From Bacteroidota bacterium (GTDB lineage: Bacteria; Bacteroidota; Bacteroidia; Sphingobacteriales; Sphingobacteriaceae): DNA of 64,000 nt. Numbering within the stretch: the stretch's first letter is position 1; each line of letters begins with the position of its first letter. Location of the stretch: assembly GCA_013288685.1 (NCBI GenBank), contig JABDBM010000008.1:1-64000 (forward strand), given 5' to 3'. Made by a program: the position numbers and the translations under genes. Positions 1 through 64,000 of this stretch are shown piece by piece. The notes under the pieces were generated by a model, which was not told the origin of the DNA, did not search any database, and saw nothing but the letters and a program-made list of their open reading frames with translations.

Positions 1-136
1 CGCAAAGATCACAGTGGAATCGCAAAGTTCGCAGAGAAAATAAGAATGATCGGCAGCATTGAAACAATTAACCTTTTGCAATTCAAAACTCAGTGCCCCC
101 TGTGCATTTTCTGTTTCTTTGTGGTAAACTTTAAAA
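1..136. repeat. Degenerate inverted repeat of the cacagag/ctctgtg family
   Basis: The left half is rich in gcaaag/cacag/gcagag words and the right half in ctgtgc/tctgtttctttgtgg words, so the two halves can pair imperfectly. Better copies of the same family lie at 15940-16042, 18137-18240, 27265-27405 and 32967-33113. The window may start inside this copy. It directly precedes the first gene. Confidence 0.55.
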
Positions 137-139
137 AAT

Positions 140-1144
140 ATGCTGCGGTTAGTTGTTAAGTTGATAAAGTGGGAGCTGCCCGATGTGGCAACTTTCTTTC
201 TTGCAGATATATCAGGCAAAAAAATTCATTATAAAGCGGGGCAATTTATTACACTGGTGTTTAAGCATCACCATGATGAGATTCGCCGGTCGTATTCGTT
301 AAGTTCATCACCTGATGAGGATTTATTATCCATTACCGTAAAGCGTATTGCTAACGGCGAAATATCGCGCTTCCTGTTGAATAAAGTAAAGCCCGGCGAT
401 ATTTTAGAAGCCGTTGAACCTGCCGGCAGGTTTACCATAGGCGGGGAAGGCGAAAAGGATTTTTTTTTGTTTGCTGCCGGCAGCGGCATAGTACCTGTTT
501 TTTCGCAGCTTAAATATGCGTTAAAAGTTGGCGGGAATAGCCGGTTTATCCTGATTTACAGCAATCAGGATGAGCGCTCGGTTTTGTTCAGGTATGAACT
601 GGATGAGTTGGCTCAGAAACATCCCGAAAGGTTAAAAATTATTCATTTGCTTAGCAGCGAGGCCATCAGGCTCAATAATTTAAGTGCCGAAAAACTGGTG
701 CGTCAAAATCTAACGGGTGAATTAAGCGGCGCCGAATTTTACACCTGCGGGCCATTTGCCTATATGCGCATGATACGGCTTACACTGTTGTTTATGGGTG
801 TTGAACCGGGCCAAATCCGTAAAGAGAACTTTGTACTGGAAACGGTCCCGGTGGCTGATACTGTCATTAATTTTCCGCCAAGGCAAATACAGATACATTT
901 TAACAATGAAATATATGACATTGTTGTTGGTGAGAATCAGTCTATCCTGCAAGCGGCCCTGCAAAATAATATACAGCTACCGTATAGCTGCCGGGTTGGC
1001 GATTGCTCTACCTGTGCCCTGTTATGTAAAAGGGGCAAGGTGCAAATGATTAAAAATGATGTACTAACCGATGCTGATTTAGCGGAAGGCTGGGTATTAA
1101 CCTGTACAGGGTATGCCGCATCGGATGATGTGGTGATTGGGTAG
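140..1144 (+). CDS. Ferredoxin-NAD(P)H oxidoreductase with C-terminal 2Fe-2S domain (PaaE-like)
   Basis: A single-chain electron-transfer reductase in the cytoplasm, expected to pass electrons from NAD(P)H through FAD to a 2Fe-2S centre and on to a partner oxygenase or desaturase. Residues 1-100 form the FAD-binding barrel with the RSYS flavin motif at 50-53. Residues 105-235 form the nucleotide-binding domain with AAGSGIVP near 112-119 and CGP at 203-205. Residues 248-334 are a plant-type ferredoxin domain with cluster ligands C284, C289, C292 and C322 (Cx4Cx2C...C). Domain order and length fit PaaE (phenylacetyl-CoA epoxidase reductase) and related reductases. No paaABCD genes are visible, so the partner is unknown and the name paaE is not justified. 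ATG follows the repeat by a few bases. Confidence 0.88.
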   Translation: MLRLVVKLIKWELPDVATFFLADISGKKIHYKAGQFITLVFKHHHDEIRRSYSLSSSPDEDLLSITVKRIANGEISRFLLNKVKPGDILEAVEPAGRFTIGGEGEKDFFLFAAGSGIVPVFSQLKYALKVGGNSRFILIYSNQDERSVLFRYELDELAQKHPERLKIIHLLSSEAIRLNNLSAEKLVRQNLTGELSGAEFYTCGPFAYMRMIRLTLLFMGVEPGQIRKENFVLETVPVADTVINFPPRQIQIHFNNEIYDIVVGENQSILQAALQNNIQLPYSCRVGDCSTCALLCKRGKVQMIKNDVLTDADLAEGWVLTCTGYAASDDVVIG

Positions 1145-1159
1145 CAGCCTCTGTATGTG

Positions 1160-1275
1160 CTTTCGAACACCGTGAGAAATTTTTTGCTCCATACTATAAA
1201 CGCCATGCATCGCGCACTATGCATAGCGCAGAAGGATATTTGTAAAGGTTTCTCACTGCGTTTATAATGACATTT
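1160..1275. repeat. Dispersed hairpin repeat related to that at 11751-11882
   Basis: The 148-bp gap between two convergent genes holds gtgagaaat near its left side and tttctcac near its right, with an inner gcgcactatgcatagcgc word. The repeat at 11751-11882 has similar inner words (tgatgcatagttcgcg, gcgtataagatttctc). This appears to be a decayed member of that family. It may also serve as the 3' end hairpin for either gene. Confidence 0.4.
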
Positions 1276-1292
1276 TTTATAATTAACCAACA

Positions 1293-2192
1293 CTAATACG
1301 CCAATACCACTCCGCCCACTATTTCAAATCCATTCCTGAATACCCCATTCAACCGGGTTTTATCCTGCTGGCCCGAGGTTAGGTAAAGCATGTCGTTACC
1401 ATTGCCGGTTTGCCAGTTAAAATAATTATACCCGGCGCTTACGGCTATGTTGCGGGTTAGGTTATAAACTAACCGCGCATTGCCGTTAATGCCATAGCCC
1501 TTTGCATCGTGACTGTAGCTTACCGGGTGCTGAAAAGTTGTGATCAGGTTCCAATCGCCCTGGGCGCTATAGTTTACCTGGTTGTAGGTAACATCGGCTG
1601 TTAGTTTTAATGCCCGCCAAATTTTTAACGAGGAGTGCACTTTGATGAAAGGACCATTCCAGTGAGCTTCATACGTGCTGTTTAAGTCGGGAAATTGCCC
1701 GGAAAGATCGACAAGGTACAAGTATTGGGCGCTGTTGCCATAGCCGACAAAAGGAATAAGACTGAATAGTCTGTTATTAAATAGCATATATCCGGCTCCT
1801 GCGCTCCATGCGGTGATATTGCCCTTATTGTCGCTAAAGTTTCCAGTGTAAACGGGTTGGGTGCGATTATCAGCGTTATAGTCCATATCATTAACCGTGC
1901 CCGAGCGGATATTCTGACGACTATAAGCTGCAAATAGGGTAATATTTCGCCAAAAATTCCATTGAAGTGCGGCCGAATAATCCTCGCCACTAACATTTTT
2001 CCATTTCAATTCAGAAAGTACGTTGGGATTTTGACCATTCGTATTTCCCGCTATCGACCAGTGAAAATCTTCCCGCTGGTAGCCGGTTGAAAAGGAAAGC
2101 TGTAATTTTTGGTCGATATGCTGGGCATTGCCTGTTTGTATGGCACAAATAATTGTTAAAAACAGGGCGAGTCCTTTTATCATTTTATTCAT
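1293..2192 (-). CDS. Outer-membrane beta-barrel protein, possibly omptin/Pom-like
   Basis: A 299-residue secreted protein with a signal peptide (about residues 1-23, ending near GNAQ). The remainder alternates hydrophobic and polar residues with many aromatic ends (for example AALQWNFW, YGINGNARLVYNL, SAGYNYFNW) and finishes with a hydrophobic strand ending in Tyr, as outer-membrane barrels do. The spacing of strands and the motif IPFVGYG recall the omptin-like or Protochlamydia outer membrane protein fold, but I see no convincing omptin catalytic Asp/His set, so function is unassigned. It lies downstream of the glucanase cluster on the same strand, about 110 bp after a GH16 gene. Confidence 0.65.
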   Translation of the reverse strand: MNKMIKGLALFLTIICAIQTGNAQHIDQKLQLSFSTGYQREDFHWSIAGNTNGQNPNVLSELKWKNVSGEDYSAALQWNFWRNITLFAAYSRQNIRSGTVNDMDYNADNRTQPVYTGNFSDNKGNITAWSAGAGYMLFNNRLFSLIPFVGYGNSAQYLYLVDLSGQFPDLNSTYEAHWNGPFIKVHSSLKIWRALKLTADVTYNQVNYSAQGDWNLITTFQHPVSYSHDAKGYGINGNARLVYNLTRNIAVSAGYNYFNWQTGNGNDMLYLTSGQQDKTRLNGVFRNGFEIVGGVVLAY

Positions 2193-2305
2193 CTATAAAA
2201 TATTTTCAGCTAAACGGCCAGGGCAATTTACTTTGGCTAAAGCCCTTATCCTTTTTGTTGGCCGGCCCAAAGCTCAATCAATCCAACTCATTCAAACTAA
2301 TCAAC

Positions 2306-3148
2306 TTAATTAGCTTTATAAACCCGTACATAATCTACATACATACTTTCGGGAAATTTGCTGTTATCAATTGCTGGTCCGGGGAAAGTTCCACCAACTG
2401 CCAGGTTTAAAATAAGAAAAAACGGCAGGTGAAAGGCATCGGTACCATTAACATTCTCGTGTATGTCGCCGGTTAAATATAACTCATTATCCACATACCA
2501 GCGAATGCTGCCGGTATCCCATTCAACGGCATACACATGATAAGATTCGGCCGTGGTAGTGGTGTTTGCGCCCCAGGAAACATGGCCGCCATTATTCCAG
2601 TGCATGGTACCATAAATAATATTGTCGCCGTTTACATGCTCCATAATGTCAATTTCGCCGCACGTTGGCCAATTTACGGTATTCACATTTGCGCCCATCA
2701 TCCAAAAAGCCGGCCATATTCCTGCGCCCATCGGCATTTTGATACGGGCCTCAATGCGGCCATATAGGGGCGACAACTTATTGAAGGTGGTTATTTTGCC
2801 AGAGGTGTAAGGCTGTCCGCCGAAACTATCTTTTTTTGCTGTTATTACCAGGCTGCCATCGCTTACGCTAACGTTCGATGGCAAGTAGTACTCTTTTTCG
2901 TTATTTACACCGGCGTTCCGGTTATCGAATGTCCATTTTGTGGTGTCAACACTGTTGCCGTCAAACTCATCGGCCCAAACCAGGCTATAAGTAACCGGCG
3001 GTATTGGTACAACAGGAGGAAGAACTGAGGCAGGCGGGGCTACCGCCTTTTTGCAGGAAGCAAAAAAGGCAGCAAAAGCCAGCATCAAAAAAAGGACGCT
3101 TAAGCCATTATACAGCTGTTTTCTCAAAATAAACAATAAGGATAACAT
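2306..3148 (-). CDS. GH16 family endo-beta-1,3-glucanase-like lipoprotein
   Basis: Predicted surface or periplasmic lipoprotein that cleaves beta-1,3 (or mixed-link) glucans such as laminarin. A lipoprotein signal ends at C32 (FFASC-KK). A Pro-rich linker (35-52) is followed by the GH16 jelly-roll (about 53-280). The catalytic motif GEIDIMEH contains nucleophile E165 and acid/base E170; WPAFWM, upstream, and VDYVRVYKAN at the end are typical of bacterial laminarinases. Length equals the next GH16 gene (280 aa), with which it shares most motifs, so the two are likely tandem duplicates. The exact substrate within GH16 (laminarin, lichenan) cannot be told from sequence alone. Confidence 0.93.
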   Translation of the reverse strand: MLSLLFILRKQLYNGLSVLFLMLAFAAFFASCKKAVAPPASVLPPVVPIPPVTYSLVWADEFDGNSVDTTKWTFDNRNAGVNNEKEYYLPSNVSVSDGSLVITAKKDSFGGQPYTSGKITTFNKLSPLYGRIEARIKMPMGAGIWPAFWMMGANVNTVNWPTCGEIDIMEHVNGDNIIYGTMHWNNGGHVSWGANTTTTAESYHVYAVEWDTGSIRWYVDNELYLTGDIHENVNGTDAFHLPFFLILNLAVGGTFPGPAIDNSKFPESMYVDYVRVYKAN

Positions 3149-3240
3149 TATAAGTATTGAGTCTAAAAATCTTAAGTTCTAAGTAAAGAAACGCCCAAAT
3201 GACGACTTTTGACTTCCGGCTAAAGACTTTTGACTTGACA
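3149..3240. repeat. Short decayed repeat with gacttttgact words
   Basis: The gap between two GH16 genes contains repeated gacttttgact and agtctaaaaatct words. Similar words recur at 5475-5587, 13445-13568, 35188-35290 and 59395-59435, each between genes. No promoter or gene is evident. Confidence 0.35.
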
Positions 3241-4083
3241 CTAATTCGCCTTATACACCCTCACATAATCAACATACATGCTTGCAGGCAGCTTTCCTAA
3301 ATCAACCGTTTGGCCGGGGAAATCACCCGCCACAGCCAAATTTAAAATGATAAAAAATGGTTTGTGGAATGCATCTGTACTGTTTACATTATTGGCAATA
3401 TTGCCTGTAGCGAATAAGGTATCATCAACATACCAGTTAATGGAATTTGCATCCCAATCAACCCTATAAATATGATAGGCGCTGGGCGATGAAGACAAGC
3501 TGAGGCCATATTGTGTATGATTGCCGCCCGAACTCCAGTGCATGGTGCCATAAATTAAACTGTCGGCATTTACATGCTCCATAATATCAATCTCGCCGCA
3601 GCTGGGCCAGTTTACACCGCTGTTAATATCGGCGCCCAGCATCCAAAAGGCAGGCCATAAACCGGCACCCATGGGCAATTTAATGCGCGCTTCAATACGG
3701 CCATAAGTGGCGTTTATCTTTTTTGACGTATTCATCCTCGCCGAAGTATACGGATAACCGGCTGTTGCCTCGGCTTTGGCGGTTATTACTAAATTGCCAT
3801 TGGCAACAGTGGCGTTTTCGGCTTTGTAATATTCTTTTTCGTTGTTATAGGCGCTGCCGGTTTCAAAATTCCAGTTAGCAGTATCAACAGCGGTACCATT
3901 AAACTCATCCGACCAGACCAAAGAGTAAGTAGTGGGCGTAGTTGGTAATGTATCCAACGGCGGCGGAATGATAATTGTGTTCCCATTATCATTGGCCGGC
4001 GATTTTTTGCAGGCAGCCACAAGTAATACAAGCGCCAGTACAATACCGGCGCTTGTTATCAGGTTAAAATGGTTTTTTCTCAT
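3241..4083 (-). CDS. GH16 family endo-beta-1,3-glucanase-like lipoprotein
   Basis: Second GH16 lipoprotein, 280 residues. The lipobox Cys is C25 (LVAAC-KK). A short Pro/Thr linker (40-52) precedes the catalytic domain (53-280). GEIDIMEH supplies nucleophile E164 and acid/base E169, with WPAFWML upstream and the same VDYVRVYKAN terminus as its neighbour. It should hydrolyse internal beta-1,3-glucan bonds outside or in the periplasm. All three GH16 genes point the same way with gaps of 90-160 bp that hold short inverted repeats, so they could be one transcript. Confidence 0.93.
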   Translation of the reverse strand: MRKNHFNLITSAGIVLALVLLVAACKKSPANDNGNTIIIPPPLDTLPTTPTTYSLVWSDEFNGTAVDTANWNFETGSAYNNEKEYYKAENATVANGNLVITAKAEATAGYPYTSARMNTSKKINATYGRIEARIKLPMGAGLWPAFWMLGADINSGVNWPSCGEIDIMEHVNADSLIYGTMHWSSGGNHTQYGLSLSSSPSAYHIYRVDWDANSINWYVDDTLFATGNIANNVNSTDAFHKPFFIILNLAVAGDFPGQTVDLGKLPASMYVDYVRVYKAN

Positions 4084-4119
4084 AACAAATTGGTTACTAA
4101 TGTAACTAATTTTTGTTGA

Positions 4120-4232
4120 TTAAGTTTATTGAGTTGATTAGGTTGGATTAAGTTGATTGAGTTGGCTTGTCGTTCAACTTAATCCACCACTCACTTAATC
4201 TAACTCAATCAACCACTCATCTAATCAACCCC
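4120..4232. repeat. Tandem ttgattgagttg-type repeat with hairpin
   Basis: The gap holds repeated words of the type agttgatt and their complements. A perfect 12-bp inverted repeat (ggattaagttga at 4145-4156, tcaacttaatcc at 4174-4185) forms the core. Related words appear near 2275-2310, 11690-11735 and 32935-32950. It lies 3' of the GH16-trefoil gene on the minus strand and may act as an mRNA-end hairpin, but it lacks a T tract. Confidence 0.5.
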
Positions 4233-4235
4233 GCC

Positions 4236-5474
4236 TCATTTATTAACCCCAAATGACTCCCATCCCGATGCCGTGGCGCGGTTACAAGTCATTGGTTGTG
4301 TACCGTTCTCGCTGGATACAAATTTGCCGTTATTGCCCTGCAGGGTTATCGTGCCATCGGCATTGGTACCCCAGGTAAAGGTTTCCCATGCACCAACGGT
4401 TGTGCGGTTACAGGTTATGGCCTGCGTGCCGTTTTCGCTGGATACATATTTACCCATGCTTTGCAGGGCAACCTTGCCGCCGCCTTCGTCAACTACTAAA
4501 AACTGTTCCCATGTTGATGCTGTAGGGCGGTTACAGTTCATGGCTTGGGTGCCATTTTCGCCGCTCACATAATCGTTGTTAAAACCTTTTAAGGTGATGG
4601 TTTGGCCAATTGGCGGCCCGCTTGTGGTTACTGCTTTGTAAACGCGCACATAATCAACATACATATTTGCCGGCAGCGCGCCCGTATTTACAGTTTGCCC
4701 CGGAAAATCGCCGGCAACGGCCATATTCAGGATAATATAAAACGGATTTTGAAATGCGCCGGTATTATTAATATTGTTTGCAATGTTTGCTGTGGCATAT
4801 AAAGTATTATCAACCCACCAGGTTATAGATTGGTTATCCCATTGAACGGCATACAGGTGGTAAGCGTTGGCATTGGTGCTGGTAGTACCTCCGTATTGCG
4901 TTGCGCCGTTATTGTACCAGTGGATAGTTCCATAAATGGTGTTGCTGGTATTTATTTGTTCCAAAATATCAATTTCGCCGCATTGGGGCCAGCCAACTGA
5001 CCCAATATTGGTGCCCAGCATCCAGAATGCGGGCCACGAACCTTGAAATTGGGGCACCTTGATACTCGCCTCGATCCGGCCGTATTGGGCCGAAAACTTT
5101 CCTGAGGTTTCCAGCTTGCCCGAAGTATATGGCTGCCCGCCAACACTCTGATTTTTTGCAGTAATAACCAAATTGCCACCGGTTACGGCAACATTGGCCG
5201 ACTGGTAGTATTCTTTTTCGTTGTTTACGCCTGGGTTGCCATTGTCGATGTTCCATTTACTGCCATCAACACTGGTGCCGTTAAACTCATCCGACCAAAC
5301 GAGTTGATAGGTGACCGCCCTCGGTTCGGTAGTTTGCGATTGCTCCGTTGCAACGGCAGCAGTTTCGGGACCTTTTAACGGACTGCTGACATCCTTTTTG
5401 CAGGAAGCAACCGTGCTTACCAGTGCCAGTACTATACCGGCCCCGGTTAAAAAGTTGAAGAGTTGTTTTTTCAT
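4236..5474 (-). CDS. GH16 glucanase lipoprotein with C-terminal fascin-like beta-trefoil
   Basis: A 412-residue lipoprotein with lipobox C25 (TVASC-KK). The GH16 domain spans about 53-281 with GEIDILEQ (nucleophile E167, acid/base E172) and WPAFWML; note Gln instead of His after the acid/base motif. A short GPPIGQ linker (287-291) leads into a module of about 120 residues made of three repeats, each with a YVSGENGT-x-AMxCxR-x3-WEQF pattern. This is the fascin-like beta-trefoil type, probably a carbohydrate-binding module. Almost the same module ends the next gene (GH30). The enzyme probably acts on the same branched beta-glucan as its neighbours, with the trefoil holding it to the polymer; binding is inferred. 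Confidence 0.92.
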   Translation of the reverse strand: MKKQLFNFLTGAGIVLALVSTVASCKKDVSSPLKGPETAAVATEQSQTTEPRAVTYQLVWSDEFNGTSVDGSKWNIDNGNPGVNNEKEYYQSANVAVTGGNLVITAKNQSVGGQPYTSGKLETSGKFSAQYGRIEASIKVPQFQGSWPAFWMLGTNIGSVGWPQCGEIDILEQINTSNTIYGTIHWYNNGATQYGGTTSTNANAYHLYAVQWDNQSITWWVDNTLYATANIANNINNTGAFQNPFYIILNMAVAGDFPGQTVNTGALPANMYVDYVRVYKAVTTSGPPIGQTITLKGFNNDYVSGENGTQAMNCNRPTASTWEQFLVVDEGGGKVALQSMGKYVSSENGTQAITCNRTTVGAWETFTWGTNADGTITLQGNNGKFVSSENGTQPMTCNRATASGWESFGVNK

Positions 5475-5587
5475 AATTTATTGGTTTTTAGAATAGAGAT
5501 GCAAGAAACAAGAGCAAGAAAACGGTTTCGTCTTTCCGGACTTTACTGACTTTTCCGTCCCGATAATTATCGGGATTACGGACTCTT
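5475..5587. repeat. Short repeat with caagaaacaagagcaag words
   Basis: The gap between the GH30 and the GH16-trefoil genes contains gcaagaaacaagagcaag and then a ccgtcccgataattatcgggattacgg hairpin (arms cccgataa/ttatcggg near 5556-5573). It is a member of the caagag repeat family noted elsewhere. Confidence 0.4.
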
Positions 5588-7477
5588 TTATTTATTAACC
5601 CCAAACGATTCCCATCCTGATGCTGTAGCACGTGTACACGTCATTGCTTGTGTGCCATTTTCGCTGCTCACAAATTTGGCGTTGTTGCCTTGCAGGGTAA
5701 TGGTACCATCGGCGTTTACGCCCCAGGTAAATTCCTCCCAGGCGCCATAAGTGGCGCGATTGCAGGTGATGGCCATGGTACCGTTTTCGCTGGATACATA
5801 TTTGCCCATACTTTGCAGGGCCACTTTGCCGCCGCCTGCGTCAACTACTAAAAATTGCTCCCAGGTGCCTGGTGTGGTGCGGGTGCAAGTCATGGCAGTG
5901 GTGCCGTTTTCGCCGCTTACGTACAAATTGTTAAAGCCTTTAAGCGTAATAGTTTGGCCAATTGGCGGGCCTGATGATCCGCTTGATTGTGTTCCGCTCC
6001 ATTTAAATGTAGCTGCGGCACCGGCAGGCAAAGTATAGGTAAATGACTCGGCGCCCCATTTAATTTTAAATGTTTGGCTTGATGTTGCCGTATTTAGCGC
6101 CACTACTACCTTGCTGCCATCGGGGTTTTTAAAGGCAACATCCTGAATACTGGCCGAGAAAGTGTTGGATGATATGCGCACCGCACCGGCTTTTACAAAT
6201 TCGGAAGCATGTGCTACGGTATAGTAGGCCGTGTTTTTGGTATAGCTGGTGCCCGATATGGTTACCGCACCCAAACAGGTTGTACACCCACCGGCAGTAT
6301 GCGGATTATAGTTAGGATCGGCAGCCAGGTTCCACTCTAATACTACCCGGCTCCAGTTACGCGGTGCACCGATGATCAGGTTATTCATGTGCCACGAAAA
6401 ATCGCCCGCAAAATTGCCCGGGCCCCCAATAAACTGCTCGGTAAAGTAAACGTTTTTATTGGGGTAGGCATTATGCACAGTAGTTAACGCACTGATATCG
6501 CCGGCATACAAGTGAAAGGCCGAACCATCCACATACGGATTGGCACTGGCGTCGGCCAATACGGTTTCCGGGTAATCCGGGCGATCACAGTTATGGTCAT
6601 AGGCTATAATTTTGGTGGTGATACCATTGGCAGCAAACGTTGGACCGAGATTGTTTTTAATAAAATTGGTTTCCTCGTTGGGCTGCATGGTCATCGCCGG
6701 GTTGTTATTGGCATTCAACGGCTCGTTTTGCGGGGTAACGGCATAAATGGTAATGCCCTGCGCCGCCATGGCTTGTATATATTTTACAAAGTAGCGGGCA
6801 TAAGCATCATAATATGCCGGATTTAAATTGCCGCCAGTAAAGCCGCCGTTGCCGGTGGTGCTTTGTTTCATCCATACAGGTGCGGTCCAGGGGGTGGCCA
6901 ATATTTTAATAGATGGATTGATAGCGATTATCTTTTTTAAAACTGGCACCAGGTCCGTCATTTCTTTGCTGATACTAAAACTGGTTAGGCTGTTGTCGGT
7001 GCCCGATGCGATATCATCATAAGTAAAATCAGATGCGCTCATATCAGACGCACCAATGGTAATACGGACAAAGGCCGAACCCACATGGCCCGAGGCTGTA
7101 GAAAAAATATCGGTTAAAAAAGCGCTTTGATTAGCGCCCAGCCCGTTAATTAACGAAGCGCTGCCTCCGGTTAGTGCATAGCCAAAACCATCAATAGTTT
7201 GGTAGGTAGTGTTTTCGTCGACAGTAACGGTGGTAGCATTGGTGCCGGCATCGGCGGCGAAGTTTACGTTTGTTTGTGCTGCCAGCAATTTGCTTTTGTC
7301 TGATGTGGTTTCCCAAACATTTACGGTTTCGTTAGCGGCACGCGCAATGGTGCCGTTTACTACAGTGGCAATTAGCGCCGGCTGCGGTTTAGAGATGTCC
7401 GTTTTACACGAACAATACAGCAGGGCCAGCATTATTACAAATGCGGATAGTGCTTTTTTAGGATAATTTGTCTTCAT
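5588..7477 (-). CDS. GH30 family glucosidase/endo-beta-1,6-glucanase lipoprotein with fascin-like trefoil
   Basis: A 629-residue secreted lipoprotein (probable lipidated C24 in YCSC-KTD). Residues about 85-500 form a GH30 TIM barrel with its small beta-side domain: DGFGYALTGGSA near 97-107, acid/base E252 in TPQNEP, nucleophile E347 in YFTEQFIGGPGN. Members act as glucosylceramidases, beta-1,6-glucanases or xylanases; beside three GH16 genes a beta-1,6-glucanase removing or cutting branches is the likeliest. Residues 505-629 repeat the three-unit trefoil of the adjacent GH16 gene including the GPPIGQTITLKGFNN junction. It is the first gene of the glucanase run on the minus strand; a promoter-like element lies about 200 bp upstream. 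Confidence 0.92.
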   Translation of the reverse strand: MKTNYPKKALSAFVIMLALLYCSCKTDISKPQPALIATVVNGTIARAANETVNVWETTSDKSKLLAAQTNVNFAADAGTNATTVTVDENTTYQTIDGFGYALTGGSASLINGLGANQSAFLTDIFSTASGHVGSAFVRITIGASDMSASDFTYDDIASGTDNSLTSFSISKEMTDLVPVLKKIIAINPSIKILATPWTAPVWMKQSTTGNGGFTGGNLNPAYYDAYARYFVKYIQAMAAQGITIYAVTPQNEPLNANNNPAMTMQPNEETNFIKNNLGPTFAANGITTKIIAYDHNCDRPDYPETVLADASANPYVDGSAFHLYAGDISALTTVHNAYPNKNVYFTEQFIGGPGNFAGDFSWHMNNLIIGAPRNWSRVVLEWNLAADPNYNPHTAGGCTTCLGAVTISGTSYTKNTAYYTVAHASEFVKAGAVRISSNTFSASIQDVAFKNPDGSKVVVALNTATSSQTFKIKWGAESFTYTLPAGAAATFKWSGTQSSGSSGPPIGQTITLKGFNNLYVSGENGTTAMTCTRTTPGTWEQFLVVDAGGGKVALQSMGKYVSSENGTMAITCNRATYGAWEEFTWGVNADGTITLQGNNAKFVSSENGTQAMTCTRATASGWESFGVNK

Positions 7478-7674
7478 AAAAATTTAGCTTATAATTTGAT
7501 TTTTGTTGGTTTAGATATAATCAGGGTTAAATAGTATGCCTCAAACAATGCCTTATGTAGCATTGCCGGCATTAACCATAGCTTAAACAAGCGTGCTGTA
7601 AATTTAACCGGAAGTAAATAAACAGCATGAGGCAATTTTAAGTATCAGGTAAACGTTGTTTGTAACTGGTAAAA

Positions 7675-7707
7675 CAAATTTAACACAATAAATAATACAA
7701 AAACAAA
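7675..7707 (-). promoter_or_regulatory. Candidate Bacteroidota promoter for the GH30-GH16 run
   Basis: On the minus strand TAAATTTG (7682-7675) matches the TAnnTTTG -7 element, and TTTG (7707-7704) lies 21 bp upstream, within the usual -33 spacing. It would give a leader of roughly 190 nt before the GH30 start. The region is very AT-rich, so a chance match is possible. Confidence 0.45.
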
Positions 7708-8012
7708 TAAAATAAATTATAAATTGCTGATTAACAATAAATTACAAGCATTTTAATACGCTTTAAGCACAAGCTGTTTAAGCTAAAAAATGCGCTGTAG
7801 GTAAGTAGTAAATGTTTTGGCGCAAGCCGGCCCATATTGCTGATACGCTTTGGCCGCATTTAATTATTAGTTATTTTTGGCAAGTTGTTTTAACGGATAG
7901 CCCGGCTGTATCAAAATAGGGCGTGTTGTATAAAACGCAGAATAGAATATGATTGAATTTTTGCCCCGGCCAAAACTTTACATGGCGGCCCGAAACGGAA
8001 TCTGGTGTAAAT

Positions 8013-8045
8013 AAAAACCCCCTCACACTCGCTGTTTGGGGGCTT
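8013..8045 (-). terminator. Probable rho-independent terminator
   Basis: Read on the minus strand, AAGCCCCC pairs with GGGGG followed by TTTTTAT (stem cccccs at 8018-8022 and ggggg at 8038-8042, 15-nt loop). It lies about 200 nt after the stop of the 7TM-DISM gene and would end that transcript before the GH30 promoter. Confidence 0.55.
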
Positions 8046-8242
8046 TAACCTAAACCTTATCACAATGCACACAAGAGTGTGTGCTATGAGGTGCAAAGCT
8101 ACGTATAGGATGTTAGCCCGGCAATGCCTGTATTGGCAAAAAATTGGTTTTTTTTGCCACATTGTTAATAAATATGCAATTTTGATGCATTAACGGCAGT
8201 TTTTTAATATTGTGGTTGAATAGTACTTCCTTTCAAACTTTC

Positions 8243-10141
8243 CTACCCCTCCACTACCAATCTGCTCCATCCTTTATCGCCCGCATTCTTTATTTCTTTC
8301 TTCCTGCTTTCCATTACCTTTTTTATACGCGAGCTATATGCCCAGCAAGTGCTTTGGCGGATAGATAATATTTCGGATAGCTTGTGCGATGATATTTTTC
8401 CCTTGGTACTGTACATTAAAAATATCATATAAAAAGCTTTATTGATAGGGATCCGCGTGTTTTGCAGAATGGTATAGGCTATTACCGACTCTTCGTAACC
8501 ACATTTGGAACAGCGGCGACTATAAGGGAAATGCCCATGACCATAATGATCATTTACACATTTGCGGCAAGCGTAGCCCTTTTCCCATTTCAGCTCGGCC
8601 AGAAATTTAAAACAGGTTTCGTTATCCGGATATATCCGGCTAAACTCCTCAAAATCAACTTCGGCCGACATTACCCGATCATGTGTAACCCTTTCGATAT
8701 CATGATGCAGGCTGGTGTTGTCATTTTCCAGCAATACATTCATCCGTGAAATCTCTTCGGTTTGCTGCTTTAACAATATATTAACCGTCGTTAGCTGCTC
8801 GTTTTGTTCGGCAACCAATACCGTTTTTTCTTCCAGTTCGCGGGTGCGTTCTTTTACTAATGCCTCCAGATTTCGGTTAAGTGCGTCTTTTAACTCCTCG
8901 TTTAACCTTAGTTGATTGATTATCCGCAACTGTGCCAACTCTTCCTTTTTCTTTAGTATCCGCACCTTATCGCCAATGGCAAACGAAATAAATACCATCT
9001 CTAAAATAAAACAGAAACTTAAGCTGTAATAATTAGCTGCCGTTACCGGAAACCACCATAAGTTAAGCGCTATTAATGCCTTTGTAATAAAGCCTGCTAC
9101 CAAAAAGGTGTAGCCTATTACAAAAAAACGCGCAGCCCGGTAGCCTTTTATCAGCACATAACAGCCCGTAAAGTAAGCCAGCGAAAGCGGGATCAACTCT
9201 ATTATTTTATATTGAAACCAATTTTCGTTAATGGTTAAGCAAAGCACAAAAAACAAGCCGCGAAAGGCGAGCATCCCTATTATCAATTTATTTAAACGAG
9301 GCGCATTAACTTTTACGTTTAAAAGGCTTTGGGCAAAAAGCAGCGAGAAAATACTGGCCGAAAACAGGGCAATGCCATAAGCATTATGATTCCAGATGGG
9401 GGAGCCGGGCCAGATATATTGATAGGCGATGCCGTCGGCACACATTTCGTACAAGCCAATACTTAAATTATAGGCAATGTAATACAGGTACTGTCGCTGC
9501 CTCATAGCAATAAACATCATGAGGTTATAGAGGCCGAAGACCAGAATCATCCCATAAAAAATGCCAAAGAAGAAATACTCATCCAGCGCGTAGCTTATAA
9601 ACCAGTTTACCGACCGCAGCACCATAATAACATTTACGGGTTGATGCGATTTGATGCGGACATAATAATAATGAAGCCCGGTAAAATTATTGCTGATGTT
9701 AAGACTGAAGTTTTTATGGTGATAAAGCCTTGCCGTAAAAGGCTGGCTGCTGCCTAATAAGGTGGCCTGGTAATTCCCCATCTTATCGGGTGCATAAACA
9801 GTAATACTATCTATGGTTTGATCAAAAAATTCGATGATCCATCGGTTTACCGATTGCGGGTTATTGCCGATGCTGATACGGTACCACCAGGCCGAGCCGG
9901 GATTATGAGTTGCGGGCGTGGCTTCCTTGTTTGTTTTAAATTTAAATGACGGCGCTTTAACCTGGTTTAGCGTGAGGCTGCTATGTGTATCCTCGAAATA
10001 AACAACCTTATTATACCTGAAAATTTGCTGCTTTGCGGTATCATTTATATTAACGGCGATTTGTGCCCTGGTTTGGCTAACCAGGGAGCAAATCACCGTA
10101 AATACCGTGAAAAACTTTTTCAGGAATTTGATCATACACAC
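8243..10141 (-). CDS. 7TM-DISM membrane sensor fused to IS1595-transposase-like zinc ribbon
   Basis: A 632-residue inner-membrane protein. Signal peptide 1-27; periplasmic 7TMR-DISMED2-type jelly-roll about 35-180; seven transmembrane helices about 188-390; coiled coil about 395-480; C-terminal part 495-615. The C-terminal part matches the N-terminal region of IS1595-type transposases: FLAELKWEKGYACRKC, then a zinc ribbon with C525, C528, C544 and C547, then a helical stretch (TRIPINKAFYMIFLM, KLSEILSIRQSTCWAYSSRIKKV). No DDE catalytic domain follows, so it is not a transposase. Inference: a ligand sensed outside is relayed through the coiled coil to a DNA-binding domain co-opted from a transposon, perhaps controlling the adjacent glucanases. 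Start could be Met1 or Met3. Confidence 0.85.
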   Translation of the reverse strand: MCMIKFLKKFFTVFTVICSLVSQTRAQIAVNINDTAKQQIFRYNKVVYFEDTHSSLTLNQVKAPSFKFKTNKEATPATHNPGSAWWYRISIGNNPQSVNRWIIEFFDQTIDSITVYAPDKMGNYQATLLGSSQPFTARLYHHKNFSLNISNNFTGLHYYYVRIKSHQPVNVIMVLRSVNWFISYALDEYFFFGIFYGMILVFGLYNLMMFIAMRQRQYLYYIAYNLSIGLYEMCADGIAYQYIWPGSPIWNHNAYGIALFSASIFSLLFAQSLLNVKVNAPRLNKLIIGMLAFRGLFFVLCLTINENWFQYKIIELIPLSLAYFTGCYVLIKGYRAARFFVIGYTFLVAGFITKALIALNLWWFPVTAANYYSLSFCFILEMVFISFAIGDKVRILKKKEELAQLRIINQLRLNEELKDALNRNLEALVKERTRELEEKTVLVAEQNEQLTTVNILLKQQTEEISRMNVLLENDNTSLHHDIERVTHDRVMSAEVDFEEFSRIYPDNETCFKFLAELKWEKGYACRKCVNDHYGHGHFPYSRRCSKCGYEESVIAYTILQNTRIPINKAFYMIFLMYSTKGKISSHKLSEILSIRQSTCWAYSSRIKKVMESRKKEIKNAGDKGWSRLVVEG

Positions 10142-10288
10142 AGGTAGTTACATAAAACAGGTTTATTAACTAAGCGCAGTATTTAAATAGGTTTATAATT
10201 GGTGCACAATGATAAACTATTTATTTTTTTATTCCTATTAAAGGTAAATTATACAGTTATTAGGTGAAAGGTGAAAACGCTAAATAAC

Positions 10289-10384
10289 CGTCATTGCGAG
10301 GAGGAACGACGAAGCAATCTCTGAACTTTGCAGGCGACCATGCATGGTACCCAGGATAGTTCAGAGATTGCTTCGTTCCTGTAA
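10289..10384. repeat. REP-like inverted repeat (tcattgcgagg...gaagcaatct)
   Basis: The left half reads gtcattgcgaggaggaacgacgaagcaatct and the right half carries agattgcttcgttcct, so a long hairpin can form. A second, better-kept copy lies at 25374-25468. This sequence type is widespread between genes in Bacteroidota genomes. It sits between the sensor gene and the GH5 gene. Confidence 0.75.
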
Positions 10385-10422
10385 GGGTGGTGAGTTGACA
10401 GGCGGCAATTAGGCGTAAATGT

Positions 10423-11655
10423 TTACGGCACCTTCAAACCCAACGCCTCAATATATCCTTTATTGGGACGGCAATTTTCAAATTTGCAGTTATTTAAAAA
10501 TCCATACAGCGCTTTTTTAATTTCTTCCCTGTCGGCAGGGGCTGCTTTGCGGATGGCGGCAAAATCGGCGCGCGGCATTTCGGTGTAATCTATTATTTTA
10601 TCATATCCGGCCGGCACATCAAAGGTGATGATTCCTGCAGTGTTATCCATTTTTTTGTATGGCCAGTAATGCCAGCCTATGTTGTTTTCTTCCAGGGTTT
10701 TTCTGAAACCGGCTACCCACTCATCGTTATTCTCACCGGTTTCGCCACAATAAACAGGCACATTATATTTATCCCTGAAAGTGGTGTACTGCTGTATAAT
10801 TTCTTTAGTGGTGGTTTTGGTCCAGTATAAATGAAAGGTGTAAACCAATTTTGAGTCAAACGGCTGCCCGAATGCGCTGAAGTTGCCGTCCCATTGTGCG
10901 CCGCCTAAAAACATTATATGGTTTTTATCAACTGTGCGTATGGCGGCAGTTATGGCTTTATACAAAGGCTCCAATGATGGGTTAAATTCGTCTTTATTAA
11001 AATAAGTGGCTATGGGTTCGTTTAGCAAATCGTATCCCATTACAGTTGTTTCATTGGCATAGTGGGTGGCTATGCGCTGCCAAACAGCAATGGCCTGTTG
11101 TTGCATGGCCGGGCTTTTAAACAAAAAAGGATAGCCGTAACCATCGTCAATATTATCGCCGGTTTGGCCGCCAGGGGCGCAGTGCATATCCAGCAGCACG
11201 TACAGGCCTTCCTGTTTGCACCAGCCAATTACACGGTCCAATAGTTCAAAACCGCGATCGGCGTTGTTTTGGCCCATATAGTTTTCGCCGGTAAACAAGC
11301 GGTAATTAAAAGGAATACGGATAGAATTCATACCCGAAGCCTTTAAAAAATGAATGTCGGCAGCGGTAATGTAACTGTCCTGGTATTTTTTCCAAAAGGT
11401 TGTGGTTTCCTCGGGGCCTAACAATTCCAGCAATGCTTCGTTAATAAGGCGGGGCGAGTTAACGCTTTTAAATTTAAACATATAGCCTTCGGGCACCAGC
11501 CAGTTACCCAGGTTAGTGCCGCGTATGAGGAAAGGTTTTCCATCGGCGCCTATAACTTCTTTTCCCTTTACGGTGATGAATGCGCCCGTTTGCGCTTTGA
11601 GTAAAGCGGGCACCAGTAATGTTAAAAGCAGGACTTTTAAGCTAATTTTCTTCAT
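10423..11655 (-). CDS. GH5 family beta-glucanase/exo-glucanase, secreted
   Basis: A 410-residue secreted (alpha/beta)8 glycosidase. Signal peptide 1-21 (cleavage near LKA-QTG). GH5 hallmarks: RGTNLGNWL near 45-53, RIPFNYR near 113-119, DMHCAPGGQ near 156-164, acid/base E213 in LLNEP, and nucleophile E305 in VYCGETGE. Similarity in style to fungal-type exo-1,3-glucanases and bacterial beta-1,6-glucanases, together with the nearby GH16 and GH30 genes, suggests action on beta-1,3/1,6-glucan; cellulase activity cannot be excluded. Last gene of the sugar cluster, separated from the sensor gene upstream... on the minus strand it is the first, with its own 250-bp upstream gap to the DinB gene. Confidence 0.9.
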   Translation of the reverse strand: MKKISLKVLLLTLLVPALLKAQTGAFITVKGKEVIGADGKPFLIRGTNLGNWLVPEGYMFKFKSVNSPRLINEALLELLGPEETTTFWKKYQDSYITAADIHFLKASGMNSIRIPFNYRLFTGENYMGQNNADRGFELLDRVIGWCKQEGLYVLLDMHCAPGGQTGDNIDDGYGYPFLFKSPAMQQQAIAVWQRIATHYANETTVMGYDLLNEPIATYFNKDEFNPSLEPLYKAITAAIRTVDKNHIMFLGGAQWDGNFSAFGQPFDSKLVYTFHLYWTKTTTKEIIQQYTTFRDKYNVPVYCGETGENNDEWVAGFRKTLEENNIGWHYWPYKKMDNTAGIITFDVPAGYDKIIDYTEMPRADFAAIRKAAPADREEIKKALYGFLNNCKFENCRPNKGYIEALGLKVP

Positions 11656-11750
11656 GATGTTTTGGTTGTAATTGAAGAGCGAAGTTAAGGCGATTAGGTT
11701 GAATTTGGATGACTAAGTTTTATTGAGTGGTTATTTAGGGTTTTCCGTAA

Positions 11751-11882
11751 TGTCATTTCGACTGAGGAGTGAAAGAGAAACTATCTCTTGAGCACAGCGA
11801 AAAATCTTATGCGCCCTACACCATGCTGATGCATAGTTCGCGTGCACTGCGTATAAGATTTCTCCGTGCGGTCGAAATGACA
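11751..11882. repeat. Dispersed hairpin repeat (tgtcatttcgac...gtcgaaatgaca)
   Basis: Perfect 12-bp terminal inverted repeats (11751-11762 and 11871-11882) enclose internally pairing sequence with aaatcttat/ataagattt words. The tgtcatttcgac type is a common intergenic repeat in Bacteroidota. It lies between GH5 and the DinB-like gene. Confidence 0.8.
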
Positions 11883-11910
11883 TCCGGGCATACTTAATCC
11901 AAACTCCCGA

Positions 11911-12438
11911 CTAAAACAACTGCTCAGGCGGAGGTGTTACACCCTTCAGGCGTAAATAAACGGTGCATTGGCCACGATGATGGGTTTGGTGCTCAAATCC
12001 TTTGGCAAAAGCAACGCCCTTTGCTACATCGAATTTTTGGATTTTTGTCATTTCCTGTAGTTGGGCATCGGTCATTCCCTGTAACGAGCTGATTACAAAA
12101 TCGTAACTGTCCATTACTGCTTTGGTTGTGGCTTCCTTGGTTTGTGCAACGGTTTTTTCATTAGATGTTTGTCCCATCGGACTTGGTTTGCCGCTGCCGG
12201 TTGACCCAAAATAGTAGTTAGCGTCAGACAGGTGCAGCATTTGCCCGGCAAACGAACGCATTTCGGGCGTTGGTTTAAAGCCATAGCCATCATCGGGCAT
12301 AGCATCCAGGTAGGCTTTGGTGTAGGCTTTGGCACGCTGCCATTCGGCCACCATCTGGCTTTGGGTAAACTGGGCATACGCCGAAGTGCTGACGAAAGTT
12401 ATCGCCAGTACAGCAAATAAAAAGCTTAGTCGTTTCAT
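11911..12438 (-). CDS. DinB-family (four-helix, metal-binding) exported protein
   Basis: A 175-residue protein with a signal peptide (1-22, SAYA-QF). The rest is a DinB/YfiT-like four-helix bundle: first metal ligand H69 in QMLHLSDANYYF and H150 plus H154 in FEHQTHHRGQ, the usual His triad for a divalent metal. The family includes bacillithiol- or mycothiol-dependent transferases and many unknowns; an exported copy makes thiol S-transferase work in the cytosol unlikely, and the true role is unknown. It is divergent from modA. Confidence 0.85.
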   Translation of the reverse strand: MKRLSFLFAVLAITFVSTSAYAQFTQSQMVAEWQRAKAYTKAYLDAMPDDGYGFKPTPEMRSFAGQMLHLSDANYYFGSTGSGKPSPMGQTSNEKTVAQTKEATTKAVMDSYDFVISSLQGMTDAQLQEMTKIQKFDVAKGVAFAKGFEHQTHHRGQCTVYLRLKGVTPPPEQLF

Positions 12439-12637
12439 AATTTGTGTTTTTTAGTTGAAATATTGTTGTTTATAATTGGTTAAGCTTGCTTGGGACTTTA
12501 GGAAAGGGGACTGCTAAATTATTGGTTTTTTTTATCAATTCATGATTTTTGTATTTTATCATTTGATATCAAAAAGACGAACAGCTATGGATAAACAGGA
12601 CAACGCGGGCTATTTATTTTTACACGTTATAGATTGT

Positions 12638-12653
12638 ATATTAGCGCTAATAT
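12638..12653. promoter_or_regulatory. Perfect 16-bp palindrome before modA
   Basis: The sequence atattagcgctaatat is its own reverse complement and lies 14 bp upstream of the modA start codon; cgttat at 12625-12630 lies just before it. Position and symmetry suggest an operator for the molybdate operon or a leader hairpin. It only loosely recalls ModE boxes, and no modE gene is in the window. Confidence 0.45.
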
Positions 12654-12667
12654 TTGCCCAAAAAAAC

Positions 12668-13444
12668 ATGAAAAACAATCAACGCAGCAGCAGTTTAGTA
12701 AAACGCCTAAAACTTTTAGCGGCCACCTGTTTATTATTAACCACTCCGGTATTTGCGCAAAATATAAAAGTGGCAGTTGCAGCCAACCTGCAATCTGTAA
12801 TAAAAGAATTAGCACAAAATTTTAAACAAAAAACCGGGATACAAATTGAGCCGATTGTAGGTTCCTCTGGCAATCTGGCCACTCAAATTCGTAACGGGGC
12901 GCCTTTTGATGTATTTTTATCAGCAGATATGAGTTTCCCAAGCAGCTTGTTTACCGAGGGATTTGCAACCCAAAAACCGGCGGTTTACGCATGGGGCAGT
13001 TTAATTATTTGCAGCAGCCATGATATTAATTTCGACAGCTGGGACAGGCTATTGTTAACCAACCAAATTAAGAAAATAGCGATAGCAAACCCCGCGATAG
13101 CGCCCTACGGCAAAGCTGCTGAAGAAGCGCTAAAAAGCAAAGGAATATTGGAACTTACCAAACCGAAAGTGGTATATGGCGAAAGTATTTCGCAGGTAAA
13201 TACCTACATCACCACTGGGTCTGTTGATATCGGCTTTACCACTCAGGCTTTGGTTAAAGACGCGATGAACAAAGTTCCTTTATTTTGGAAGGCTATTGAT
13301 CCTAAAATCTACTTGCCAATTGAGCAGGGAATGGTGGTTTTAAAACATGGAAAGGGTAATGCTGATGCCGAAAAGTTTTATCAGTATATATTAAGTGCTG
13401 CGGCAGGAGCGATTTTTGAAGAATATGGATATCACATTCAATAA
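12668..13444 (+). CDS. modA: Molybdate ABC transporter, periplasmic substrate-binding protein
   Basis: Binds molybdate (or tungstate) and delivers it to ModB. The mature part begins QNIKVAVAANLQSVIKELAQNF, followed by GSSGNLATQIRNGAPFDVFLSAD, the characteristic oxyanion-binding Ser and Ser/Asn segments of ModA, and GKAAEEAL and YGESISQV later. The frame is open from 12542, but the ATG at 12668 starts a proper signal peptide (MKNNQRSSS...TTPVFA-Q), giving 258 residues, so the longer form is rejected. First gene of modABC; modB starts about 125 bp later after a caagag-type repeat. Confidence 0.93.
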   Translation: MKNNQRSSSLVKRLKLLAATCLLLTTPVFAQNIKVAVAANLQSVIKELAQNFKQKTGIQIEPIVGSSGNLATQIRNGAPFDVFLSADMSFPSSLFTEGFATQKPAVYAWGSLIICSSHDINFDSWDRLLLTNQIKKIAIANPAIAPYGKAAEEALKSKGILELTKPKVVYGESISQVNTYITTGSVDIGFTTQALVKDAMNKVPLFWKAIDPKIYLPIEQGMVVLKHGKGNADAEKFYQYILSAAAGAIFEEYGYHIQ

Positions 13445-13568
13445 AAGAGAAGCAAGACTTTGAGAGGCAAGAGCCAAGATAAAAAAGGAGGCTGTCACTA
13501 CTTGCCCCACAACAAATATTTCTTTTTATCTTGCATCCTGATTCTTGTTTTCTTGCATCTTTCTAAAA
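13445..13568. repeat. caagag/cttgc repeat between modA and modB
   Basis: The gap holds gaagcaagactttgagaggcaagagccaag on its left and atcttgcatcctgattcttgttttcttgcatc on its right, imperfectly complementary. The family recurs at 35188-35290 and in decayed form elsewhere. It interrupts what is otherwise a tight modABC operon. Confidence 0.55.
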
Positions 13569-14240
13569 ATGGATTTCACCCCAATTTGGCTTACTCTTAA
13601 ATTAGCCGGCATAACCACTTTAATACTACTGGCAGTAGGCTTGCCGGTTGCCTGGTGGCTATCAAAAGGGCGGTCGTTTTTTAAGATAATACTCGAAGCA
13701 CTTATCACCATGCCACTTGTTTTGCCGCCATCTGTCTTGGGGTTTTATTTGTTGCTGGCCTTTACCCCGCAGCACGGCTTGGGCAAATGGCTGCAGCAAA
13801 CTTTCGATGTGCAGTTTGTATTTTCGTTTAAGGGTCTGGTGCTGGCCTCAGTAATTTACAGTATGCCATTTATGATTGGGCCCATCAAATCGGCCCTACA
13901 GCAGTTACCGGTTTCGTTGTCGGAGGCATCTTTTAGTTTGGGCAAAACTAAATGGCAAACATTTATTTATGTGCAGTTACCCAACATCAGGCCATCGCTG
14001 CTCACAGCTATTATACTTACGTTTGCGCATACGCTTGGCGAATTTGGCGTAGTACTGATGATTGGCGGCAATATTCCCAATATTACCCGTGTAGCCTCTA
14101 TCGCGGTATACGATGCGGTGGAGCAAATGGATTATTCATCGGCCAATGCATATTCGTTCATCCTGTTTTCCATTACTTTTATATTGGTGATAGCCGTTTT
14201 TGTTTTTAATAAATATCAAGCCAAAAGCCCTTTAGAATGA
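13569..14240 (+). CDS. modB: Molybdate ABC transporter permease
   Basis: Inner-membrane permease of about 223 residues from the ATG at 13569 (the ATG 24 bp upstream adds only MFSCIFLK and sits in the repeat). Five or so hydrophobic helices and the permease loop EASFSLGKTKWQTFIYVQLPNIRPSLLTA, with the EAA-type Gly, are present; TLGEFGVVLMIGGNIP near the end is typical of ModB and CysT/W. Its stop overlaps the modC start by 4 bp (ATGA), pointing to translational coupling. Confidence 0.94.
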   Translation: MDFTPIWLTLKLAGITTLILLAVGLPVAWWLSKGRSFFKIILEALITMPLVLPPSVLGFYLLLAFTPQHGLGKWLQQTFDVQFVFSFKGLVLASVIYSMPFMIGPIKSALQQLPVSLSEASFSLGKTKWQTFIYVQLPNIRPSLLTAIILTFAHTLGEFGVVLMIGGNIPNITRVASIAVYDAVEQMDYSSANAYSFILFSITFILVIAVFVFNKYQAKSPLE

Positions 14241-14854
14241 TTAGTGTTGATATCGAAAAAAAACTAAAAGCTTACCAGGGGCAGCAAATACTAAAAGTTG
14301 CCAGGCAGTTTCCCGTTGGCAGCATTACTAAAATATACGGTCCGTCGGGCGTTGGGAAAACTACTTTTTTAAAAATTATCGCCGGTTTTATTAAACCCGA
14401 AAAGGGTGTGATTAAAACCGCCGATATTACCTGGACAGATACCGGAAAAGGAATATTCCTTCCGCCGCAGAATAGAATGACCGGCTTTGTATTTCAGGAC
14501 TATGCGCTGTTCCCAAACATGACCGTACAGCAGCACATGCAATATGCAACTGATGATGCGACATGGATAACGCGTTTATTAAACATCGGCAAATTAGAAA
14601 CAATGACGCAACACAAGCCCCAATACCTTTCGGGCGGGCAACAGCAGCGGCTGGCTATTTTACGCGCGCTGGCTATTAAGCCCAAACTATTGTTAATGGA
14701 CGAACCGTTTTCAGCGCTTGATCCGGAAATGAAGACAGCTTTGATTTATGAATTGAAATCGATTTTTAAAGAGTTGGGGGCAACTGTTTTGATAGTGAGT
14801 CATAATCCGCAGGAGCTGGAAGGGCTGGCAAACCAGGAATTGTTGATCGCCTGA
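14237..14854 (+). CDS. modC: Molybdate ABC transporter ATP-binding protein (short, no MOP domain)
   Basis: Cytoplasmic ATPase energising ModB. Walker A GPSGVGKTT (about 34-42), Q loop in FVFQDYALFPN, signature LSGGQQQRLAILRAL, Walker B LLLMDEPFSALD, and switch His in VSHN are all present. At 205 residues it stops after the ATPase core; E. coli ModC has about 350 residues with a C-terminal molybdate-binding (MOP) regulatory part. The lack of MOP suggests no direct trans-inhibition by molybdate. Overlaps modB by 4 bp. Confidence 0.93.
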   Translation: MISVDIEKKLKAYQGQQILKVARQFPVGSITKIYGPSGVGKTTFLKIIAGFIKPEKGVIKTADITWTDTGKGIFLPPQNRMTGFVFQDYALFPNMTVQQHMQYATDDATWITRLLNIGKLETMTQHKPQYLSGGQQQRLAILRALAIKPKLLLMDEPFSALDPEMKTALIYELKSIFKELGATVLIVSHNPQELEGLANQELLIA

Positions 14855-14891
14855 ATTTCAGTGATCAACAATTGGGATTTACACTCGTATT

Positions 14892-15470
14892 CTATAAGGC
14901 TTTTAATAGTGTGCTTACTGATGGCCGTTTCGTATAATCCTTATCAAAATGAACATAGATTATTTTTCCGGTGCTGTCAATAATGTAAGTTGCTGGTACA
15001 GGCAGCACATGGTCGGCATTACCGTTGTTTTTTTCCAAGTCAACACCATAACCTTTTAGTTTCGAAAACAAGTCGTTATCAACTGTATAATTTACCCCGT
15101 AAGCTTTCATTATTTTATAACCCGCATCCTGAATGATGGAAAATGAGGCATGCGTTTTTTCTATCGTTTTGCCAATGTTGGCAGCGGTTTCGGGAGTAAC
15201 GCCGATAACGTAAGCGCCTCTATCCGTCAACAACTGCAATGAATCCTGTAGTTGCTGAATATGTTTATTACAATAGGGGCACCATTGTCCACGGTAAAAG
15301 AATAAGACCACTGCCCTGTGCGATTTTAATAACGCTTTCAAATCAATGGTTTTGCCCGAATTATCGGTTGCAATAAACTTTGGCGCTTTTTCACCGGTTT
15401 TAAGACCGCTTTGGGCTGTAACCTGCAATGCCAAAAATATTCCAATAGTTAGCAGTAAGTATTTCCTCAT
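14892..15470 (-). CDS. Exported thioredoxin-fold peroxiredoxin-like protein (AhpC/TSA family)
   Basis: Start is placed at the ATG at 15470, which opens a signal peptide (MRKYLLL...QVTA-Q); the frame extends 69 bp further without a signal. The 192-residue product has an AhpC/TSA fold with FFYRGQWCPYCNKH; C64 and C67 form a CPYC pair more like a thioredoxin active site than the lone peroxidatic Cys of classic peroxiredoxins. Likely reduces peroxides or disulfides in the periplasm. The next gene upstream on the same strand is the Met/Lys-rich peptide at 15541, 70 bp away; the two may be one unit. Confidence 0.85.
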   Translation of the reverse strand: MRKYLLLTIGIFLALQVTAQSGLKTGEKAPKFIATDNSGKTIDLKALLKSHRAVVLFFYRGQWCPYCNKHIQQLQDSLQLLTDRGAYVIGVTPETAANIGKTIEKTHASFSIIQDAGYKIMKAYGVNYTVDNDLFSKLKGYGVDLEKNNGNADHVLPVPATYIIDSTGKIIYVHFDKDYTKRPSVSTLLKAL

Positions 15471-15540
15471 TTTTCTGTCTATTAATCTTTGTATAAATAA
15501 GGAAGGGAAAACACTCCCCTTCCCGTCAAAACAAAACAAC

Positions 15541-15792
15541 TCACATTTTACCGGCAGTGTCTTTGCCCATTTTCATTTTTTCCTTACCCATTTTCATTTT
15601 TTTCTTGTCCATCTTCTTGTCCATCTTGTTGTCCATCTTCATCTTCATTTTGTCTTTCGCCATTTTGCCGGTATCGCTTACCGAAACGGTTGGATGGTGA
15701 CTAACTGATTTTGCATTTGCATTAAGTGTTAAACATGCTACAATTGCAGTTGCGATAACTGTTCCTGAAATAATCGATTTCATACTGTTCAT
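15541..15792 (-). CDS. Small exported Met/Lys/Asp-rich repeat protein
   Basis: An 83-residue protein with a signal peptide (to about ANA-KS, residue 28) and a mature tail of low complexity built from KM, DKM and KMKM units: about 11 Met in the last 43 residues, with almost no hydrophobic residue. Pentapeptide MxKDx-type proteins and Met-rich copper-binding tails look like this. Possible roles are Cu(I) binding or methionine-based oxidant scavenging next to the peroxiredoxin; this is inference. Start may be Met1 or Met4. An ECF sigma/anti-sigma pair follows on the same strand upstream. Confidence 0.75.
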   Translation of the reverse strand: MNSMKSIISGTVIATAIVACLTLNANAKSVSHHPTVSVSDTGKMAKDKMKMKMDNKMDKKMDKKKMKMGKEKMKMGKDTAGKM

Positions 15793-15939
15793 TTTTTAGT
15801 TTGTGTGAATTTTTCGGCTTAGTCGCGGCCGGTCTGTAATCCTTACAAAATAAATGATGAAAATAAATTTAACGGATGAGTCTAAAATGATGCTGTGATG
15901 TTTCGGCGAAAATAACATTAGTTATAAAGCATACTTGAT

Positions 15940-16042
15940 TTTTAACACGGAGATACGGAGATGGCACGGAGAGCGCAGAGAAGTAAAATATCGAATTAAA
16001 CTCAGCGCTCTCCGTGATTCCTCTGTTTCTCCGTGTTAAAAA
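15940..16042. repeat. cacggag/ctccgtg inverted repeat
   Basis: The arms tttaacacggagatacggag...cacggagagcgcagag and ctcagcgctctccgtg...ctctgtttctccgtgttaaaa are largely complementary, giving a long hairpin of about 100 nt. It is a clear copy of the dispersed family also at 18137, 27265 and 32967. Confidence 0.8.
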
Positions 16043-16118
16043 TTGTTAGTTATACAGAAGGGGAATGGAATTATAGGCAAGGGTTAATGCTATTTTACGC
16101 AGCAAAATCGTTCACAGA

Positions 16119-16394
16119 TTAATTTTTATTCAACTCTTCCTCAATCCTTTCCTGCAATATTCTTTTAAAACCGTCATCCAGTTTAATATTTGATTGCATC
16201 GAGCTTTTGAAAAGCGTTTGCACCATATCATTAATGGCATGACTTTGCTTTTTATATAAACGGCAAAACCCACACCCAAACAAATGGATACGCAACTCTA
16301 TCGTTTCGCGCAAACTAAGCGAGCTTAGCGCCTTCTTTTCAATCAGGAACGTGGCCTGTTTGCAGTTGTATATAATTCTTTTTAAGTAGCCCAT
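16119..16394 (-). CDS. Small zinc-finger anti-sigma factor-like protein
   Basis: A 91-residue soluble protein with the zf-HC2/ZAS pattern: C11, then H37-x3-C41-x2-C44 in HLFGCGFC. There is no transmembrane segment, so it would be a cytosolic anti-sigma that holds the sigma factor encoded 10 bp upstream and may release it when the zinc thiols are oxidised. The neighbouring peroxiredoxin and DUF1223 genes would fit a redox stress regulon; that link is inference. Confidence 0.8.
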   Translation of the reverse strand: MGYLKRIIYNCKQATFLIEKKALSSLSLRETIELRIHLFGCGFCRLYKKQSHAINDMVQTLFKSSMQSNIKLDDGFKRILQERIEEELNKN

Positions 16395-16404
16395 AGTTTA
16401 CGTA

Positions 16405-16956
16405 TTAAATCCAATTTTTTTGAAGACAGGCCCTGAGGTTAAGCTTGGCGCGATGAATAATTACCCAAAAGTTTGATGCGCTAACCTTCATTTGGGCACA
16501 AATTACATCCGTTGGCTCCTCTTCAATATGCTTCATGGTAAAAACGGCCATCCACAACGCCGGGAGTTTCTGCAGGCAACCTTTTAATATCGTTTCAAAT
16601 TCTTTGGCTACCAAATGGTCATTATCGGTTATACCAAATTCTTTTGGTCCGCTTTTATTAAGCCAGTGCCCATCATCGCCAAAAAAGTCTTCTTGTTCGC
16701 GTTCGGCCGCCGTTACATCGTTACCTTTTAAACCCGAAGCCTTTTTACGGTAAACATCAACTATTTTGTTTCTGAGGATGGCGGTAAGCCACGTTCTTTC
16801 TGACGATTTACCTTCAAATGAATTAACTTTTTCGAGCGCGGCCAAAAAAGTTTCCTGCACAAGGTCTTTAGCCATTTCCTCATCGTTAATGCGAGTTATG
16901 GCAAAGGCATATAAATAATCGGCATGGGTGCTTACCCATAGGTGCGGATTTAACAT
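16405..16956 (-). CDS. ECF-type RNA polymerase sigma factor
   Basis: About 183 residues. Region 2 is seen in DYLYAFAITRINDEEMAKDLVQETFLAALEKV and SSERTWLTAILRNKIVDVYRK; region 4 in LQKLPALWMAVFTMKHIEEEPTDVICAQMKVSASNFWVIIHRAKLNLRACL with its helix-turn-helix. The linker carries an acidic FGDDGHWLNKSGPKE stretch. The frame opens at a GTG (16977), but that codon lies in a repeat-like gtgtccattcg sequence; the ATG at 16956 (MLNPHLW) is preferred. It is paired with the anti-sigma gene 10 bp downstream. Confidence 0.9.
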   Translation of the reverse strand: MLNPHLWVSTHADYLYAFAITRINDEEMAKDLVQETFLAALEKVNSFEGKSSERTWLTAILRNKIVDVYRKKASGLKGNDVTAAEREQEDFFGDDGHWLNKSGPKEFGITDNDHLVAKEFETILKGCLQKLPALWMAVFTMKHIEEEPTDVICAQMKVSASNFWVIIHRAKLNLRACLQKNWI

Positions 16957-17277
16957 ATTATGGACACTAATTTTCACGAATTAGACCGAATGGACACGAA
17001 TCGAATAGTTGCATTTATCCAAATTTTGTGTATTGTAAATTAATACATAGTCGTATACAAACCTATATCCTTACAAACTTTATTAAAAAAACAATCTCAC
17101 TACATTTACCCGTTAGTAAAACTCCCTCCTTCCCAAAATCGTATCTATTACAAACAAACTGATACAAGTTCATTCATTTCGATTACCTCCAATAAAAAAC
17201 TTTAGATTTATTGTAAGGTTTAAAACCCACTTACGACTAAGCTCAAAAATACGAACTCCATTTAATTCATATATAAA
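16957..17277. other. Intergenic stretch between divergent sigma and DUF1223 genes
   Basis: Contains near 16960-17002 the repeat-like words ggacactaattttcacgaattag and atggacacgaatcg, and then AT-rich sequence. A weak TAGATTTA element near 17204-17211 could be the -7 box for the DUF1223 gene. No small gene was seen. Confidence 0.4.
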
Positions 17278-18081
17278 ATGAAATCATCAAAAAATTTTAC
17301 TGTTGCAGCGGTTTTAATAGTGACCGCGTTGGCCTCAGCTGCTTTTATCAAGCCGGGGAAAACCGCCAGGGTTAACAACAAACCTGGTTTTGCGGTAATT
17401 GAACTTTTTACCTCCGAAGGGTGTTCAAGTTGCCCTCCCGCAGATGAATTGGTCGCAAAAATTGAAACAGAAGTAAAAGACAAACCGGTTTATATCCTGG
17501 CATATCATGTTGATTATTGGAACAGCCTGGGCTGGAAAGATGTATTCAGCAGCGCCGATTTTTCGAAACGGCAGCGCGACTACGCCCGCTATTTACACCT
17601 CGGCCAGATTTATACACCGCAGATTGTGGTTAACGGAAAAACAGAATTTGTAGGGTCGGAAGAAGGCACGCTGCGTAAGGCCATAAAAAGTACGCTGCAA
17701 ACAAACGCATCGGCTACGATTGCTTTGGACGTCGAAAGCATTGCTTCCAGCAAAGCGACCTTGAAATATACCACCAACACTACCGAAAAGAACCTAACGT
17801 TGCTGATTGCCGTTTTACAAAAAAATGCGCAAACCAATGTGGAGCGCGGCGAAAATGGCGGACGTAAGCTATCACATATTCAAATTGTGCGCAAATTGCA
17901 AAGCGTGCCGTTAACAACTGCGGGCGGAATAGTTACGGTTGCGCTGCCAAAGGAGTTTGATGTGAAAACCTGGGAGATCACCGGTTTTTTGCAAAACACG
18001 CAAAATGGGGAGGTTACTGCGGCCTCACATGCGACATTTTCTGAAGCGGAAAGTGTTGGGACTATGAAAAACTCAAAATAA
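17278..18081 (+). CDS. DUF1223 thioredoxin-fold exported protein
   Basis: A 267-residue protein with an N-terminal signal or anchor (5-24). It matches DUF1223: VIELFTSEGCSSCPPADELVAKI with C49 and C52 (CSSC), YHVDYWNSLGWKDVFSS, the YTPQIVVNG strand with cis-Pro, and a C-terminal beta-sandwich-like half. Members are periplasmic thiol or redox proteins of unknown substrate. Probably its own transcript, divergent from the sigma factor gene. Confidence 0.88.
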   Translation: MKSSKNFTVAAVLIVTALASAAFIKPGKTARVNNKPGFAVIELFTSEGCSSCPPADELVAKIETEVKDKPVYILAYHVDYWNSLGWKDVFSSADFSKRQRDYARYLHLGQIYTPQIVVNGKTEFVGSEEGTLRKAIKSTLQTNASATIALDVESIASSKATLKYTTNTTEKNLTLLIAVLQKNAQTNVERGENGGRKLSHIQIVRKLQSVPLTTAGGIVTVALPKEFDVKTWEITGFLQNTQNGEVTAASHATFSEAESVGTMKNSK

Positions 18082-18136
18082 TGATGCGTTATCTTTAACT
18101 GTCCTTAACTTTACATTATTGTTGTTCAGAAAAAAA

Positions 18137-18240
18137 TAACCACAAAGAACACAAAGATTCCACAAAGGACACAAAGAAAAGTCTATTTATTCTTAGTGTA
18201 CTTTGTGTTTTTCTCTCTGTGCTCTCCGCGGTAAAATAAG
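18137..18240. repeat. cacaaag/ctttgtg inverted repeat
   Basis: aaccacaaagaacacaaagattccac on the left mirrors ctttgtgtttttctctctgtgctctccgcggtaaa on the right. Another copy of the dispersed hairpin family, placed directly before the cytochrome b gene. Confidence 0.75.
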
Positions 18241-18268
18241 CGTCAAAATAATAAACAAGTCCTTTTAA

Positions 18269-19144
18269 ATGAAGACCATCAAAGAAAAACATTCATTGGC
18301 CATGCGCTGGACCCATTGGGTAAACTTCCCGATACTAACCGTTATGATATGGAGCGGGATGTTGATTTATTGGGCTAACGACGAATATTCTATTACGCTG
18401 TTTGGCCATACCTATTTCAGGTTTTTCCCCGATTGGTTTTATAATGAGTTAAAAATACCCAGCCGCCTGGCCGAAGGGATGGCGTTCCATTTTTTGTTTA
18501 TGTGGTTTTTTACCCTTAACGGGATATTGTACATCGGTTACACTATCATCTCGGGCGAGTGGCGCGAATTGGTACCTCAACGCAATTCGTTTAAAGAAGC
18601 GTGGCTGGTGTTGCTGCACGATTTGCATATCCGCAAAAGCGCACCGCCGCAAAACAAATATAACGCCGCCCAGCGCATAGCTTATACCGCCATTATTTTT
18701 ATGGGTATTGGCTCGGTTATTACCGGACTGGCCATTTATAAACCGGTACAATTTTATTATTTGACCTGGCTTTGCGGGGGATATCATTTTGCCCGCATAT
18801 TGCACTTTGCCTTAACGTTGGGCTATGTGTTCTTTTTCCTGATTCACGTTTTCCAGGTTGTGTTGGCGGGGTGGAATAATTTCAGGTCGGTTATTTCGGG
18901 GTTTGAAGTGGTTAATGAACCGCCGGTGTTGGCTGGTGGCCCTATTGGGGCCATTGAAGTAGCGGGCAACGAGGTTGTTCAATTAGAACATAGTGAAGAT
19001 GCGGACCCCCAAAATGTTGTTATGCAAACGGAGAGCATTTCAACTAACCAAACGCCGGTTGATACCGAAACCCCGGCCACAAATGGTGATATAACAAAAC
19101 CGGCAAACAACAATAATACTGAAAACGATGAGCCAGCCCGATAA
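18269..19144 (+). CDS. Cytochrome b561-type membrane subunit for a molybdenum oxidoreductase
   Basis: A 291-residue diheme cytochrome b with four or five transmembrane helices between about 15 and 205 and a polar, disordered tail (210-291, rich in Thr, Asn and Glu). Candidate heme ligands are H16, H74, H179 and H193. The family is that of thiosulfate reductase/formate dehydrogenase/Ni-Fe hydrogenase cytochrome b subunits. It should pass electrons between the quinone pool and the periplasmic molybdoenzyme encoded by the next gene, with which it overlaps by 17 bp. The long tail is unusual and could reach the partner. Confidence 0.9.
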   Translation: MKTIKEKHSLAMRWTHWVNFPILTVMIWSGMLIYWANDEYSITLFGHTYFRFFPDWFYNELKIPSRLAEGMAFHFLFMWFFTLNGILYIGYTIISGEWRELVPQRNSFKEAWLVLLHDLHIRKSAPPQNKYNAAQRIAYTAIIFMGIGSVITGLAIYKPVQFYYLTWLCGGYHFARILHFALTLGYVFFFLIHVFQVVLAGWNNFRSVISGFEVVNEPPVLAGGPIGAIEVAGNEVVQLEHSEDADPQNVVMQTESISTNQTPVDTETPATNGDITKPANNNNTENDEPAR

Positions 19145-19910
19145 AAAAGAAAAAAAAGAACTGACGGTTGAACAAAAAATCAACAGGCGTAATTTTATAT
19201 CATTCAGCACCTTTATTGTTTTAGGCGCTACCGCTTTCGAAGGCTGGCGCTGGCTCTATAAGTCGCCCGATGAAGTGCCTGGTATTACGGGTAGCGCTCA
19301 TCAACCATTACGTAAAGCGTTAAATAAAACCGAGCTTTTTTTCAGACGGGTATTTAGCGACAATCACCTGGTAAAAACCTACCCAAAATCAATGGCCGCC
19401 CCACATGTGAGGGTTAACAGCAATATTGGCGGTGGCAAAAAATTTGACCCTGAGACCTGGCGTTTACAAGTAAACAAACCGGGCGCCGAGGCGCTGCAGA
19501 TTAGTTTGGACGAATTAAAGACGCTGCCTAAAACCGAAATTGTTTACGATTTTAAATGTGTTGAAGGCTGGGACCAGATATCGCATTGGGGGGGTGTTAG
19601 CTTCCGCGATTTTATCAAACATTTTAAGCTGGATGAATTTACAAAAATGGAATTTGTTGGTATGGAGACCGAGGACAAGAAATATTACGTTGGCCTGGAT
19701 ATGCCCAGTGCTATGCACCCCCAAACCTTGCTGGCCTATGAAATGAATGATAAACCCCTGCCTATACGTAACGGCGCACCTTTAAGGCTAATTATCCCGG
19801 TTAAATACGGCATCAAAAACCTTAAGCAAATAAGCGCTATATCCTTTAGCAATACACGCCCGAAAGATTATTGGGCCGAGCAGGGTTATGATTATTATTC
19901 GGGGCTGTAG
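19128..19910 (+). CDS. Tat-exported molybdopterin-dependent oxidoreductase (sulfite oxidase/MsrP fold)
   Basis: A 260-residue enzyme of the oxidoreductase molybdopterin-binding family. A twin-arginine signal or anchor is seen at 20-36 (RRNFISFSTFIVLGA). The catalytic fold includes VYDFKCVEGWDQISHWGGVSF, where C144 is the expected Mo ligand, and a C-terminal LRLIIPVKYGIKNLKQI stretch typical of YedY/MsrP relatives. Paired with a cytochrome b in an overlapping gene, it resembles the MsrPQ (YedYZ) arrangement, though the cytochrome here is not MsrQ-like. The substrate (methionine sulfoxide, sulfite, other) is unknown. The modABC genes 4 kb upstream would supply the metal. Confidence 0.9.
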   Translation: MSQPDKKEKKELTVEQKINRRNFISFSTFIVLGATAFEGWRWLYKSPDEVPGITGSAHQPLRKALNKTELFFRRVFSDNHLVKTYPKSMAAPHVRVNSNIGGGKKFDPETWRLQVNKPGAEALQISLDELKTLPKTEIVYDFKCVEGWDQISHWGGVSFRDFIKHFKLDEFTKMEFVGMETEDKKYYVGLDMPSAMHPQTLLAYEMNDKPLPIRNGAPLRLIIPVKYGIKNLKQISAISFSNTRPKDYWAEQGYDYYSGL

Positions 19911-20099
19911 CGCTCCGTGTCTTATGTTAGCCGCTCATATTTATTTGTTACTGTAACCAATCCATTGAAATTAACGTGGATTTGTTATTGGTGTGAAGGC
20001 ATCTTCCCCTATGTAAAGTTACGCTGGTTTTTATTGGTAATAACGCTATGCGCTTCTTGCGTTTCATTTCTCCGCGTTAAAACCTTATCATTTGTTAAG

Positions 20100-20125
20100 C
20101 CCCGCACCATTTGTTGCGGGGTTTT
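20100..20125 (+). terminator. Rho-independent terminator after the cytochrome b/molybdoenzyme operon
   Basis: ccccgca (20100-20106) pairs with tgcgggg (20115-20121) over an 8-nt loop and is followed by tttt. It lies about 190 nt after the stop of the molybdoenzyme gene. Confidence 0.75.
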
Positions 20126-20307
20126 CGTTATTGTATTATATCTGTTACGAAATAATAGAAGCCGAAAATAAATTTAAAGTATTAGTTAATTTACCTAAAT
20201 GTATTTAAATTTAGTTTTTAGTGAACTACGGCAGAATTGTCATTAAATGAGGCGTACAGGCTTAACTATTGGTATATAAGACTTTATGTGACCCCGGGGA
20301 AAAGATT

Positions 20308-23300
20308 ATGTTAATTGAGCCTATAAATATACCAGGTAATTTTATAATAGACGCCATAGGCGAGGGCTTATTCGGTATCGACAAAAATGGTATTTGTATT
20401 TTTATCAATGCTGCCGCTGCAACTATGCTTGGTGCCGGCCGCGATTATTTTTTAGGCAAGGATATCCACAACCTTATTCATCATCAATTCGAAGGTAGCC
20501 AGCCATATCCACGTTCAGCATGCGTTATTCTTGAAACTGCAAAATCAATTAAAGGATGCAAAGTAGCCGACGAAGTTTTTTGGCGTACCGACGGAACTTC
20601 ATTTCATGTTCGTTATACAGCAAACCCCATCATTGAGCGTGATATTGTAAAAGGCGCTGTTGTAACATTTAGCGATATTACCGCGCAAAAAATACGCGAG
20701 CAAGAGATTTTAACCGCAAAAACCAACCTCGAAGCTTTTATCAATGGCACACAGGATTTCATTTGGTCGGTAGATGCCGATCTGCGTATCATAACCATAA
20801 ATAAGGCATTTGCTGACATAATGGAAAAGCTGGAAGAGCGCACTTTAAAACAGGGCGACTATGTGGTTTTAGATTGGGACGCTGACGACGCCAGAAAAAA
20901 ATGGAAAGGTTACTATAAGCGCGCATTAAACGGCGAATCGTTTTCAATAACCGACGAGCTTTTTGATCCCATTAAATTGGCGCTAATGTACCGCGCTATA
21001 TCCTTTAACCCGATGTATGACGCTGGCGGGAAAATTTGGGGGGTAGCTTGTCAGTCAAAAGATATTACCGGAGATACCTTGAATCTATTGGCATTGGAGG
21101 CGGCAAAGACCGAGTTGGACAAAATAATGGATTCGTCGCTTGATTTGATTTGTACGGTAGACCAAAAAGGTTATTTTTTAAACGTTAGCGCCGCATCCGA
21201 GGCGATATTGGGATACCGGCCCGATGAACTTATTGGTAAAAGAATGATGGATTTTGTGTACGAAGAGGATAAAGAAACAACGCTGCAAGCCGCCAACAAG
21301 ATCATGTCGGGTATTAATAATACCAACGTACAAAACAGGTACGTGCGCAAGGATGGCACATTGGTTTCCCTATCCTGGTCGGCCAGGTGGGATCCAAAGG
21401 ATAAGATCAGGTACGGCATAGCACGTGATACAACTGAAATGAAGAAAGCGGAAACTAAGCTCCAAATGAGTGAACGTCGCTTTAAATCGCTGGTGCAGGA
21501 GGGGGCCGATTTAATCGGTATATTAGATGCTGACGCCTGTTATACTTACGTGAGCCCCGCCTCCGTTTCGGTGTTGGGTATTGAACCCGAATATTTTATC
21601 GGAAAAAACGCCTTTGAGTTTATCCATCCTGATGACAAGGAAACTGTGTTAGCAGCCTCGAAGAGGTTGCTAACAAAAAGACAAATAAAAATTACACCTT
21701 ACCGGTTCCTTTCCGCAGGCGGCAAATGGCGGTGGCTGGAAACAACCATTACCAATTTAACCGATGATGCTGCTATAAACGGACTGGTTGTAAACTCGAG
21801 GGACATTACGGAAAGAAAACTGGCGGAGGATCTGTTAAAACAAAGCGAAGCCGAATTAGCCGAGGCCCAGCGCCTGGCAAAAATGGGCAGCTGGCATTTT
21901 GATGTAAAGGCAGATCGCCTTACCTGGTCCGATGAGTTGTACAACGTTTTTGGGGCTGATAAAAAAACTTTTATAGAAACACACGGCTCTTTCGTTAGCC
22001 TGGTTGATGCCAGTGACAGGGAAAGAGTAATGCAAACCAGCAAACACACGCAAGAGACAGGTACGCCATTTATCATAGAATACCGGATCACGACACCTGG
22101 TGGCGAAAAAAAGATAATTCAGGAACATGGGTATGGAGAAACCGACGCAAACGGATTGGTTACCCGCATGTTTGGAACCGCACAGGACATTACTGAAAGA
22201 AAGATAGCCGAAGAAGAATTAAAAAATTCGGAGGAAAAGTATAAGTACCTGTTTCAAAATAGCCCGGTGCCCCTTATCATTTGGGATTTTGAAACCTTCC
22301 GGATTATTGAGTGCAATATAGAAGCAGAAATAAAATATGGCTATACCCGTGAGGAGTTTCTGCAACTCACAATTAAAGATATACGGCCATCTGAAGATAT
22401 TCCGCTTATTGAGTCTTCTGCAAAAAATGAAGGAATTTACGGACAAATTCATAAAAAAACCTGGCGGCATAAAAAGAAAAATGGCGAGTTGATGTTTATG
22501 AACATCACCGGACATTTAATGGATTATAACGGACGCAGGGTATCACTTGCCCTTTCGGAAGACATAACGGAAAGCCGTTATTACAATCAACTGGATTTAT
22601 TAGAAAAAGGCATACTTGAATCGAAGGCGGCGAATGAAAAAAGCTTAAAGGAAGTAATAGAAGATTATTTGCTGGGCATAGAAGCACTGCACCCGGGGAT
22701 GCTTTGCTCTTTGCAGGAATTACACTATAACAAATTGTACAATTCGGCGTCGCCAAGTTTACCAGCTGCGTTTTTGGACGCCATTGAGGGAATTGAAATT
22801 GGTAAAAGTGCGGGCTCTTGCGGAACCGCGGCCTTTTTTAAGAAAAAAATTATTGTTGCCGATGTACAAAGCGATATACGATGGGCCGATTACAAAGCAA
22901 TTGCAGCAAAATACGAATTAAAAGCATGTTGGTCGCAACCTATTTTGGATGACGCGGGCAATGTAATGGCAACTTTTGCATGCTATTTCAGGGAAATAAA
23001 AACGCCATCGGCATTCGAGGAAAAAACCATACAAAGGGCCTCGCACTTACTGCAGGTTATTTTGGAAAGCGACCAGCGTGAAAAGGCGCTGCGGATAAGT
23101 AACGAACGGTTTGAATACGTAACCGAGGCCACATCAGATATAATATGGGATTGGAACCTGGAAACAAACGGTGTGCATTATTCAGGGAATATGTACAAAC
23201 TGTTTGGACACAAGCCTGGCATCAACTACAATAATCTACCCTTTTATTATGACCATGTGCATCCGGAAGACAGGGACAAGGTGGTTTTGTATCCGGACGC

Positions 23301-24072
23301 GGTAAAAAATGGCACTTTCATCCATTGGACACAGGAGTATCGTTTTAGAAAAGCGGATGGAGAATATGCTTTTGTACTGGACAAAGGTATTGTTATACGG
23401 GACGAGAAAGGGAAAGGCATCCGAATGGTTGGCGCTATGCGGGATATCACCAAACAAAAAAATGAAGAGCTTGCGCTCGAGGAATCTGAAAAAAGGTATA
23501 GTGAGCTTTTTCATTTAAGTCCACAGCCAATGTGGGTGTACGACTATGAGTCATTGCAGTTTTTGGATGTTAACAACGCCGCAATAAAACATTACGGCTA
23601 TAGCAGAAAAGAATTCCTGAGTATGACAATCAAAGATATCAGGCCGCCATCTGAGCTTCCTAAATTGGAGGAAACGGTGGCGGCCAACAAAAAATTGGGA
23701 TTAAAAAACTTTCAGGGGGTTTTCACGCATCAAAAGAAGAACGGTGAAGTTATTCAGGTTGATATTCAGAGTAACTTTGTGCGGCGTAAAGGCCGCAAAG
23801 CAAAGGTTGTGCTGGCAAATGACGTAACCGAACGATTAAATTATATAAGAGCCATTGAGGCACAGAACGAAAAGCTTAAAGAGATATCGTGGATACAATC
23901 GCACATTGTACGGGCTCCGCTCGCAAGGATTATGGGCTTAATCCCGCTTATTAGCGATGCTGAAAACAAGGAGGAACATGAAAAAATGCTCCAATCAATT
24001 TTGTTATCTGCAAACGAGCTGGATGTGATCATTGGGAATATTACAGATAAGACTAAAATAACTGATATCTGA
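20308..24072 (+). CDS. Multi-PAS/GAF sensor ending in a histidine-kinase dimerisation helix without ATPase domain
   Basis: About 1254 residues from the ATG at 20308, which follows ggggaaaag; the upstream TTG frame start is less likely. There is no transmembrane segment. I count about eight PAS domains, most ended by DIT-type motifs (for example SDITAQK, SRDITERK, AQDITERK, MRDITKQK, NDVTERL), with one GAF domain (about residues 790-930, LEKGILESKAANEKSLKEV to FEEKTIQRA) after the sixth. The last 60 residues, LKEISWIQSHIVRAPLARIMGL onward, are a DHp helix with H-box His about residue 1199, yet the protein stops where the HATPase_c domain should begin. Next comes a helicase, not a kinase remnant. 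It may act as a phosphoacceptor or an adaptor for another kinase. Confidence 0.85.
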   Translation: MLIEPINIPGNFIIDAIGEGLFGIDKNGICIFINAAAATMLGAGRDYFLGKDIHNLIHHQFEGSQPYPRSACVILETAKSIKGCKVADEVFWRTDGTSFHVRYTANPIIERDIVKGAVVTFSDITAQKIREQEILTAKTNLEAFINGTQDFIWSVDADLRIITINKAFADIMEKLEERTLKQGDYVVLDWDADDARKKWKGYYKRALNGESFSITDELFDPIKLALMYRAISFNPMYDAGGKIWGVACQSKDITGDTLNLLALEAAKTELDKIMDSSLDLICTVDQKGYFLNVSAASEAILGYRPDELIGKRMMDFVYEEDKETTLQAANKIMSGINNTNVQNRYVRKDGTLVSLSWSARWDPKDKIRYGIARDTTEMKKAETKLQMSERRFKSLVQEGADLIGILDADACYTYVSPASVSVLGIEPEYFIGKNAFEFIHPDDKETVLAASKRLLTKRQIKITPYRFLSAGGKWRWLETTITNLTDDAAINGLVVNSRDITERKLAEDLLKQSEAELAEAQRLAKMGSWHFDVKADRLTWSDELYNVFGADKKTFIETHGSFVSLVDASDRERVMQTSKHTQETGTPFIIEYRITTPGGEKKIIQEHGYGETDANGLVTRMFGTAQDITERKIAEEELKNSEEKYKYLFQNSPVPLIIWDFETFRIIECNIEAEIKYGYTREEFLQLTIKDIRPSEDIPLIESSAKNEGIYGQIHKKTWRHKKKNGELMFMNITGHLMDYNGRRVSLALSEDITESRYYNQLDLLEKGILESKAANEKSLKEVIEDYLLGIEALHPGMLCSLQELHYNKLYNSASPSLPAAFLDAIEGIEIGKSAGSCGTAAFFKKKIIVADVQSDIRWADYKAIAAKYELKACWSQPILDDAGNVMATFACYFREIKTPSAFEEKTIQRASHLLQVILESDQREKALRISNERFEYVTEATSDIIWDWNLETNGVHYSGNMYKLFGHKPGINYNNLPFYYDHVHPEDRDKVVLYPDAVKNGTFIHWTQEYRFRKADGEYAFVLDKGIVIRDEKGKGIRMVGAMRDITKQKNEELALEESEKRYSELFHLSPQPMWVYDYESLQFLDVNNAAIKHYGYSRKEFLSMTIKDIRPPSELPKLEETVAANKKLGLKNFQGVFTHQKKNGEVIQVDIQSNFVRRKGRKAKVVLANDVTERLNYIRAIEAQNEKLKEISWIQSHIVRAPLARIMGLIPLISDAENKEEHEKMLQSILLSANELDVIIGNITDKTKITDI

Positions 24073-24139
24073 ATTCTGCACAATATTCCATTTCCCAAAC
24101 ATTTTTTTGCTAACTTGCAGACCTTCACCATATAGAACT

Positions 24140-25357
24140 GTGACATTCGAGGATTTTAAATTTAACGAGCATTTATTAGAAGGCGTACTAAGTATGGGGT
24201 TCACCACCCCCACCCCCATACAGGAAATGGCCATACCGATTATATTAGCCGGGAATGATATTATTGCCTGCGCCCAAACCGGTACCGGCAAAACCGGCGC
24301 CTACCTATTGCCGGTTTTGGACCATATCAGCAAAACAAACAAGCATCAGATTAGCACCCTGGTTTTAGCGCCTACGCGCGAACTGGCCCAACAGATTGAC
24401 CAACAGGTGGAAGGACTTGCCTACTTTACGGGGGTAAGCTCCATAGCAGTTTTTGGCGGTGGCGATGGCAGCGCCTACGAGCAGCAACGCCGCGGCATAC
24501 AAAACAATGTAAATATTATTATTGCCACACCGGGCAGGCTGATAGCGCACCTTACATCGGGCGTATTAAAACTAAATCATTTAACACACCTGGTGCTTGA
24601 TGAAGCCGACCGGATGCTGGATATGGGCTTTCAGGATGATATCATGAAAATCATCAGCTATTTGCCTAAAACCAGGCAGACAATGTTATTTTCGGCCACC
24701 ATGCCGGGGCGTATCCGCTCATTGGCTAAGGCTATTTTAAATAATCCGCAATCGGTAAACATAGCAGTATCGCAACCGGCCGTAGGCATCGATCAGCAAA
24801 TATACCGGGTACACGATCAGCAAAAAACGCCTTTGTTGCAAATGCTGCTCAAAAATGGGTCGTACGCCAGTGTTATCATATTCGCATCCCGCAAGGAGAT
24901 TGTAAAATCGTTAGCAAAGGAACTAAAAGGGATGCATCTTAAAGTAAGCGCCTTTCATTCGGATTTGGAGCAGAAGGAACGCGAAGAAATACTGCTAAAC
25001 TTTAAAAACAAACAGCTGCCGGTAATCATTGGCACCGATGCCCTCTCACGTGGCATTGATGTGGAAGGTATTGATCTGGTGATTAACTACGATGTACCTG
25101 GCGATCCGGAAGATTATATTCACCGCATAGGCCGCACCGCGCGTGCAGAAACCACCGGCACAGCCATCACTTTTGTGAATCACCGCGATGAACGTAAGCT
25201 AAAAAGCATTGAACAACTAATTGATAAGCCTATACGCTTAATTGCCGTGCCCGATGAACTGGCCGGTATACAACAAGCCGCCAGGCCCGAACATTCGCCT
25301 AATAAACGGCCACAACAAAGGCGCTGGGGAAATAAGAGTAAGCCGAAAAAAGCGTAA
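24140..25357 (+). CDS. rhlE: DEAD-box RNA helicase, RhlE type
   Basis: ATP-dependent RNA helicase for ribosome assembly or RNA decay in the cytoplasm. Motifs in order: Q motif FTTPTPIQ, motif I AQTGTGKTG, Ia PTRELAQQ, GG, Ib TPGRL, II DEAD, III SAT, IV VIIFASR, V TDALSRGIDV, VI HRIGRTAR. A short basic tail (RPQQRRWGNKSKPKKA) is usual for RhlE of Bacteroidota. I place the start at the GTG at 24140 (VTFEDFKF, the typical RhlE beginning) instead of the TTG at 24107. About 405 residues. Confidence 0.93.
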   Translation: MTFEDFKFNEHLLEGVLSMGFTTPTPIQEMAIPIILAGNDIIACAQTGTGKTGAYLLPVLDHISKTNKHQISTLVLAPTRELAQQIDQQVEGLAYFTGVSSIAVFGGGDGSAYEQQRRGIQNNVNIIIATPGRLIAHLTSGVLKLNHLTHLVLDEADRMLDMGFQDDIMKIISYLPKTRQTMLFSATMPGRIRSLAKAILNNPQSVNIAVSQPAVGIDQQIYRVHDQQKTPLLQMLLKNGSYASVIIFASRKEIVKSLAKELKGMHLKVSAFHSDLEQKEREEILLNFKNKQLPVIIGTDALSRGIDVEGIDLVINYDVPGDPEDYIHRIGRTARAETTGTAITFVNHRDERKLKSIEQLIDKPIRLIAVPDELAGIQQAARPEHSPNKRPQQRRWGNKSKPKKA

Positions 25358-25373
25358 TGAGTTTCTCTCTTTT

Positions 25374-25468
25374 GTCGTTGCGAACGAGGAACGAGTGAAG
25401 CAATCTCGTCGCCATGCTTGTCGACTACGCATTGCGACGAGATTGCCGCGCTTCGCTCGCAATGACAA
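25374..25468. repeat. REP-like inverted repeat (gtcgttgcgaacgagg...gcgaagcgcggc)
   Basis: gtcgttgcgaacgaggaacgagtgaagcaatctcgtcg at left mirrors cgacgagattgccgcgcttcgctcgcaatgac at right. It is a homologue of the repeat at 10289-10384 and lies between two convergent genes, where it could also end both transcripts. Confidence 0.8.
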
Positions 25469-25478
25469 TGATCTTTTA

Positions 25479-26351
25479 CTACCCAAACAACTCGCTGCTC
25501 AAATACCTGTCTCCCCTGTCGCAGCAAATAAATACAATAGTGCCTTCTGTTAGTTCCGCTGCCAGTTTAACGGCTGCCGCCATGGCGCCACCGCTGCTCA
25601 TTCCTGCAAAAACACCTTCAACTTTTGCTAATTTGCGCGACATCGCCGTTGCCTCGGCTTCGGATATATCCATCACCCGGTCAACACGCTCGGGTTCAAA
25701 TATTTTTGGCAGATACTCCACCGGCCAGCGGCGTATACCGGGAATGGACGAACCTTCAGTCGGCTGGCAACCCACAATCTGGATATCCGGGTTTATTTCT
25801 TTAAAATACCTGGAGCAACCCATAATAGTGCCGGTAGTGCCCATGGAGCTTACAAAATGGGTGATTTGCCCTTCAGTATCGCGCCAAATTTCGGGGCCGG
25901 TGGTTTTGTAGTGGGCCGCGTAATTATCGGGGTTGGCAAACTGGTTTAGTAAAAAATACCCCTCGATTGCTCCTTTTTCGTCGGCGTAATCGCGGCATAG
26001 TTCAATGCCATCCAGCAGGGTTACTTTGGCGCCGAAGGCTTCCATGGTTAAGGTGCGTTCGCGGGTGGAATTATTGGGCATTACCAGTTCAATTTCTATC
26101 CCGTAAAGGCAGGCAATCATTGCCAGCGCTATGCCGGTATTGCCACTGGTAGCCTCAACTAATTTGGTACCGGGTTTAATATCGCCACGTTCCAATGCGC
26201 TGCGGATCATGTTTAATGCAGCGCGATCCTTTACGCTGCCGCCGGGGTTGTTGCCTTCCAGCTTTCCAAAGATCCGTACGTTGGGGTTGGGGTTCAGCCT
26301 TTTTATTTCAACCATGGGCGTATTGCCAATCAGGTCAATAATTCCTGCCAT
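25479..26351 (-). CDS. cysM: Cysteine synthase (O-acetylserine sulfhydrylase B type)
   Basis: PLP enzyme making L-cysteine from O-acetylserine and sulfide (or thiosulfate). K41 in GGSVKDRAAL is the PLP lysine; TSGNTGIALA (68-77) binds the substrate carboxylate; SSMGTTGTIMG is the phosphate-binding loop. At 290 residues it is close to CysM (short) and ends YLSSELFG. It lies 3 bp after cysE on the same strand, so the two steps of cysteine synthesis are one operon. Confidence 0.93.
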   Translation of the reverse strand: MAGIIDLIGNTPMVEIKRLNPNPNVRIFGKLEGNNPGGSVKDRAALNMIRSALERGDIKPGTKLVEATSGNTGIALAMIACLYGIEIELVMPNNSTRERTLTMEAFGAKVTLLDGIELCRDYADEKGAIEGYFLLNQFANPDNYAAHYKTTGPEIWRDTEGQITHFVSSMGTTGTIMGCSRYFKEINPDIQIVGCQPTEGSSIPGIRRWPVEYLPKIFEPERVDRVMDISEAEATAMSRKLAKVEGVFAGMSSGGAMAAAVKLAAELTEGTIVFICCDRGDRYLSSELFG

Positions 26352-26354
26352 AAC

Positions 26355-27161
26355 TTAAACTTTATGTTTGTTTAATACGGTAATTTCCGGTTTATGATAT
26401 ACAGTTGAATACGCTTTCACACTTTTGGTGAGCCACACATTGCCGCCTATTACGCTGCATTCGCCGATTACCGTTTCGCCGCCTAAAATAGTTGCGCCCG
26501 AATAGATTATTACGTGATCTTCAACCGTGGGATGACGCTTGGTGAAAGCCATGTTTTTATCAACACTTAAAGCGCCCAAAGTAACCCCCTGGTATAACTT
26601 CACATGGTTGCCAATGATGCAGCTTTCGCCGATGACGATACCCGTACCATGATCGATATGAAAATACTCGCCAATTTGTGCCGCCGGATGGATATCAATA
26701 CCGGTAAGTGAGTGAGCATATTCGGTAAGGATACGCGGCAACAGCGGAATATTGTAATTAAACAGGCTATGCGCCAGGCGGTAAAACGATATGGCAAAAA
26801 AACCGGGGTATGTGCGTATTACTTCAAACTCACTGCGGGCCGCGGGGTCGCCATTAAAAATGGCTTGTATATCGGTATTAAGCAATTGGTATAACAGCGG
26901 CAGCTCATCAAAAAAGGCACTTGCCAATTGTTCATTATCGCAGTCCTGGCATGCTTTGGTGGCGTTCATAATCAGCACAAGCTCTTTTTCCAGTTTAACA
27001 AACTCGTCCTTTAGCTGCTTCACCTCGGCATATACCTGTTTTGATTGCTCGGGATACAACAAACGGATAACCTGTAGCGCCCAGGCAGTTATTTCGCTGT
27101 TGGATGGCACGGCCTCTACATGCTGGTGCTTATCAAAAATCTGTTTGTAAAATTCGTCCAT
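26355..27161 (-). CDS. cysE: Serine O-acetyltransferase
   Basis: Acetylates L-serine with acetyl-CoA, the step before cysM. The 268-residue protein has a helical N-terminal half (1-150) and a left-handed beta-helix C-terminal half with hexapeptide repeats: HPAAQIGEYFHIDHGTGIVIGES, NHVKLYQGVTLGALS, KRHPTVEDHVIIYSGATILGGETVIGECSVIGGNVWLTKSV. Active-site His residues in DIHP and HIDHG are present. First gene of cysE-cysM. The tail is short (KPEITVLNKHKV), so a classical cysteine synthase complex through a C-terminal Ile is not obvious. Confidence 0.93.
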   Translation of the reverse strand: MDEFYKQIFDKHQHVEAVPSNSEITAWALQVIRLLYPEQSKQVYAEVKQLKDEFVKLEKELVLIMNATKACQDCDNEQLASAFFDELPLLYQLLNTDIQAIFNGDPAARSEFEVIRTYPGFFAISFYRLAHSLFNYNIPLLPRILTEYAHSLTGIDIHPAAQIGEYFHIDHGTGIVIGESCIIGNHVKLYQGVTLGALSVDKNMAFTKRHPTVEDHVIIYSGATILGGETVIGECSVIGGNVWLTKSVKAYSTVYHKPEITVLNKHKV

Positions 27162-27264
27162 GTTTATACGCTACAAGTTTATATAAAAGAATGTTGTTTG
27201 TTTGTAAAAAGGAAAGATTGTGTTATTACAAATTTTTGGCGCTATGACGCTTTGTTTGAGAAAT

Positions 27265-27405
27265 TAACCACAGAGGTCACAGAGGAGGCACAGAGCACAC
27301 AAAGAATAGAAAAAGAGAGTACTGAATATTTAACAAGTCAGCGTTTTACCACATTAAAAACTCCGTGTACTCCTTGCTTTTCTCTGTTTCTCTGCGGTAA
27401 AACTA
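27265..27405. repeat. accacagag/ctctgcggt inverted repeat
   Basis: aattaaccacagaggtcacagaggaggcacagagc at the left and actccgtgtactcc...tctctgtttctctgcggtaaaac at the right pair imperfectly over about 140 nt. The closest relative is the copy at 32967-33113, including the shared agaatagaaaaa and gtgtactc words. Confidence 0.8.
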
Positions 27406-27490
27406 AATATACCATGTATAAATTGCTTTTTGTTTAACCCCAATACAGCCCGTTATAGAAACTTAGTTTTTGTATCAAATTTGTTGAAAA

Positions 27491-27521
27491 TTTGTTTAGT
27501 GTAGCCAATACACTATATTTA
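27491..27521 (+). promoter_or_regulatory. Candidate Bacteroidota promoter for the sugar isomerase-like gene
   Basis: TTTG at 27491-27494 and TATATTTA at 27514-27521 (7 of 8 to TAnnTTTG counting fixed bases loosely) are 19 bp apart; the ATG follows at 27543. Confidence 0.55.
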
Positions 27522-27542
27522 CGTCAACCAATTACTAATCTT

Positions 27543-28418
27543 ATGACTACCAGACGTTCATTTTTAAAGACTTCGGCTGTGCTTTCGGCTGGACTATTGG
27601 CAGCGCCGCATTTATTTGCTTACGACAAAAAATACATCGGCCTGCAATTATACACCGTGCGCGATCACATGGCTAAAGACCCGGCGGCAACACTGGCTAA
27701 GGTGGCGCAAATAGGATATACCTCGGTTGAAGCAACCTATGGCGGCGACTTTTATGGGATGAGCCCGACTGACTTCTCGAAAGTTTTAAAGGATAACGGC
27801 CTGATTATGCCAAGCGCTCATTACCGTTTAGGCGAAGACACCAGCAGCGGTTCGCCAACAAAAGGAACCATATTAAACGGCTGGGATAAAGCTGTTGATG
27901 ATGCGGCGGCAGCGGGTGTAAAATATATGGTATGCGCCTGGTTATCACCAACCGAACGGGGTTACCTTGATCATTATAAAAAAATAGGACATGATTTAAC
28001 CGCCGCCGGCGAAATATGCAAAAAAGCAGGCATACAGGTTTGCTACCACAACCACGATTTTGAATTTGTAAAACAGGACGGCAAGCTACCCTACGAAATG
28101 TTGCTGATCAGCAGCGACCCTAAGCTGGTAAAAATGGAAATAGATTTGTACTGGCTCACCAAAGCCAACCAGGACCCGGCTGCAATAATTGAAGAATATC
28201 CCGGCCGTTTCCCGCTGTGGCATATAAAGGATATGGATAAAACCCCCAATCGTATGTTTACCGAAGTAGGCAATGGGATTATCGACTTTAAGAAAATATT
28301 TAAATCGGCCAATAAAGCCGGGTTGAAATACTTTTTTGTAGAGCAGGATGTTTGCCCCGGCGACCCTTATGACAGCATTACGCAAAGTATCAGTTACATA
28401 AAAAGCAACTTAGTTTAA
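27543..28418 (+). CDS. Exported sugar phosphate isomerase/epimerase-like TIM-barrel protein
   Basis: Starts at 27543 with a Tat-like leader (TTRRSFLKTSAVLSAGLLAAPHLFA); the extra 17 codons upstream lack support. The 291-residue product is an AP-endonuclease-2-like TIM barrel: YIGLQLYTVRDHM at strand 1, CYHNHDFEF with metal-type His, EIDLYWL, WHIKDMD and FVEQD near the C-terminus. Relatives isomerise or cleave keto-sugars, often Tat-exported in Bacteroidota. The sugar is unknown. Monocistronic, ended by the hairpin at 28439. Confidence 0.87.
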   Translation: MTTRRSFLKTSAVLSAGLLAAPHLFAYDKKYIGLQLYTVRDHMAKDPAATLAKVAQIGYTSVEATYGGDFYGMSPTDFSKVLKDNGLIMPSAHYRLGEDTSSGSPTKGTILNGWDKAVDDAAAAGVKYMVCAWLSPTERGYLDHYKKIGHDLTAAGEICKKAGIQVCYHNHDFEFVKQDGKLPYEMLLISSDPKLVKMEIDLYWLTKANQDPAAIIEEYPGRFPLWHIKDMDKTPNRMFTEVGNGIIDFKKIFKSANKAGLKYFFVEQDVCPGDPYDSITQSISYIKSNLV

Positions 28419-28438
28419 ATCTTATATCAGTTAATTTG

Positions 28439-28471
28439 GCCCGTCTTTCAATTGAAAGCCGGGCTTTTTTT
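28439..28471 (+). terminator. Strong rho-independent terminator
   Basis: gcccgtctttcaa (28439-28451) is almost perfectly complementary to ttgaaagccgggc (28452-28464), followed by seven T. It ends the TIM-barrel gene and faces the 3' end of the GH20 gene. Confidence 0.85.
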
Positions 28472-28475
28472 AAGG

Positions 28476-30587
28476 TTAAAACATCGGGAAAGTAGCTGGT
28501 TCCTTCTCCAATTTGCCTGTTATCAATGCTTTTATCTCAGGCAATATTGCTAATTCAACCTCGTGTAATGGCTTTTCCAATTGCTGCAATTGTTTTAATT
28601 GTTCATCCTTATTGCCCTGGCCGTTTAGCGCCTGCAAGCCAATCGTGGCGGCATACCAAAGTTGGTTCGACAAATCGGTTATTTGCTGCAGATTTGACGA
28701 ATTGAGCGTCAGAGCATCAAATTTCAGCTTATTATTTTGCCATGCCTGTAGTTGTTGTTTTATTTCTTCAACCCGCGCCGCATCATGTCCGGTTAAATAA
28801 GCCGCTACTAATTTCCTGAAATACCAGCGCGGTTCTGAATCACAATGTACAGCATCGGCTACCTTCACCATTGGCGATGAAAGATTGGGATGTGCCGCCG
28901 CCGGAACAAACATTAAGGACATTAAACGTTTATACCCCTTTATGGGTGTATATACATCTGCAACTGTTTTCACCGGTTCAATGTCGGCGCCATTAACCCA
29001 GCGTGATAGCATTTTGTTATAGTTACTGCTTTCTTCTAACCCCCGGTCGTTTAATTCAAAATTTACAGCCCATAAACGGCGGTACATATCGTCAGCGTCC
29101 CGTACATTCGGGGCCGACCATTGTCTTTCGGCAATTGCAGCGGCGCGGGGCCATACCCTTATTTCCTCGTTTTCTCCATTTACAAGTTCGCTCCACATGG
29201 CTGCTTCGGCGCCCAAAATACCCTTATCGGCATCAGCCAGGCTTACATTGGCGGGAACCGGATCTGTTAGATAATGAATATAGGCAGGCATCGATAAGTC
29301 CAAATAATATCCGGCGGATATGATTAACTGATTGTTGTGTTTGATTACTGCGTTGGCGAACTTTTCGTCGGTAGCGGGTTTCCATTTTTGCACAATCACA
29401 TCTTCGGGCAAAGCAGGATTAAAGCTTTCCTCCCAGCCAATCAACCGTTTTTTGTGCTTTTTTGCAATGGCATACATCCTTTTTACAAAATAGGCTTGCA
29501 GTTCGTCAGTATTTTTAATCGACTTCGCTTTCATAAAGGCAACTATTGCAGGGTTTTGCTTCCAGGCAACGCCATTATTTTCGTCGGCGCCAACATGCAG
29601 GTAAGCATCCGGGAACAGCGCACTCATTTCGCCGATGAAATTATCAAAGAACGTATAGGTGGTTTCTTTTGTGGGATCGATGGTAGGTGTTTGCGCTTCG
29701 TTAATCATTTTCATCACCTTCCCCATACTCAGATTTTTCACGGTATCCACCTTAAACCGTTTTGCCGGTTTGTAATTAGCGGGGTAGCTGGCTAAAAAGG
29801 GATAAGCAGCCAGGATGCTGGTACAATGACCGGGCAAATCAAATTCGGGAACTACGATAATCCCCCGCGCATGAGCAAAATCAACCATATCTTTAATCTG
29901 GGCCTGGGTATAATAAAATCCGTTTGAGCCCAATTCCTGTAGTTTAGGATAAACTTTTGATTCCACCCTGAACCCCTCATCGTCCGAAAGATGGATGTGC
30001 AGCACGTTCATCTTCACTTCGGCCATTGCCTCAATGTTTCTTTTCAGCACCTCCATCGGGATAAAATGCCTTGCCACATCAATCATCATGCCCCGCCATT
30101 TAAAACGCGGCGAATCGGCAATTTCAACTGCCGGCGCAAAATATCCATCGCCGGGCGTTACCAGCTGGTAAAGGGTCTCCAATCCGCGCAATGCCCCGAT
30201 ATCCGTATTGGCAGTCAGCGTAATTTTCGAGGAGGACACGTTCAAGTTATAGCTTTCGTCCATCGCCATTTCGGGCGAAATACTTTTGCTGCAACTGATC
30301 AGCAGTTGGGCGCCGGCATTATTGTCGGCGGCAGTAATATACTCCTGTGGAAAATAAATTCCGGTGCGTTTACCCAATTGCAGGTAAAACCGGTTGGCGG
30401 CTGCAACAAGCTTCGCACTTTCAGCGCCTTTAATGCCAATGGTAAAATGATCGTTAAAAGTAAAGCGGCCATTTTGAAGCTTTACCGATTGTGGCCGGGG
30501 CATCAGGTTAAGTGAATCGGCGTTTTGCGCCCGGACAGATAAAATTCCTGCGAAAATTAGCAGGGCTGTAAAAATGTTGCGTATCAT
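28476..30587 (-). CDS. Beta-N-acetylhexosaminidase (GH20), secreted
   Basis: A 703-residue exo-enzyme removing terminal GlcNAc/GalNAc from chitin-derived or glycoprotein sugars. Signal peptide 1-20 (VRA-QN). GH20b beta/alpha domain about 25-155; catalytic barrel about 160-520 with RGMMIDVARHF, HIHLSDDEGFR, EFDLPGH and the catalytic pair D335-E336 in HVGADENNG. A helical C-terminal region (about 540-703) of unknown role follows. The TetR-type gene lies only 16 bp upstream on the same strand, so the two are probably cotranscribed. Confidence 0.94.
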   Translation of the reverse strand: MIRNIFTALLIFAGILSVRAQNADSLNLMPRPQSVKLQNGRFTFNDHFTIGIKGAESAKLVAAANRFYLQLGKRTGIYFPQEYITAADNNAGAQLLISCSKSISPEMAMDESYNLNVSSSKITLTANTDIGALRGLETLYQLVTPGDGYFAPAVEIADSPRFKWRGMMIDVARHFIPMEVLKRNIEAMAEVKMNVLHIHLSDDEGFRVESKVYPKLQELGSNGFYYTQAQIKDMVDFAHARGIIVVPEFDLPGHCTSILAAYPFLASYPANYKPAKRFKVDTVKNLSMGKVMKMINEAQTPTIDPTKETTYTFFDNFIGEMSALFPDAYLHVGADENNGVAWKQNPAIVAFMKAKSIKNTDELQAYFVKRMYAIAKKHKKRLIGWEESFNPALPEDVIVQKWKPATDEKFANAVIKHNNQLIISAGYYLDLSMPAYIHYLTDPVPANVSLADADKGILGAEAAMWSELVNGENEEIRVWPRAAAIAERQWSAPNVRDADDMYRRLWAVNFELNDRGLEESSNYNKMLSRWVNGADIEPVKTVADVYTPIKGYKRLMSLMFVPAAAHPNLSSPMVKVADAVHCDSEPRWYFRKLVAAYLTGHDAARVEEIKQQLQAWQNNKLKFDALTLNSSNLQQITDLSNQLWYAATIGLQALNGQGNKDEQLKQLQQLEKPLHEVELAILPEIKALITGKLEKEPATFPMF

Positions 30588-30603
30588 AAATTTATTGATT
30601 GTG

Positions 30604-31194
30604 TTAGCTCAAAGTATTTAATTCCTGTAATCCCTTTTCAGTGCAAATACCGCGTATATAAATCCCAATGGTATGTTTAATTAAATCGGCCGGTTTGATG
30701 CCATATTTTTTAAACACATCCTGCCGGGTGATGGAGGTATAAAGCACGGTAAGCGCATCCAGTACCACTGCTGGCTGTAAATAATCGAGAAAATAGCCTT
30801 CGGTAATGCCTGTTTTGATAATGCCTGTTAACGTATCTACTGCCCCTGTGGCATATTGCCTAATTACCTTATCCTGTAACTCCGGATAATAATAATTCAG
30901 GTCCTGGTAAAAAAGATGATTGGTGCCAAAATCCAGTTCGGCCGTTTTAGCATAAACCGCACAAAGCGATACCACCGGGTTTGCAGCTCCTTCCAGCATG
31001 TCCTTTAACCCTTTATCGGCATCCTTATAGTGCGCTTTAAGGCACTCTTCCAGTAACTCCTCCTTATTGGCAAAGTATTTATAAACCGTTTTAGTGGAAA
31101 TACCCAGGGGCAATACAAGTTTTTGAAGGGTCATTGTGCGGACGCCGTGTTTCAAAAACTGTTGTAACGAGATTTCTATGATTTTTTCTTTCAT
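30604..31194 (-). CDS. TetR/AcrR-family transcriptional regulator
   Basis: A 196-residue regulator. The N-terminal 50 residues hold the helix-turn-helix (LQQFLKHGVRTMTLQKLVLPLGISTKTVYKYFANKEELLEECL); the rest is a helical ligand and dimer domain. Located immediately upstream of the GH20 gene and preceded by two AT-rich inverted repeats, it most likely controls its own operon. The inducer is unknown. Confidence 0.9.
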   Translation of the reverse strand: MKEKIIEISLQQFLKHGVRTMTLQKLVLPLGISTKTVYKYFANKEELLEECLKAHYKDADKGLKDMLEGAANPVVSLCAVYAKTAELDFGTNHLFYQDLNYYYPELQDKVIRQYATGAVDTLTGIIKTGITEGYFLDYLQPAVVLDALTVLYTSITRQDVFKKYGIKPADLIKHTIGIYIRGICTEKGLQELNTLS

Positions 31195-31198
31195 CCGG

Positions 31199-31232
31199 AA
31201 TGGAAAATATTTTTCAAATATAATTTTCCATT
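31199..31232. promoter_or_regulatory. Inverted repeat aatggaaaat-N14-attttccatt before tetR
   Basis: Perfect 10-bp arms (31199-31208 and 31223-31232) start 5 bp upstream of the tetR ATG. They share the core ggaaaat with the stronger palindrome at 31240-31269 and may be a second operator. Confidence 0.55.
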
Positions 31233-31239
31233 TTGAGAT

Positions 31240-31269
31240 AGGAAAATATTTTAGTAAAAATATTTTCCT
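31240..31269. promoter_or_regulatory. Perfect 13-4-13 palindrome, probable TetR operator
   Basis: aggaaaatatttt (31240-31252) and aaaatattttcct (31257-31269) are exact reverse complements around a 4-bp spacer. It lies 46 bp before the tetR start, in the region where the promoter must be, which fits autoregulation of tetR-GH20. Confidence 0.7.
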
Positions 31270-31315
31270 GATTATGATTTTGTACTGATTGTTATGGTCG
31301 CCTCACGAGCGTCAT

Positions 31316-32311
31316 CTACGGCTGCAACACCTCAATCGAACTCTGATCCGGCCCGCCGCCTTGTTTAGCCGAGCCGGCGGCTATGTATATTTTGCCTTTA
31401 TAAGTAATCGCTTGCGTATCGTGCCGGCCGGTAACTAATGGCGGCCATTTTGTCCAGGTCGCGCTCTTAGTGTCAAAGGCTTCCACATCATGATGCGATT
31501 CCTGTTGCTCTATTGTTTCGCCGCCAATAACCACCATCTTATTTTTGTAGGCCACAATTGTGCCGCCGCCCCTAACGGTTGGGATATTGGCGCTGGCAGG
31601 CAGGGTAATCCAGGCCTGTTTTTTGAAATCAAAAACATCAACTTCGGGAATGGTCAATTGCATTATTTGCTGCGTTTTCATGGAGGTAACCCGGCCCGCT
31701 GCTATATAAAGCTGATGGCCGATCAGCACGGCATGGGTATGGTCGCGCGCGTGGGGCGCATCAGGTAAAACGCGCCATTTTCCGGTTTCAGGGTCAAACT
31801 CATCCATCCAGGCAACGGTGCCGGTGTAATGACCGTCCTGTATGCCGCAAACGATGTATATTTTATCGTTATAAACAACAGTTCCGCCTGATCCGCGCAG
31901 GCGGCCGGCAGGCATTTCGGGGCCTTTTTGCCATTGGTCGGTTTGGGTATCGTATATGTAAATATTTTCGAGCGGTTTTTCGTGCGGGAAACCACCTGTC
32001 ATGCCTCCGATGATATAAATTTTGCTTTTATAGGCCACCGCCTGAAAATGGTGTATCTCCATCGGGTCGTTGCCTTTGCGCTGCCAGGTATTGCTTTTAG
32101 GATCAAAAACATCCACCGGTTTTATCCCCCGACCGCCCAACAGATAAAACAGACCGTTTACTTCTACAAAGCTGCAATCTTCCCGCTTCTCGGGCACACC
32201 GGTTGCGGGTATAATTTGCCAGTGTGGTTGGTTGTTGGTTTTAGCGGAATCCTGCGCATTTGTAAAAATCGGTAGGGTAAGGAACAGCAAGCGGAAGATG
32301 AATTTGTTCAT
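31316..32311 (-). CDS. Exported Kelch-repeat beta-propeller protein
   Basis: A 331-residue protein with a signal peptide (1-19, TNA-QD). Six Kelch repeats of about 45-50 residues each carry the GG pair and Y..D/W spacing (for example YLLGGRG...DVFDPKSNTWQRKG, YIIGGMTGGF...YIYDTQTDQWQKGP, YIVCGIQDG, YIAAGRVTS, VVIGGETIEQ, YIAAGSAKQGG). No catalytic residue set is visible, so binding or galactose-oxidase-like roles remain open. Divergent from the peroxiredoxin gene. Confidence 0.9.
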   Translation of the reverse strand: MNKFIFRLLFLTLPIFTNAQDSAKTNNQPHWQIIPATGVPEKREDCSFVEVNGLFYLLGGRGIKPVDVFDPKSNTWQRKGNDPMEIHHFQAVAYKSKIYIIGGMTGGFPHEKPLENIYIYDTQTDQWQKGPEMPAGRLRGSGGTVVYNDKIYIVCGIQDGHYTGTVAWMDEFDPETGKWRVLPDAPHARDHTHAVLIGHQLYIAAGRVTSMKTQQIMQLTIPEVDVFDFKKQAWITLPASANIPTVRGGGTIVAYKNKMVVIGGETIEQQESHHDVEAFDTKSATWTKWPPLVTGRHDTQAITYKGKIYIAAGSAKQGGGPDQSSIEVLQP

Positions 32312-32392
32312 AATAATTGGTTTCCTAAAAATAGTATAAATATTTCCGGTTTTTATAAATCGCTATGTGCTTATTTTATCGTAAATTACGAC

Positions 32393-32938
32393 ATGAGGAA
32401 AAATTTCATCCCCGTGTTTTTGCTTACACTGATGTTATCATTTGTGATAGGCACATCGGCAATAACACAGTCCGATCAAAAAACCCTTGCCGTTGGTGAC
32501 ACGATGCCCGCTTTTTCGCTTACTGATCAGGATGGAAAAACGTTTAACAGTACCGATTATGTAGGAAAAAGTATACTGGTAATTTATTTTTACCCAAAGG
32601 ATGAAAGCATGGTTTGCACCAAAGAGGCCTGTTCTTTCCGCGATAGTTTTGACGACTTTACCAAAGCCGGCGCCAAAGTTATCGGTATAAACGGCGGAAC
32701 GGTAGCCAGTCATAAAGAATTCCGTGATCATTATAAACTGCCATTTATCCTGTTAAGTGACCCTGATAATAAAGTTTATCACCGTTTTGGGATAAAAAAC
32801 ACCATGTTTATGACCGGCCGCGAAACATTGGTGATTGACTTACATGGTAAAATAGCCTTTACCTACCAGGCCATGATGCAAGGCAAAAAACATGCTGATG
32901 ATGCGTTGGCGTTTATTAAGTCGCACAAAGGCCGTTGA
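32393..32938 (+). CDS. Exported Bcp/PrxQ-type peroxiredoxin
   Basis: A 181-residue thiol peroxidase. Signal peptide about 1-24. The AhpC/TSA domain has YFYPKDESMVCTKEACSFRD with peroxidatic C75 and, five residues on, resolving C80, the PrxQ/BCP arrangement. Ends KSHKGR. It should reduce H2O2 and organic peroxides in the periplasm with a thioredoxin-like donor. Confidence 0.92.
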   Translation: MRKNFIPVFLLTLMLSFVIGTSAITQSDQKTLAVGDTMPAFSLTDQDGKTFNSTDYVGKSILVIYFYPKDESMVCTKEACSFRDSFDDFTKAGAKVIGINGGTVASHKEFRDHYKLPFILLSDPDNKVYHRFGIKNTMFMTGRETLVIDLHGKIAFTYQAMMQGKKHADDALAFIKSHKGR

Positions 32939-32966
32939 GTTGATTAAGTTGGCATTTGTATCATAA

Positions 32967-33113
32967 ATTAACCACAGAGGGCACCGAGAATGCACAAAGC
33001 ACACAGAGAATAGAAAAAAAATGGATGGCGAACATTTAATTTATTAGGTCGGCGAAATCCTATTACGACTCCGTGTACTCTGCGCATTCTCTGTTTCTCC
33101 GTAGTAAAACTAA
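32967..33113. repeat. accacagag/ctctgtttctccg inverted repeat
   Basis: aattaaccacagagggcaccgagaatgcacaaagcacacagag at the left, actccgtgtactctgcgcattctctgtttctccgtagtaaaac at the right: clearly complementary halves around an AT-rich middle. Same family as 27265-27405. Confidence 0.85.
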
Positions 33114-33119
33114 CCTACC

Positions 33120-33455
33120 ATGATAACTACCCTAAAAATATTTTTCAGCCTGTTGTTTGTATGGATGTGTTACCAGGTAATCAGCACCAGCATCCATAGC
33201 AATCTTTTTAAAGAGTGGGACTTTTTGGGATCGATACCCTGGATGCGGGCCACCCTTTGGGATTTTTACGCCAACGTAACCGCTATATTTTTATGGGTGT
33301 GTTATAAGGAGAAAAACATAGCACTAAAAATTATATGGCTGCTTTTATTGGTAGCTTTAGGCAGTATTGCAACCTGTGGTTATGTACTTATCCAGCTTTT
33401 TAAACTAAAGCCGGGCGAAGGATTGAAAGAACTTTTTATTAAAAAAAATGGATAA
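33120..33455 (+). CDS. DUF1475 membrane protein
   Basis: A 111-residue inner-membrane protein with three hydrophobic segments and the family motif WMRATLWDFYANV (about 41-53). Function unknown. Its last 8 bases overlap the start of the DUF1295 gene, so the two are translationally coupled; in other bacteria DUF1475 and DUF1295 genes often lie together near cyclopropane fatty acid synthase genes, suggesting a membrane lipid role. Confidence 0.82.
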   Translation: MITTLKIFFSLLFVWMCYQVISTSIHSNLFKEWDFLGSIPWMRATLWDFYANVTAIFLWVCYKEKNIALKIIWLLLLVALGSIATCGYVLIQLFKLKPGEGLKELFIKKNG

Positions 33456-34242
33456 TACTTCTATTTATGCGCTGGCGGCTTACAGTCTGCTGGCCTGTTG
33501 CGGCATTATGCTGCTGGTATGGCTTTGGGCCCATAAAATTAAAAATGCGGGGGTGGTTGACATTTTTTGGTCATATAACTTTCCGGTTATCGGCATCATT
33601 TTATTACTGCTTGCACCTGGTTTTGAGACCCGCAAGCTGCTTATTTGTGGCATGGTGATTATAGCCGGGTTGCGTTTAGGCACCTATCTGACCATCCGCA
33701 TCACCAAACATTTGGATGTAGAAGAAGGCCGGTATCAGCAGTTGCGCAAGGAATGGGCCCCAAATCCCGAAAGGAAATTTTTCTTCTTCTTTCAGTTTCA
33801 GGCTATATCCAATGTATTGCTGGCCGTGCCATTTTTTATCATCACGCAAAATACATCGCCCCAGCTATCGCCGCTGGAATATGCAGGCGCTGGCTTATGG
33901 ATCATCAGCGTGTTGTTTGAAGGAATTGCCGATGCACAATTAGCTGCGTTTAAAAAAGATCCTGCGAATAGGGGCCAGGTTTGCGATACCGGACTTTGGG
34001 GATATTCGCGGCATCCCAATTACTTTTTTCAATGGTTAATGTGGATGTCTTACCTGGTGTTTGCATTGGCATCGCCTTATGGATATTTAGCAGTTATCAG
34101 TCCGGCTATTATTTTGTACTTATTGTTAAAAGTTACCGGCATACCAACTACCGAAGAGCAGGCGGTGCGCTCAAAAGGCGATTTGTATAAAAAATACCAG
34201 GCGCGTGTAAGTGTATTTGTGCCGTGGTTTAAAAAAAGGTAA
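33448..34242 (+). CDS. DUF1295 (steroid 5-alpha-reductase-like) membrane protein
   Basis: A 264-residue protein with six to seven transmembrane helices and the C-terminal NADPH-binding region of the 5-alpha-reductase/ICMT type: RGQVCDTGLWGYSRHPNYFFQWLMWMSY and VRSKGDLYKKYQARVSVFVPWF. Likely reduces or methylates a membrane lipid or fatty acyl chain; the substrate is not known. Coupled to the DUF1475 gene upstream. Confidence 0.9.
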   Translation: MDNTSIYALAAYSLLACCGIMLLVWLWAHKIKNAGVVDIFWSYNFPVIGIILLLLAPGFETRKLLICGMVIIAGLRLGTYLTIRITKHLDVEEGRYQQLRKEWAPNPERKFFFFFQFQAISNVLLAVPFFIITQNTSPQLSPLEYAGAGLWIISVLFEGIADAQLAAFKKDPANRGQVCDTGLWGYSRHPNYFFQWLMWMSYLVFALASPYGYLAVISPAIILYLLLKVTGIPTTEEQAVRSKGDLYKKYQARVSVFVPWFKKR

Positions 34243-34273
34243 TTTTATTTCAAAAAATGCTCGCGTCAGCCGG

Positions 34274-34477
34274 CTAATTGTTTTTTAATACAAAGGCATC
34301 ATTTTTCTTCCGGAGGTAAGCCTCCACTTCATTTACAGATGTACCTGCAGCGTTAATAGCGGCTTTAAGTTTCACTTTTGTAACATCAAATTTATCCGCC
34401 CAATAATTTAATTCGTGGTCTTTTTGAACATTAATTCGGCTCTCGTCGTGGCTGCTGGTTTTGGTTGTATTATCCAT
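34274..34477 (-). CDS. Small DUF3606 protein
   Basis: A 67-residue cytosolic protein starting at the ATG at 34477; the frame extends further upstream but only with a hydrophobic, non-matching stretch. DUF3606 pattern: DESRINVQKDHELNYWADKFDVTKVKLKAAINAAGTSVNEVEAYL. Common in Bacteroidota and Proteobacteria, function unknown, presumably a small DNA- or protein-binding helical domain. Confidence 0.85.
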   Translation of the reverse strand: MDNTTKTSSHDESRINVQKDHELNYWADKFDVTKVKLKAAINAAGTSVNEVEAYLRKKNDAFVLKNN

Positions 34478-34606
34478 GATGCTTCTGATTGAAAATATTA
34501 AGTTGTAAACAACAATGAACACTAATGGTTTTGCCTGTTGTAAAATTTCATTTACGCCAACTTGCATCAAAGAATTTAATACTAAATTCATCAAAAAATC
34601 AGCGCC

Positions 34607-35185
34607 ATGAAAACTACCCTATTTATCAAACCCCTTTTAGCCGCCATATTATTAATCACTGTATTTTATTGTTCCGAAGCTAATGCACAGGAGTATATTT
34701 CGCCAACCACTCCACCGCTTACCGGGCGGTCGCCCGGGGTAAAAGTTAAATTGATCAGTGCCGATGGCCCTACCAAAACGTACGCCATCATTTTTGCCAA
34801 AGGAGATGAAGTAATGTCGGGGTTAAAAGAATTTGCGATAAAGTATCATGTTAAAAGTGCCCATTTCAGCGCAATTGGCGATGCCAGCACAATAAAATTT
34901 GGGTGGTATGACCCTTCAAAAAAAATGTTCAAAGTGATGCATATTTACGGATTTGCCGAAATCACTTCACTTTTGGGCGACATCACACTTTACAATGGCA
35001 ACCCGGTTGTACACGCGCATATTAACATGGCAACGGAAGATGGGCTTGTGCATGGCGGCCACCTTTTTGAAGCATTTATAGCGCCAACACTGCAATTGAT
35101 GATGACCGTTGAACCGGAGGCGCTATACAAAAAGCTGGATACGGAGACCGGTATCCTGGTTATTGACCCTGATTTGAAAAACTAA
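34607..35185 (+). CDS. Exported PPC (DUF296) domain protein
   Basis: A 192-residue protein with a signal peptide (about 1-27, SEANA-QEY). The PPC/DUF296 domain spans about 45-185: FAKGDEVMSGLKEFAIKYHVKSAHFSAIGDAS and VVHAHINMATEDGLVHGGHLFEAFIAPTLQLMM, with the conserved metal-binding His cluster. Plant members bind AT-rich DNA, but an exported bacterial copy more likely acts as a small enzyme or binding protein; role unknown. Confidence 0.88.
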   Translation: MKTTLFIKPLLAAILLITVFYCSEANAQEYISPTTPPLTGRSPGVKVKLISADGPTKTYAIIFAKGDEVMSGLKEFAIKYHVKSAHFSAIGDASTIKFGWYDPSKKMFKVMHIYGFAEITSLLGDITLYNGNPVVHAHINMATEDGLVHGGHLFEAFIAPTLQLMMTVEPEALYKKLDTETGILVIDPDLKN

Positions 35186-35187
35186 TT

Positions 35188-35290
35188 TTTCAGATTCAAG
35201 AAACCAAGAGTCAGTAACCAAGACAGAAAAGACTAATTTCTATTCGCCGGGGCTCTTGCTTCTTGACTCTTGGTTTCTTGACTCTTATAA
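35188..35290. repeat. caagag/ctcttg inverted repeat
   Basis: cagattcaagaaaccaagagtcagtaaccaag pairs with cttgcttcttgactcttggtttcttgactct around a 30-nt middle. Best-kept member of the family also at 13445-13568. Confidence 0.75.
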
Positions 35291-35296
35291 AGAACT

Positions 35297-37483
35297 ATGC
35301 AAAGACGACAATTTATAAAAACCTCTGCTGTAGCCGGTGCGTATTCGCTTGTTGGTTCGGCTGTGCTGGCCAATTCAAATTTGATGCAGGTAGGCGGCGT
35401 AACCGGCGCGGATGAACGGCCCTGGTTCAACCGTTCGATGCGGTGGGCGCAGCTGGCTTTTGTTGAAAATGACCCCGGCCGCTGTGATCCTGATTTTTGG
35501 CTGGACTATTTTAAACGCATCCATGCGGATGGCGTTTTATTGAGCGCGGGCGGGGTGGTGGCTTTTTATCCTACCGAAATTCCGCTCCATCACCGTAGCG
35601 ATTTTCTGGGCAATACCGACCTGCTTGGATATATGATGGAAGGCTGCCGCAAAATGAATATGACCGTTTGTGTACGCACCGACCCACATGCAGCGCGGCA
35701 AAACGTATATGATGCTCACCCCGACTGGATAGCGGTAACTGCCGACGGACAAAAGCGCCGCCATTGGGCAAACCCCGACCTTTGGGTAACCTGCGGATTG
35801 GGCCCCTATAACTTTGAGTTTATGACAACCGTGCACCAGGAAATTATGCACAAATACCATCCGGAGGGAATATTTTCCAACCGATGGGCAGGCAGCGGCA
35901 TGTGTTATTGCGAACATTGCGTTGAAAATTTCAAGGTATTTTCGGGCGGGATGGAATTGCCGCGCGGAGGCAATCAAACGCCCGCTGCCGGCAAATACAA
36001 GGAATGGAACGTTGCCCGACTGAAGGAGTTATGGTTTTTGTGGGATGCGGAGATTCGTAAAATAAGGCCCGATGCACGGTTTATCCCCAATGGCTTCCCG
36101 GATAATAAGATAACGGCCCAATTGTCTGACATTTTTTTTGTGGACCGGCAGGGGCGATCGGGCGAAATACCGCCATGGAGCGCCGGCCGGGGCGCTAAAG
36201 AATTACGCGCAGGAGGCATGGGCATGAAACCGATGATGCACATATTTAGCGTTGGGGTGGAGGAGCAGCCACGGTGGAAAGATTCGGTTAACACCGAAGC
36301 CGAACTAAGGGTTTGGGCCGCCGGTGGCGTAGCCAACGGCATGCGGCCTTGTTTTGTAAAATTTGGCGCAACGCCCATTGATAAGCGCTGGTTTACCCCG
36401 ATGGAAAAAATTTACCAGGGCTTTCACCGCAGCGAACGTTATCTCCGAAACACCGCGTCAATGGCCCGCGTGGCCGTGGTAATGGCGGATGAAAGCGCAG
36501 GCGAAACCCAGCCATGGCAGCGCAATGGAAGTTTCCACTTGCAGGGGATGTATCATAATTTGATAGAAGGACATATCCCCTTCGAAATGATCAGCGCCTC
36601 GTTGTTGGATGCGGAACACTTGAAACCTTTTAAGCTGCTGATCCTTCCCAATATTGCGGCACTTTCTGATAACCAGTGCGCACAAATAAAAGCATTTGTA
36701 AACAATGGCGGCAGTTTGCTGGCTACCTTTGAAACATCACTTTATGATGAAAACGGCAAAAAACGTCCCGATTTTGGCCTTGCGGATACATTTGGCGTAG
36801 CCTTTGACCAGGGTGTGGAAGGGCCGATGCAAAACAGTTACCTGCGTTTAAAAAGCAACGCAGCTACCGGCAAATTCCACCCGGTATTAGAAGGTATTGA
36901 AGATGCCAACCGGATCATCAACGGCATTTTCAGGGTTAAAGTAAATACAGTGGCCGCCAATTTCCCCTCCCCGCTTACCCTGGTGTCAACCTATCCCGAC
37001 CTGCCGATGGAAGACGTATACACCCGCCAGCCTGATACAGATATCCGGGAGCTTTACCTGCGGGAAGTTGGCGATGGCAGAGTAGCCTATTTCCCCTGGG
37101 ATATCGACCGCTCCTTTTGGCAATACCAATCGCCCGATCATGGCAAACTGCTTACCAATACCATCCGCTGGGCTTTGAATGAAGAGCCGGTGGTAACTGT
37201 CAAAGCACCTGGACTGGTAGAAACCACCGTTTGGCGCCAGGCCACCTCAATGGCGGTACACCTGGTAAACATGACCAACCCAATGATGATGAAAGGCCCT
37301 TTCCGCGAGTTCATCCCGGTAGATGCGGAGGTTAGTATTAAAATACCGGCCGGCAAAAAAGTTACCGGGGTGAGTTTGCCGGTGAGTGAGCGGAAAGCGG
37401 AATTTGTTATTAAGGATGGAAGGGTGTTATTGACAGTGCGCCAGATTATGGATCATGAGATTGTGGGGGTGGATTTGGGGTGA
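35297..37483 (+). CDS. Tat-exported putative glycoside hydrolase with beta-galactosidase trimerisation-like domain
   Basis: A 728-residue protein with a Tat leader (MQRRQFIKTSAVAGAYSLVGSAVLA). Residues about 45-370 form a putative TIM barrel of the hypothetical glycosyl hydrolase 6 type: RWAQLAFVENDP at its start, TVCVRTDPHA, WVTCGLGPYN and HPEGIFSNRWAGSGMCYCEHCVENF with a CxCxxC cluster. Residues about 420-560 resemble the GATase-like beta-galactosidase trimerisation domain (KLLILPNIAALSDNQCAQIKAFVNNGGSLLATFETSLYD). A beta-sandwich tail follows. Likely acts on plant or host oligosaccharides; substrate unknown. It is preceded and followed by repeats and stands alone. Confidence 0.82.
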   Translation: MQRRQFIKTSAVAGAYSLVGSAVLANSNLMQVGGVTGADERPWFNRSMRWAQLAFVENDPGRCDPDFWLDYFKRIHADGVLLSAGGVVAFYPTEIPLHHRSDFLGNTDLLGYMMEGCRKMNMTVCVRTDPHAARQNVYDAHPDWIAVTADGQKRRHWANPDLWVTCGLGPYNFEFMTTVHQEIMHKYHPEGIFSNRWAGSGMCYCEHCVENFKVFSGGMELPRGGNQTPAAGKYKEWNVARLKELWFLWDAEIRKIRPDARFIPNGFPDNKITAQLSDIFFVDRQGRSGEIPPWSAGRGAKELRAGGMGMKPMMHIFSVGVEEQPRWKDSVNTEAELRVWAAGGVANGMRPCFVKFGATPIDKRWFTPMEKIYQGFHRSERYLRNTASMARVAVVMADESAGETQPWQRNGSFHLQGMYHNLIEGHIPFEMISASLLDAEHLKPFKLLILPNIAALSDNQCAQIKAFVNNGGSLLATFETSLYDENGKKRPDFGLADTFGVAFDQGVEGPMQNSYLRLKSNAATGKFHPVLEGIEDANRIINGIFRVKVNTVAANFPSPLTLVSTYPDLPMEDVYTRQPDTDIRELYLREVGDGRVAYFPWDIDRSFWQYQSPDHGKLLTNTIRWALNEEPVVTVKAPGLVETTVWRQATSMAVHLVNMTNPMMMKGPFREFIPVDAEVSIKIPAGKKVTGVSLPVSERKAEFVIKDGRVLLTVRQIMDHEIVGVDLG

Positions 37484-37567
37484 GGGCAATATTAAAATAT
37501 TGAATATTAGTTGGTTGTATCAAATAAAATTCTTTAGATTTAATCAACCAATTAAAACCCTAAAAAA

Positions 37568-37957
37568 ATGAAACTCTCAACCTTCGCAATTATCATTACT
37601 GTTTTAGCGGCTGCCTTTGGCCTGGCATTTATTTTTATACCTGCACAGGTAGGCACATTTTATGGCCTTAGCCTGGATACCGGCGGTCTTTGGATGGCGC
37701 GGTCTTTCGGCGCTGCATTATTGTTTATAGCCATGATCTACTGGTCATACAGCCATGTGTCGCCGGCGGCAAAATCCTGGCCCAAGCTGTTGCAATTCAG
37801 CATTATTTACGACGTAATTCAATTAGTTTTAACCGCAACCGCACTTTTAAGCGGCGTAGGAAACTCCAACGGCTGGTCGAGCGTTGTTTTGTATGCGGTG
37901 TTGGCGGTGGGCTCGGTGTACTACCTTGGGGTATGCAAAAAAGCCAGGGTGGGTTGA
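37568..37957 (+). CDS. Small four-helix membrane protein, unknown function
   Basis: A 129-residue protein with four hydrophobic segments (about 5-27, 42-62, 75-95, 102-124) separated by short loops such as YGLSLDTGGLWMARSFG. No recognised domain motif beyond a general resemblance to small DUF4345-like membrane proteins. A TAGATTTA box and ttgtatc lie about 35-60 bp upstream. It is followed by the multi-hairpin repeat. Confidence 0.7.
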   Translation: MKLSTFAIIITVLAAAFGLAFIFIPAQVGTFYGLSLDTGGLWMARSFGAALLFIAMIYWSYSHVSPAAKSWPKLLQFSIIYDVIQLVLTATALLSGVGNSNGWSSVVLYAVLAVGSVYYLGVCKKARVG

Positions 37958-37974
37958 TTCAGGCTCTCACGCCC

Positions 37975-38176
37975 TTTCAAGTGTCCACTCTTGAAAGCAA
38001 ACCGTGGTGAGCGTCCACGCTCACGATTTGGGACACTAAAGCCTGTTAGGTTAACGTATTTTGTAACCTGAGATAAGATTAGGATTTATTAAAATGTCAC
38101 TGTTTTTTTGGCGAACAGCGTGAGCGTGGGCGCTCAACAAAATACCCGTCCAGGCGTGGACGCCTGGACGGGCGGC
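37975..38176. repeat. Multi-hairpin repeat built on gtccac/gtggac palindromes (copy 1)
   Basis: Four short palindromes follow one another: caagtgtccactcttg (37979-37994), gagcgtccacgctc (38009-38022), gagcgtgggcgctc (38122-38135) and ccaggcgtggacgcctgg (38150-38167), then gacgggcgg. The same ordered series occurs at 63312-63447. It lies between the small membrane protein and the SIR2 gene. Confidence 0.85.
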
Positions 38177-38313
38177 TTAATTGGGATTTGAGTTTGGACC
38201 CTCCGTTAACGTTAGTTCGAGATTGTCAATACGCACTCACATGAGAAAGACATCTTTTATAATTTAATGACGGTAATTTCTTTACTTTTACATTAAAATA
38301 GCCTGAACATATC
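38177..38313 (+). other. Upstream region of the SIR2 gene
   Basis: AT-rich stretch with ccgttaacgttagttcgag and ttttataatttaatgac words. A weak promoter-like region (tttactttTACATTAa about 38281-38298) lies 15-30 bp before the ATG. No other gene seen. Confidence 0.35.
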
Positions 38314-41300
38314 ATGGAAATTAATACTATACCTATATCTATCCGCCCTTATTTAATCGAAATCGCCGAACGATTGTGGACCGGACATGCATCGGTTATG
38401 GTTGGAGCTGGGTTTAGTAAGAATGCCATTAATAAGGCTGACCAACAAAAAGGGTTGCCTAATTGGAATGAATTAGGTGATATTTTTTATGAAAAAATCC
38501 ATGGAGAACTTCCCGGAAATCAATCTAAATATCTTAATGCGTTAAAACTGGCCGATGAAGTACAGGCGGCCTTCGGAAGATCGGTGCTTGATCAGATACT
38601 GAAGCATAATATACCTGATAAAGATTTTGAACCATCTGACGTTCATATCAAACTCTTGGAACTACCGTGGTCTGATGTCTTTACAACAAATTATGACACA
38701 TTACTGGAGCGTACCTGTGAGAATGTTATATCGAGGCGTTACGATGTTGTGATCAATCAGAACGATATTGTGTATTCCAATCGTCCACGAATCATCAAAC
38801 TTCACGGGAGTTTCCCTTCGGAGCGACCGCTTATAATTACAGAAGAAGATTATCGGACTTACCCTAAACGTTTTGCGCCATTTGTCAATACTGTTCAACA
38901 ATCCTTACTTGAAAATACTTTATGTCTAATCGGCTTTTCCGGTGACGACCCTAATTTTTTGCAATGGATAGGTTGGATCAATGATAATATCGGCAAAGAA
39001 AATTCACCCAAAATATATTTGATCGGAATACTTAAACTATCTGAAGCGCAAAAAAAATTGCTGGCCACTAAAAACATTGTTCCTATCGATTTAAACGTAT
39101 TTCAGGAAGCTAACGGCGATCATAAAAAAGCAATTGATCTGTTTCTCGCGTTTTTATTGAGCCAACGAAAATCGAGAGAAAATCTTGAATGGGGTCTAAA
39201 TCAAAATTACATTTTGCGAGATGAAATCCCTATTTCAGCCGTGGTGGACAAATGGAAAGCGGAAAGGTTGGCCTATCCTAATTGGCTGATCTGCCCACAG
39301 GAAAATCGGGAAAGATTGTGGGATGTGACCAACCAATTTGTAAGAGATCGAGGAATTTGGGACGAATTGGCTTATCCAGACGACCTTGATTTCATCTATG
39401 AAATGAATTGGCGTTTTGAGAAAAGCTTATTTCCGCTATATAATGATCATATCCAATATTTTGAGAATATAATTAGTAGATATAATCCATTCCCAGATGA
39501 GTTGCAAACAGAAGCACCTTATCGCGCATCCGATGATTTATCCTGTATTAACTGGTCGACAACGCGCCAGAAATGGTTGCACTTGACTTTAGCGCTACTA
39601 AGGTTCTATCGGGAGGAAGGCTTTAATAAAAAATGGGAGGTCAATCAAAAAACACTCGAGGTATTAAAAAAACATCTTTCACCCGAACAAAACGCCTGGT
39701 TCCATTATGAGAAAGTGCTCATGTCTATCTTCAATTCGGAGATTGATTTGGCTAAAAAGACGCTTCAGGATTGGCCGACTAATGAATACGATCCGTTTTG
39801 GAATGCTAAGCGAGGCATGTTAATGGCGGAATTCGGGTTCCTTGAAGAATCCAATACTATTCTGGAAAATTGCTTGACAACTGTTAGAAAAAGGCTCAAC
39901 CTAACTCCGGTTGGCAACGATTATAAGTGGGTATCTCAGGAAGCGTATCTGATGTTGTTGTTTCGACTTGTACGGCAGAATTTGCGGCTTTCTAAAAATA
40001 TCTATAAAGCAGATGATCAATTCGAGGATTTTAATGAAAGGTGGAATATACTATTGCAGTTCAAATGTTCACCCTGGCAGGAAAAGAAACATTTCGACAC
40101 ATTACTTCAGCACAAATATGTTCCAAAGACATCAAAGAGAATAAAGAACAATTTTGAGATAGGCATCACGTCTACTTCATATCAGCTGGGCGGAGAAGAC
40201 TCAGAAATTATCGCTGCTTATAATTTTCTGCGTTTTATTGAAGAATTAAGTATCCCGTTGAGTTTACGCCATATGAATGTTGATGATAAAACAACAAGGG
40301 GGGCTCTGGAGCGTATTTACCCAAATTCTACAACGTGGGCGTATGCTATATTTACAAGAAGCAGGGATACAGAACTAGTAGATGTGATTTTTAGTCGTCT
40401 TGGACTAAGCAAACTTGACCACTTTGTTATAGGCAGTTTAATTCTCGAATATATCGGAAAATACAGGACATTGGTTCAAGAACACGAACAAACGTTGATC
40501 GCTAAATCTTTTCTTAATAAGATACCTATTGCACTCTCCCGTCTTTGCGTTAAATGCAGCGATTTAGTGAAAATAGAGATATTTATATTTTATATTGAAG
40601 TATTGAAAGGAGAGGGCGAGTTAAACGGCATGGCAAAATTGTGGAGTAATTTAGTCGCATCAAGCAACGATGATGTAAAGACGGAAGTTATGCCTCTTTT
40701 ACTAGAGATCCCTGTTATCAATAACGAATCAATGGCCGCGAGAACAGAATTCAAGGAACCCTTTGAGCATCTTCGGATTAATCTGACAAGACCCATAGCA
40801 ATCTCCAAATCAATCGTTAACGATCTATTGAAAAAAGCCGGAGAATTTAACAATTTAAGAAGACGGGCATTGAGCAGGCTGATCTTCTTATATGAGCAAA
40901 AACTACTTGATCAAAAATCCGTGAGGAAGCTATTTTCGGTGATCTGGGAGAAGGTGGATGAGCATGGATTTCCAGCTGACAACAATTATTATTACTTTGC
41001 CTTTATTAACTGGCCTCACCCAACCAGCGCAGACATTCGAGAGATTTTCAAAAAATACATCATTGAAAACACCTTTGATATACAAGGTTCAAAGACAGGA
41101 GGCATTTCGATAAAAAGTGGACAAGATCGGTATGCCGAAGAACTATGGTATGGTTCAGCCAACATAAATCACCCGGAAGGTACCAATTGGACCACCGATG
41201 AAATGGCCGTTATCGTTAATAAATGTGTCTATTGGTGGGAAAATGACAAGCACTTTTTGACAGAGGATCGTTACAGGGATGAACGTTTTGGGGGGTCTAT

Positions 41301-41988
41301 ACATCAAGAGTTCCTTAGCCGGTTCACATTGTTGGCAAATATAATTTGTCGCGTATTCGGTCATCAGCGACTGGGTTTGAAAGATGATAAAATCCTCTCA
41401 AAAATAACAGAACTGATAAAAGATATGGCGGCAAATGGCGTACCAATATTAAAGGCCAAGATCGCGTTCGCCGATATTCTAAACTACACCGAAACAGAAT
41501 TTATTAAAGAATTGGAAGAGAATATAATTGCCGGCGATCGGGCAAAAATTATTGATGCTTTAGAGGCCGCTGCTATTTGCCTTTTTTACTTTGATCATCA
41601 AATAAAGCAAGAATACATTGCTAAAATATTGGATATCATTGTTCAACCACTTAAGTGGCGGAATTTTGAGTTGAGCGGAGAATGTTTGTCAATAATTGAG
41701 AATATTCTTAACCATAAGCATGATTGGTATCTCTGTGTCCGACCCGTGGTCTTGGCTACTTTGGATTATCTAAATGAATTCACCGATATCTCCAATCGAG
41801 ACAAAGACGAAAAAGAAAATATACCCGAACTATTATTACTTAGGCAACGAGCTATGAAATTGGCCAGCACCATTTTCAAAATCGATCCAGAAAACCCTCC
41901 TGAAGTCGTGCGCAGTTGGCAAAGCATTGCTGACAATCCCAATGAATTTGGTGACATCAAACGACAATGGAAAACTGAAATATTATAA
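38314..41988 (+). CDS. SIR2-domain antiphage defence protein (DSR1-like, DUF4020-type C-terminus)
   Basis: A 1224-residue soluble protein. Residues about 15-290 are a SIR2 fold of the NAD+-hydrolysing type: GAGFS (31-35), TTNYDTLLE with N126, IKLHGSF with H164, and LIGFSGDDPNF (205-215). The remaining 930 residues are helical, likely repeat-like, with a C-terminal region resembling DUF4020, as in defence-associated sirtuin 1. In that family phage infection triggers NAD+ depletion and abortive infection. The gene is single, has lower GC and different codon choice (many aat, gaa, tta, ata) than the flanking genes, and is bracketed by mobile-looking repeats, consistent with horizontal gain. Assignment to defence is by family knowledge. 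Confidence 0.87.
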   Translation: MEINTIPISIRPYLIEIAERLWTGHASVMVGAGFSKNAINKADQQKGLPNWNELGDIFYEKIHGELPGNQSKYLNALKLADEVQAAFGRSVLDQILKHNIPDKDFEPSDVHIKLLELPWSDVFTTNYDTLLERTCENVISRRYDVVINQNDIVYSNRPRIIKLHGSFPSERPLIITEEDYRTYPKRFAPFVNTVQQSLLENTLCLIGFSGDDPNFLQWIGWINDNIGKENSPKIYLIGILKLSEAQKKLLATKNIVPIDLNVFQEANGDHKKAIDLFLAFLLSQRKSRENLEWGLNQNYILRDEIPISAVVDKWKAERLAYPNWLICPQENRERLWDVTNQFVRDRGIWDELAYPDDLDFIYEMNWRFEKSLFPLYNDHIQYFENIISRYNPFPDELQTEAPYRASDDLSCINWSTTRQKWLHLTLALLRFYREEGFNKKWEVNQKTLEVLKKHLSPEQNAWFHYEKVLMSIFNSEIDLAKKTLQDWPTNEYDPFWNAKRGMLMAEFGFLEESNTILENCLTTVRKRLNLTPVGNDYKWVSQEAYLMLLFRLVRQNLRLSKNIYKADDQFEDFNERWNILLQFKCSPWQEKKHFDTLLQHKYVPKTSKRIKNNFEIGITSTSYQLGGEDSEIIAAYNFLRFIEELSIPLSLRHMNVDDKTTRGALERIYPNSTTWAYAIFTRSRDTELVDVIFSRLGLSKLDHFVIGSLILEYIGKYRTLVQEHEQTLIAKSFLNKIPIALSRLCVKCSDLVKIEIFIFYIEVLKGEGELNGMAKLWSNLVASSNDDVKTEVMPLLLEIPVINNESMAARTEFKEPFEHLRINLTRPIAISKSIVNDLLKKAGEFNNLRRRALSRLIFLYEQKLLDQKSVRKLFSVIWEKVDEHGFPADNNYYYFAFINWPHPTSADIREIFKKYIIENTFDIQGSKTGGISIKSGQDRYAEELWYGSANINHPEGTNWTTDEMAVIVNKCVYWWENDKHFLTEDRYRDERFGGSIHQEFLSRFTLLANIICRVFGHQRLGLKDDKILSKITELIKDMAANGVPILKAKIAFADILNYTETEFIKELEENIIAGDRAKIIDALEAAAICLFYFDHQIKQEYIAKILDIIVQPLKWRNFELSGECLSIIENILNHKHDWYLCVRPVVLATLDYLNEFTDISNRDKDEKENIPELLLLRQRAMKLASTIFKIDPENPPEVVRSWQSIADNPNEFGDIKRQWKTEIL

Positions 41989-41989
41989 A

Positions 41990-42017
41990 ATAAGACCCGC
42001 TGTCCGAGGGGTCTTAT
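41990..42017 (+). terminator. Hairpin immediately after the SIR2 gene
   Basis: ataagaccc (41990-41998) pairs exactly with gggtcttat (42009-42017); the stop codon ends at 41988. No T run follows, so it may be a terminator with a weak tail or an mRNA-protecting hairpin. Confidence 0.55.
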
Positions 42018-42139
42018 ACGGCCAAACAGTCATGACAAAAAGCTGGAACATTTGATTATCAATTAATTACATCAATGTGAATAAAACGCCGTTTTGGAAG
42101 CCCTGGCTATCAGCCACTTACACAAATTCAACCATTTGC

Positions 42140-42210
42140 AAAAATGGAACGCCTGATAATCAGCGCGTTCCACAAAGCCCAAGGCGTTCCAAATGTAAAA
42201 GTGGAACGCT
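42140..42210 (+). repeat. ggaacgc multi-hairpin repeat (copy 1)
   Basis: A 71-bp unit starting aaaaatggaacgcctgataa and ending aaaagtggaacgct, containing gcgcgttccac and ggcgttccaaatgt. A copy in inverted orientation with only a few differences lies at 62827-62899. Its ggaacgc/gcgttcc words allow several alternative hairpins. Confidence 0.88.
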
Positions 42211-42257
42211 TGCAATAAATAATCTTGGTAAAACGGCTTACCTCGGGACAATTCCGC

Positions 42258-44732
42258 CTATCCCTTCTTGTTATGCTTCCTCAAACTCTGGTAATCAATA
42301 TAGTATAATATCTTCAATGAAAAGTTATTGTTTTTGGGCACATGCAGCGTGTTCTCAAAATTGTTAGCATAATTTTGGTGCGCCTGGTCGTTATCAATCA
42401 ACGATGAGTTTTTCCAGTCGAAGCTGAGTTCACTGCCGGGCGAAATTTCCCACACGTACAGCATATCAATGTTCCAGTCGTTATAATTCATGTTATTATC
42501 GGCATCGAAATGCGAGGAGGTCAGCGGATCGAGTGTACCGCCCTGGCCCAGGTCGTAATATTGCTGCACATTCAGTTTTGACCAGTAATGCCGCAGCCGG
42601 AAGGTGAGGCCCATCACATCGTTAAATGTGTATTTAATATTGAAGATGTTTTCGATAGTTTGCACATTGCGCAGGGCGAATACCGGGTTGTTGCTCACGC
42701 TGTCCACCGTGGCATACCCCGTATTGTTGATGCGTGGCGTATAGGAAAGGTTTTGCCCGAACGAGAAATGGTCGTTTATGCGTAAGTTATAAAACAGCAC
42801 CAAATCGTGGCCATAACCGCCGTGCGAATAAAATTTACGGTAAAAGTAATTGCCTCCCCAGTTAAAACGGGCAGCGGGATTGTTTTGGTAAAAGATACCC
42901 GCATTATTATTTTCGGGCGACAGGAATACACGGCCGGCTACGCGTGGTTCATAAAAATCATTTGCCTGCCCGTTGTGGGCAAAGTTGAGCCCGATATAGG
43001 AGAAATTTTTCAGCTTAAAGTCGAACCCTAAAATCTGGTTAAACCGCTGATAAGCCGAGGGGGTTTCCCTGCGCGAATAGTACAAATTGCCAAAAACATC
43101 CCATTGGCTAAACCATTTTTTAGGCTTGTAGTTGGCATATTCCATATTAAGGTTATGGTCGAAATAATTGTTGTTGTTTAATATGCCCAGGTCGTTTGGA
43201 TTGTATTTATCATCCACATGATCTTCGGTCAGTATCCAGGTAAAATTGCCCGACGATTTGCCGCCCGCCCATTCGTAACTGTAGCCTGTGGTTGGTTTGG
43301 TATTGGCGCCGTACAAGCTGCTCATTAACCCGAACCCGCGCAGGGTATAGGTATTGGCTTTGTTATTATAAAGATTAAACACCACGCCGCCCACATCGGC
43401 CGAATAATCTTTCCCAAACCTATCCACATTGGTATTAATCAGCGTTACCGACGAATTGTTTGGCAGGTTTTGATCCAGCACCAAAATATTGTAATTGGCG
43501 TAAGGCGAGGTTTGGAACTTGCGTGTATGGCCGAGGCTGTCCTGGATAATAGCATCCGTTGGCTCGGTCACCGCGTTGAATACACCAATGCCCAAACCGC
43601 CGGCGGTTCTACCCGTTATTTTAAAGGCGTTTAATAACTTGGTTTCAGTAGGGTTGCTGATCACCTGCTCGCCGGGCTTCAGGTTGTTATAAGCTGCGTT
43701 ATAGTTTAAGGGTTCTCCGCCTACCCGTCGCGAATAAAAAATATTGCCCTTGTTAAACAGTTCCGTCCCTTCAGTAAAAAACGGCCGGTTATCTACATAT
43801 TTAACTTCAAAGGGGGTAAGGTTCAATATCTTATTATCCGATTGTACCTGTCCAAAATCGGGTACCAAAGTCAAATCCAGTGTAAAGCTTTCGCTGATGC
43901 CGTATTTAACATCCATACCACCGTCGAACTGTGCGCTGGTGTTTTTAAGGCCCGGTGTGTTATAGGGATAGTGATTAACGTAGGTAGAAATGTACGGATA
44001 AAACGCCAGGCGTACCGGCGGTGTAATATTTTGTATGCCGTGCAATTCGCCCTCCTGGTTCACAAAACCGTTCTTTTTGGGGTCAACCTCGTTCCAAAAC
44101 AACTCCTTTTGCTCATATTGCCGGCGGCGCACCAGTTGCAGTCCCCATAACTGTATGTCTTTTTTTGAAAACCGCAGAGCCGAATAGGGGATCTTGATTT
44201 CGGCGGTCCACCCTTGCTCATCAATGTGCGCTTTGCTTAGCCAAACGGCATTCCAGCTGGCGTCTTCCGTGTTGCCATTGGGGTTTGGGGCATATTTGGC
44301 ATCAAACTGCACCCCGGCTGCGGTAACGTAAAAGCCCACGGCATTGATGCCATCGTGGTAGGTATCCAAAACAACACCAACAAAATCAGATGTGCCCACG
44401 TTATCGCGGTTCACCAGTTCGTGTGCTACTTTTTTGGGCGAGGTCTCGTACATCCGCGCACCAACGTAAATAGCGTTGTCATCATACAATATTTTTACTT
44501 CGGTACGATTTTCAGGTGTTTCGTGCTGGCCTGAATTTGGACTAAACTCAACAAAATCGGTAGCAATGGGTGCATTTTTCCATGCTTCGTCGTCAAGCAG
44601 GCCGTCAATTTTAGGGGGCGTTGTGGTTTTCAGGGCAACCGATTTTTTAACCGGCGACTGGGCCAACGTAAAGCTGGCTGCAAATAAAAATAACAGCAAA
44701 AAAATAAACGGAATTCTTAAAGCAAACATCAT
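42258..44732 (-). CDS. DUF5916 outer-membrane protein with CBM9-like N-terminal domain
   Basis: About 824 residues from the ATG at 44732 (in-frame ATGs exist at 44750 and 44729; MFALRIPFIFLLLFLFAASFTLA-Q is the signal peptide). Residues about 35-215 are a carbohydrate-binding family 9-like domain (PKIDGLLDDEAWKNAP, YDDNAIYVGARMYE, GWTAEIKIPYSALRF). The rest is a DUF5916 barrel with LVPDFGQVQSDNKILNLTPFEVKYVDNRPFFTEGTELF, typical of the family, and many aromatic beta strands. Common in Bacteroidota; may take part in uptake or processing of oligosaccharides or metals, but the function is not established. Confidence 0.9.
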   Translation of the reverse strand: MMFALRIPFIFLLLFLFAASFTLAQSPVKKSVALKTTTPPKIDGLLDDEAWKNAPIATDFVEFSPNSGQHETPENRTEVKILYDDNAIYVGARMYETSPKKVAHELVNRDNVGTSDFVGVVLDTYHDGINAVGFYVTAAGVQFDAKYAPNPNGNTEDASWNAVWLSKAHIDEQGWTAEIKIPYSALRFSKKDIQLWGLQLVRRRQYEQKELFWNEVDPKKNGFVNQEGELHGIQNITPPVRLAFYPYISTYVNHYPYNTPGLKNTSAQFDGGMDVKYGISESFTLDLTLVPDFGQVQSDNKILNLTPFEVKYVDNRPFFTEGTELFNKGNIFYSRRVGGEPLNYNAAYNNLKPGEQVISNPTETKLLNAFKITGRTAGGLGIGVFNAVTEPTDAIIQDSLGHTRKFQTSPYANYNILVLDQNLPNNSSVTLINTNVDRFGKDYSADVGGVVFNLYNNKANTYTLRGFGLMSSLYGANTKPTTGYSYEWAGGKSSGNFTWILTEDHVDDKYNPNDLGILNNNNYFDHNLNMEYANYKPKKWFSQWDVFGNLYYSRRETPSAYQRFNQILGFDFKLKNFSYIGLNFAHNGQANDFYEPRVAGRVFLSPENNNAGIFYQNNPAARFNWGGNYFYRKFYSHGGYGHDLVLFYNLRINDHFSFGQNLSYTPRINNTGYATVDSVSNNPVFALRNVQTIENIFNIKYTFNDVMGLTFRLRHYWSKLNVQQYYDLGQGGTLDPLTSSHFDADNNMNYNDWNIDMLYVWEISPGSELSFDWKNSSLIDNDQAHQNYANNFENTLHVPKNNNFSLKILYYIDYQSLRKHNKKG

Positions 44733-44823
44733 AATGTCTATATGATGCAATCCAAAACAACTGTGTTACACTTTTTGTGTGTTAAATTTCAGTAAACACG
44801 GCATATTCCACGTTGTTAGCCGG

Positions 44824-45240
44824 TTATAAATGTGCCTGCTGATCAAGCGAATATTTGCCGGCGCCATAGATCATTAAAAAAACGAGCCCCATCAGGATAC
44901 AGAAATCTGCCCGCCCTTCGTGTGCCGCAGCCCAAAAACCCTTACTCGCCAGCATGGGCAGTTTAGTGGTATAAATAGCCGTTAGGATAACAATGAGCAA
45001 GGGACCGGATGCCCATCGGGCGAACAGGCCAATTAGCAACAGCATTGCGCATACGATTTCGGTTGCACCCACAAACGGCCCAAAAAATTCGGGATGAGGA
45101 ATGCCGATCTTAGCGAACCGGCCAGTGCCATCAGCATCCGGGAATAAAAACTTCTGGATGCCTTCGGATAAAAACACCAGTCCAACCATTAGCCGGATGA
45201 TGATGTTCCCCGGAAAATTTACAAGCGGATTTTTTTTCAT
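44824..45240 (-). CDS. DoxX-family membrane protein
   Basis: A 138-residue inner-membrane protein with four helices; DoxX signature in NIIIRLMVGLVFLSEGIQKFLFPDADGTGRFAKIGIPHPEFFGPFVGATEIVCAMLLLIGLFARWASGPLLIVILTAIYTTKLP. Family members are linked to thiosulfate:quinone oxidoreduction or membrane redox homeostasis; the role here is unknown. On the minus strand it is 5' of the DUF5916 gene, separated by about 90 bp. Confidence 0.92.
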   Translation of the reverse strand: MKKNPLVNFPGNIIIRLMVGLVFLSEGIQKFLFPDADGTGRFAKIGIPHPEFFGPFVGATEIVCAMLLLIGLFARWASGPLLIVILTAIYTTKLPMLASKGFWAAAHEGRADFCILMGLVFLMIYGAGKYSLDQQAHL

Positions 45241-45414
45241 TGGTTAAACAAGAGGTTTATGCAGGTTATGATGGCTGGCTTTAAGCCCCAAGGTAATACC
45301 TGATTCTGGATATATTTTGAAGAAAAAGGAGCCAGGACAGTAGCACAATTACGTGGGCGAAATTTGTTTTGCCAGCTGTCCGCCGGGCAATAAAAAATTT
45401 ATTATTTTGCTGCG

Positions 45415-46620
45415 ATGGAAACTTTGCTGCTGAAGAAGGAACAAGCGCGCAACATTATCCTGCAGGCAGCAGGACTGGCCCAGCCTGCCCCATTCGGCAC
45501 AGGTCCGGAGGCCGTTTATCAGCTTATTAATCATTTGGGCTTTGTGCAACTGGATACCAATTATGTAGTGGAGCGTGCGCATCACCATGTAATGGCCGCC
45601 CGGATACCCGATTATGTGCCCGATTGGCTGGCCGAACTAACCCATGAAGGCCGCATATTTGAATATTTTACTTCCGACGCAGGCTACCTCCCCATGCACG
45701 ACTTGCGCTTTTCACTCCCGGTAAAACAGGCCTTCGCAGAACGGAAAACACTCAGCAAGGCCGAAAGCACGTTAATGAAGCAGGTGCTCGACCGTATAGA
45801 ACGCGAAGGTCCGCTGATGGTAGGCGATTTCGAAAACGACCGGCTGGAAGCCAGCTCCGGCTGGTGGGACTGGCGGCCGGCTAAGGTGGCGCTGGAACGG
45901 TTGTACCTTGAAGGTAAACTGATGATTACCCGGAACAAAGCATTTCATAAAGTGTACGATCTTCCCATCAACCTTGTTCCGGCCGATATTGATCTAACCA
46001 TGCCTTCTCCAGAAGAATATGCCCGGTTTGTGATCCGCCGTACGCTGGGAGCGCTGGGCATTGGTTATGCAAAAGAACTGGCCTGGCGCGCCAGGTATGT
46101 AAAGGGCAACCTTGTAAAAAAGGAACTGGAAAGAATGGTGGTCGCGGGCCAGGTGCTTACCGTACAGGTGGAAGGACTAAAAAGTGCCACGCATTATATG
46201 TTACCTGCTCAAAAAACGGAAATCGAATTATCGGGCGATGCGTTCATTCTGTCGCCGTTTGATATCCTGAATGTTTTCCGTCATAGGTTACGGGATTTTT
46301 TTGACTTCGATTACCAGGTAGAATGCTTTGTGCCGGCGCCAAAACGCAAGTACGGTTATTTTTCGCTACCCATATTAGCGGGCGATACATTTGTAGCCCG
46401 CATGGATGCCAAAGCCGACCGTAAACAAAAGCTGCTGCTGGTGCATAATCTGCATTTTGAGCCGGTTGCACTCAGCGACGCTATGATGGGGAAAATTATT
46501 GATGCGCTGAAAGCTTTCGTTCTGTTTAACCAGTGCCGGGATATTGTGTTTGCAAAATCGAATCAAGAGGGGTATTTGAAGGTGATAAAAAGTAGTTTTG
46601 GAAAATCAGGGGAATTTTAA
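45415..46620 (+). CDS. Winged-helix YcaQ-like DNA glycosylase
   Basis: A 401-residue HTH_42 (formerly DUF1006) protein related to E. coli YcaQ and Streptomyces AlkX/AZL enzymes, which excise alkylated or cross-linked bases. The early catalytic region FVQLDTNYVVERAHHHVMAARIPDYVP (about residues 38-64) contains the QxD-type motif (Q/E-D) and the HH typical of the family; LSPFDILNVFRHRLRDFFDFDYQVECFVPAPKRKYGYFSLPIL near 278-320 is highly typical. Expected role: interstrand cross-link or bulky alkylation repair. Single gene, preceded by an AT-rich TATTTTGC box. Confidence 0.88.
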   Translation: METLLLKKEQARNIILQAAGLAQPAPFGTGPEAVYQLINHLGFVQLDTNYVVERAHHHVMAARIPDYVPDWLAELTHEGRIFEYFTSDAGYLPMHDLRFSLPVKQAFAERKTLSKAESTLMKQVLDRIEREGPLMVGDFENDRLEASSGWWDWRPAKVALERLYLEGKLMITRNKAFHKVYDLPINLVPADIDLTMPSPEEYARFVIRRTLGALGIGYAKELAWRARYVKGNLVKKELERMVVAGQVLTVQVEGLKSATHYMLPAQKTEIELSGDAFILSPFDILNVFRHRLRDFFDFDYQVECFVPAPKRKYGYFSLPILAGDTFVARMDAKADRKQKLLLVHNLHFEPVALSDAMMGKIIDALKAFVLFNQCRDIVFAKSNQEGYLKVIKSSFGKSGEF

Positions 46621-46719
46621 TTCACCGGACGGGCAAAGCTACCCGGGGTTTATATTTTGTAACATCAACTAAGATAAGAATTTACTAAATTGCTCATAGT
46701 TTGGCTTATTATCGAACAG

Positions 46720-47877
46720 ATGAAAGAACGCTTACATTCAATCGACATCGTTCGCGGGCTGATTATGGTCATTATGACCCTTGATCATACCCGCGATTTT
46801 TTTCACTACCCCGGTCCTTCGCCGCTTAATATGCAGTCAACTACTGTTATCTTATTTTTCACCCGCTGGATCACTCATTTTTGTGCGCCCACTTTTGTAT
46901 TTTTGAGTGGCGTTTCGGCCTGCCTTGCAGGGCAACGGCGCACCAAGAAAGAACTAAGCGCATTCCTGTTAAAAAGGGGGCTTTGGCTCATCCTGTCGGA
47001 CCTGCTTATTATTACCCTGCTGTTTACTTTTGATGTGCAATACCACGTATTTATATTGGAAGTTTTATGGGCAATAGGGTTTGGGATGATTATTTTAGCA
47101 TTATTAACCAGGGCTCCCGTCTGGGTTATTGCTTCATGCGCCATCGTCATCATTTTTGGCCATAATATATTAGATAGCTTTCATCTGCCCCAAAATGGCA
47201 TAAGCGGTAATCTGATCACCGTGTTTTTGTCAGCTACAGCCACATTTATACCCATAAGCGGTACCCGCACCATCATTGAGTTGTATGCTGTAATCCCCTG
47301 GACGGGTGCACTTTTGCTGGGCTATGTTTTTGGCCCCCTTTATAAAACCGGGTATGATGCGCAAAAGCGGCAGCGCGTATTGTTGGTTTCGGGTATTTTG
47401 GCCACGGCCCTATTTATTGCGCTCAGGCTGATCAATCATTACGGCGACCCATCACACTGGGCCGTTCAGCGAAATTGGGAGCACACGGTATTGTCTTTTC
47501 TAAATGCCACCAAACAAACTCCTTCCCTTCTCTTTTTCTTAATGACGCTTGGCCCGGTTATGGTGCTGCTATCATTTACCGAAAAAATAAACAACCGGGC
47601 CGCCGCATTTTGCCGTGTATATGGCAACGTGCCTTATTTTTATTTTATCGTCCACTTTTCGCTGCTCAGGCTCCTTAATATCGTTCTGATCCTGGTGGAA
47701 CGCGTGCCTCTGAAGTCAGATGGCTCGCCAATAGTGTGGCAGGCGGCTGGTTTTGGCCATCCCCTGTGGGCAGTATACTTGTTTTGGATAGCGGTGGTGG
47801 CGCTAATGTACTACCCCTGCCGCTGGTATGGCAACTATAAACGGACGCATAGCGAGTGGTGGCTTTCTTACATTTAA
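46720..47877 (+). CDS. DUF1624/heparan-alpha-glucosaminide acetyltransferase-like membrane protein
   Basis: About 385 residues from the ATG at 46720; the frame upstream starts with a TTG only. It opens ERLHSIDIVRGLIMVIMTLDHTRDFFH, the DUF1624 hallmark with R, D and H residues, and has about ten transmembrane helices. The family resembles lysosomal HGSNAT, which transfers acetyl groups across the membrane to sugars, so acetylation of a cell-wall or exopolysaccharide sugar is a reasonable guess. Confidence 0.9.
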   Translation: MKERLHSIDIVRGLIMVIMTLDHTRDFFHYPGPSPLNMQSTTVILFFTRWITHFCAPTFVFLSGVSACLAGQRRTKKELSAFLLKRGLWLILSDLLIITLLFTFDVQYHVFILEVLWAIGFGMIILALLTRAPVWVIASCAIVIIFGHNILDSFHLPQNGISGNLITVFLSATATFIPISGTRTIIELYAVIPWTGALLLGYVFGPLYKTGYDAQKRQRVLLVSGILATALFIALRLINHYGDPSHWAVQRNWEHTVLSFLNATKQTPSLLFFLMTLGPVMVLLSFTEKINNRAAAFCRVYGNVPYFYFIVHFSLLRLLNIVLILVERVPLKSDGSPIVWQAAGFGHPLWAVYLFWIAVVALMYYPCRWYGNYKRTHSEWWLSYI

Positions 47878-47915
47878 ATCGTTCAAGTGCAGCTCGTCAC
47901 CCTTAAGGGGTTAAA

Positions 47916-48305
47916 TTACTGCGGAATAGTTATATAAGTCGTGCCGGAGATGATTCCGGCGTGATTTGTCACGCTGGCCATAGTGCCTCCGTTATATACA
48001 AATGAAATCACCGGATCGGTAGCAGGACTTAAACCCTCCAGCTCCAGGAAATAATTTAATTTAAGAACATCTCCGGGGTTGACATTTACATTGTAGGTAT
48101 TATTATCAGTTTGCGCGTAGATATCTATTAACTTAACCGAAGATTGGTTAATAACCGAAAAATTATAAATAGTTAAAGTTGAAGTTATATTACTTACAAC
48201 AATTTGTAATGGTTTTGCAGGGCTTTTGGGGGTAGGGGTTGAGTTTTTATTGCATGCGCTGCAAAAACAGCAACTGATTAAAATTAAATATAAATATTTT
48301 TTCAT
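47916..48305 (-). CDS. Small unknown lipoprotein
   Basis: About 129 residues from the ATG at 48305 (MKKYLYLILISCCFCSACNKN; lipobox SAC with the lipidated Cys in CSAC-NK). The mature part looks like a single beta-sandwich of about 95 residues (IVVSNITSTLTIYNFSVINQSSVKLIDIYAQTDNN...), perhaps a surface or periplasmic binding domain. No recognised domain. The final ITIPQ resembles a strand ending. Confidence 0.72.
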   Translation of the reverse strand: MKKYLYLILISCCFCSACNKNSTPTPKSPAKPLQIVVSNITSTLTIYNFSVINQSSVKLIDIYAQTDNNTYNVNVNPGDVLKLNYFLELEGLSPATDPVISFVYNGGTMASVTNHAGIISGTTYITIPQ

Positions 48306-49058
48306 TGTCGTAACGTTTTCAATCAATTACGTATTGATTTTAGTTTTAGATTTAATTTTTGGCTTATTGTGTGCCGTTGTTTGTTGCTACGAAACGCGCG
48401 TGCAAAGGGTTGCTTACCACAGGAAAAAAGGGGTCTACACAAGTTTTACGTAATTTTGGTTCACCCGGGCGCTTTTCAAATTGTTGTCCAGTTACAATGC
48501 GGTCCCATGGAACACGAAATCATATCACTTTAGGGCAACCGGCAAAACATCCGCCATTAGGCTGGCGAAAGAAATGCACATACCATCGGGCAATGTCCTT
48601 AAGCTAACGTGAGTTCGATATAAGAAATCATACGCCTCACCCCAACCCTTCTCTCCAAAGGAGAGTGGCTAAAAAGCACGATACGCTACTATCAAATCGC
48701 TTTCCGAAGGAGAATGAGGCTGTTAAAGCCCTCTCCTTTGGAGAGGATGAGTGAGGGCTTCGCCGTTTAGGTGAGGCGTGATAGAGGCTGTTAATTCCCG
48801 ATAGGGACCATCAAAAAATCGGACGCTTCATTTACTTAATAGCATTGTGGAGGCCCTGCTGTGCTGTCCGGGCAGTCCGAAAGCCTGCATCGGGCGATGA
48901 CCTATTGGCAAAATGCCGGCTTGCTGTTCAGCACCAATTAATGTGTACTTCGGCCAGTGAATTCACTTCTCGCCTCCCGCGTCTTTTTTAAAATCGCAAT
49001 GCAACTTATTTGCATATATTAATAACTTTAATTACTTATTAAAAATTATTAAAAAGAA
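48306..49058. other. Long non-coding stretch before the ROK gene
   Basis: 750 bp without a supportable gene. It includes the hairpin repeat at 48631-48781, a GC-richer patch at 48780-48960 with no coding frame, and an AT-rich run before the ROK promoter. Frames seen at 48226-48607 lack start context and domain content. Confidence 0.6.
48631..48781. repeat. cctcacccc/ggtgagg hairpin repeat
   Basis: tacgcctcaccccaacccttctctcc...aaggagagtggct on the left mirrors agccctctcctttggagaggatgagtgagggcttcgc...taggtgaggcgt on the right. This cctcaccccaaccc type is a widespread intergenic repeat in Bacteroidota. Confidence 0.8.
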
Positions 49059-49090
49059 TTGTGACTATTGATATTATTTTACTAAGTTTG
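49059..49090 (+). promoter_or_regulatory. Promoter of the ROK-susC-susD operon
   Basis: TTG at 49059-49061 and TAAGTTTG at 49083-49090 (exact TAnnTTTG) lie 21 bp apart; the ROK ATG is 31 bp downstream. There is no similar element in the 74-bp ROK-susC gap, so one transcript is likely. Confidence 0.7.
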
Positions 49091-49120
49091 TCGTAGGCCG
49101 AATCATATTTTGAATAGTTA

Positions 49121-50341
49121 ATGGAACTTAAAACTAAAAGCGTAAAAGGTGGACAATTGAAGAACATGATTGTTAAACGGCTTTATTTCGACAAGGCGTT
49201 ATCATGTGCCGATCTAAGCGATCATTTAGAGAAAAGTATCCCCTCGATATCCAAAGGTGTAAATGAGCTAATAGACGAGGGGTTGGTGATTGAGGAAGGT
49301 TTTGCCTCATCCAGTGGTGGGCGAAGGCCGGTAATATATGCCTTAAAGCAGAAAGCCATGTACATTCTTACTGTGGCAATGGATCAGCTTTCCATGCGCG
49401 TACAAATGGTGGACCTGCGCAACAACCCGGTTTCTGGAGCAGTGATGACAGAGCTGCCCCTATTGCACAACCCTTATGCCCTGCAAACGCTGATTGAAAA
49501 CATTAACAGTTATATCGGCAGCACTGGTGTTGCGAGGAATAAAATTGTGGGTATCGGTATTGGGATGCCGGGATTTGTTGATGCCGTTGCCGGTACTAAT
49601 CATTCTTATTTTAATTGCGGCGACGAAAGCTTAACGCAATTAATAAGTGCTAAAACGGGAATACCCGTATATATCGATAATGACTCGAGCCTTATAGCCC
49701 TGGCCGAACAAAAATTTGGCATTGCTAAAGCGCAGCGGAATGTGATGGTAATAAACCTGGGTTGGGGAATCGGGTTGGGTATGATCGTAAACGGTGAGAT
49801 TTACCGGGGGAATAACGGCCTTGCCGGCGAATTTAGTCATATCCCATTGTCCGAAAACGGATCGCTGTGTCTATGCGGTAAGCCTGGCTGCCTGGAGGCA
49901 GAAGCGTCAATGCTGGTTGTTGCCGAAAAGGCAATAGCAGGCATAAAAAACGGAAGGGTATCGAGTTTAAAAAACACGGATAACCTCAGTCAGCCACAAA
50001 TGGTTGGTGATGCCATTATGCAGGCTGCCAACATGGGCGATCAGTTCGCGATTGAACTACTGTCAGACGCCGGTTATAAAATTGGCAAGGCGCTGTCAAT
50101 CCTGATACATATCATGAACCCGGCAAGCATTGTGTTAAGCGGCAGGGGGGCCGTAATAGGGAAAATTCTGCTGGCGCCTATGCAACAGGCGCTCAATAAA
50201 TATTGCATCCCCCGCCTGGCAAACAGCACGGCGTTGCTGATATCAGACCTCGGCTTCAACGCCGAGCTAACCGGCGCCGCCATATTAGTTATGGAAAATT
50301 TTGACAAAGACATTAAACACAATTTAATCACCTTAAACTAA
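49121..50341 (+). CDS. ROK-family transcriptional repressor (NagC/XylR type)
   Basis: A 406-residue regulator: N-terminal winged helix (about 10-75; CADLSDHLEKSIPSISKGVNELIDEGLVIEEG) and a ROK sugar-binding kinase-like domain (about 85-400). ROK motifs: GIGIGMPGFVDAVAG, DNDSSLIALAEQKFG, NLGWGIGLGMIVNGEIYRGNNGLAGEFSHIP and the zinc site CLCGKPGCLEAEAS. It probably senses the sugar imported by the next two genes and represses or activates the operon. Stop is 74 bp before susC. Confidence 0.93.
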   Translation: MELKTKSVKGGQLKNMIVKRLYFDKALSCADLSDHLEKSIPSISKGVNELIDEGLVIEEGFASSSGGRRPVIYALKQKAMYILTVAMDQLSMRVQMVDLRNNPVSGAVMTELPLLHNPYALQTLIENINSYIGSTGVARNKIVGIGIGMPGFVDAVAGTNHSYFNCGDESLTQLISAKTGIPVYIDNDSSLIALAEQKFGIAKAQRNVMVINLGWGIGLGMIVNGEIYRGNNGLAGEFSHIPLSENGSLCLCGKPGCLEAEASMLVVAEKAIAGIKNGRVSSLKNTDNLSQPQMVGDAIMQAANMGDQFAIELLSDAGYKIGKALSILIHIMNPASIVLSGRGAVIGKILLAPMQQALNKYCIPRLANSTALLISDLGFNAELTGAAILVMENFDKDIKHNLITLN

Positions 50342-50415
50342 TCAAGTATGAAAAAAAACAACTAAACACAACAAATTAAAGCTCACTAAACACATTAACA
50401 ACTAACTAAATAAAA

Positions 50416-53400
50416 ATGAAAAAATTAATACCGATAATTTTATTATTGCCTTGCGTTGCGTTGGGAGCTGGTAGCTTCACAAAAGCAAACGGCAGGGTGG
50501 CCGTCAAGCACGGCGCAAACCGCTTCATAAAAGTTGCGGCCCCAATTAAAGGCGTTGTAAAAGATGATACCGGCGCTCCGGTACCGGGCGTTACCGTTAG
50601 CATTAAAGGCACTACCCGCGGAACACAAACAGACGCAAACGGAGCGTTCTCGCTTGATGCGTCACAGGGGGATGTATTAGTATTTAGTGCCATTAGCTAC
50701 CTTAAGCAAGAGGTAACAGTAAGCAGCAGCACTGTATATACCATAACCCTTTTAACCGATTCAAAAAGCCTTACCGAAGTAGTAGTAACGGCTTTGGGTG
50801 TTAAAAGGTCCGAAAAATCGTTGGTTTACGCTAACCAGGTAGTTAGCGGCGATCAGCTTACCGCCGTTAAAAGCGATAACTTAATAAACTCCCTTAACGG
50901 CAAGGTTGCCGGTGTAAACATTTCGCCAAGCACATCGGGTGTTGGTGGTTCATCTAAAGTGATTTTGCGTGGTAGCAAAAGCATCCTGGGTACCAATCAG
51001 CCTTTATATGTAATTGATGGTGTGCCAATTACCAACGTGTCAAATGCCAACGGGCAACCTAACGGCACCTATGGCGGTTCGCCCGACGGTGGCGACGGTA
51101 TCTCCAACTTAAACCCGGATGATATCGAAAGTATGACCGTGCTGGAAGGTGCAGCATCAGCGGCTCTTTATGGCAGCCAGGCAGCCAATGGTGTAATTTT
51201 GATCACCACCAAAAAAGGTAAAGCAGGTAAAGCCGAAATCAACTTTTCTTCTTCTTTTACCAGCGATGCAATTTCCTACAAACCCAAGTTTCAAAATGAA
51301 TATGGCGAAACACCAAGCGGTAACCAAAGCTGGGGCGCAAAATTATCGACACCGGCATCTGCCGATAACGTGGGCGATTATTTTCAGCACGGTAATAATT
51401 ATACTAACTCTATTAACTTTTCGGCAGGTTCTGATATCGCGTTAAGCTATTTTTCTTATGCCAATACTACTGCCGATGGTGTTCAGCCGGGCAATAGCCT
51501 AAAACGTAATAACTTCACTTTCAGAGAGATCGGCCATTTCCTCAATAATAAATTAACCGTTGACGTAAATACAAACTACGTTAATCAAAAAGTAATTAAT
51601 ACGCCGGGTGAAGGTTTCTATTTCAACACGCTGCCTGGCTTGTACCTGTTTCCGCGTGGTGTTGATATCACGCCGTATAAAACTAATTACGGTATCCCGC
51701 AGGTTTCAAGAAACGGCCTGTTAACACAAAACTGGATTGCAAACGAAGATATTCAGCAGAACCCGTGGTGGATAATTAACAAAAACCCTAATTTTGGCGT
51801 ACGCGATCGTTTAATAACAAACGCCAGTGTAAAATACGATGTGGCCAGCTGGTTAAGCCTGCAGGCGCGCGGAAACCTTGACCGTGTATCAGATAATTAC
51901 GAGCAAGATTTGTACGCTGGTACTAACGCTGTATTAGCAGTTGCGAATGGTCAATATTCAGTAAGTGCAACCGCCCTTACGCAAATGTATGGTGACTTCA
52001 TTGCCAACTTTAAAGTACCGATGAAATCTGATTTCAAAATTGATGGTTTGTTAGGTGCAAGTATCACCGATGATAATACCGTTGGAACCCTGGACGGACC
52101 AGGTTTGGGCCTTTCCATCCCGAACGTATTTATCCAGCAAAACGTGCTTACTTCTACCACAAGTAACGTATCAACATTGCCGGCCTTTCACAACCAGGTG
52201 CAGTCTATATTTGGCAGTGTAAACTTCTCGTATAAAAATTGGGCATATTTAACCGTTACTGAAAGAAATGACTGGTCATCGTCATTAGCATTTACTTCAA
52301 ACGAGTCATATTCTTATCCTTCAGTTGGTTTGTCTTTCATCCTGACCGATATGTTTAAACTGCCACAGTTTATTACTTATGCAAAAGTGCGCGGATCGTA
52401 TGCTGAAGTTGCTACACCGGTTACACAATATACTACCAACCCAATTAACTATTTGGCTGGTGGCGGTTCGGTTACCTTTAACAGCGTACAGCCCAATCCA
52501 GAGTTGAAGCCTACCAATACAAAATCAAAAGAAGCAGGTTTAGATTTAAGGATGTTTGAAAACCGTTTAACTTTTGATTTTACCTGGTATCTGTCAAATA
52601 GCTACAACCAGTTTATCCAATACACTCCGGCGTCTTCTACCGGCTACACTGTTGGTTATCTTAACGCTGGTAACATCCAAAATTCAGGTGTCGAAATTAA
52701 GTTAGGATATGATGTTATTAAAGAAAAAGATTTCGGATGGAATACATCATTTAATTACTCGTTCAACAAAAACAAAATCATCGAACTTAACCCAAGTGCA
52801 CCAACTGCTCCAATTATCTTAACAGGTGCAGGCGCAAATGCTTACGAATCAGTATTGCAAAAAGGTGGGTCTTATGGCGATATTTGGGGTGTTAAATTCG
52901 AGAGGAACGCCAGTGGCCAAATTATGGTAGGTGACAATGGTGCCGCTATTAACGATGGTACTTTTGAAAAAGTAGGTAATGCCACTCCTAAATTCCAGTT
53001 AGGTTGGTCAAACTCGCTGCACTACAAAAAGTTATCATTTGATTTCTTAGTTGATGGCAAATTTGGCGGCCAGGTATTATCCATGACAGAGATGCTGTTG
53101 GATAGCTATGGCGTATCAGAACGCAGCGGACAAGCCCGCGACGCCGGTGGTGTAACTGTTAATGCTGTTGACCCAAGCGGAAAAGCTGTTACCAAAGTAG
53201 ATGCTGAAACATGGTATTCATCTGTGGGTGGCCGTTCGGGCATTGTTGAGCCGTACATTTACAGCGCAACTGTAGTAAGGCTTCGCCAGGCATCATTAGG
53301 TTATACCTTCCCTGTTACAAATAGTATGGTAAAAAGCGTTAGGTTCTCCCTTATTGGCAGCAACCTGATTTATTTTTACAAGAAGGCCCCTTATGATCCT

Positions 53401-53499
53401 GAGATCACTATGTCTACCGCCAACGGATTATCCGGTGTAGACGTATTTAACCAGCCTACTACCAGGAGATTTGGAGCACAACTAAATGTTTCATTTTAA
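50416..53499 (+). CDS. SusC-like TonB-linked outer-membrane transporter
   Basis: A 1027-residue TonB-dependent channel for oligosaccharides. Signal about 1-20; carboxypeptidase-regulatory-like domain about 45-112 (IKGVVKDDTGAPVPGVTVSIKGTTRGTQTDANGAFSL); a TonB-box-like ALGVKRSEKSL; plug about 135-250 with LYVIDGVPI; 22-strand barrel to the end, terminal NVSF. Forms a complex with the SusD-like protein encoded 25 bp downstream. No hydrolase is joined to the pair, so the sugar is not given by context; ROK regulation and the GH43 gene 3 kb away are hints. Confidence 0.94.
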   Translation: MKKLIPIILLLPCVALGAGSFTKANGRVAVKHGANRFIKVAAPIKGVVKDDTGAPVPGVTVSIKGTTRGTQTDANGAFSLDASQGDVLVFSAISYLKQEVTVSSSTVYTITLLTDSKSLTEVVVTALGVKRSEKSLVYANQVVSGDQLTAVKSDNLINSLNGKVAGVNISPSTSGVGGSSKVILRGSKSILGTNQPLYVIDGVPITNVSNANGQPNGTYGGSPDGGDGISNLNPDDIESMTVLEGAASAALYGSQAANGVILITTKKGKAGKAEINFSSSFTSDAISYKPKFQNEYGETPSGNQSWGAKLSTPASADNVGDYFQHGNNYTNSINFSAGSDIALSYFSYANTTADGVQPGNSLKRNNFTFREIGHFLNNKLTVDVNTNYVNQKVINTPGEGFYFNTLPGLYLFPRGVDITPYKTNYGIPQVSRNGLLTQNWIANEDIQQNPWWIINKNPNFGVRDRLITNASVKYDVASWLSLQARGNLDRVSDNYEQDLYAGTNAVLAVANGQYSVSATALTQMYGDFIANFKVPMKSDFKIDGLLGASITDDNTVGTLDGPGLGLSIPNVFIQQNVLTSTTSNVSTLPAFHNQVQSIFGSVNFSYKNWAYLTVTERNDWSSSLAFTSNESYSYPSVGLSFILTDMFKLPQFITYAKVRGSYAEVATPVTQYTTNPINYLAGGGSVTFNSVQPNPELKPTNTKSKEAGLDLRMFENRLTFDFTWYLSNSYNQFIQYTPASSTGYTVGYLNAGNIQNSGVEIKLGYDVIKEKDFGWNTSFNYSFNKNKIIELNPSAPTAPIILTGAGANAYESVLQKGGSYGDIWGVKFERNASGQIMVGDNGAAINDGTFEKVGNATPKFQLGWSNSLHYKKLSFDFLVDGKFGGQVLSMTEMLLDSYGVSERSGQARDAGGVTVNAVDPSGKAVTKVDAETWYSSVGGRSGIVEPYIYSATVVRLRQASLGYTFPVTNSMVKSVRFSLIGSNLIYFYKKAPYDPEITMSTANGLSGVDVFNQPTTRRFGAQLNVSF

Positions 53500-53527
53500 T
53501 TAATAGTTTATCTTAAAAATATTAGTG

Positions 53528-55177
53528 ATGAAAAAAATAACTATAAAAAACAAAATAGTCGGTATCGGCACTTTGAGTAAGCTGGTACTGATGGCTGCTT
53601 GTTTCATGATACTGGGAGGCTGTACCAAGAATTTCGAGAAAATGAATACCGACCCCTCCGGTGTAACAGATGCAGAATTACTTCCCGATTTTAATAATAT
53701 CGGTTTATATTATCCCGGCATTCAACAACATATTTTTGGCGAAGAAGGTGATTACCAGCTTTGTCAAAACCTAAACTCTGATGCTTATGCAGGTTACTTT
53801 ATGTCGCCCGATCCGTTCCGTGGCAACATCAATAACCAAAGCTATTCATTGGTTGATGGCTGGAACTCGGATGTTTACGGCATGGCATATGGCCAGGTAA
53901 TGGGTCCAATAAACACCATCGCCAAAAAAGGCACACGCACTGCTTACCCTCACTTTTGGGCAGTGGCCCTGGTATTACAAGTACAGGCCATGAGCCGCGT
54001 TACCGATTATTACGGCCCTATCCCTTATAGCAAGGTTGGCCAGGGTGCTACTACCCCTTATGATTCGCAGCAAGCGGTTTATAACCTGATGTTTGCGCAG
54101 TTAGATACAGCTGTAACAAATTTCAAGACATACATAGCTGCTAATCCGGGACTTACTCCATTTGCAAAATTTGATATGGTGTATGGCGGCAGCTACCCTG
54201 AGTGGCTAAAATATGCCAATTCGTTACGTTTAAGGTTAGCCATGCACATTGTGAATGCTGACCCTGCAACTGCTAAAGCACAGGCTATAAAAGCTATTAG
54301 CGATGCGGGTGGCTTAATTACTACCAATGCCGATAATGCCACGCTTTCGGGCTATGGTTACCACAACCCAATTTGGTGGATTGGTACCAGTTGGACAGAT
54401 TTAGCAGTGGGTGCATCGTTAACTTCGTATTTAAATGGATATAATGATCCGCGTACTTCTAAATACTGCTCTCCGGCAACAAGTCCGGCAAGCATAGCAG
54501 GTCAGTACGTAGGCATCCGTGTAGGTACACCTGTTGGCGGCAAACCGATGTACGATGGTTATTCGTTACCTAACTTTAGCGTTATAAGCGAGTATACACC
54601 GATGATCATGATGAATGCTGCCGAAGTTTGGTTTTTGAAATCAGAAGCTGCGCTAAGAGGCTGGACCGCTGAAAGCGCACAGACAGATTATGAAACAGGC
54701 ATCAGTACTTCAATGGCACAGTGGAGCGCACCAATCGGCAGTTATTTGAGCGACAAAACCAGCACACAGGCTGACTATGTTGATCCGCTTACTCCTTCTG
54801 CCGGTACCCCTAACGCAAGCATTAAGGCCATGTCGAAAATTACGATCGCCTGGGATGCAACGGCTACTAACGAGCAGAACCTGGAGCGTATAATCACCCA
54901 AAAATGGTTGGCTAATTATCCTTCGGGCGGCTGGGAGTCGTGGACTGAATATCGCAGGACAGGATACCCAAGATTGTTCCCTGTTGTTGTAAATAACAGC
55001 GGCGGTACCATCAGCACCGATTTGCAGATTCGCCGTATTGCTTACCCATCCACAGAGTATACCAATAACGCAGCCGCTGTTGCTGCAGGTGTATCTTTAC
55101 TTGGTGGTGCCGATAACGGAGGAACACCAGTTTGGTGGGATACTAACAAGGGGAAAGCTGTTCCTGTAAACTTTTAA
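53528..55177 (+). CDS. SusD/RagB-like surface glycan-binding lipoprotein
   Basis: A 549-residue lipoprotein (start ATG at 53528 following a GTG in frame) with lipobox C32-33 (LGGC-TK). SusD-like_2 type: NTDPSGVTDAELLP near the start, the helical TPR part with AVALVLQVQAMSRVTDYYGPIPYSK, PEWLKYANSLRLRLAMHI, and C-terminal ERIITQKWLANYPSGGWESWTEYRRTGYPRLFP. Acts as the lid of the SusC channel and binds oligosaccharide at the cell surface. Confidence 0.94.
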   Translation: MKKITIKNKIVGIGTLSKLVLMAACFMILGGCTKNFEKMNTDPSGVTDAELLPDFNNIGLYYPGIQQHIFGEEGDYQLCQNLNSDAYAGYFMSPDPFRGNINNQSYSLVDGWNSDVYGMAYGQVMGPINTIAKKGTRTAYPHFWAVALVLQVQAMSRVTDYYGPIPYSKVGQGATTPYDSQQAVYNLMFAQLDTAVTNFKTYIAANPGLTPFAKFDMVYGGSYPEWLKYANSLRLRLAMHIVNADPATAKAQAIKAISDAGGLITTNADNATLSGYGYHNPIWWIGTSWTDLAVGASLTSYLNGYNDPRTSKYCSPATSPASIAGQYVGIRVGTPVGGKPMYDGYSLPNFSVISEYTPMIMMNAAEVWFLKSEAALRGWTAESAQTDYETGISTSMAQWSAPIGSYLSDKTSTQADYVDPLTPSAGTPNASIKAMSKITIAWDATATNEQNLERIITQKWLANYPSGGWESWTEYRRTGYPRLFPVVVNNSGGTISTDLQIRRIAYPSTEYTNNAAAVAAGVSLLGGADNGGTPVWWDTNKGKAVPVNF

Positions 55178-55219
55178 ACTTTTATTTTCAATTGTAAACC
55201 AGACTACCGGTTTATGCCA

Positions 55220-55260
55220 AAAAGAGGCTGCCTCACAAAAGAGCAGCCTCTTTTATTTTT
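55220..55260 (+). terminator. Rho-independent terminator of the ROK-susCD operon
   Basis: aaaagaggctgc (55220-55231) pairs perfectly with gcagcctctttt (55243-55254) over an 11-nt loop and is followed by attttt. It also faces the converging SRPBCC gene. Confidence 0.9.
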
Positions 55261-55266
55261 AACCCC

Positions 55267-55692
55267 TCAGCTTTTCTCTGTCGCATATTTCTTAAAGCCA
55301 TCCAATACCGCCTGGCAAAATTCCTTTTGCATGGCGATGGGTTGGCTGTTGTCTGCTTCAAAGGTTTCCGTCAGCTTCACGGGGTTCCCTGCGGTAAATG
55401 TAATGGTTGTGCTCCTGCCATCGTTAAGCCTGTGGGTTATTAGTTGGTGAGTAATCACTTCGTCGTAGGTGCCGGTGTAGTCAAAGTTTACGCTGCCGTC
55501 TTTCAGGGCCATGGCAAACAGGAATTTACCCCCGGGTCGCAGGTCGTTTTCTACTCTAACCGTATGCCAGTCGGCGTTGGGGCTGTTCCATTGTGTGATA
55601 TCGGCCGGTGTGGTCCACAAGGCCCATATTTTTTCGATGGGAAGGTTTATTTCAGTTTCTGCGCACAGATAAATTTTGTCGGCTTTATTCAT
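55267..55692 (-). CDS. SRPBCC (AHSA1/START-like) protein
   Basis: A 141-residue cytosolic protein with the helix-grip fold of activator-of-Hsp90-like proteins: EINLPIEKIWALWTTPADITQWN at the start, WHTVRVENDLRPGGKFLFAMALKDGSVNFDYTGTYDEV, and a C-terminal helix FCQAVLDGFKKYA. Probably binds a hydrophobic ligand or is a putative regulator partner; ligand unknown. Confidence 0.9.
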   Translation of the reverse strand: MNKADKIYLCAETEINLPIEKIWALWTTPADITQWNSPNADWHTVRVENDLRPGGKFLFAMALKDGSVNFDYTGTYDEVITHQLITHRLNDGRSTTITFTAGNPVKLTETFEADNSQPIAMQKEFCQAVLDGFKKYATEKS

Positions 55693-55790
55693 GGTGTTTT
55701 ATGCGTAAAGTACAAATGTAGCTTTGGCCGCGCTGCCATACACGGTGCTTGCGCGACAAAACAAGGGGGAAATTGCGCCCGTCACCGAGC

Positions 55791-56456
55791 TTACCTCAAC
55801 TCCTTTATCACGTCCCCTGGTGTCAATACTGTCACTTTCATCCGTACCTCTTTGTCAGGATTGCCATCCTTATTAACGTTAACCGCTGTTATTTTATCGA
55901 TCCAATCCATCCCTTTAACAATTTCGCCAAATACGGTATAGTTTTGATCTAAAAATGGGGTGCCGCCAATGGTACGATAAACGTTACGTTGCCACTCGGG
56001 GAAACGCACCTTATTCTTTGTTTCTATAGCATCCAGTTGTGCGTTGGTCCAGGTGCGGCCGTCAACAATATAAATCTGCGTGCTGAATGATTCTTTGGCC
56101 GCATTGCCATCGCGGCCCATAGCAAGTACGCCACGTTTATGATATAACGAATCGTTAAACTCAGGTTTGATCCATTTTTGCTCGGGCTTTAAAGTTTTCC
56201 CTTTATCATAAAGTGAATCCGGGTCGCCGCCCTGTATCACAAAGCCTTTCAATATCCTGTTAAAGGTAGTGGCATCAAAATAATGACTTTTTACCAGGCG
56301 GATAAAGTTGTCGCGGTGTACGGGCGTTTCGTTATAGAGTTTAATAATACAGTAGCCCTGCGCCGTTTCAATTTTTACAAACTGATTTTTTTGCTGGGCG
56401 TTGATGGTAGTTATTGCCAGCAGAGAGACGGCCAGCAGCAGCAGCGTTTTTTTCAT
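55791..56456 (-). CDS. Exported cyclophilin-type peptidyl-prolyl isomerase
   Basis: A 221-residue protein with a signal peptide (1-20, TINA-QQ). Cyclophilin core: FNRILKGFVIQGGDP, RGVLAMGRDGNAAKESFSTQIYIV, FGEIVKGMDWIDKI. Catalyses proline isomerisation in the periplasm to help folding of exported proteins. The insertion DGRTWTNAQLDAIETKNKVRFPEWQR is a common Bacteroidota feature. Confidence 0.93.
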   Translation of the reverse strand: MKKTLLLLAVSLLAITTINAQQKNQFVKIETAQGYCIIKLYNETPVHRDNFIRLVKSHYFDATTFNRILKGFVIQGGDPDSLYDKGKTLKPEQKWIKPEFNDSLYHKRGVLAMGRDGNAAKESFSTQIYIVDGRTWTNAQLDAIETKNKVRFPEWQRNVYRTIGGTPFLDQNYTVFGEIVKGMDWIDKITAVNVNKDGNPDKEVRMKVTVLTPGDVIKELR

Positions 56457-56610
56457 TTTCTAAAGTAATAAAAATGCAGCTATCACAGTTGTGCAAACAA
56501 ATAATATAAAAAAAAGTAAAGAAATGTTGAATGTTAGTTTAAAAAGCCCTGATATTAATCTATTCATACACCTAAATACTTTACTTAATGTACTCTATTA
56601 AGACCTTTTT

Positions 56611-57549
56611 TTACTTTTTGTAAGTCGCAACAGTAATATAAGCAGCTTTGGTAAATGGATTAAACCCGCCGGCACCAATGTTATTCAATATAATCACATA
56701 TTTATATTTAGCATCATTGGTCATGATCGTTACTGGCGAACCTACTACCAGCGTTGTTAAATTTGTTAAAACCGTATTGTCAGGGAGCGTTAGTGCGTTA
56801 ACATAAACAGTTTGTAGGGGGGCATTTAAGTTGTTCACTCCAATTTGTAAAGTATGATTAAAAATCACGTAGTATCCTTTTTTACACCAATAGGTTTCCG
56901 GTGTGCCCTGTATTTTATAATCATCCACTACCTGAGGACTTATTGAGGGGGTTGCATTCTGGATATTTTTTATCGCCGCCGCATCGATGCCTCCGGATAT
57001 AGGGTTGTTTCGCGCTACGGTGTCGTCGATGTTATCATCGAACTTCATTTGGCGCGTGGGAGCTATTGTTTTTTTAGGATTATTATCAATTCTTGCCTGT
57101 GCAGCAAAAAATTCTAATTGTGTTTTCGAAAGGCTATTTTGAACTTTTTTTGCCGAACTGTCAATATCGGCTTTGGCTACCGAGCTTATGGTTTGGACTG
57201 CAATTTTCGAAAGGCTATCTATACTATGTGCAATTCCGTCACGAAGTACATCTGTTGTAACGAATGGCTTTATCCAAACCAAATAACTTAACTGAAAAGC
57301 AGGCTTAGTGTCAAATTTCGTTGTGATAGCCGTAATCAATTTCGAATCGGTATCCATACGCTGCAAATCAAGTAAACTTTTATTGTGTTCGCAGCTTATT
57401 AAGTTTCCAAAAAGGCCGAGCCCTATAATACCTATGAGCCATTTGATCAATTCGCATTTGGTACATGTGTCTTTCTTATCAGGATTTTCTTCAATTTTGG
57501 GTTCCGAAACTTCTGTTCGCTCCTCCCCATGGTTAGCATCGTCGATCAT
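56611..57549 (-). CDS. Single-pass membrane protein of unknown function
   Basis: A 312-residue protein with a soluble N-terminus (1-28, acidic), a CTKC pair, and one transmembrane segment (about 34-53, LIKWLIGIIGLGLFGNLISC). The long C-terminal part contains a helical, charged region (55-200) and an Ile/Thr/Asn-rich beta domain (200-312; PETYWCKKGYYVIFNHTLQIGVNNLNAPLQTVYVNALTLPDN). No recognised domain. Codon use appears AT-rich. Upstream lies a 247-bp gap before the LacI-like palindrome. Confidence 0.65.
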   Translation of the reverse strand: MIDDANHGEERTEVSEPKIEENPDKKDTCTKCELIKWLIGIIGLGLFGNLISCEHNKSLLDLQRMDTDSKLITAITTKFDTKPAFQLSYLVWIKPFVTTDVLRDGIAHSIDSLSKIAVQTISSVAKADIDSSAKKVQNSLSKTQLEFFAAQARIDNNPKKTIAPTRQMKFDDNIDDTVARNNPISGGIDAAAIKNIQNATPSISPQVVDDYKIQGTPETYWCKKGYYVIFNHTLQIGVNNLNAPLQTVYVNALTLPDNTVLTNLTTLVVGSPVTIMTNDAKYKYVIILNNIGAGGFNPFTKAAYITVATYKK

Positions 57550-57796
57550 TTTAGTAAGGATTAGATTTAATTCTGAAATATTTTGATAAATTTAAATCAA
57601 ACAGATAGTATTAAAAACCGTATTTATACGGTATTTAAATAAAAACAATAGTTCTTGCAAAATTTTCGGAACTGCAATAGGCTTCTATAGCAGTTACTCC
57701 TTTCTCGAGCGCCATACCGAGTCATCAGATAGACAAAAATTGTTTTCAACTTCTACACCCGGTCGAAGAAAACTCAGGGTAAAACAACTATTACAA

Positions 57797-57824
57797 ATTT
57801 TTCTGCAATCGATTGCAGAAAAAT
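57797..57824. promoter_or_regulatory. Perfect 28-bp palindrome, LacI-type operator
   Basis: Half-site attttctgcaatc-like: the left 14 bases attttt-ctgcaatc are exactly mirrored by gattgcag-aaaaat, centred on the C-G step of tgcaatcgattgca. Such tgcaatcgattgca cores are usual LacI/GalR-family operators. It overlaps the expected -33 region of the GH43 promoter, so a repressor bound here would block it. No lacI gene is in the window. Confidence 0.8.
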
Positions 57825-57826
57825 AC

Positions 57827-57834
57827 TACATTTG
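57827..57834 (+). promoter_or_regulatory. -7 element of the GH43 promoter
   Basis: TACATTTG, an exact TAnnTTTG match, lies 28 bp before the chosen ATG and directly follows the palindromic operator. Confidence 0.65.
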
Positions 57835-57861
57835 TTTTACAACCAATTAATAGAAAAAGTT

Positions 57862-58935
57862 ATGTTCAAATTGCACCTAAAACTGTTCATGCTCGCGGCG
57901 GCGGGCCTGTTATGTTTCATTCAGGTTTCGGCCCAGCAAAAGCCGCAAAAAATAAAATACCTGTCCGAGCCATTAATCAAAAACATTTACACAGCCGATC
58001 CTTCGGCGCATGTGTTTAATGGTAAGATATACATCTACCCCTCGCATGATATTGATGCCGGCATCCCGGAGAACGACAACGGTGATCACTTCGCTATGCG
58101 CGATTACCATATCCTTTCGCTCGATGCTATCGGAGGTCCGGCTACTGATCATGGCGTGGCGCTGGATATTAAAGATATTCCGTGGGGAGGCCGCCAACTT
58201 TGGGCGCCTGATGCCGCTTATAAAAACGGCACTTATTATCTTTACTTTCCGCTAAAGGATAAGAAGGATATATTCCATATTGGTGTAGCCACCTCCAAAA
58301 ACCCTGCTGGTCCGTTTAAAGCTGAGCCAAAGCCAATGGAAGGCAGTTTTAGTATCGATCCGGCCGTTTTCACGGATGATAACGGCTCAACTTACATGTA
58401 TTTCGGCGGTATATGGGGCGGCCAGTTGCAACGCTGGAAAGACGGCAAATACGCGAACGACTCAAAAACCGATTTACATGCCGACAATTCACCGTCCATC
58501 AATTGCAAAGTGGTTAAATTAAAAGGCAATATGCTTGAGTTTGACGGCCCGGTGCGCGATGCAGTGGTTTTAGATAGCGCAGGCCATCCGTTGCTGGGCA
58601 AGGACCACGACCGCCGGTTTTTTGAGGGCTCGTGGATGCATAAATACAAGGGTAAATATTACTTTACCTATTCCACCGGCGATACCCATTTCCTGGCCTA
58701 CGCTATAGGTAAAAGCCCAATGGGGCCGTTTACTTACGCCGGCCATTTTATGCTGCCGGTTCAGGGATGGACCACCCATCATTCGATTATTGAGTTTAAA
58801 GGCAAATGGTACATTTTTTACCATGATGACGAACTGTCGGGCAAAACCAGTTTAAGGAATGTAAAGGTTACGCCTTTGTATCATAATGCAGACGGGACTA
58901 TCAAGATGATTAATACGTTTACGGTGCTAAAATAA
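57862..58935 (+). CDS. Secreted GH43 glycoside hydrolase (arabinosidase/xylosidase type)
   Basis: A 357-residue secreted enzyme from the ATG at 57862 (signal peptide MFKLHLKLFMLAAAGLLCFIQVSA-QQ; the upstream ATG adds an unlikely prefix). Five-blade propeller of GH43: base D46 in YTADPSAHVF, pKa-modulating D166 in SIDPAVF and acid E255 in FFEGSWMH. Cleaves terminal arabinose or xylose from hemicellulose or pectin side chains; exact linkage cannot be told. Preceded by a LacI-like operator. Confidence 0.93.
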   Translation: MFKLHLKLFMLAAAGLLCFIQVSAQQKPQKIKYLSEPLIKNIYTADPSAHVFNGKIYIYPSHDIDAGIPENDNGDHFAMRDYHILSLDAIGGPATDHGVALDIKDIPWGGRQLWAPDAAYKNGTYYLYFPLKDKKDIFHIGVATSKNPAGPFKAEPKPMEGSFSIDPAVFTDDNGSTYMYFGGIWGGQLQRWKDGKYANDSKTDLHADNSPSINCKVVKLKGNMLEFDGPVRDAVVLDSAGHPLLGKDHDRRFFEGSWMHKYKGKYYFTYSTGDTHFLAYAIGKSPMGPFTYAGHFMLPVQGWTTHHSIIEFKGKWYIFYHDDELSGKTSLRNVKVTPLYHNADGTIKMINTFTVLK

Positions 58936-58950
58936 AGTTTGAAGGATTTT

Positions 58951-58992
58951 TTATTAGCTATCCGACCTCAGTCGGTTTCGGATAGCTAATAA
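58951..58992. terminator. Long perfect hairpin after the GH43 gene
   Basis: ttattagctatccga (58951-58965) and tcggatagctaataa (58978-58992) are exact reverse complements with a 12-nt loop. It starts 16 bp after the stop codon. No T run follows on either strand, so it may be a terminator with a weak tail or a 3' mRNA-protecting structure separating the gene from the opposite tRNA cluster. Confidence 0.6.
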
Positions 58993-59087
58993 AGATATTT
59001 CTTTAGAAATCTGCACAGCATCCCCTACCCGACTCCAGCAGGAATAAATTAAAAATCTACTCAAAAACCGACTGTCATTGTTGCACG

Positions 59088-59159
59088 AGGTCAGTACCGG
59101 ATTCGAACCGGTACAATGCGGTTTTGCAGACCGCCCCCTTACCATTCGGGCAACTGACC
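59088..59159 (-). tRNA. tRNA-Cys (GCA)
   Basis: Cloverleaf on the minus strand: acceptor ggtcagt/actgacc with U73 (right for Cys), D arm with cccg/gggg and aatggtaa loop, anticodon stem gcggt around ctGCAaa, T arm ccgg-ttcgaat-ccgg. The 3' CCA is not encoded. Last gene of a four-tRNA array. Confidence 0.95.
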
Positions 59160-59164
59160 GTTAG

Positions 59165-59237
59165 TGGAGAACCCGGGTAACGATCCCGGATATTCGGATT
59201 TTCAGTCCGGCGCATACACCATGTTTGCTAATTCTCC
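59165..59237 (-). tRNA. tRNA-Phe (GAA) with an abnormal T loop
   Basis: Acceptor ggagaat/gttctcc pairs over 7 bp with one U-G, A73. Anticodon loop ctGAAaa gives Phe. The T stem ccggg/cccgg is perfect, but its loop reads atcgtta, where the normal T54 and A58 are replaced by A and T (an exchange that keeps pairing). The D stem has three pairs, and position 27-43 is mismatched. Only 5 bp from tRNA-Cys. Confidence 0.75.
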
Positions 59238-59297
59238 TTTCATGCGCTATTAGATTTGTCAACTTTTTAAAAGTTCACAAATCGTCCTGTACCACGG

Positions 59298-59370
59298 TGG
59301 AAATAAAAGGGCTTGAACCTTTAACCGGCACCGTATAAGGGTGTTGCTCTAACCATTGAGCTATATTTCC
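59298..59370 (-). tRNA. tRNA-Ile (UAU), unusual AUA decoder
   Basis: Acceptor ggaaata/tatttcc is perfect with A73; D arm gctc-aatggtta-gagc; anticodon stem cacc/ggtg with loop ctTATac; T arm aaagg-ttcaagc-ccttt with canonical loop. Anticodon TAT reads AUA. Bacteria normally decode AUA with a CAU tRNA modified to lysidine, so a UAU isoacceptor is rare. Confidence 0.82.
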
Positions 59371-59436
59371 AATAAAAAAACCGCCGTCTTTTTCAGACTT
59401 TAGACTTAAAAACTAAAGACTCAAGACTTCTCAACG

Positions 59437-59509
59437 TAGGGTAACCCGGACTCGAACCGGGAGCCTCATGCTTCCAAAGCACGTAATCTGCCAATTGATA
59501 TACTACCCT
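59437..59509 (-). tRNA. tRNA-Pro (UGG)
   Basis: Acceptor agggtag/ttaccct with A73 and one G-U; D loop aattggca; anticodon stem cgtgc/gcatg around ttTGGaa; T arm cccgg-ttcgagt-ccggg. First gene of the minus-strand array. Between it and tRNA-Ile is a stretch with agactt repeat words (59395-59435). Confidence 0.9.
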
Positions 59510-59524
59510 AAAATTTCACTCTAA

Positions 59525-59560
59525 AACAAAAAATCCCCTTAGAAATATCTAAGAGGATTT
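59525..59560 (-). terminator. Hairpin with T run immediately upstream of the tRNA array
   Basis: On the minus strand aaatcctcttaga and tctaaggggattt pair around ata, followed by TTTTTT (59530-59525). It ends only 16 bp before tRNA-Pro. It may end a transcript from further upstream or attenuate the tRNA array; no promoter fits in the 16-bp gap. Confidence 0.55.
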
Positions 59561-60275
59561 ACGTATCTTGTTTATGTTAAGTCAATACATAGCCTATCCC
59601 CTCTGATAAATCAGTTGCGGTATAAAGCACGGTATTGTTGTTCTGTTCATGGCACAATGATACACATTATTTTAATAAATAAAGAATTTCTTTAAAATAT
59701 TTTTTTATTACATAATCGTTTTGCCATCTGTGATAGTCTGCGTTGTTTTTGAACAAAGTACCGCGCAGAGTCCGCTTCCGATTTAAGGTAACGCATAAAA
59801 TGCAAAATCGCTAATTCACCAGTCGTTCCGATGGAGCGTAAAAACCTGAAAAATGCACGTCCCATCAAGATGCCTGGTTGGTAGAAATTGTAAAAAAATC
59901 GCGTTTTACGTTTCCATCAGAACGTTTGGTGCTATTGAAAATGCATTCCGAGACGTTCATCTGCGACATTCAGACGGCTGAGTTTTATGGGTTAACTTAA
60001 AGCTTCCGAAGGCCCCACGGGAAAGCCCAACACAATTCAAGTACAAATACTGCTGTACACCAGCGTAGTTACACCTATATAAGTTAGGTTGTAATACTTT
60101 GTAAATCAAGTGGTTTAACGCTTGGCCGGCCTTCGCGTAGCCGCTACTTTTACTCCCCACAGGGAACAAGCCGAAAACCCACATAACGCCCGGCAGGGCG
60201 TAAATGAAACAGAGTAGCAACCCGGATGCCGAAAAGGGTGAACAGAGTAAGCAAACCATACAAAACTTATTTATC
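59561..60275. other. 715-bp non-coding stretch between tRNA array and peptide gene
   Basis: No protein gene is supported. It contains an imperfect long inverted repeat (cgttccgatggagcgtaaaa near 59824-59843, ttttacgtttccatcagaacg near 59904-59924) and an 8-bp perfect pair cgaaggcc (60007-60014) / ggccttcg (60128-60135) enclosing 113 bp, which could close a structured RNA. The 119-codon minus frame at 59957-60316 crosses these structures and is judged spurious. Confidence 0.45.
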
Positions 60276-60494
60276 ATGGAAACTAAAAGAACATTTTCAA
60301 AAGAACGCGTCATCACTGTGGCAACATCCTCTAAATTAACCCTCGATCAAACTTTGCAGATAACCAAAGATGTACTGGGCCATGTAGGATGTCCGCATTG
60401 TTTTTCGGGCTTTAAATTTAATTTTACCGATGAAGGCGAAATGATCAATGCCCGTTTAAATGTGGACGGTCAAATAAATGTTTCATCCTTTTAA
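60276..60494 (+). CDS. 72-residue CPHC peptide, candidate RiPP precursor
   Basis: From the ATG at 60276 (METKRTFSKE...), 72 residues without signal peptide. The first 35 residues look like a helical leader (KLTLDQTLQITKDVLGHV); then GCPHCFSGFKFNF with C39 and C42, and a polar tail to SSF. The stop is 12 bp before the TTG start of an MNIO-family enzyme. MNIO enzymes modify Cys- or other core residues of small peptides, so this is a plausible substrate. The longer frame from 60204 lacks support. Confidence 0.7.
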   Translation: METKRTFSKERVITVATSSKLTLDQTLQITKDVLGHVGCPHCFSGFKFNFTDEGEMINARLNVDGQINVSSF

Positions 60495-60506
60495 AACCTA
60501 AGCGCT

Positions 60507-62006
60507 TTGAAAAACTTGAATGAACTCGGCGTAGGACTGGTGTATTTTCAGGGCTTTGAGCGCTTTTTGGAATCGCATTCATCGTTAATTGATATAGTAG
60601 AAATTGAACCGCAAACCTTTTGGTACGACAAAAATGATGAATGCGCTTCTTTTAAATTTGACGAAGCAGTAACCGGCTTTCTGCAACATTACCCCCGCCC
60701 TAAGCTTTTCCATGGGGTAGGTTACCCCGTTGGCGGCACCTGGCTTGCCCCGCAGGCCCATTTTAATACCCTGAGGCAACAGGCAGAGACCCTGCAGCCC
60801 GAGTGGATAAGTGAACATCTCAGCTTCAATATTTTTACCGAATACGGCGCCGACGTCAATTCGGGCTTTTTGCTGCCGCCGCTGCAATCATCAGCAGGCA
60901 TAGCAACCGCTGTAGCCAATATACAACATTACCGCGCGGCAATGGACCGTCCGTTTGCCTTTGAAACCGGCGTAAACTATTTGCAGCCCCGCAAAAATGA
61001 AATACCCGATGGTCTGTTTACCGCCAAAATTGCCGAACAAGCCGACTGTCATATTTTACTCGATTTACACAATATTCTCACCAACCAGCGAAACGGCCGG
61101 CAATCCGTTAAAGACTTTGTTAATTCGTTGCCGCTTGAGCGGGTGATTGAACTGCATGTAGGCGGCGGCATCTATTATAAGGATTATTACCTGGACGCTC
61201 ACAGCGGCCCGTCTGACGATGAGCTATTCGGCATATTGGATGATGTAGCAGGCATGTTACCCAACCTTAAAGCGCTGATGTTTGAAATTAATCCCGATTA
61301 TTTAGTAAAAGTTCCCGAAGCGGCCATAACAGAGCAGTTGATAAAAATGCATCGAATTTGGGATAAACGGGGGCGCTTGCTTAAAAAATCGATAAAGCCT
61401 GCCCCAGAAAATACACCATCATTTAACGAAAGCCTATCAGTACCCGAATGGGAAACTACCCTCGGCAACCTGGTTTTGGGCAGAGTGCCCCAGTTTGCTG
61501 CATCACCTGTTCAGGAGCCAACGCCCGTGCTTACTGACGAATTAATACAAGACCCGGGAATAACCATTATAAAAGACCTGATTTTTAACTTTCGCGGATC
61601 GGTTTTGGTTACCGTACTAAAACTAAGTACACGGCTACTACGTCTGTCGGTTGGCGAGGCGGCTTTTAATACCTGCATCAACAACTTTTTTGCCAGCGCA
61701 GTTCCCGAATTGCTACCCGTAATAGTAGCCACACAATTTTTTGAATATGTGAAAGCAAACCAACTAATGGGCCCGCGCCTGCAAAAAGTGCTGGAATACG
61801 AGATAGCTGCTATCCATACCGCAATAGACCAGCAACCGCGCACTGTCAGCTTCGATTTCGACCCATTGCCGCTTTTAGCCGCTTTGCAGGACGCACGCCT
61901 GCCCGGCGGGCCTGTGGTGAAACGGCCTGTAAATCTCCAAATAGTATCCGACCAGGCGGTGGTGACTCACGAACAACTCAATTTTAGCCCCGTATTTCAC
62001 GTTTGA
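60507..62006 (+). CDS. MNIO (DUF692) oxidase fused to HvfC/DUF2063-like domain
   Basis: A 499-residue protein starting at a TTG (no in-frame ATG near). Residues about 1-290 are a DUF692/MNIO TIM barrel, a multinuclear non-heme iron enzyme that oxidatively modifies peptides; candidate metal ligands are H69 (LFHGVGYPVGG), E103/H104 (WISEHLSF), E153 (FETGVNYL), D186/H188 (LLDLHNI), H217 (ELHVGGG), H232 (DAHSGPSDDE) and E260 (MFEINPDYL). Residues about 350-465 resemble HvfC/DUF2063 partner proteins (FNFRGSVLVTVLKLSTRLLRLSVGEAAFNTC, FFEYVKANQ, LQKVLEYEIAAIH). Normally these are two genes (hvfB, hvfC); here they are one chain. Target is probably the CPHC peptide upstream. Confidence 0.85.
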   Translation: MKNLNELGVGLVYFQGFERFLESHSSLIDIVEIEPQTFWYDKNDECASFKFDEAVTGFLQHYPRPKLFHGVGYPVGGTWLAPQAHFNTLRQQAETLQPEWISEHLSFNIFTEYGADVNSGFLLPPLQSSAGIATAVANIQHYRAAMDRPFAFETGVNYLQPRKNEIPDGLFTAKIAEQADCHILLDLHNILTNQRNGRQSVKDFVNSLPLERVIELHVGGGIYYKDYYLDAHSGPSDDELFGILDDVAGMLPNLKALMFEINPDYLVKVPEAAITEQLIKMHRIWDKRGRLLKKSIKPAPENTPSFNESLSVPEWETTLGNLVLGRVPQFAASPVQEPTPVLTDELIQDPGITIIKDLIFNFRGSVLVTVLKLSTRLLRLSVGEAAFNTCINNFFASAVPELLPVIVATQFFEYVKANQLMGPRLQKVLEYEIAAIHTAIDQQPRTVSFDFDPLPLLAALQDARLPGGPVVKRPVNLQIVSDQAVVTHEQLNFSPVFHV

Positions 62007-62061
62007 AAAGGCCCGGTTAAATTTTTTTTAAAATTTATTTTTACTTTTCATCTAAACGGCT

Positions 62062-62069
62062 TATCTTTG
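62062..62069 (+). promoter_or_regulatory. Promoter element for tRNA-Glu
   Basis: TATCTTTG is an exact TAnnTTTG -7 match in an AT-rich stretch (62010-62060), 56 bp before the tRNA. Confidence 0.7.
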
Positions 62070-62124
62070 CAATCCCAAAATAAGGGGAATTATTAAGCCG
62101 AAAGGTATAATAGTTCAACAAAAA

Positions 62125-62196
62125 GGCCCGTTCGTCTAGGGGTTAGGACGTAAGATTTTCATTCTTGAAACAGGGGTTCGATTCCCCTACGGGCTA
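62125..62196 (+). tRNA. tRNA-Glu (UUC)
   Basis: Acceptor ggcccgt/acgggct with A73; D arm gtct-aggggtta-ggac; anticodon loop ttTTCat; T arm agggg-ttcgatt-cccct. The CCA is not encoded. Own promoter at 62062 and terminator at 62199. Confidence 0.96.
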
Positions 62197-62198
62197 CG

Positions 62199-62231
62199 AA
62201 GCCGCTTTGCGAAAGTAAAGCGGCTTTTTTT
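62199..62231 (+). terminator. Rho-independent terminator after tRNA-Glu
   Basis: aagccgcttt (62199-62208) pairs perfectly with aaagcggctt (62217-62226) over gcgaaagt, followed by ttttt. Confidence 0.93.
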
Positions 62232-62265
62232 ATTTTGTAATGATTGGTTCATTTCAGAAAATAAC

Positions 62266-62760
62266 ATGGCGAAGTTTTTTAAAACACCCGATCAAATAGC
62301 CGCTTTGATGCAGCACTGGTTCTTATCTTATTATCGTGAGGATATAGATTTCTTTTCGGGTTTGGAGACTTTCACCTTTTTTGATCTGGTGCATGAAGAC
62401 CTTCGATTGAGACTTCTCCGGCGCGTAAATTTAGAGGAGAGCGAAAAACCCGTATTCCTGCTTAATTGCGATAATGACGTGTTTGTATTGAATACGACCC
62501 ATAGATTTATAAGGGTTGGTGAAACTGATGTTGAATCTTTTTTTTATACGGACTTTGACTGGCACGTTGGCTATAAATCAATAGCAATTACGATAAATGG
62601 AAAGTTAAAAGGAGTTAAGTCGGACGGATATTTTGCCGAGTTTGGTTTGAGAAAACACAGCGGCGAAATTGTATATTGGCTGATCCCGACCGGAAGACGC
62701 GGGTTTGCTTTTTGGAATGTCACAAAAAAATGCGCTCTTATAGGGAGAAAATATCTTTAA
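62266..62760 (+). CDS. 164-residue protein of unknown function
   Basis: Soluble protein (MAKFFKTPDQIAALMQHWFLSYYREDIDFFSG...) rich in aromatic residues, with no signal peptide. It has a FFYTDFDWHVGYKSIAITINGK middle and ends GRRGFAFWNVTKKCALIGRKYL. Not recognised. It has reasonable coding character and a stop just before the repeat field, but no domain support. Confidence 0.5.
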   Translation: MAKFFKTPDQIAALMQHWFLSYYREDIDFFSGLETFTFFDLVHEDLRLRLLRRVNLEESEKPVFLLNCDNDVFVLNTTHRFIRVGETDVESFFYTDFDWHVGYKSIAITINGKLKGVKSDGYFAEFGLRKHSGEIVYWLIPTGRRGFAFWNVTKKCALIGRKYL

Positions 62761-62826
62761 CAGGTCAGTTGAAAGCTGCGAACTTTTCGACCAGTTTCCG
62801 GCGGGCCGGGGCTCCAGCGGGGCGGC

Positions 62827-62899
62827 AGCGTTCCACTTTTACATTTTTGGAACAGGTGGCACATTGTGGAACACGCTGATTATCAGGCGTTCCATTTTT
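62827..62899 (-). repeat. ggaacgc multi-hairpin repeat (copy 2)
   Basis: Inverted copy of 42140-42210: same boundaries aaaaatggaacgcctgataa to aaaagtggaacgct on the minus strand, differing at a handful of bases in the middle. A further gatagtcaggcgttccaaat half copy lies at 62927-62948. Confidence 0.88.
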
Positions 62900-63311
62900 G
62901 ACCAATGGGCAATATTCTGTAATGTATTGATAGTCAGGCGTTCCAAATTGCAACCTTTTAATGCATCATTGTAACTTATTTACTATCAATACATTAACGA
63001 AAAACCGGGGAATTTCTTACACACTTCTACCGGTCTCGTACGGTTATGGGTTTACACTTTAAGGATTAATCCTGTTTTAGGTTTACACTTAACTCTTGTC
63101 GTTTTTTATAATTTTTGCTGCATCCTTTTTTAATCACCGCTGTGCGAAGCTGTGACTTCGGATAGACTATTCCTGTAGGCCTACTACAGGGTGTTAAGTT
63201 TGCCGCTGATATTTTCTATTTAAATTGGCTGATGAACCTAAGTGGGCAAACATAATCATGGCCCGGTATTACATACTACCGGCATAGTGCGTCCGCAGAT
63301 GGATGCTACCC

Positions 63312-63447
63312 CCGCCAGTTCAAGTGTCCACACTTGAACTCATGAAATTTTGAGCGTCCACGCTCCTGTCGATAAATTAACGTGGCATCATGAGCGTGGA
63401 CGCTCAAAACGTTATTCAGCCAAGCGGGGACGCTTGGCTGGGCGGGT
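63312..63447. repeat. Multi-hairpin repeat on gtccac/gtggac palindromes (copy 2)
   Basis: Same order as at 37975-38176: caagtgtccacacttg (63321-63336), gagcgtccacgctc (63352-63365), gagcgtggacgctc (63392-63405), gccaagcggggacgcttggc (63419-63438), then tgggcgg. The spacing between the middle palindromes is shorter here. Confidence 0.88.
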
Positions 63448-63557
63448 GAAAATAAATCTTATTCAGAAAGACCTCTTTAAAATTTAAGTACCAATACATT
63501 AATTCATTAACAGAATAATTAATTTAAATCCAATCCGAATAATTCATCTACTTACTA

Positions 63558-63565
63558 TATATTTG
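63558..63565 (+). promoter_or_regulatory. Promoter element for the last gene
   Basis: TATATTTG, an exact TAnnTTTG match, 23 bp before the ATG at 63588. Confidence 0.6.
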
Positions 63566-63587
63566 CTCTACAACCTTCATTATCACA

Positions 63588-64000
63588 ATGAAAAAAATTA
63601 CCTTATACAATGTTATTACAAACGAGATAAGAACCGATTCACGGCTTAATCCCTTCAGTCATGATTTTGACCCACACAAGACTTCTGGCATCATAGATGC
63701 TGCAATTGCCGAACATTATAAAGGCCTGGTCGAATATGATCCAGATGGCGCGAAGCTTGCCGCCGGATTAAATGATCTGAATCATCTTTTTTTAGAGTTA
63801 TACGGAAAAATCCGTGACGGACTTGCTCAAACCGGTTTGAGTACCGCAGAGCTCATAGAAATGACAATTGCCACCGCAAATTTTTCTTATCTGAATTTAC
63901 TTGCCGAGCAGGGCCGTCAAGCCGGGCAGCGAGATGGCGAAATTGATGAAATGAGTCGATTCGTGAAGGGGGATTTTAAAAACATGAATGGCACTTCAGT
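63588..64000 (+). CDS. Start of an unrecognised gene (3' end outside window)
   Basis: 137 codons open to the window edge (MKKITLYNVITNEIRTDSRL...). No signal peptide. It contains a hydrophilic, Ala/Glu/Lys-rich helical character (YKGLVEYDPDGAKLAAGLNDLNHLFLELYGKIRDGLAQTGLSTAEL). No domain recognised from this part. It has its own promoter and lies after the repeat field. Confidence 0.6.
   Translation, partial: MKKITLYNVITNEIRTDSRLNPFSHDFDPHKTSGIIDAAIAEHYKGLVEYDPDGAKLAAGLNDLNHLFLELYGKIRDGLAQTGLSTAELIEMTIATANFSYLNLLAEQGRQAGQRDGEIDEMSRFVKGDFKNMNGTS

Follow-up and report, generated by a model that had tools for sequence, protein, structure and literature searches.

According to the available text of PMC13419390, most MNIO (DUF692) enzymes work only with PME partners, the exceptions being MovX, which carries a fused RRE, and ChrH, which has an extra domain; an engineered HvfB-HvfC fusion is reported there to be active. 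The accessible part of PMC12452194 names MNIO-nitroreductase as the sole fusion of MNIO itself. It describes PME-type 2 as a DUF2063-like fold that lacks the Pfam signature, and further states that precursors of the HvfB/BufB type carry Sec signals and that bufferins have 4 or 6 conserved Cys. TglH/TglI are described, in the part of PMC12636315 at hand, as excising carbon from a C-terminal Cys. The same part presents ChrH-family clusters of Bacteroidota whose minimal content is a CPxCGxG precursor plus an MNIO to which a helical bundle is fused; in a cyanobacterial cluster this bundle is a separate, required protein.

Here we analyse a locus of a Bacteroidota bacterium of the family Sphingobacteriaceae, situated in a stretch of 64,000 nucleotides (contig JABDBM010000008.1, assembly GCA_013288685.1), which we call the window. 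We consider it likely that the locus is a compact MNIO modification cassette, in which a partner domain would act in cis and Cys of a CPxCxSG motif would be oxidised. Our literature search found no description of a cassette made of a peptide and an MNIO-partner fusion, and no paper joining Mucilaginibacter and DUF692.

Results

A conserved pair of genes

An earlier reading of the window from its letters alone (the sequence-only reading) had proposed a 72-residue CPHC peptide gene followed 12 bp later by an enzyme gene, and both open reading frames were found where it had placed them (Table 1). The start codon of the enzyme, 12 bp past the peptide stop codon in the window, is a TTG, which is found at the same place in L004, L005, L006 and L009. 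A first scan of genome contigs gave eight relatives, 61-72% identical and labelled Mucilaginibacter or Bacteroidetes. A survey of gene neighbourhoods, suggested earlier as a check on the presumed pairing, found the peptide gene directly upstream of the fusion enzyme in 8/8 of these relatives (the gap to the likely start codon is 5-18 nt), and also in G699, in G751 and in the distant G567. The last belongs to another family of the phylum; its divergent peptide (NCPACHSGF) ends 2 nt before a 488-aa fusion that is 37% identical to the enzyme of the window. The fusion is encoded in one open frame in the window and in nine homologues. The enzyme is cut short in G751, where only aa 4-102 were found next to an intact peptide, and cut by the contig end in L010 (98 aa).

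The cassette peptides are under purifying selection, with dN/dS of 0.04-0.41 for the computable pairs among 11 (the dN/dS sets exclude the G567 peptide and L057). Because the pair is found in 8/8 first-scan relatives and peptide dN/dS is well below 1, peptide and enzyme are a real unit and more than a chance arrangement.

Table 1. Features of the locus, in positions of the window.
Feature	Position	Strand	Evidence
DUF805b cis-regulatory RNA (Rfam RF02914), 5' leader	60219..60253	+	cmscan; end 22 nt before peptide start codon
Peptide gene, 72 aa, putative MNIO substrate	60276..60494	+	translation; kept in 8/8 relatives; purifying selection
Proposed site of modification: GCPHCFSGF (residues 38-46 of the peptide)	60387..60413	+	CPxC[YFH]SGF in 12/12 cassette peptides
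MNIO-partner fusion enzyme, 499 aa, TTG start	60507..62006	+	full-length homologues L003-L009, L069, L065
MNIO TIM-barrel half, ~aa 1-290	60507..61376	+	PF05114 E 2.2e-34; TglH fold match
C-terminal partner-type domain, ~aa 310-488; predicted helical bundle and short strand-helix-strand end	61434..61970	+	AlphaFold2 model, TglI match

The MNIO half of the enzyme

The first half of the enzyme is certainly an MNIO domain. PF05114 matches aa 17-257 at 119 bits (cut-off 25; E 2.2e-34), which confirms the N-terminal DUF692 oxidase recognised in the sequence-only reading. Five NCBIfam models match, BufB best (103 bits; cut-off 310), then ApyH, HvfB, ChrH and MbnB. In a model of the joined peptide-enzyme chain, the fold of the barrel is closest to TglH (8hci_B, Z 24.5 over 273 residues), followed by 3bww and MbnB at 24.4 to 20.9 (MbnB entries 22.0-20.9) and by the isomerase fold IolI at 16.6. 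The barrel of this model is usable; its peptide part is poor (pLDDT 37-67), too poor for any conclusion on docking.

The presumed metal ligands that had been listed as intact (H69, E153, D186, H188, H217, H232 and E260) are, together with D230, invariant in 10/10 fusion proteins, down to 37% identity. The enzyme alignments exclude L010, whose contig ends after 98 aa, and L070 (G751) with its truncated enzyme. Position 188 is His in the fusions and Asn in 24/26 rows of stand-alone MNIOs, the exceptions L034 and L035 being of ChrH/DybH type; TglH has His at this position as well (LDLHN). N175, D242 and H244 of HvfB are given as predicted ligands of a third iron site in the available text of PMC13419390, and N175 is probably the equivalent of H188. 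E260 is aligned to gaps in 24/26 stand-alone rows, apparently a matter of how gaps were placed next to the LLEWD/LLERD stretch of these rows.

In a phylogenetic tree, the fusions form a clade (100/99) apart from three ChrH types (100/100), with long branches and unsure deep placement; the tree was built without L075 and without L106, which matches the ChrH type in part. Since the enzyme belongs to neither the ChrH-type nor the bufferin-type clade of this tree, the chemistry of neither can be read across to it. The NCBIfam ChrH model NF050165 scores 41.4 bits against a cut-off of 600, a cut-off that two ChrH-type genes of the class fail to reach as well. The C-terminal domains of fusion (~190 aa) and ChrH (~85 aa) are not alignable (hhalign p 0.65). 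NCBIfam score, tree, C-terminal domain and position of the motif all speak against ChrH membership; a ChrH-like system is kept as a rival for the chemistry.

The C-terminal half of the enzyme

The sequence-only reading had likened the C-terminal part to HvfC/DUF2063; the predicted fold (TglI, NGO1945, MbnC) speaks for this, the family signature against it. For aa 289-499 of the window protein, Pfam gives 0 families at E<=10, and DUF2063 is matched by 1/10 homologues (E 0.15). DUF2063 does match, at E 9e-11 to 9e-17, four control proteins of the family that are partners of stand-alone MNIOs. Comparison of profiles with those four proteins yields a co-linear match at p 0.017, and a search of PDB chains with the C-terminal profile gave nothing at E<=10. 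Membership in DUF2063 by sequence was rejected on these results, the p of 0.017 being weak.

The C-terminal half alone was modelled with AlphaFold2 from ten homologues (mean pLDDT 75.9; 2/5 models over 75). Compared with 350,542 chains by Foldseek, this model has as its four best matches NGO1945, two entries of TglI, and MbnC, at E 0.2-1.4, with the best values at 0.2-0.4. VIA-align, whose first three rows all belong to TglI or NGO1945, gives Z 11.8 for TglI (170 residues, rmsd 4.5) and 9.2 for NGO1945, values below the ~13 under which helical bundles may share a mere common arrangement, and the model is mostly helical; unrelated chains reach 5.9 and 5.4, and MbnC, in fifth and sixth place, 5.8 and 5.6. 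Since MNIO partners fill the top of the fold list, well clear of the rest, a kinship of the C-terminal half with them in predicted fold is suggestive. After the bundle the model shows just a strand-helix-strand (aa 445-479), its end at low confidence. In predicted fold the domain looks nearest to TglI and resembles PME-type 2, which would be its nearest published label; of an RRE it may keep a short remnant at best.

The peptide and its paralogues

The peptide of the window has 72 aa:
METKRTFSKERVITVATSSKLTLDQTLQITKDVLGHVGCPHCFSGFKFNFTDEGEMINARLNVDGQINVSSF
Its N-terminus, METKRTFSKERVITVATSSK, contains no hydrophobic stretch and by eye does not look like a signal peptide, and there are two Cys. 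Of the bufferin traits, Sec signal and 4 or 6 Cys, neither is found in the window peptide. The difference from bufferin precursors noticed in the sequence-only reading thus stands, and a bufferin or oxazolin reading of the peptide was rejected on the same two features. No credible match to the peptide exists in Pfam or NCBIfam. A PDB profile search for a known structure gave two matches (E 0.12 and 0.92) that we judged to be chance, and the same was concluded for a G364 peptide match (E 0.0098).

A textbook precursor consists of a conserved leader and a variable core, and the cassette peptide is unlike that. It is conserved along its length, the last ~10 residues excepted, and its motif is internal, 26 residues before the end of the window peptide. 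The leader-like helix with a core that had been read into it gives way to a conserved scaffold of ~60 aa, which occurs also in paralogues lacking the Cys motif. The model of the peptide, at low confidence, is strand-helix-loop-strand-strand. CPxC[YFH]SGF is present in 12/12 cassette peptides versus 0/9 other paralogues.

None of these nine paralogues has CPxC, and one keeps a single Cys. They are situated just upstream of the cassette in L003, L010 and L069 and directly downstream of the enzyme in L060; the genome of the window also has one (G000 contig 177, L045/L066). In 3/14 peptide-bearing genomes the motif-less paralogue is alone, and no cassette peptide was found there. Where computable (8/9 tested; many pairs with saturated dS), dN/dS of the motif-less paralogues is 0.05-0.23. 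Because they persist under purifying selection, also without a cassette peptide, the scaffold has a function of its own that needs no Cys modification; the Cys go with the enzyme.

Distribution and chromosomal neighbourhood

The cassette is carried by some soil bacteria, and it is rare. A peptide profile search of the genus found the peptide in 14/149 genomes, 11 of which have a Cys peptide beside the enzyme (counting the truncated enzyme of G751 and that of L010 at the contig end). The full-length fusion was found in 3/301 genomes drawn from the family and in 2/394 genomes of the phylum, one of them G567.

In 8/12 cassette loci (L003, L004, L005, L007, L008, L009, L010, L069) a gene for an S9/DPP-IV-type peptidase lies ~0.5-1.3 kb upstream on the opposite strand, and in seven of these eight a GNAT gene stands between peptidase and peptide. 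L070 retains a piece of the GNAT gene; in L006, 3 kb upstream were covered. A gene for an FAD-oxidoreductase follows the enzyme in L003, L005, L009 and L069; in L008 just a short stretch matches. All three neighbours recur at the G116 locus together with a motif-less paralogue, and the 3.2 kb covered there contain no enzyme between them. The flanks of the window cassette and of G567 contain none of the peptidase, GNAT and FAD-oxidoreductase genes. Judging from these arrangements, the cassette occupies in the genus an old chromosomal site, having been lost from or added to it, and sits elsewhere in the window's genome.

The statement of the sequence-only reading that no transporter or protease is beside the cassette is true of the window, where tRNA genes lie on both sides, and does not extend to the 8/12 loci with a peptidase nearby. 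The proximity of the peptidase may be mere synteny, because its gene is divergent and is present also where the enzyme is absent; given its place near the cassette in 8/12 loci, later cleavage of the peptide is possible. Linkage to tRNA genes was rejected as a rule, as none was found in ten other cassette loci over the stretches covered. The flanks of the 12 loci share no other peptide gene in more than four of them (the gene found in four is the paralogue), barring short frames on larger genes.

The G567 peptide has no match on plasmids, the MNIO matches on 319 plasmid records all fall short of covering 80% of the query, and viral contigs gave no confirmed relative of the enzyme; we therefore see no sign of a mobile carrier.

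The DUF805b leader

The window contains a DUF805b RNA element in front of the peptide gene (cmscan 40.4 bits, gathering 35.6, E 5e-10). It is found above gathering at the same place in 7/8 relatives, L004 from the cultured species M. flavidus being below (30.9 bits); its core is present in L069. At E<=1 it is absent before the G751 peptide, in the motif-less paralogue loci L055, L056, L057, L060, L061 and L066, and in G567. Fifty of 61 Mucilaginibacter genomes have a DUF805b match, 37 of them over the cut-off. For a set of high-scoring sites, mostly one per genome (L094 of 30 was left out, its element being off-centre in a short locus), an ATG frame of at least 40 aa starts 10-66 nt past the element in 29/29 loci, a raw count without chance control. 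Frames of <=110 aa make up 16/29, and six of these have GG-type leaders by eye.

In G246 and G062, DUF805b also precedes operons in which an MNIO is accompanied by a ferritin-like protein and a DUF2063 partner. Ten genomes covered by both the family draw and the DUF805b survey have a stand-alone MNIO, and among the matches listed for them the element is within 5 kb upstream in G246, G062 and G121. Our literature search found no paper on this RNA family; that it stands before several operons of MNIOs and peptides gives a lead on its function.

A possible unfused relative

In G121, a DUF805b-led locus has the gene for a 72-aa peptide (GCTACGLNG) followed by one for an MNIO and, 2 nt further on, one for a 178-aa protein. 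The MNIO scores 99 bits against the fusion profile. The 178-aa protein scores 10.3 bits against the C-terminal profile (best of 1000 shuffles 8.1) and outscores 306 background frames bar one, which is itself part of a fusion gene. The peptide reaches 9.7 bits on the profile of 12 Cys peptides (best shuffle 7.9), and 5.1 bits on the full profile, where one background frame (5.4) and one shuffle (8.6) score higher. These scores are suggestive of an unfused version of the cassette, which we take as a lead; if real, it would show the state before fusion. At E<=1e-25, 0/247 genomes have more enzymes of the G121 kind, a count of little weight since G121 itself is not in that listing.

Discussion

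Proposed mechanism and alternative explanations

The presumed course of events starts with a DUF805b-led transcript, from which two products would be made: a small protein that is probably folded and lacks a signal peptide, and an enzyme carrying its own partner domain. The C-terminal helical domain would pack on the barrel in the way TglI does on TglH and help to hold or admit the substrate. With O2, the iron-loaded barrel would then oxidise one or both Cys in the CPxCxSG loop. The product would be a modified small protein, most likely kept in the cell, because it has no signal peptide and the two genes of the unit encode neither transporter nor protease. The simplest guess is that this product has a role in metal or redox processes. 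Conservation points to the adjacent peptide as the substrate; that its Cys are the target of the enzyme, and that the helical domain acts in cis, is the best reading of the locus. As for the chemistry, a ChrH-like ring closure across CPxCxxG is quite possible, if short of an even chance; a thiooxazole or oxazolone-thioamide is a tentative candidate, and a reaction of some other type seems rather unlikely.

The enzyme might instead be a distant branch of the ChrH subfamily (ChrH/DybH-like), with a macrocycle or heterocycle across CPxC as product. The cassette shares with that subfamily, as far as the available part of PMC12636315 describes it, the C-P-x-C-x-x-G spacing and a layout of two genes with none for a partner, and the His at position 188 is common to the fusion, the DybH-type L034 and L035, and TglH. 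Such an origin is nevertheless unlikely: the ChrH model stays at 41 bits versus its cut-off of 600 and is surpassed by the BufB model with 103 bits, the fusions stand apart from the three ChrH types in the tree (on long branches), the C-terminal domains cannot be aligned (p 0.65), and the motif is internal and without GxG. Doubt may also be directed at the C-terminal half, which could be an unrelated helical domain attached to an enzyme that needs no partner or has an unlinked one. The lack of any Pfam or PDB profile match, Foldseek E of 0.2-0.4, the profile p of 0.017 and a Z of 11.8 that is below the ~13 level for helical bundles would all agree with that, and the window's genome does have a DUF2063 gene, L002. 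This gene (PF09836 E 7.8e-16), however, adjoins an MNIO of its own, all four best Foldseek matches of 350,542 chains are MNIO partners, and Z 11.8 over 170 residues is well above the unrelated rows (best 5.9), so that we regard an unrelated domain as very improbable.

It is the peptide that poses the third question, as its conservation over nearly the whole length, rather than in a leader before a variable core, and the motif-less paralogues that exist also without the cassette would suit a small folded accessory or regulatory protein. It would then be a detached recognition element, the true substrate being encoded elsewhere; a pseudo-enzyme regulator, PesX, is described for another MNIO cluster in the available text of PMC13060819. 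The Cys pair with SG is nevertheless limited to enzyme-adjacent copies (12/12 versus 0/9), as would be expected of a substrate site, and no further peptide gene recurs in more than four of the 12 loci, short frames on larger genes aside; the gene in four is the paralogue. We thus consider an accessory role quite improbable and return to the peptide as the substrate of the fusion.

A broader version of this modification cassette can be imagined, although we hold it doubtful as a whole. A natural fusion of MNIO and helical partner would modify a conserved folded intracellular mini-protein, not a cleavable RiPP core, and the motif-less paralogues, acting as pseudo-substrates, subunits or regulators, would be counterparts of it that cannot be modified. 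In Mucilaginibacter the unit would be part of a DUF805b-led gene set that also takes in further MNIO operons and numerous genes for small peptides. If true, this would give the orphan RNA DUF805b its first functional context. A two-gene, one-chain MNIO is also an easy test bed, in which the 1:1 complex of enzyme and partner, artificial in the case of HvfBC, would come ready-made, and peptides that have the Cys motif can be paired with others that lack it for a clean test of the purpose of the modification.

Comparison with known MNIO systems

TglH/TglI of the pearlin pathway (PME-type 2) resemble the cassette in the barrel (Z 24.5), in the partner-type domain (Z 11.8) and in the His at position 188. 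They differ in having two chains instead of one and a C-terminal Cys as target instead of an internal CPxC. A separate partner gene after the MNIO, a trait of PME-type 2, is absent from the fusion and seen in the possible relative G121 only. HvfB/HvfC and BufB/BufC (PME-type 1, DUF2063+RRE) belong to the same enzyme superfamily and share the fold group of the partner (NGO1945 Z 9.2), but their partner is a separate gene with a DUF2063 signature.

The precursors called adjamnio-7 (MNIO network cluster 7) are similar by description: the available part of PMC12452194 gives them no signal peptide, a CxxC motif and a modelled fold, and mentions no MNIO-partner fusion. ChrH/DybH (chryseobasins, DAG-RiPPs), so far as described in the sources at hand, have in common with the cassette the two-gene layout, the C-P-x-C-x-x-G spacing and an extra C-terminal helical domain; their CPxCGxG is at or near the C-terminus of the precursor, in contrast to the internal CPxC[YFH]SGF without GxG. 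MovX, in the available text of PMC13419390, is likewise a natural MNIO with a substrate-recognition domain in one chain, set apart by description, since its fused domain is an RRE and that of the cassette a mainly helical partner domain. The sequence-only reading had held that enzyme and partner are normally separate genes. As a norm this is right, but one-chain exceptions were already known in MovX, ChrH and the artificial HvfBC (PMC13419390, as far as available). With MovX and ChrH as precedents for fused recognition or helper domains, the cassette is a variation on a known kind of system.

Chromosomal context of the cassette

A chromosomal site shared within the genus (L069 5594-12079, L055 and the flanks of L003-L010 except L006) has this layout: an S9 peptidase gene on the opposite strand, GNAT, one or more peptide genes, the enzyme and an FAD oxidoreductase. 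In genome G116 this site is present and its peptide is a motif-less copy only. Purifying selection acts on such paralogues of the peptide that lack the CPxC motif, and an upstream stretch, CAGGTACTTYCCC...CCTTTA...GAGCAGGGCGCTC, was read by eye as common to cassettes and some of these paralogues. The cassette of the window is flanked on both sides by tRNA genes; none were found in the ten other cassette loci scanned. The inverted repeat downstream of it is perhaps a REP-like element.

Positions of features in the window and compared loci
Feature	Location	Details
Four tRNA genes	window 59087-59509	minus strand
tRNA-Glu gene	window 62125-62197	plus strand
Inverted repeat	window 63311-63446	58 nt, 72% complementary, nested short palindromes; downstream of cassette
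Cassette with shortened enzyme	L070 2524-3049 (G751)	Cys peptide intact; enzyme down to first ~100 residues
Motif-less paralogue	L003 5340-5558	
Motif-less paralogue	L010 5345-5563	
Motif-less paralogue	L069 8749-8967	
Motif-less paralogue	L060 1498-1716	
Motif-less paralogue	L066 4067-4285	
Motif-less paralogues	L055, L056, L057, L061	
DUF805b-led three-gene unit	L109 483-2220 (G121)	72-aa peptide, 282-aa MNIO, separate 178-aa protein
DybA-like short precursor beside DybH-type MNIO	L035 1165-2484	ends in CPACGMG
DybA-like short precursor beside DybH-type MNIO	L105 1279-2600	ends in CPACGMG
Precursor-like gene with KCG repeats, MNIO, DUF2063 partner, DoxX gene	L032 938-3399 (G086)	

DUF805b and peptide genes

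Of 61 Mucilaginibacter genomes, 50 carry the DUF805b RNA. It lies close before a gene of at most 110 aa in 16 of the 29 loci examined (drawn from L062 and L076-L104), GG-leader peptides being among the small genes behind it. We suggest a regulon of peptide products. The G121 unit, whose peptide carries GCTACGLNG, is a possible unfused relative of the cassette. DUF805b is also found upstream of MNIO operons in L107 (G246) and L108 (G062). According to Pfam, each encodes a ferritin-like protein of ~697 aa whose end is rich in Cys, followed in the list by an MNIO and its DUF2063 partner; in L107 these are preceded by a protein of 216 aa and a weak match of DyP type. The ferritin-like protein of both operons is a candidate large-protein MNIO substrate.

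Other MNIO loci and known systems

A second MNIO locus with separate chains exists in the window's own genome (contig 13, L002 and L067 7188-11134); its genes encode a ferritin-like protein (458 aa), a Cys-rich protein (195 aa), an MNIO and a DUF2063 partner. The genomes with DybA-like precursors are other Bacteroidota, one of them from the same family as the window's genome. G086 belongs to that family as well, and its KCG-repeat locus resembles, by eye, the oxazolin system.
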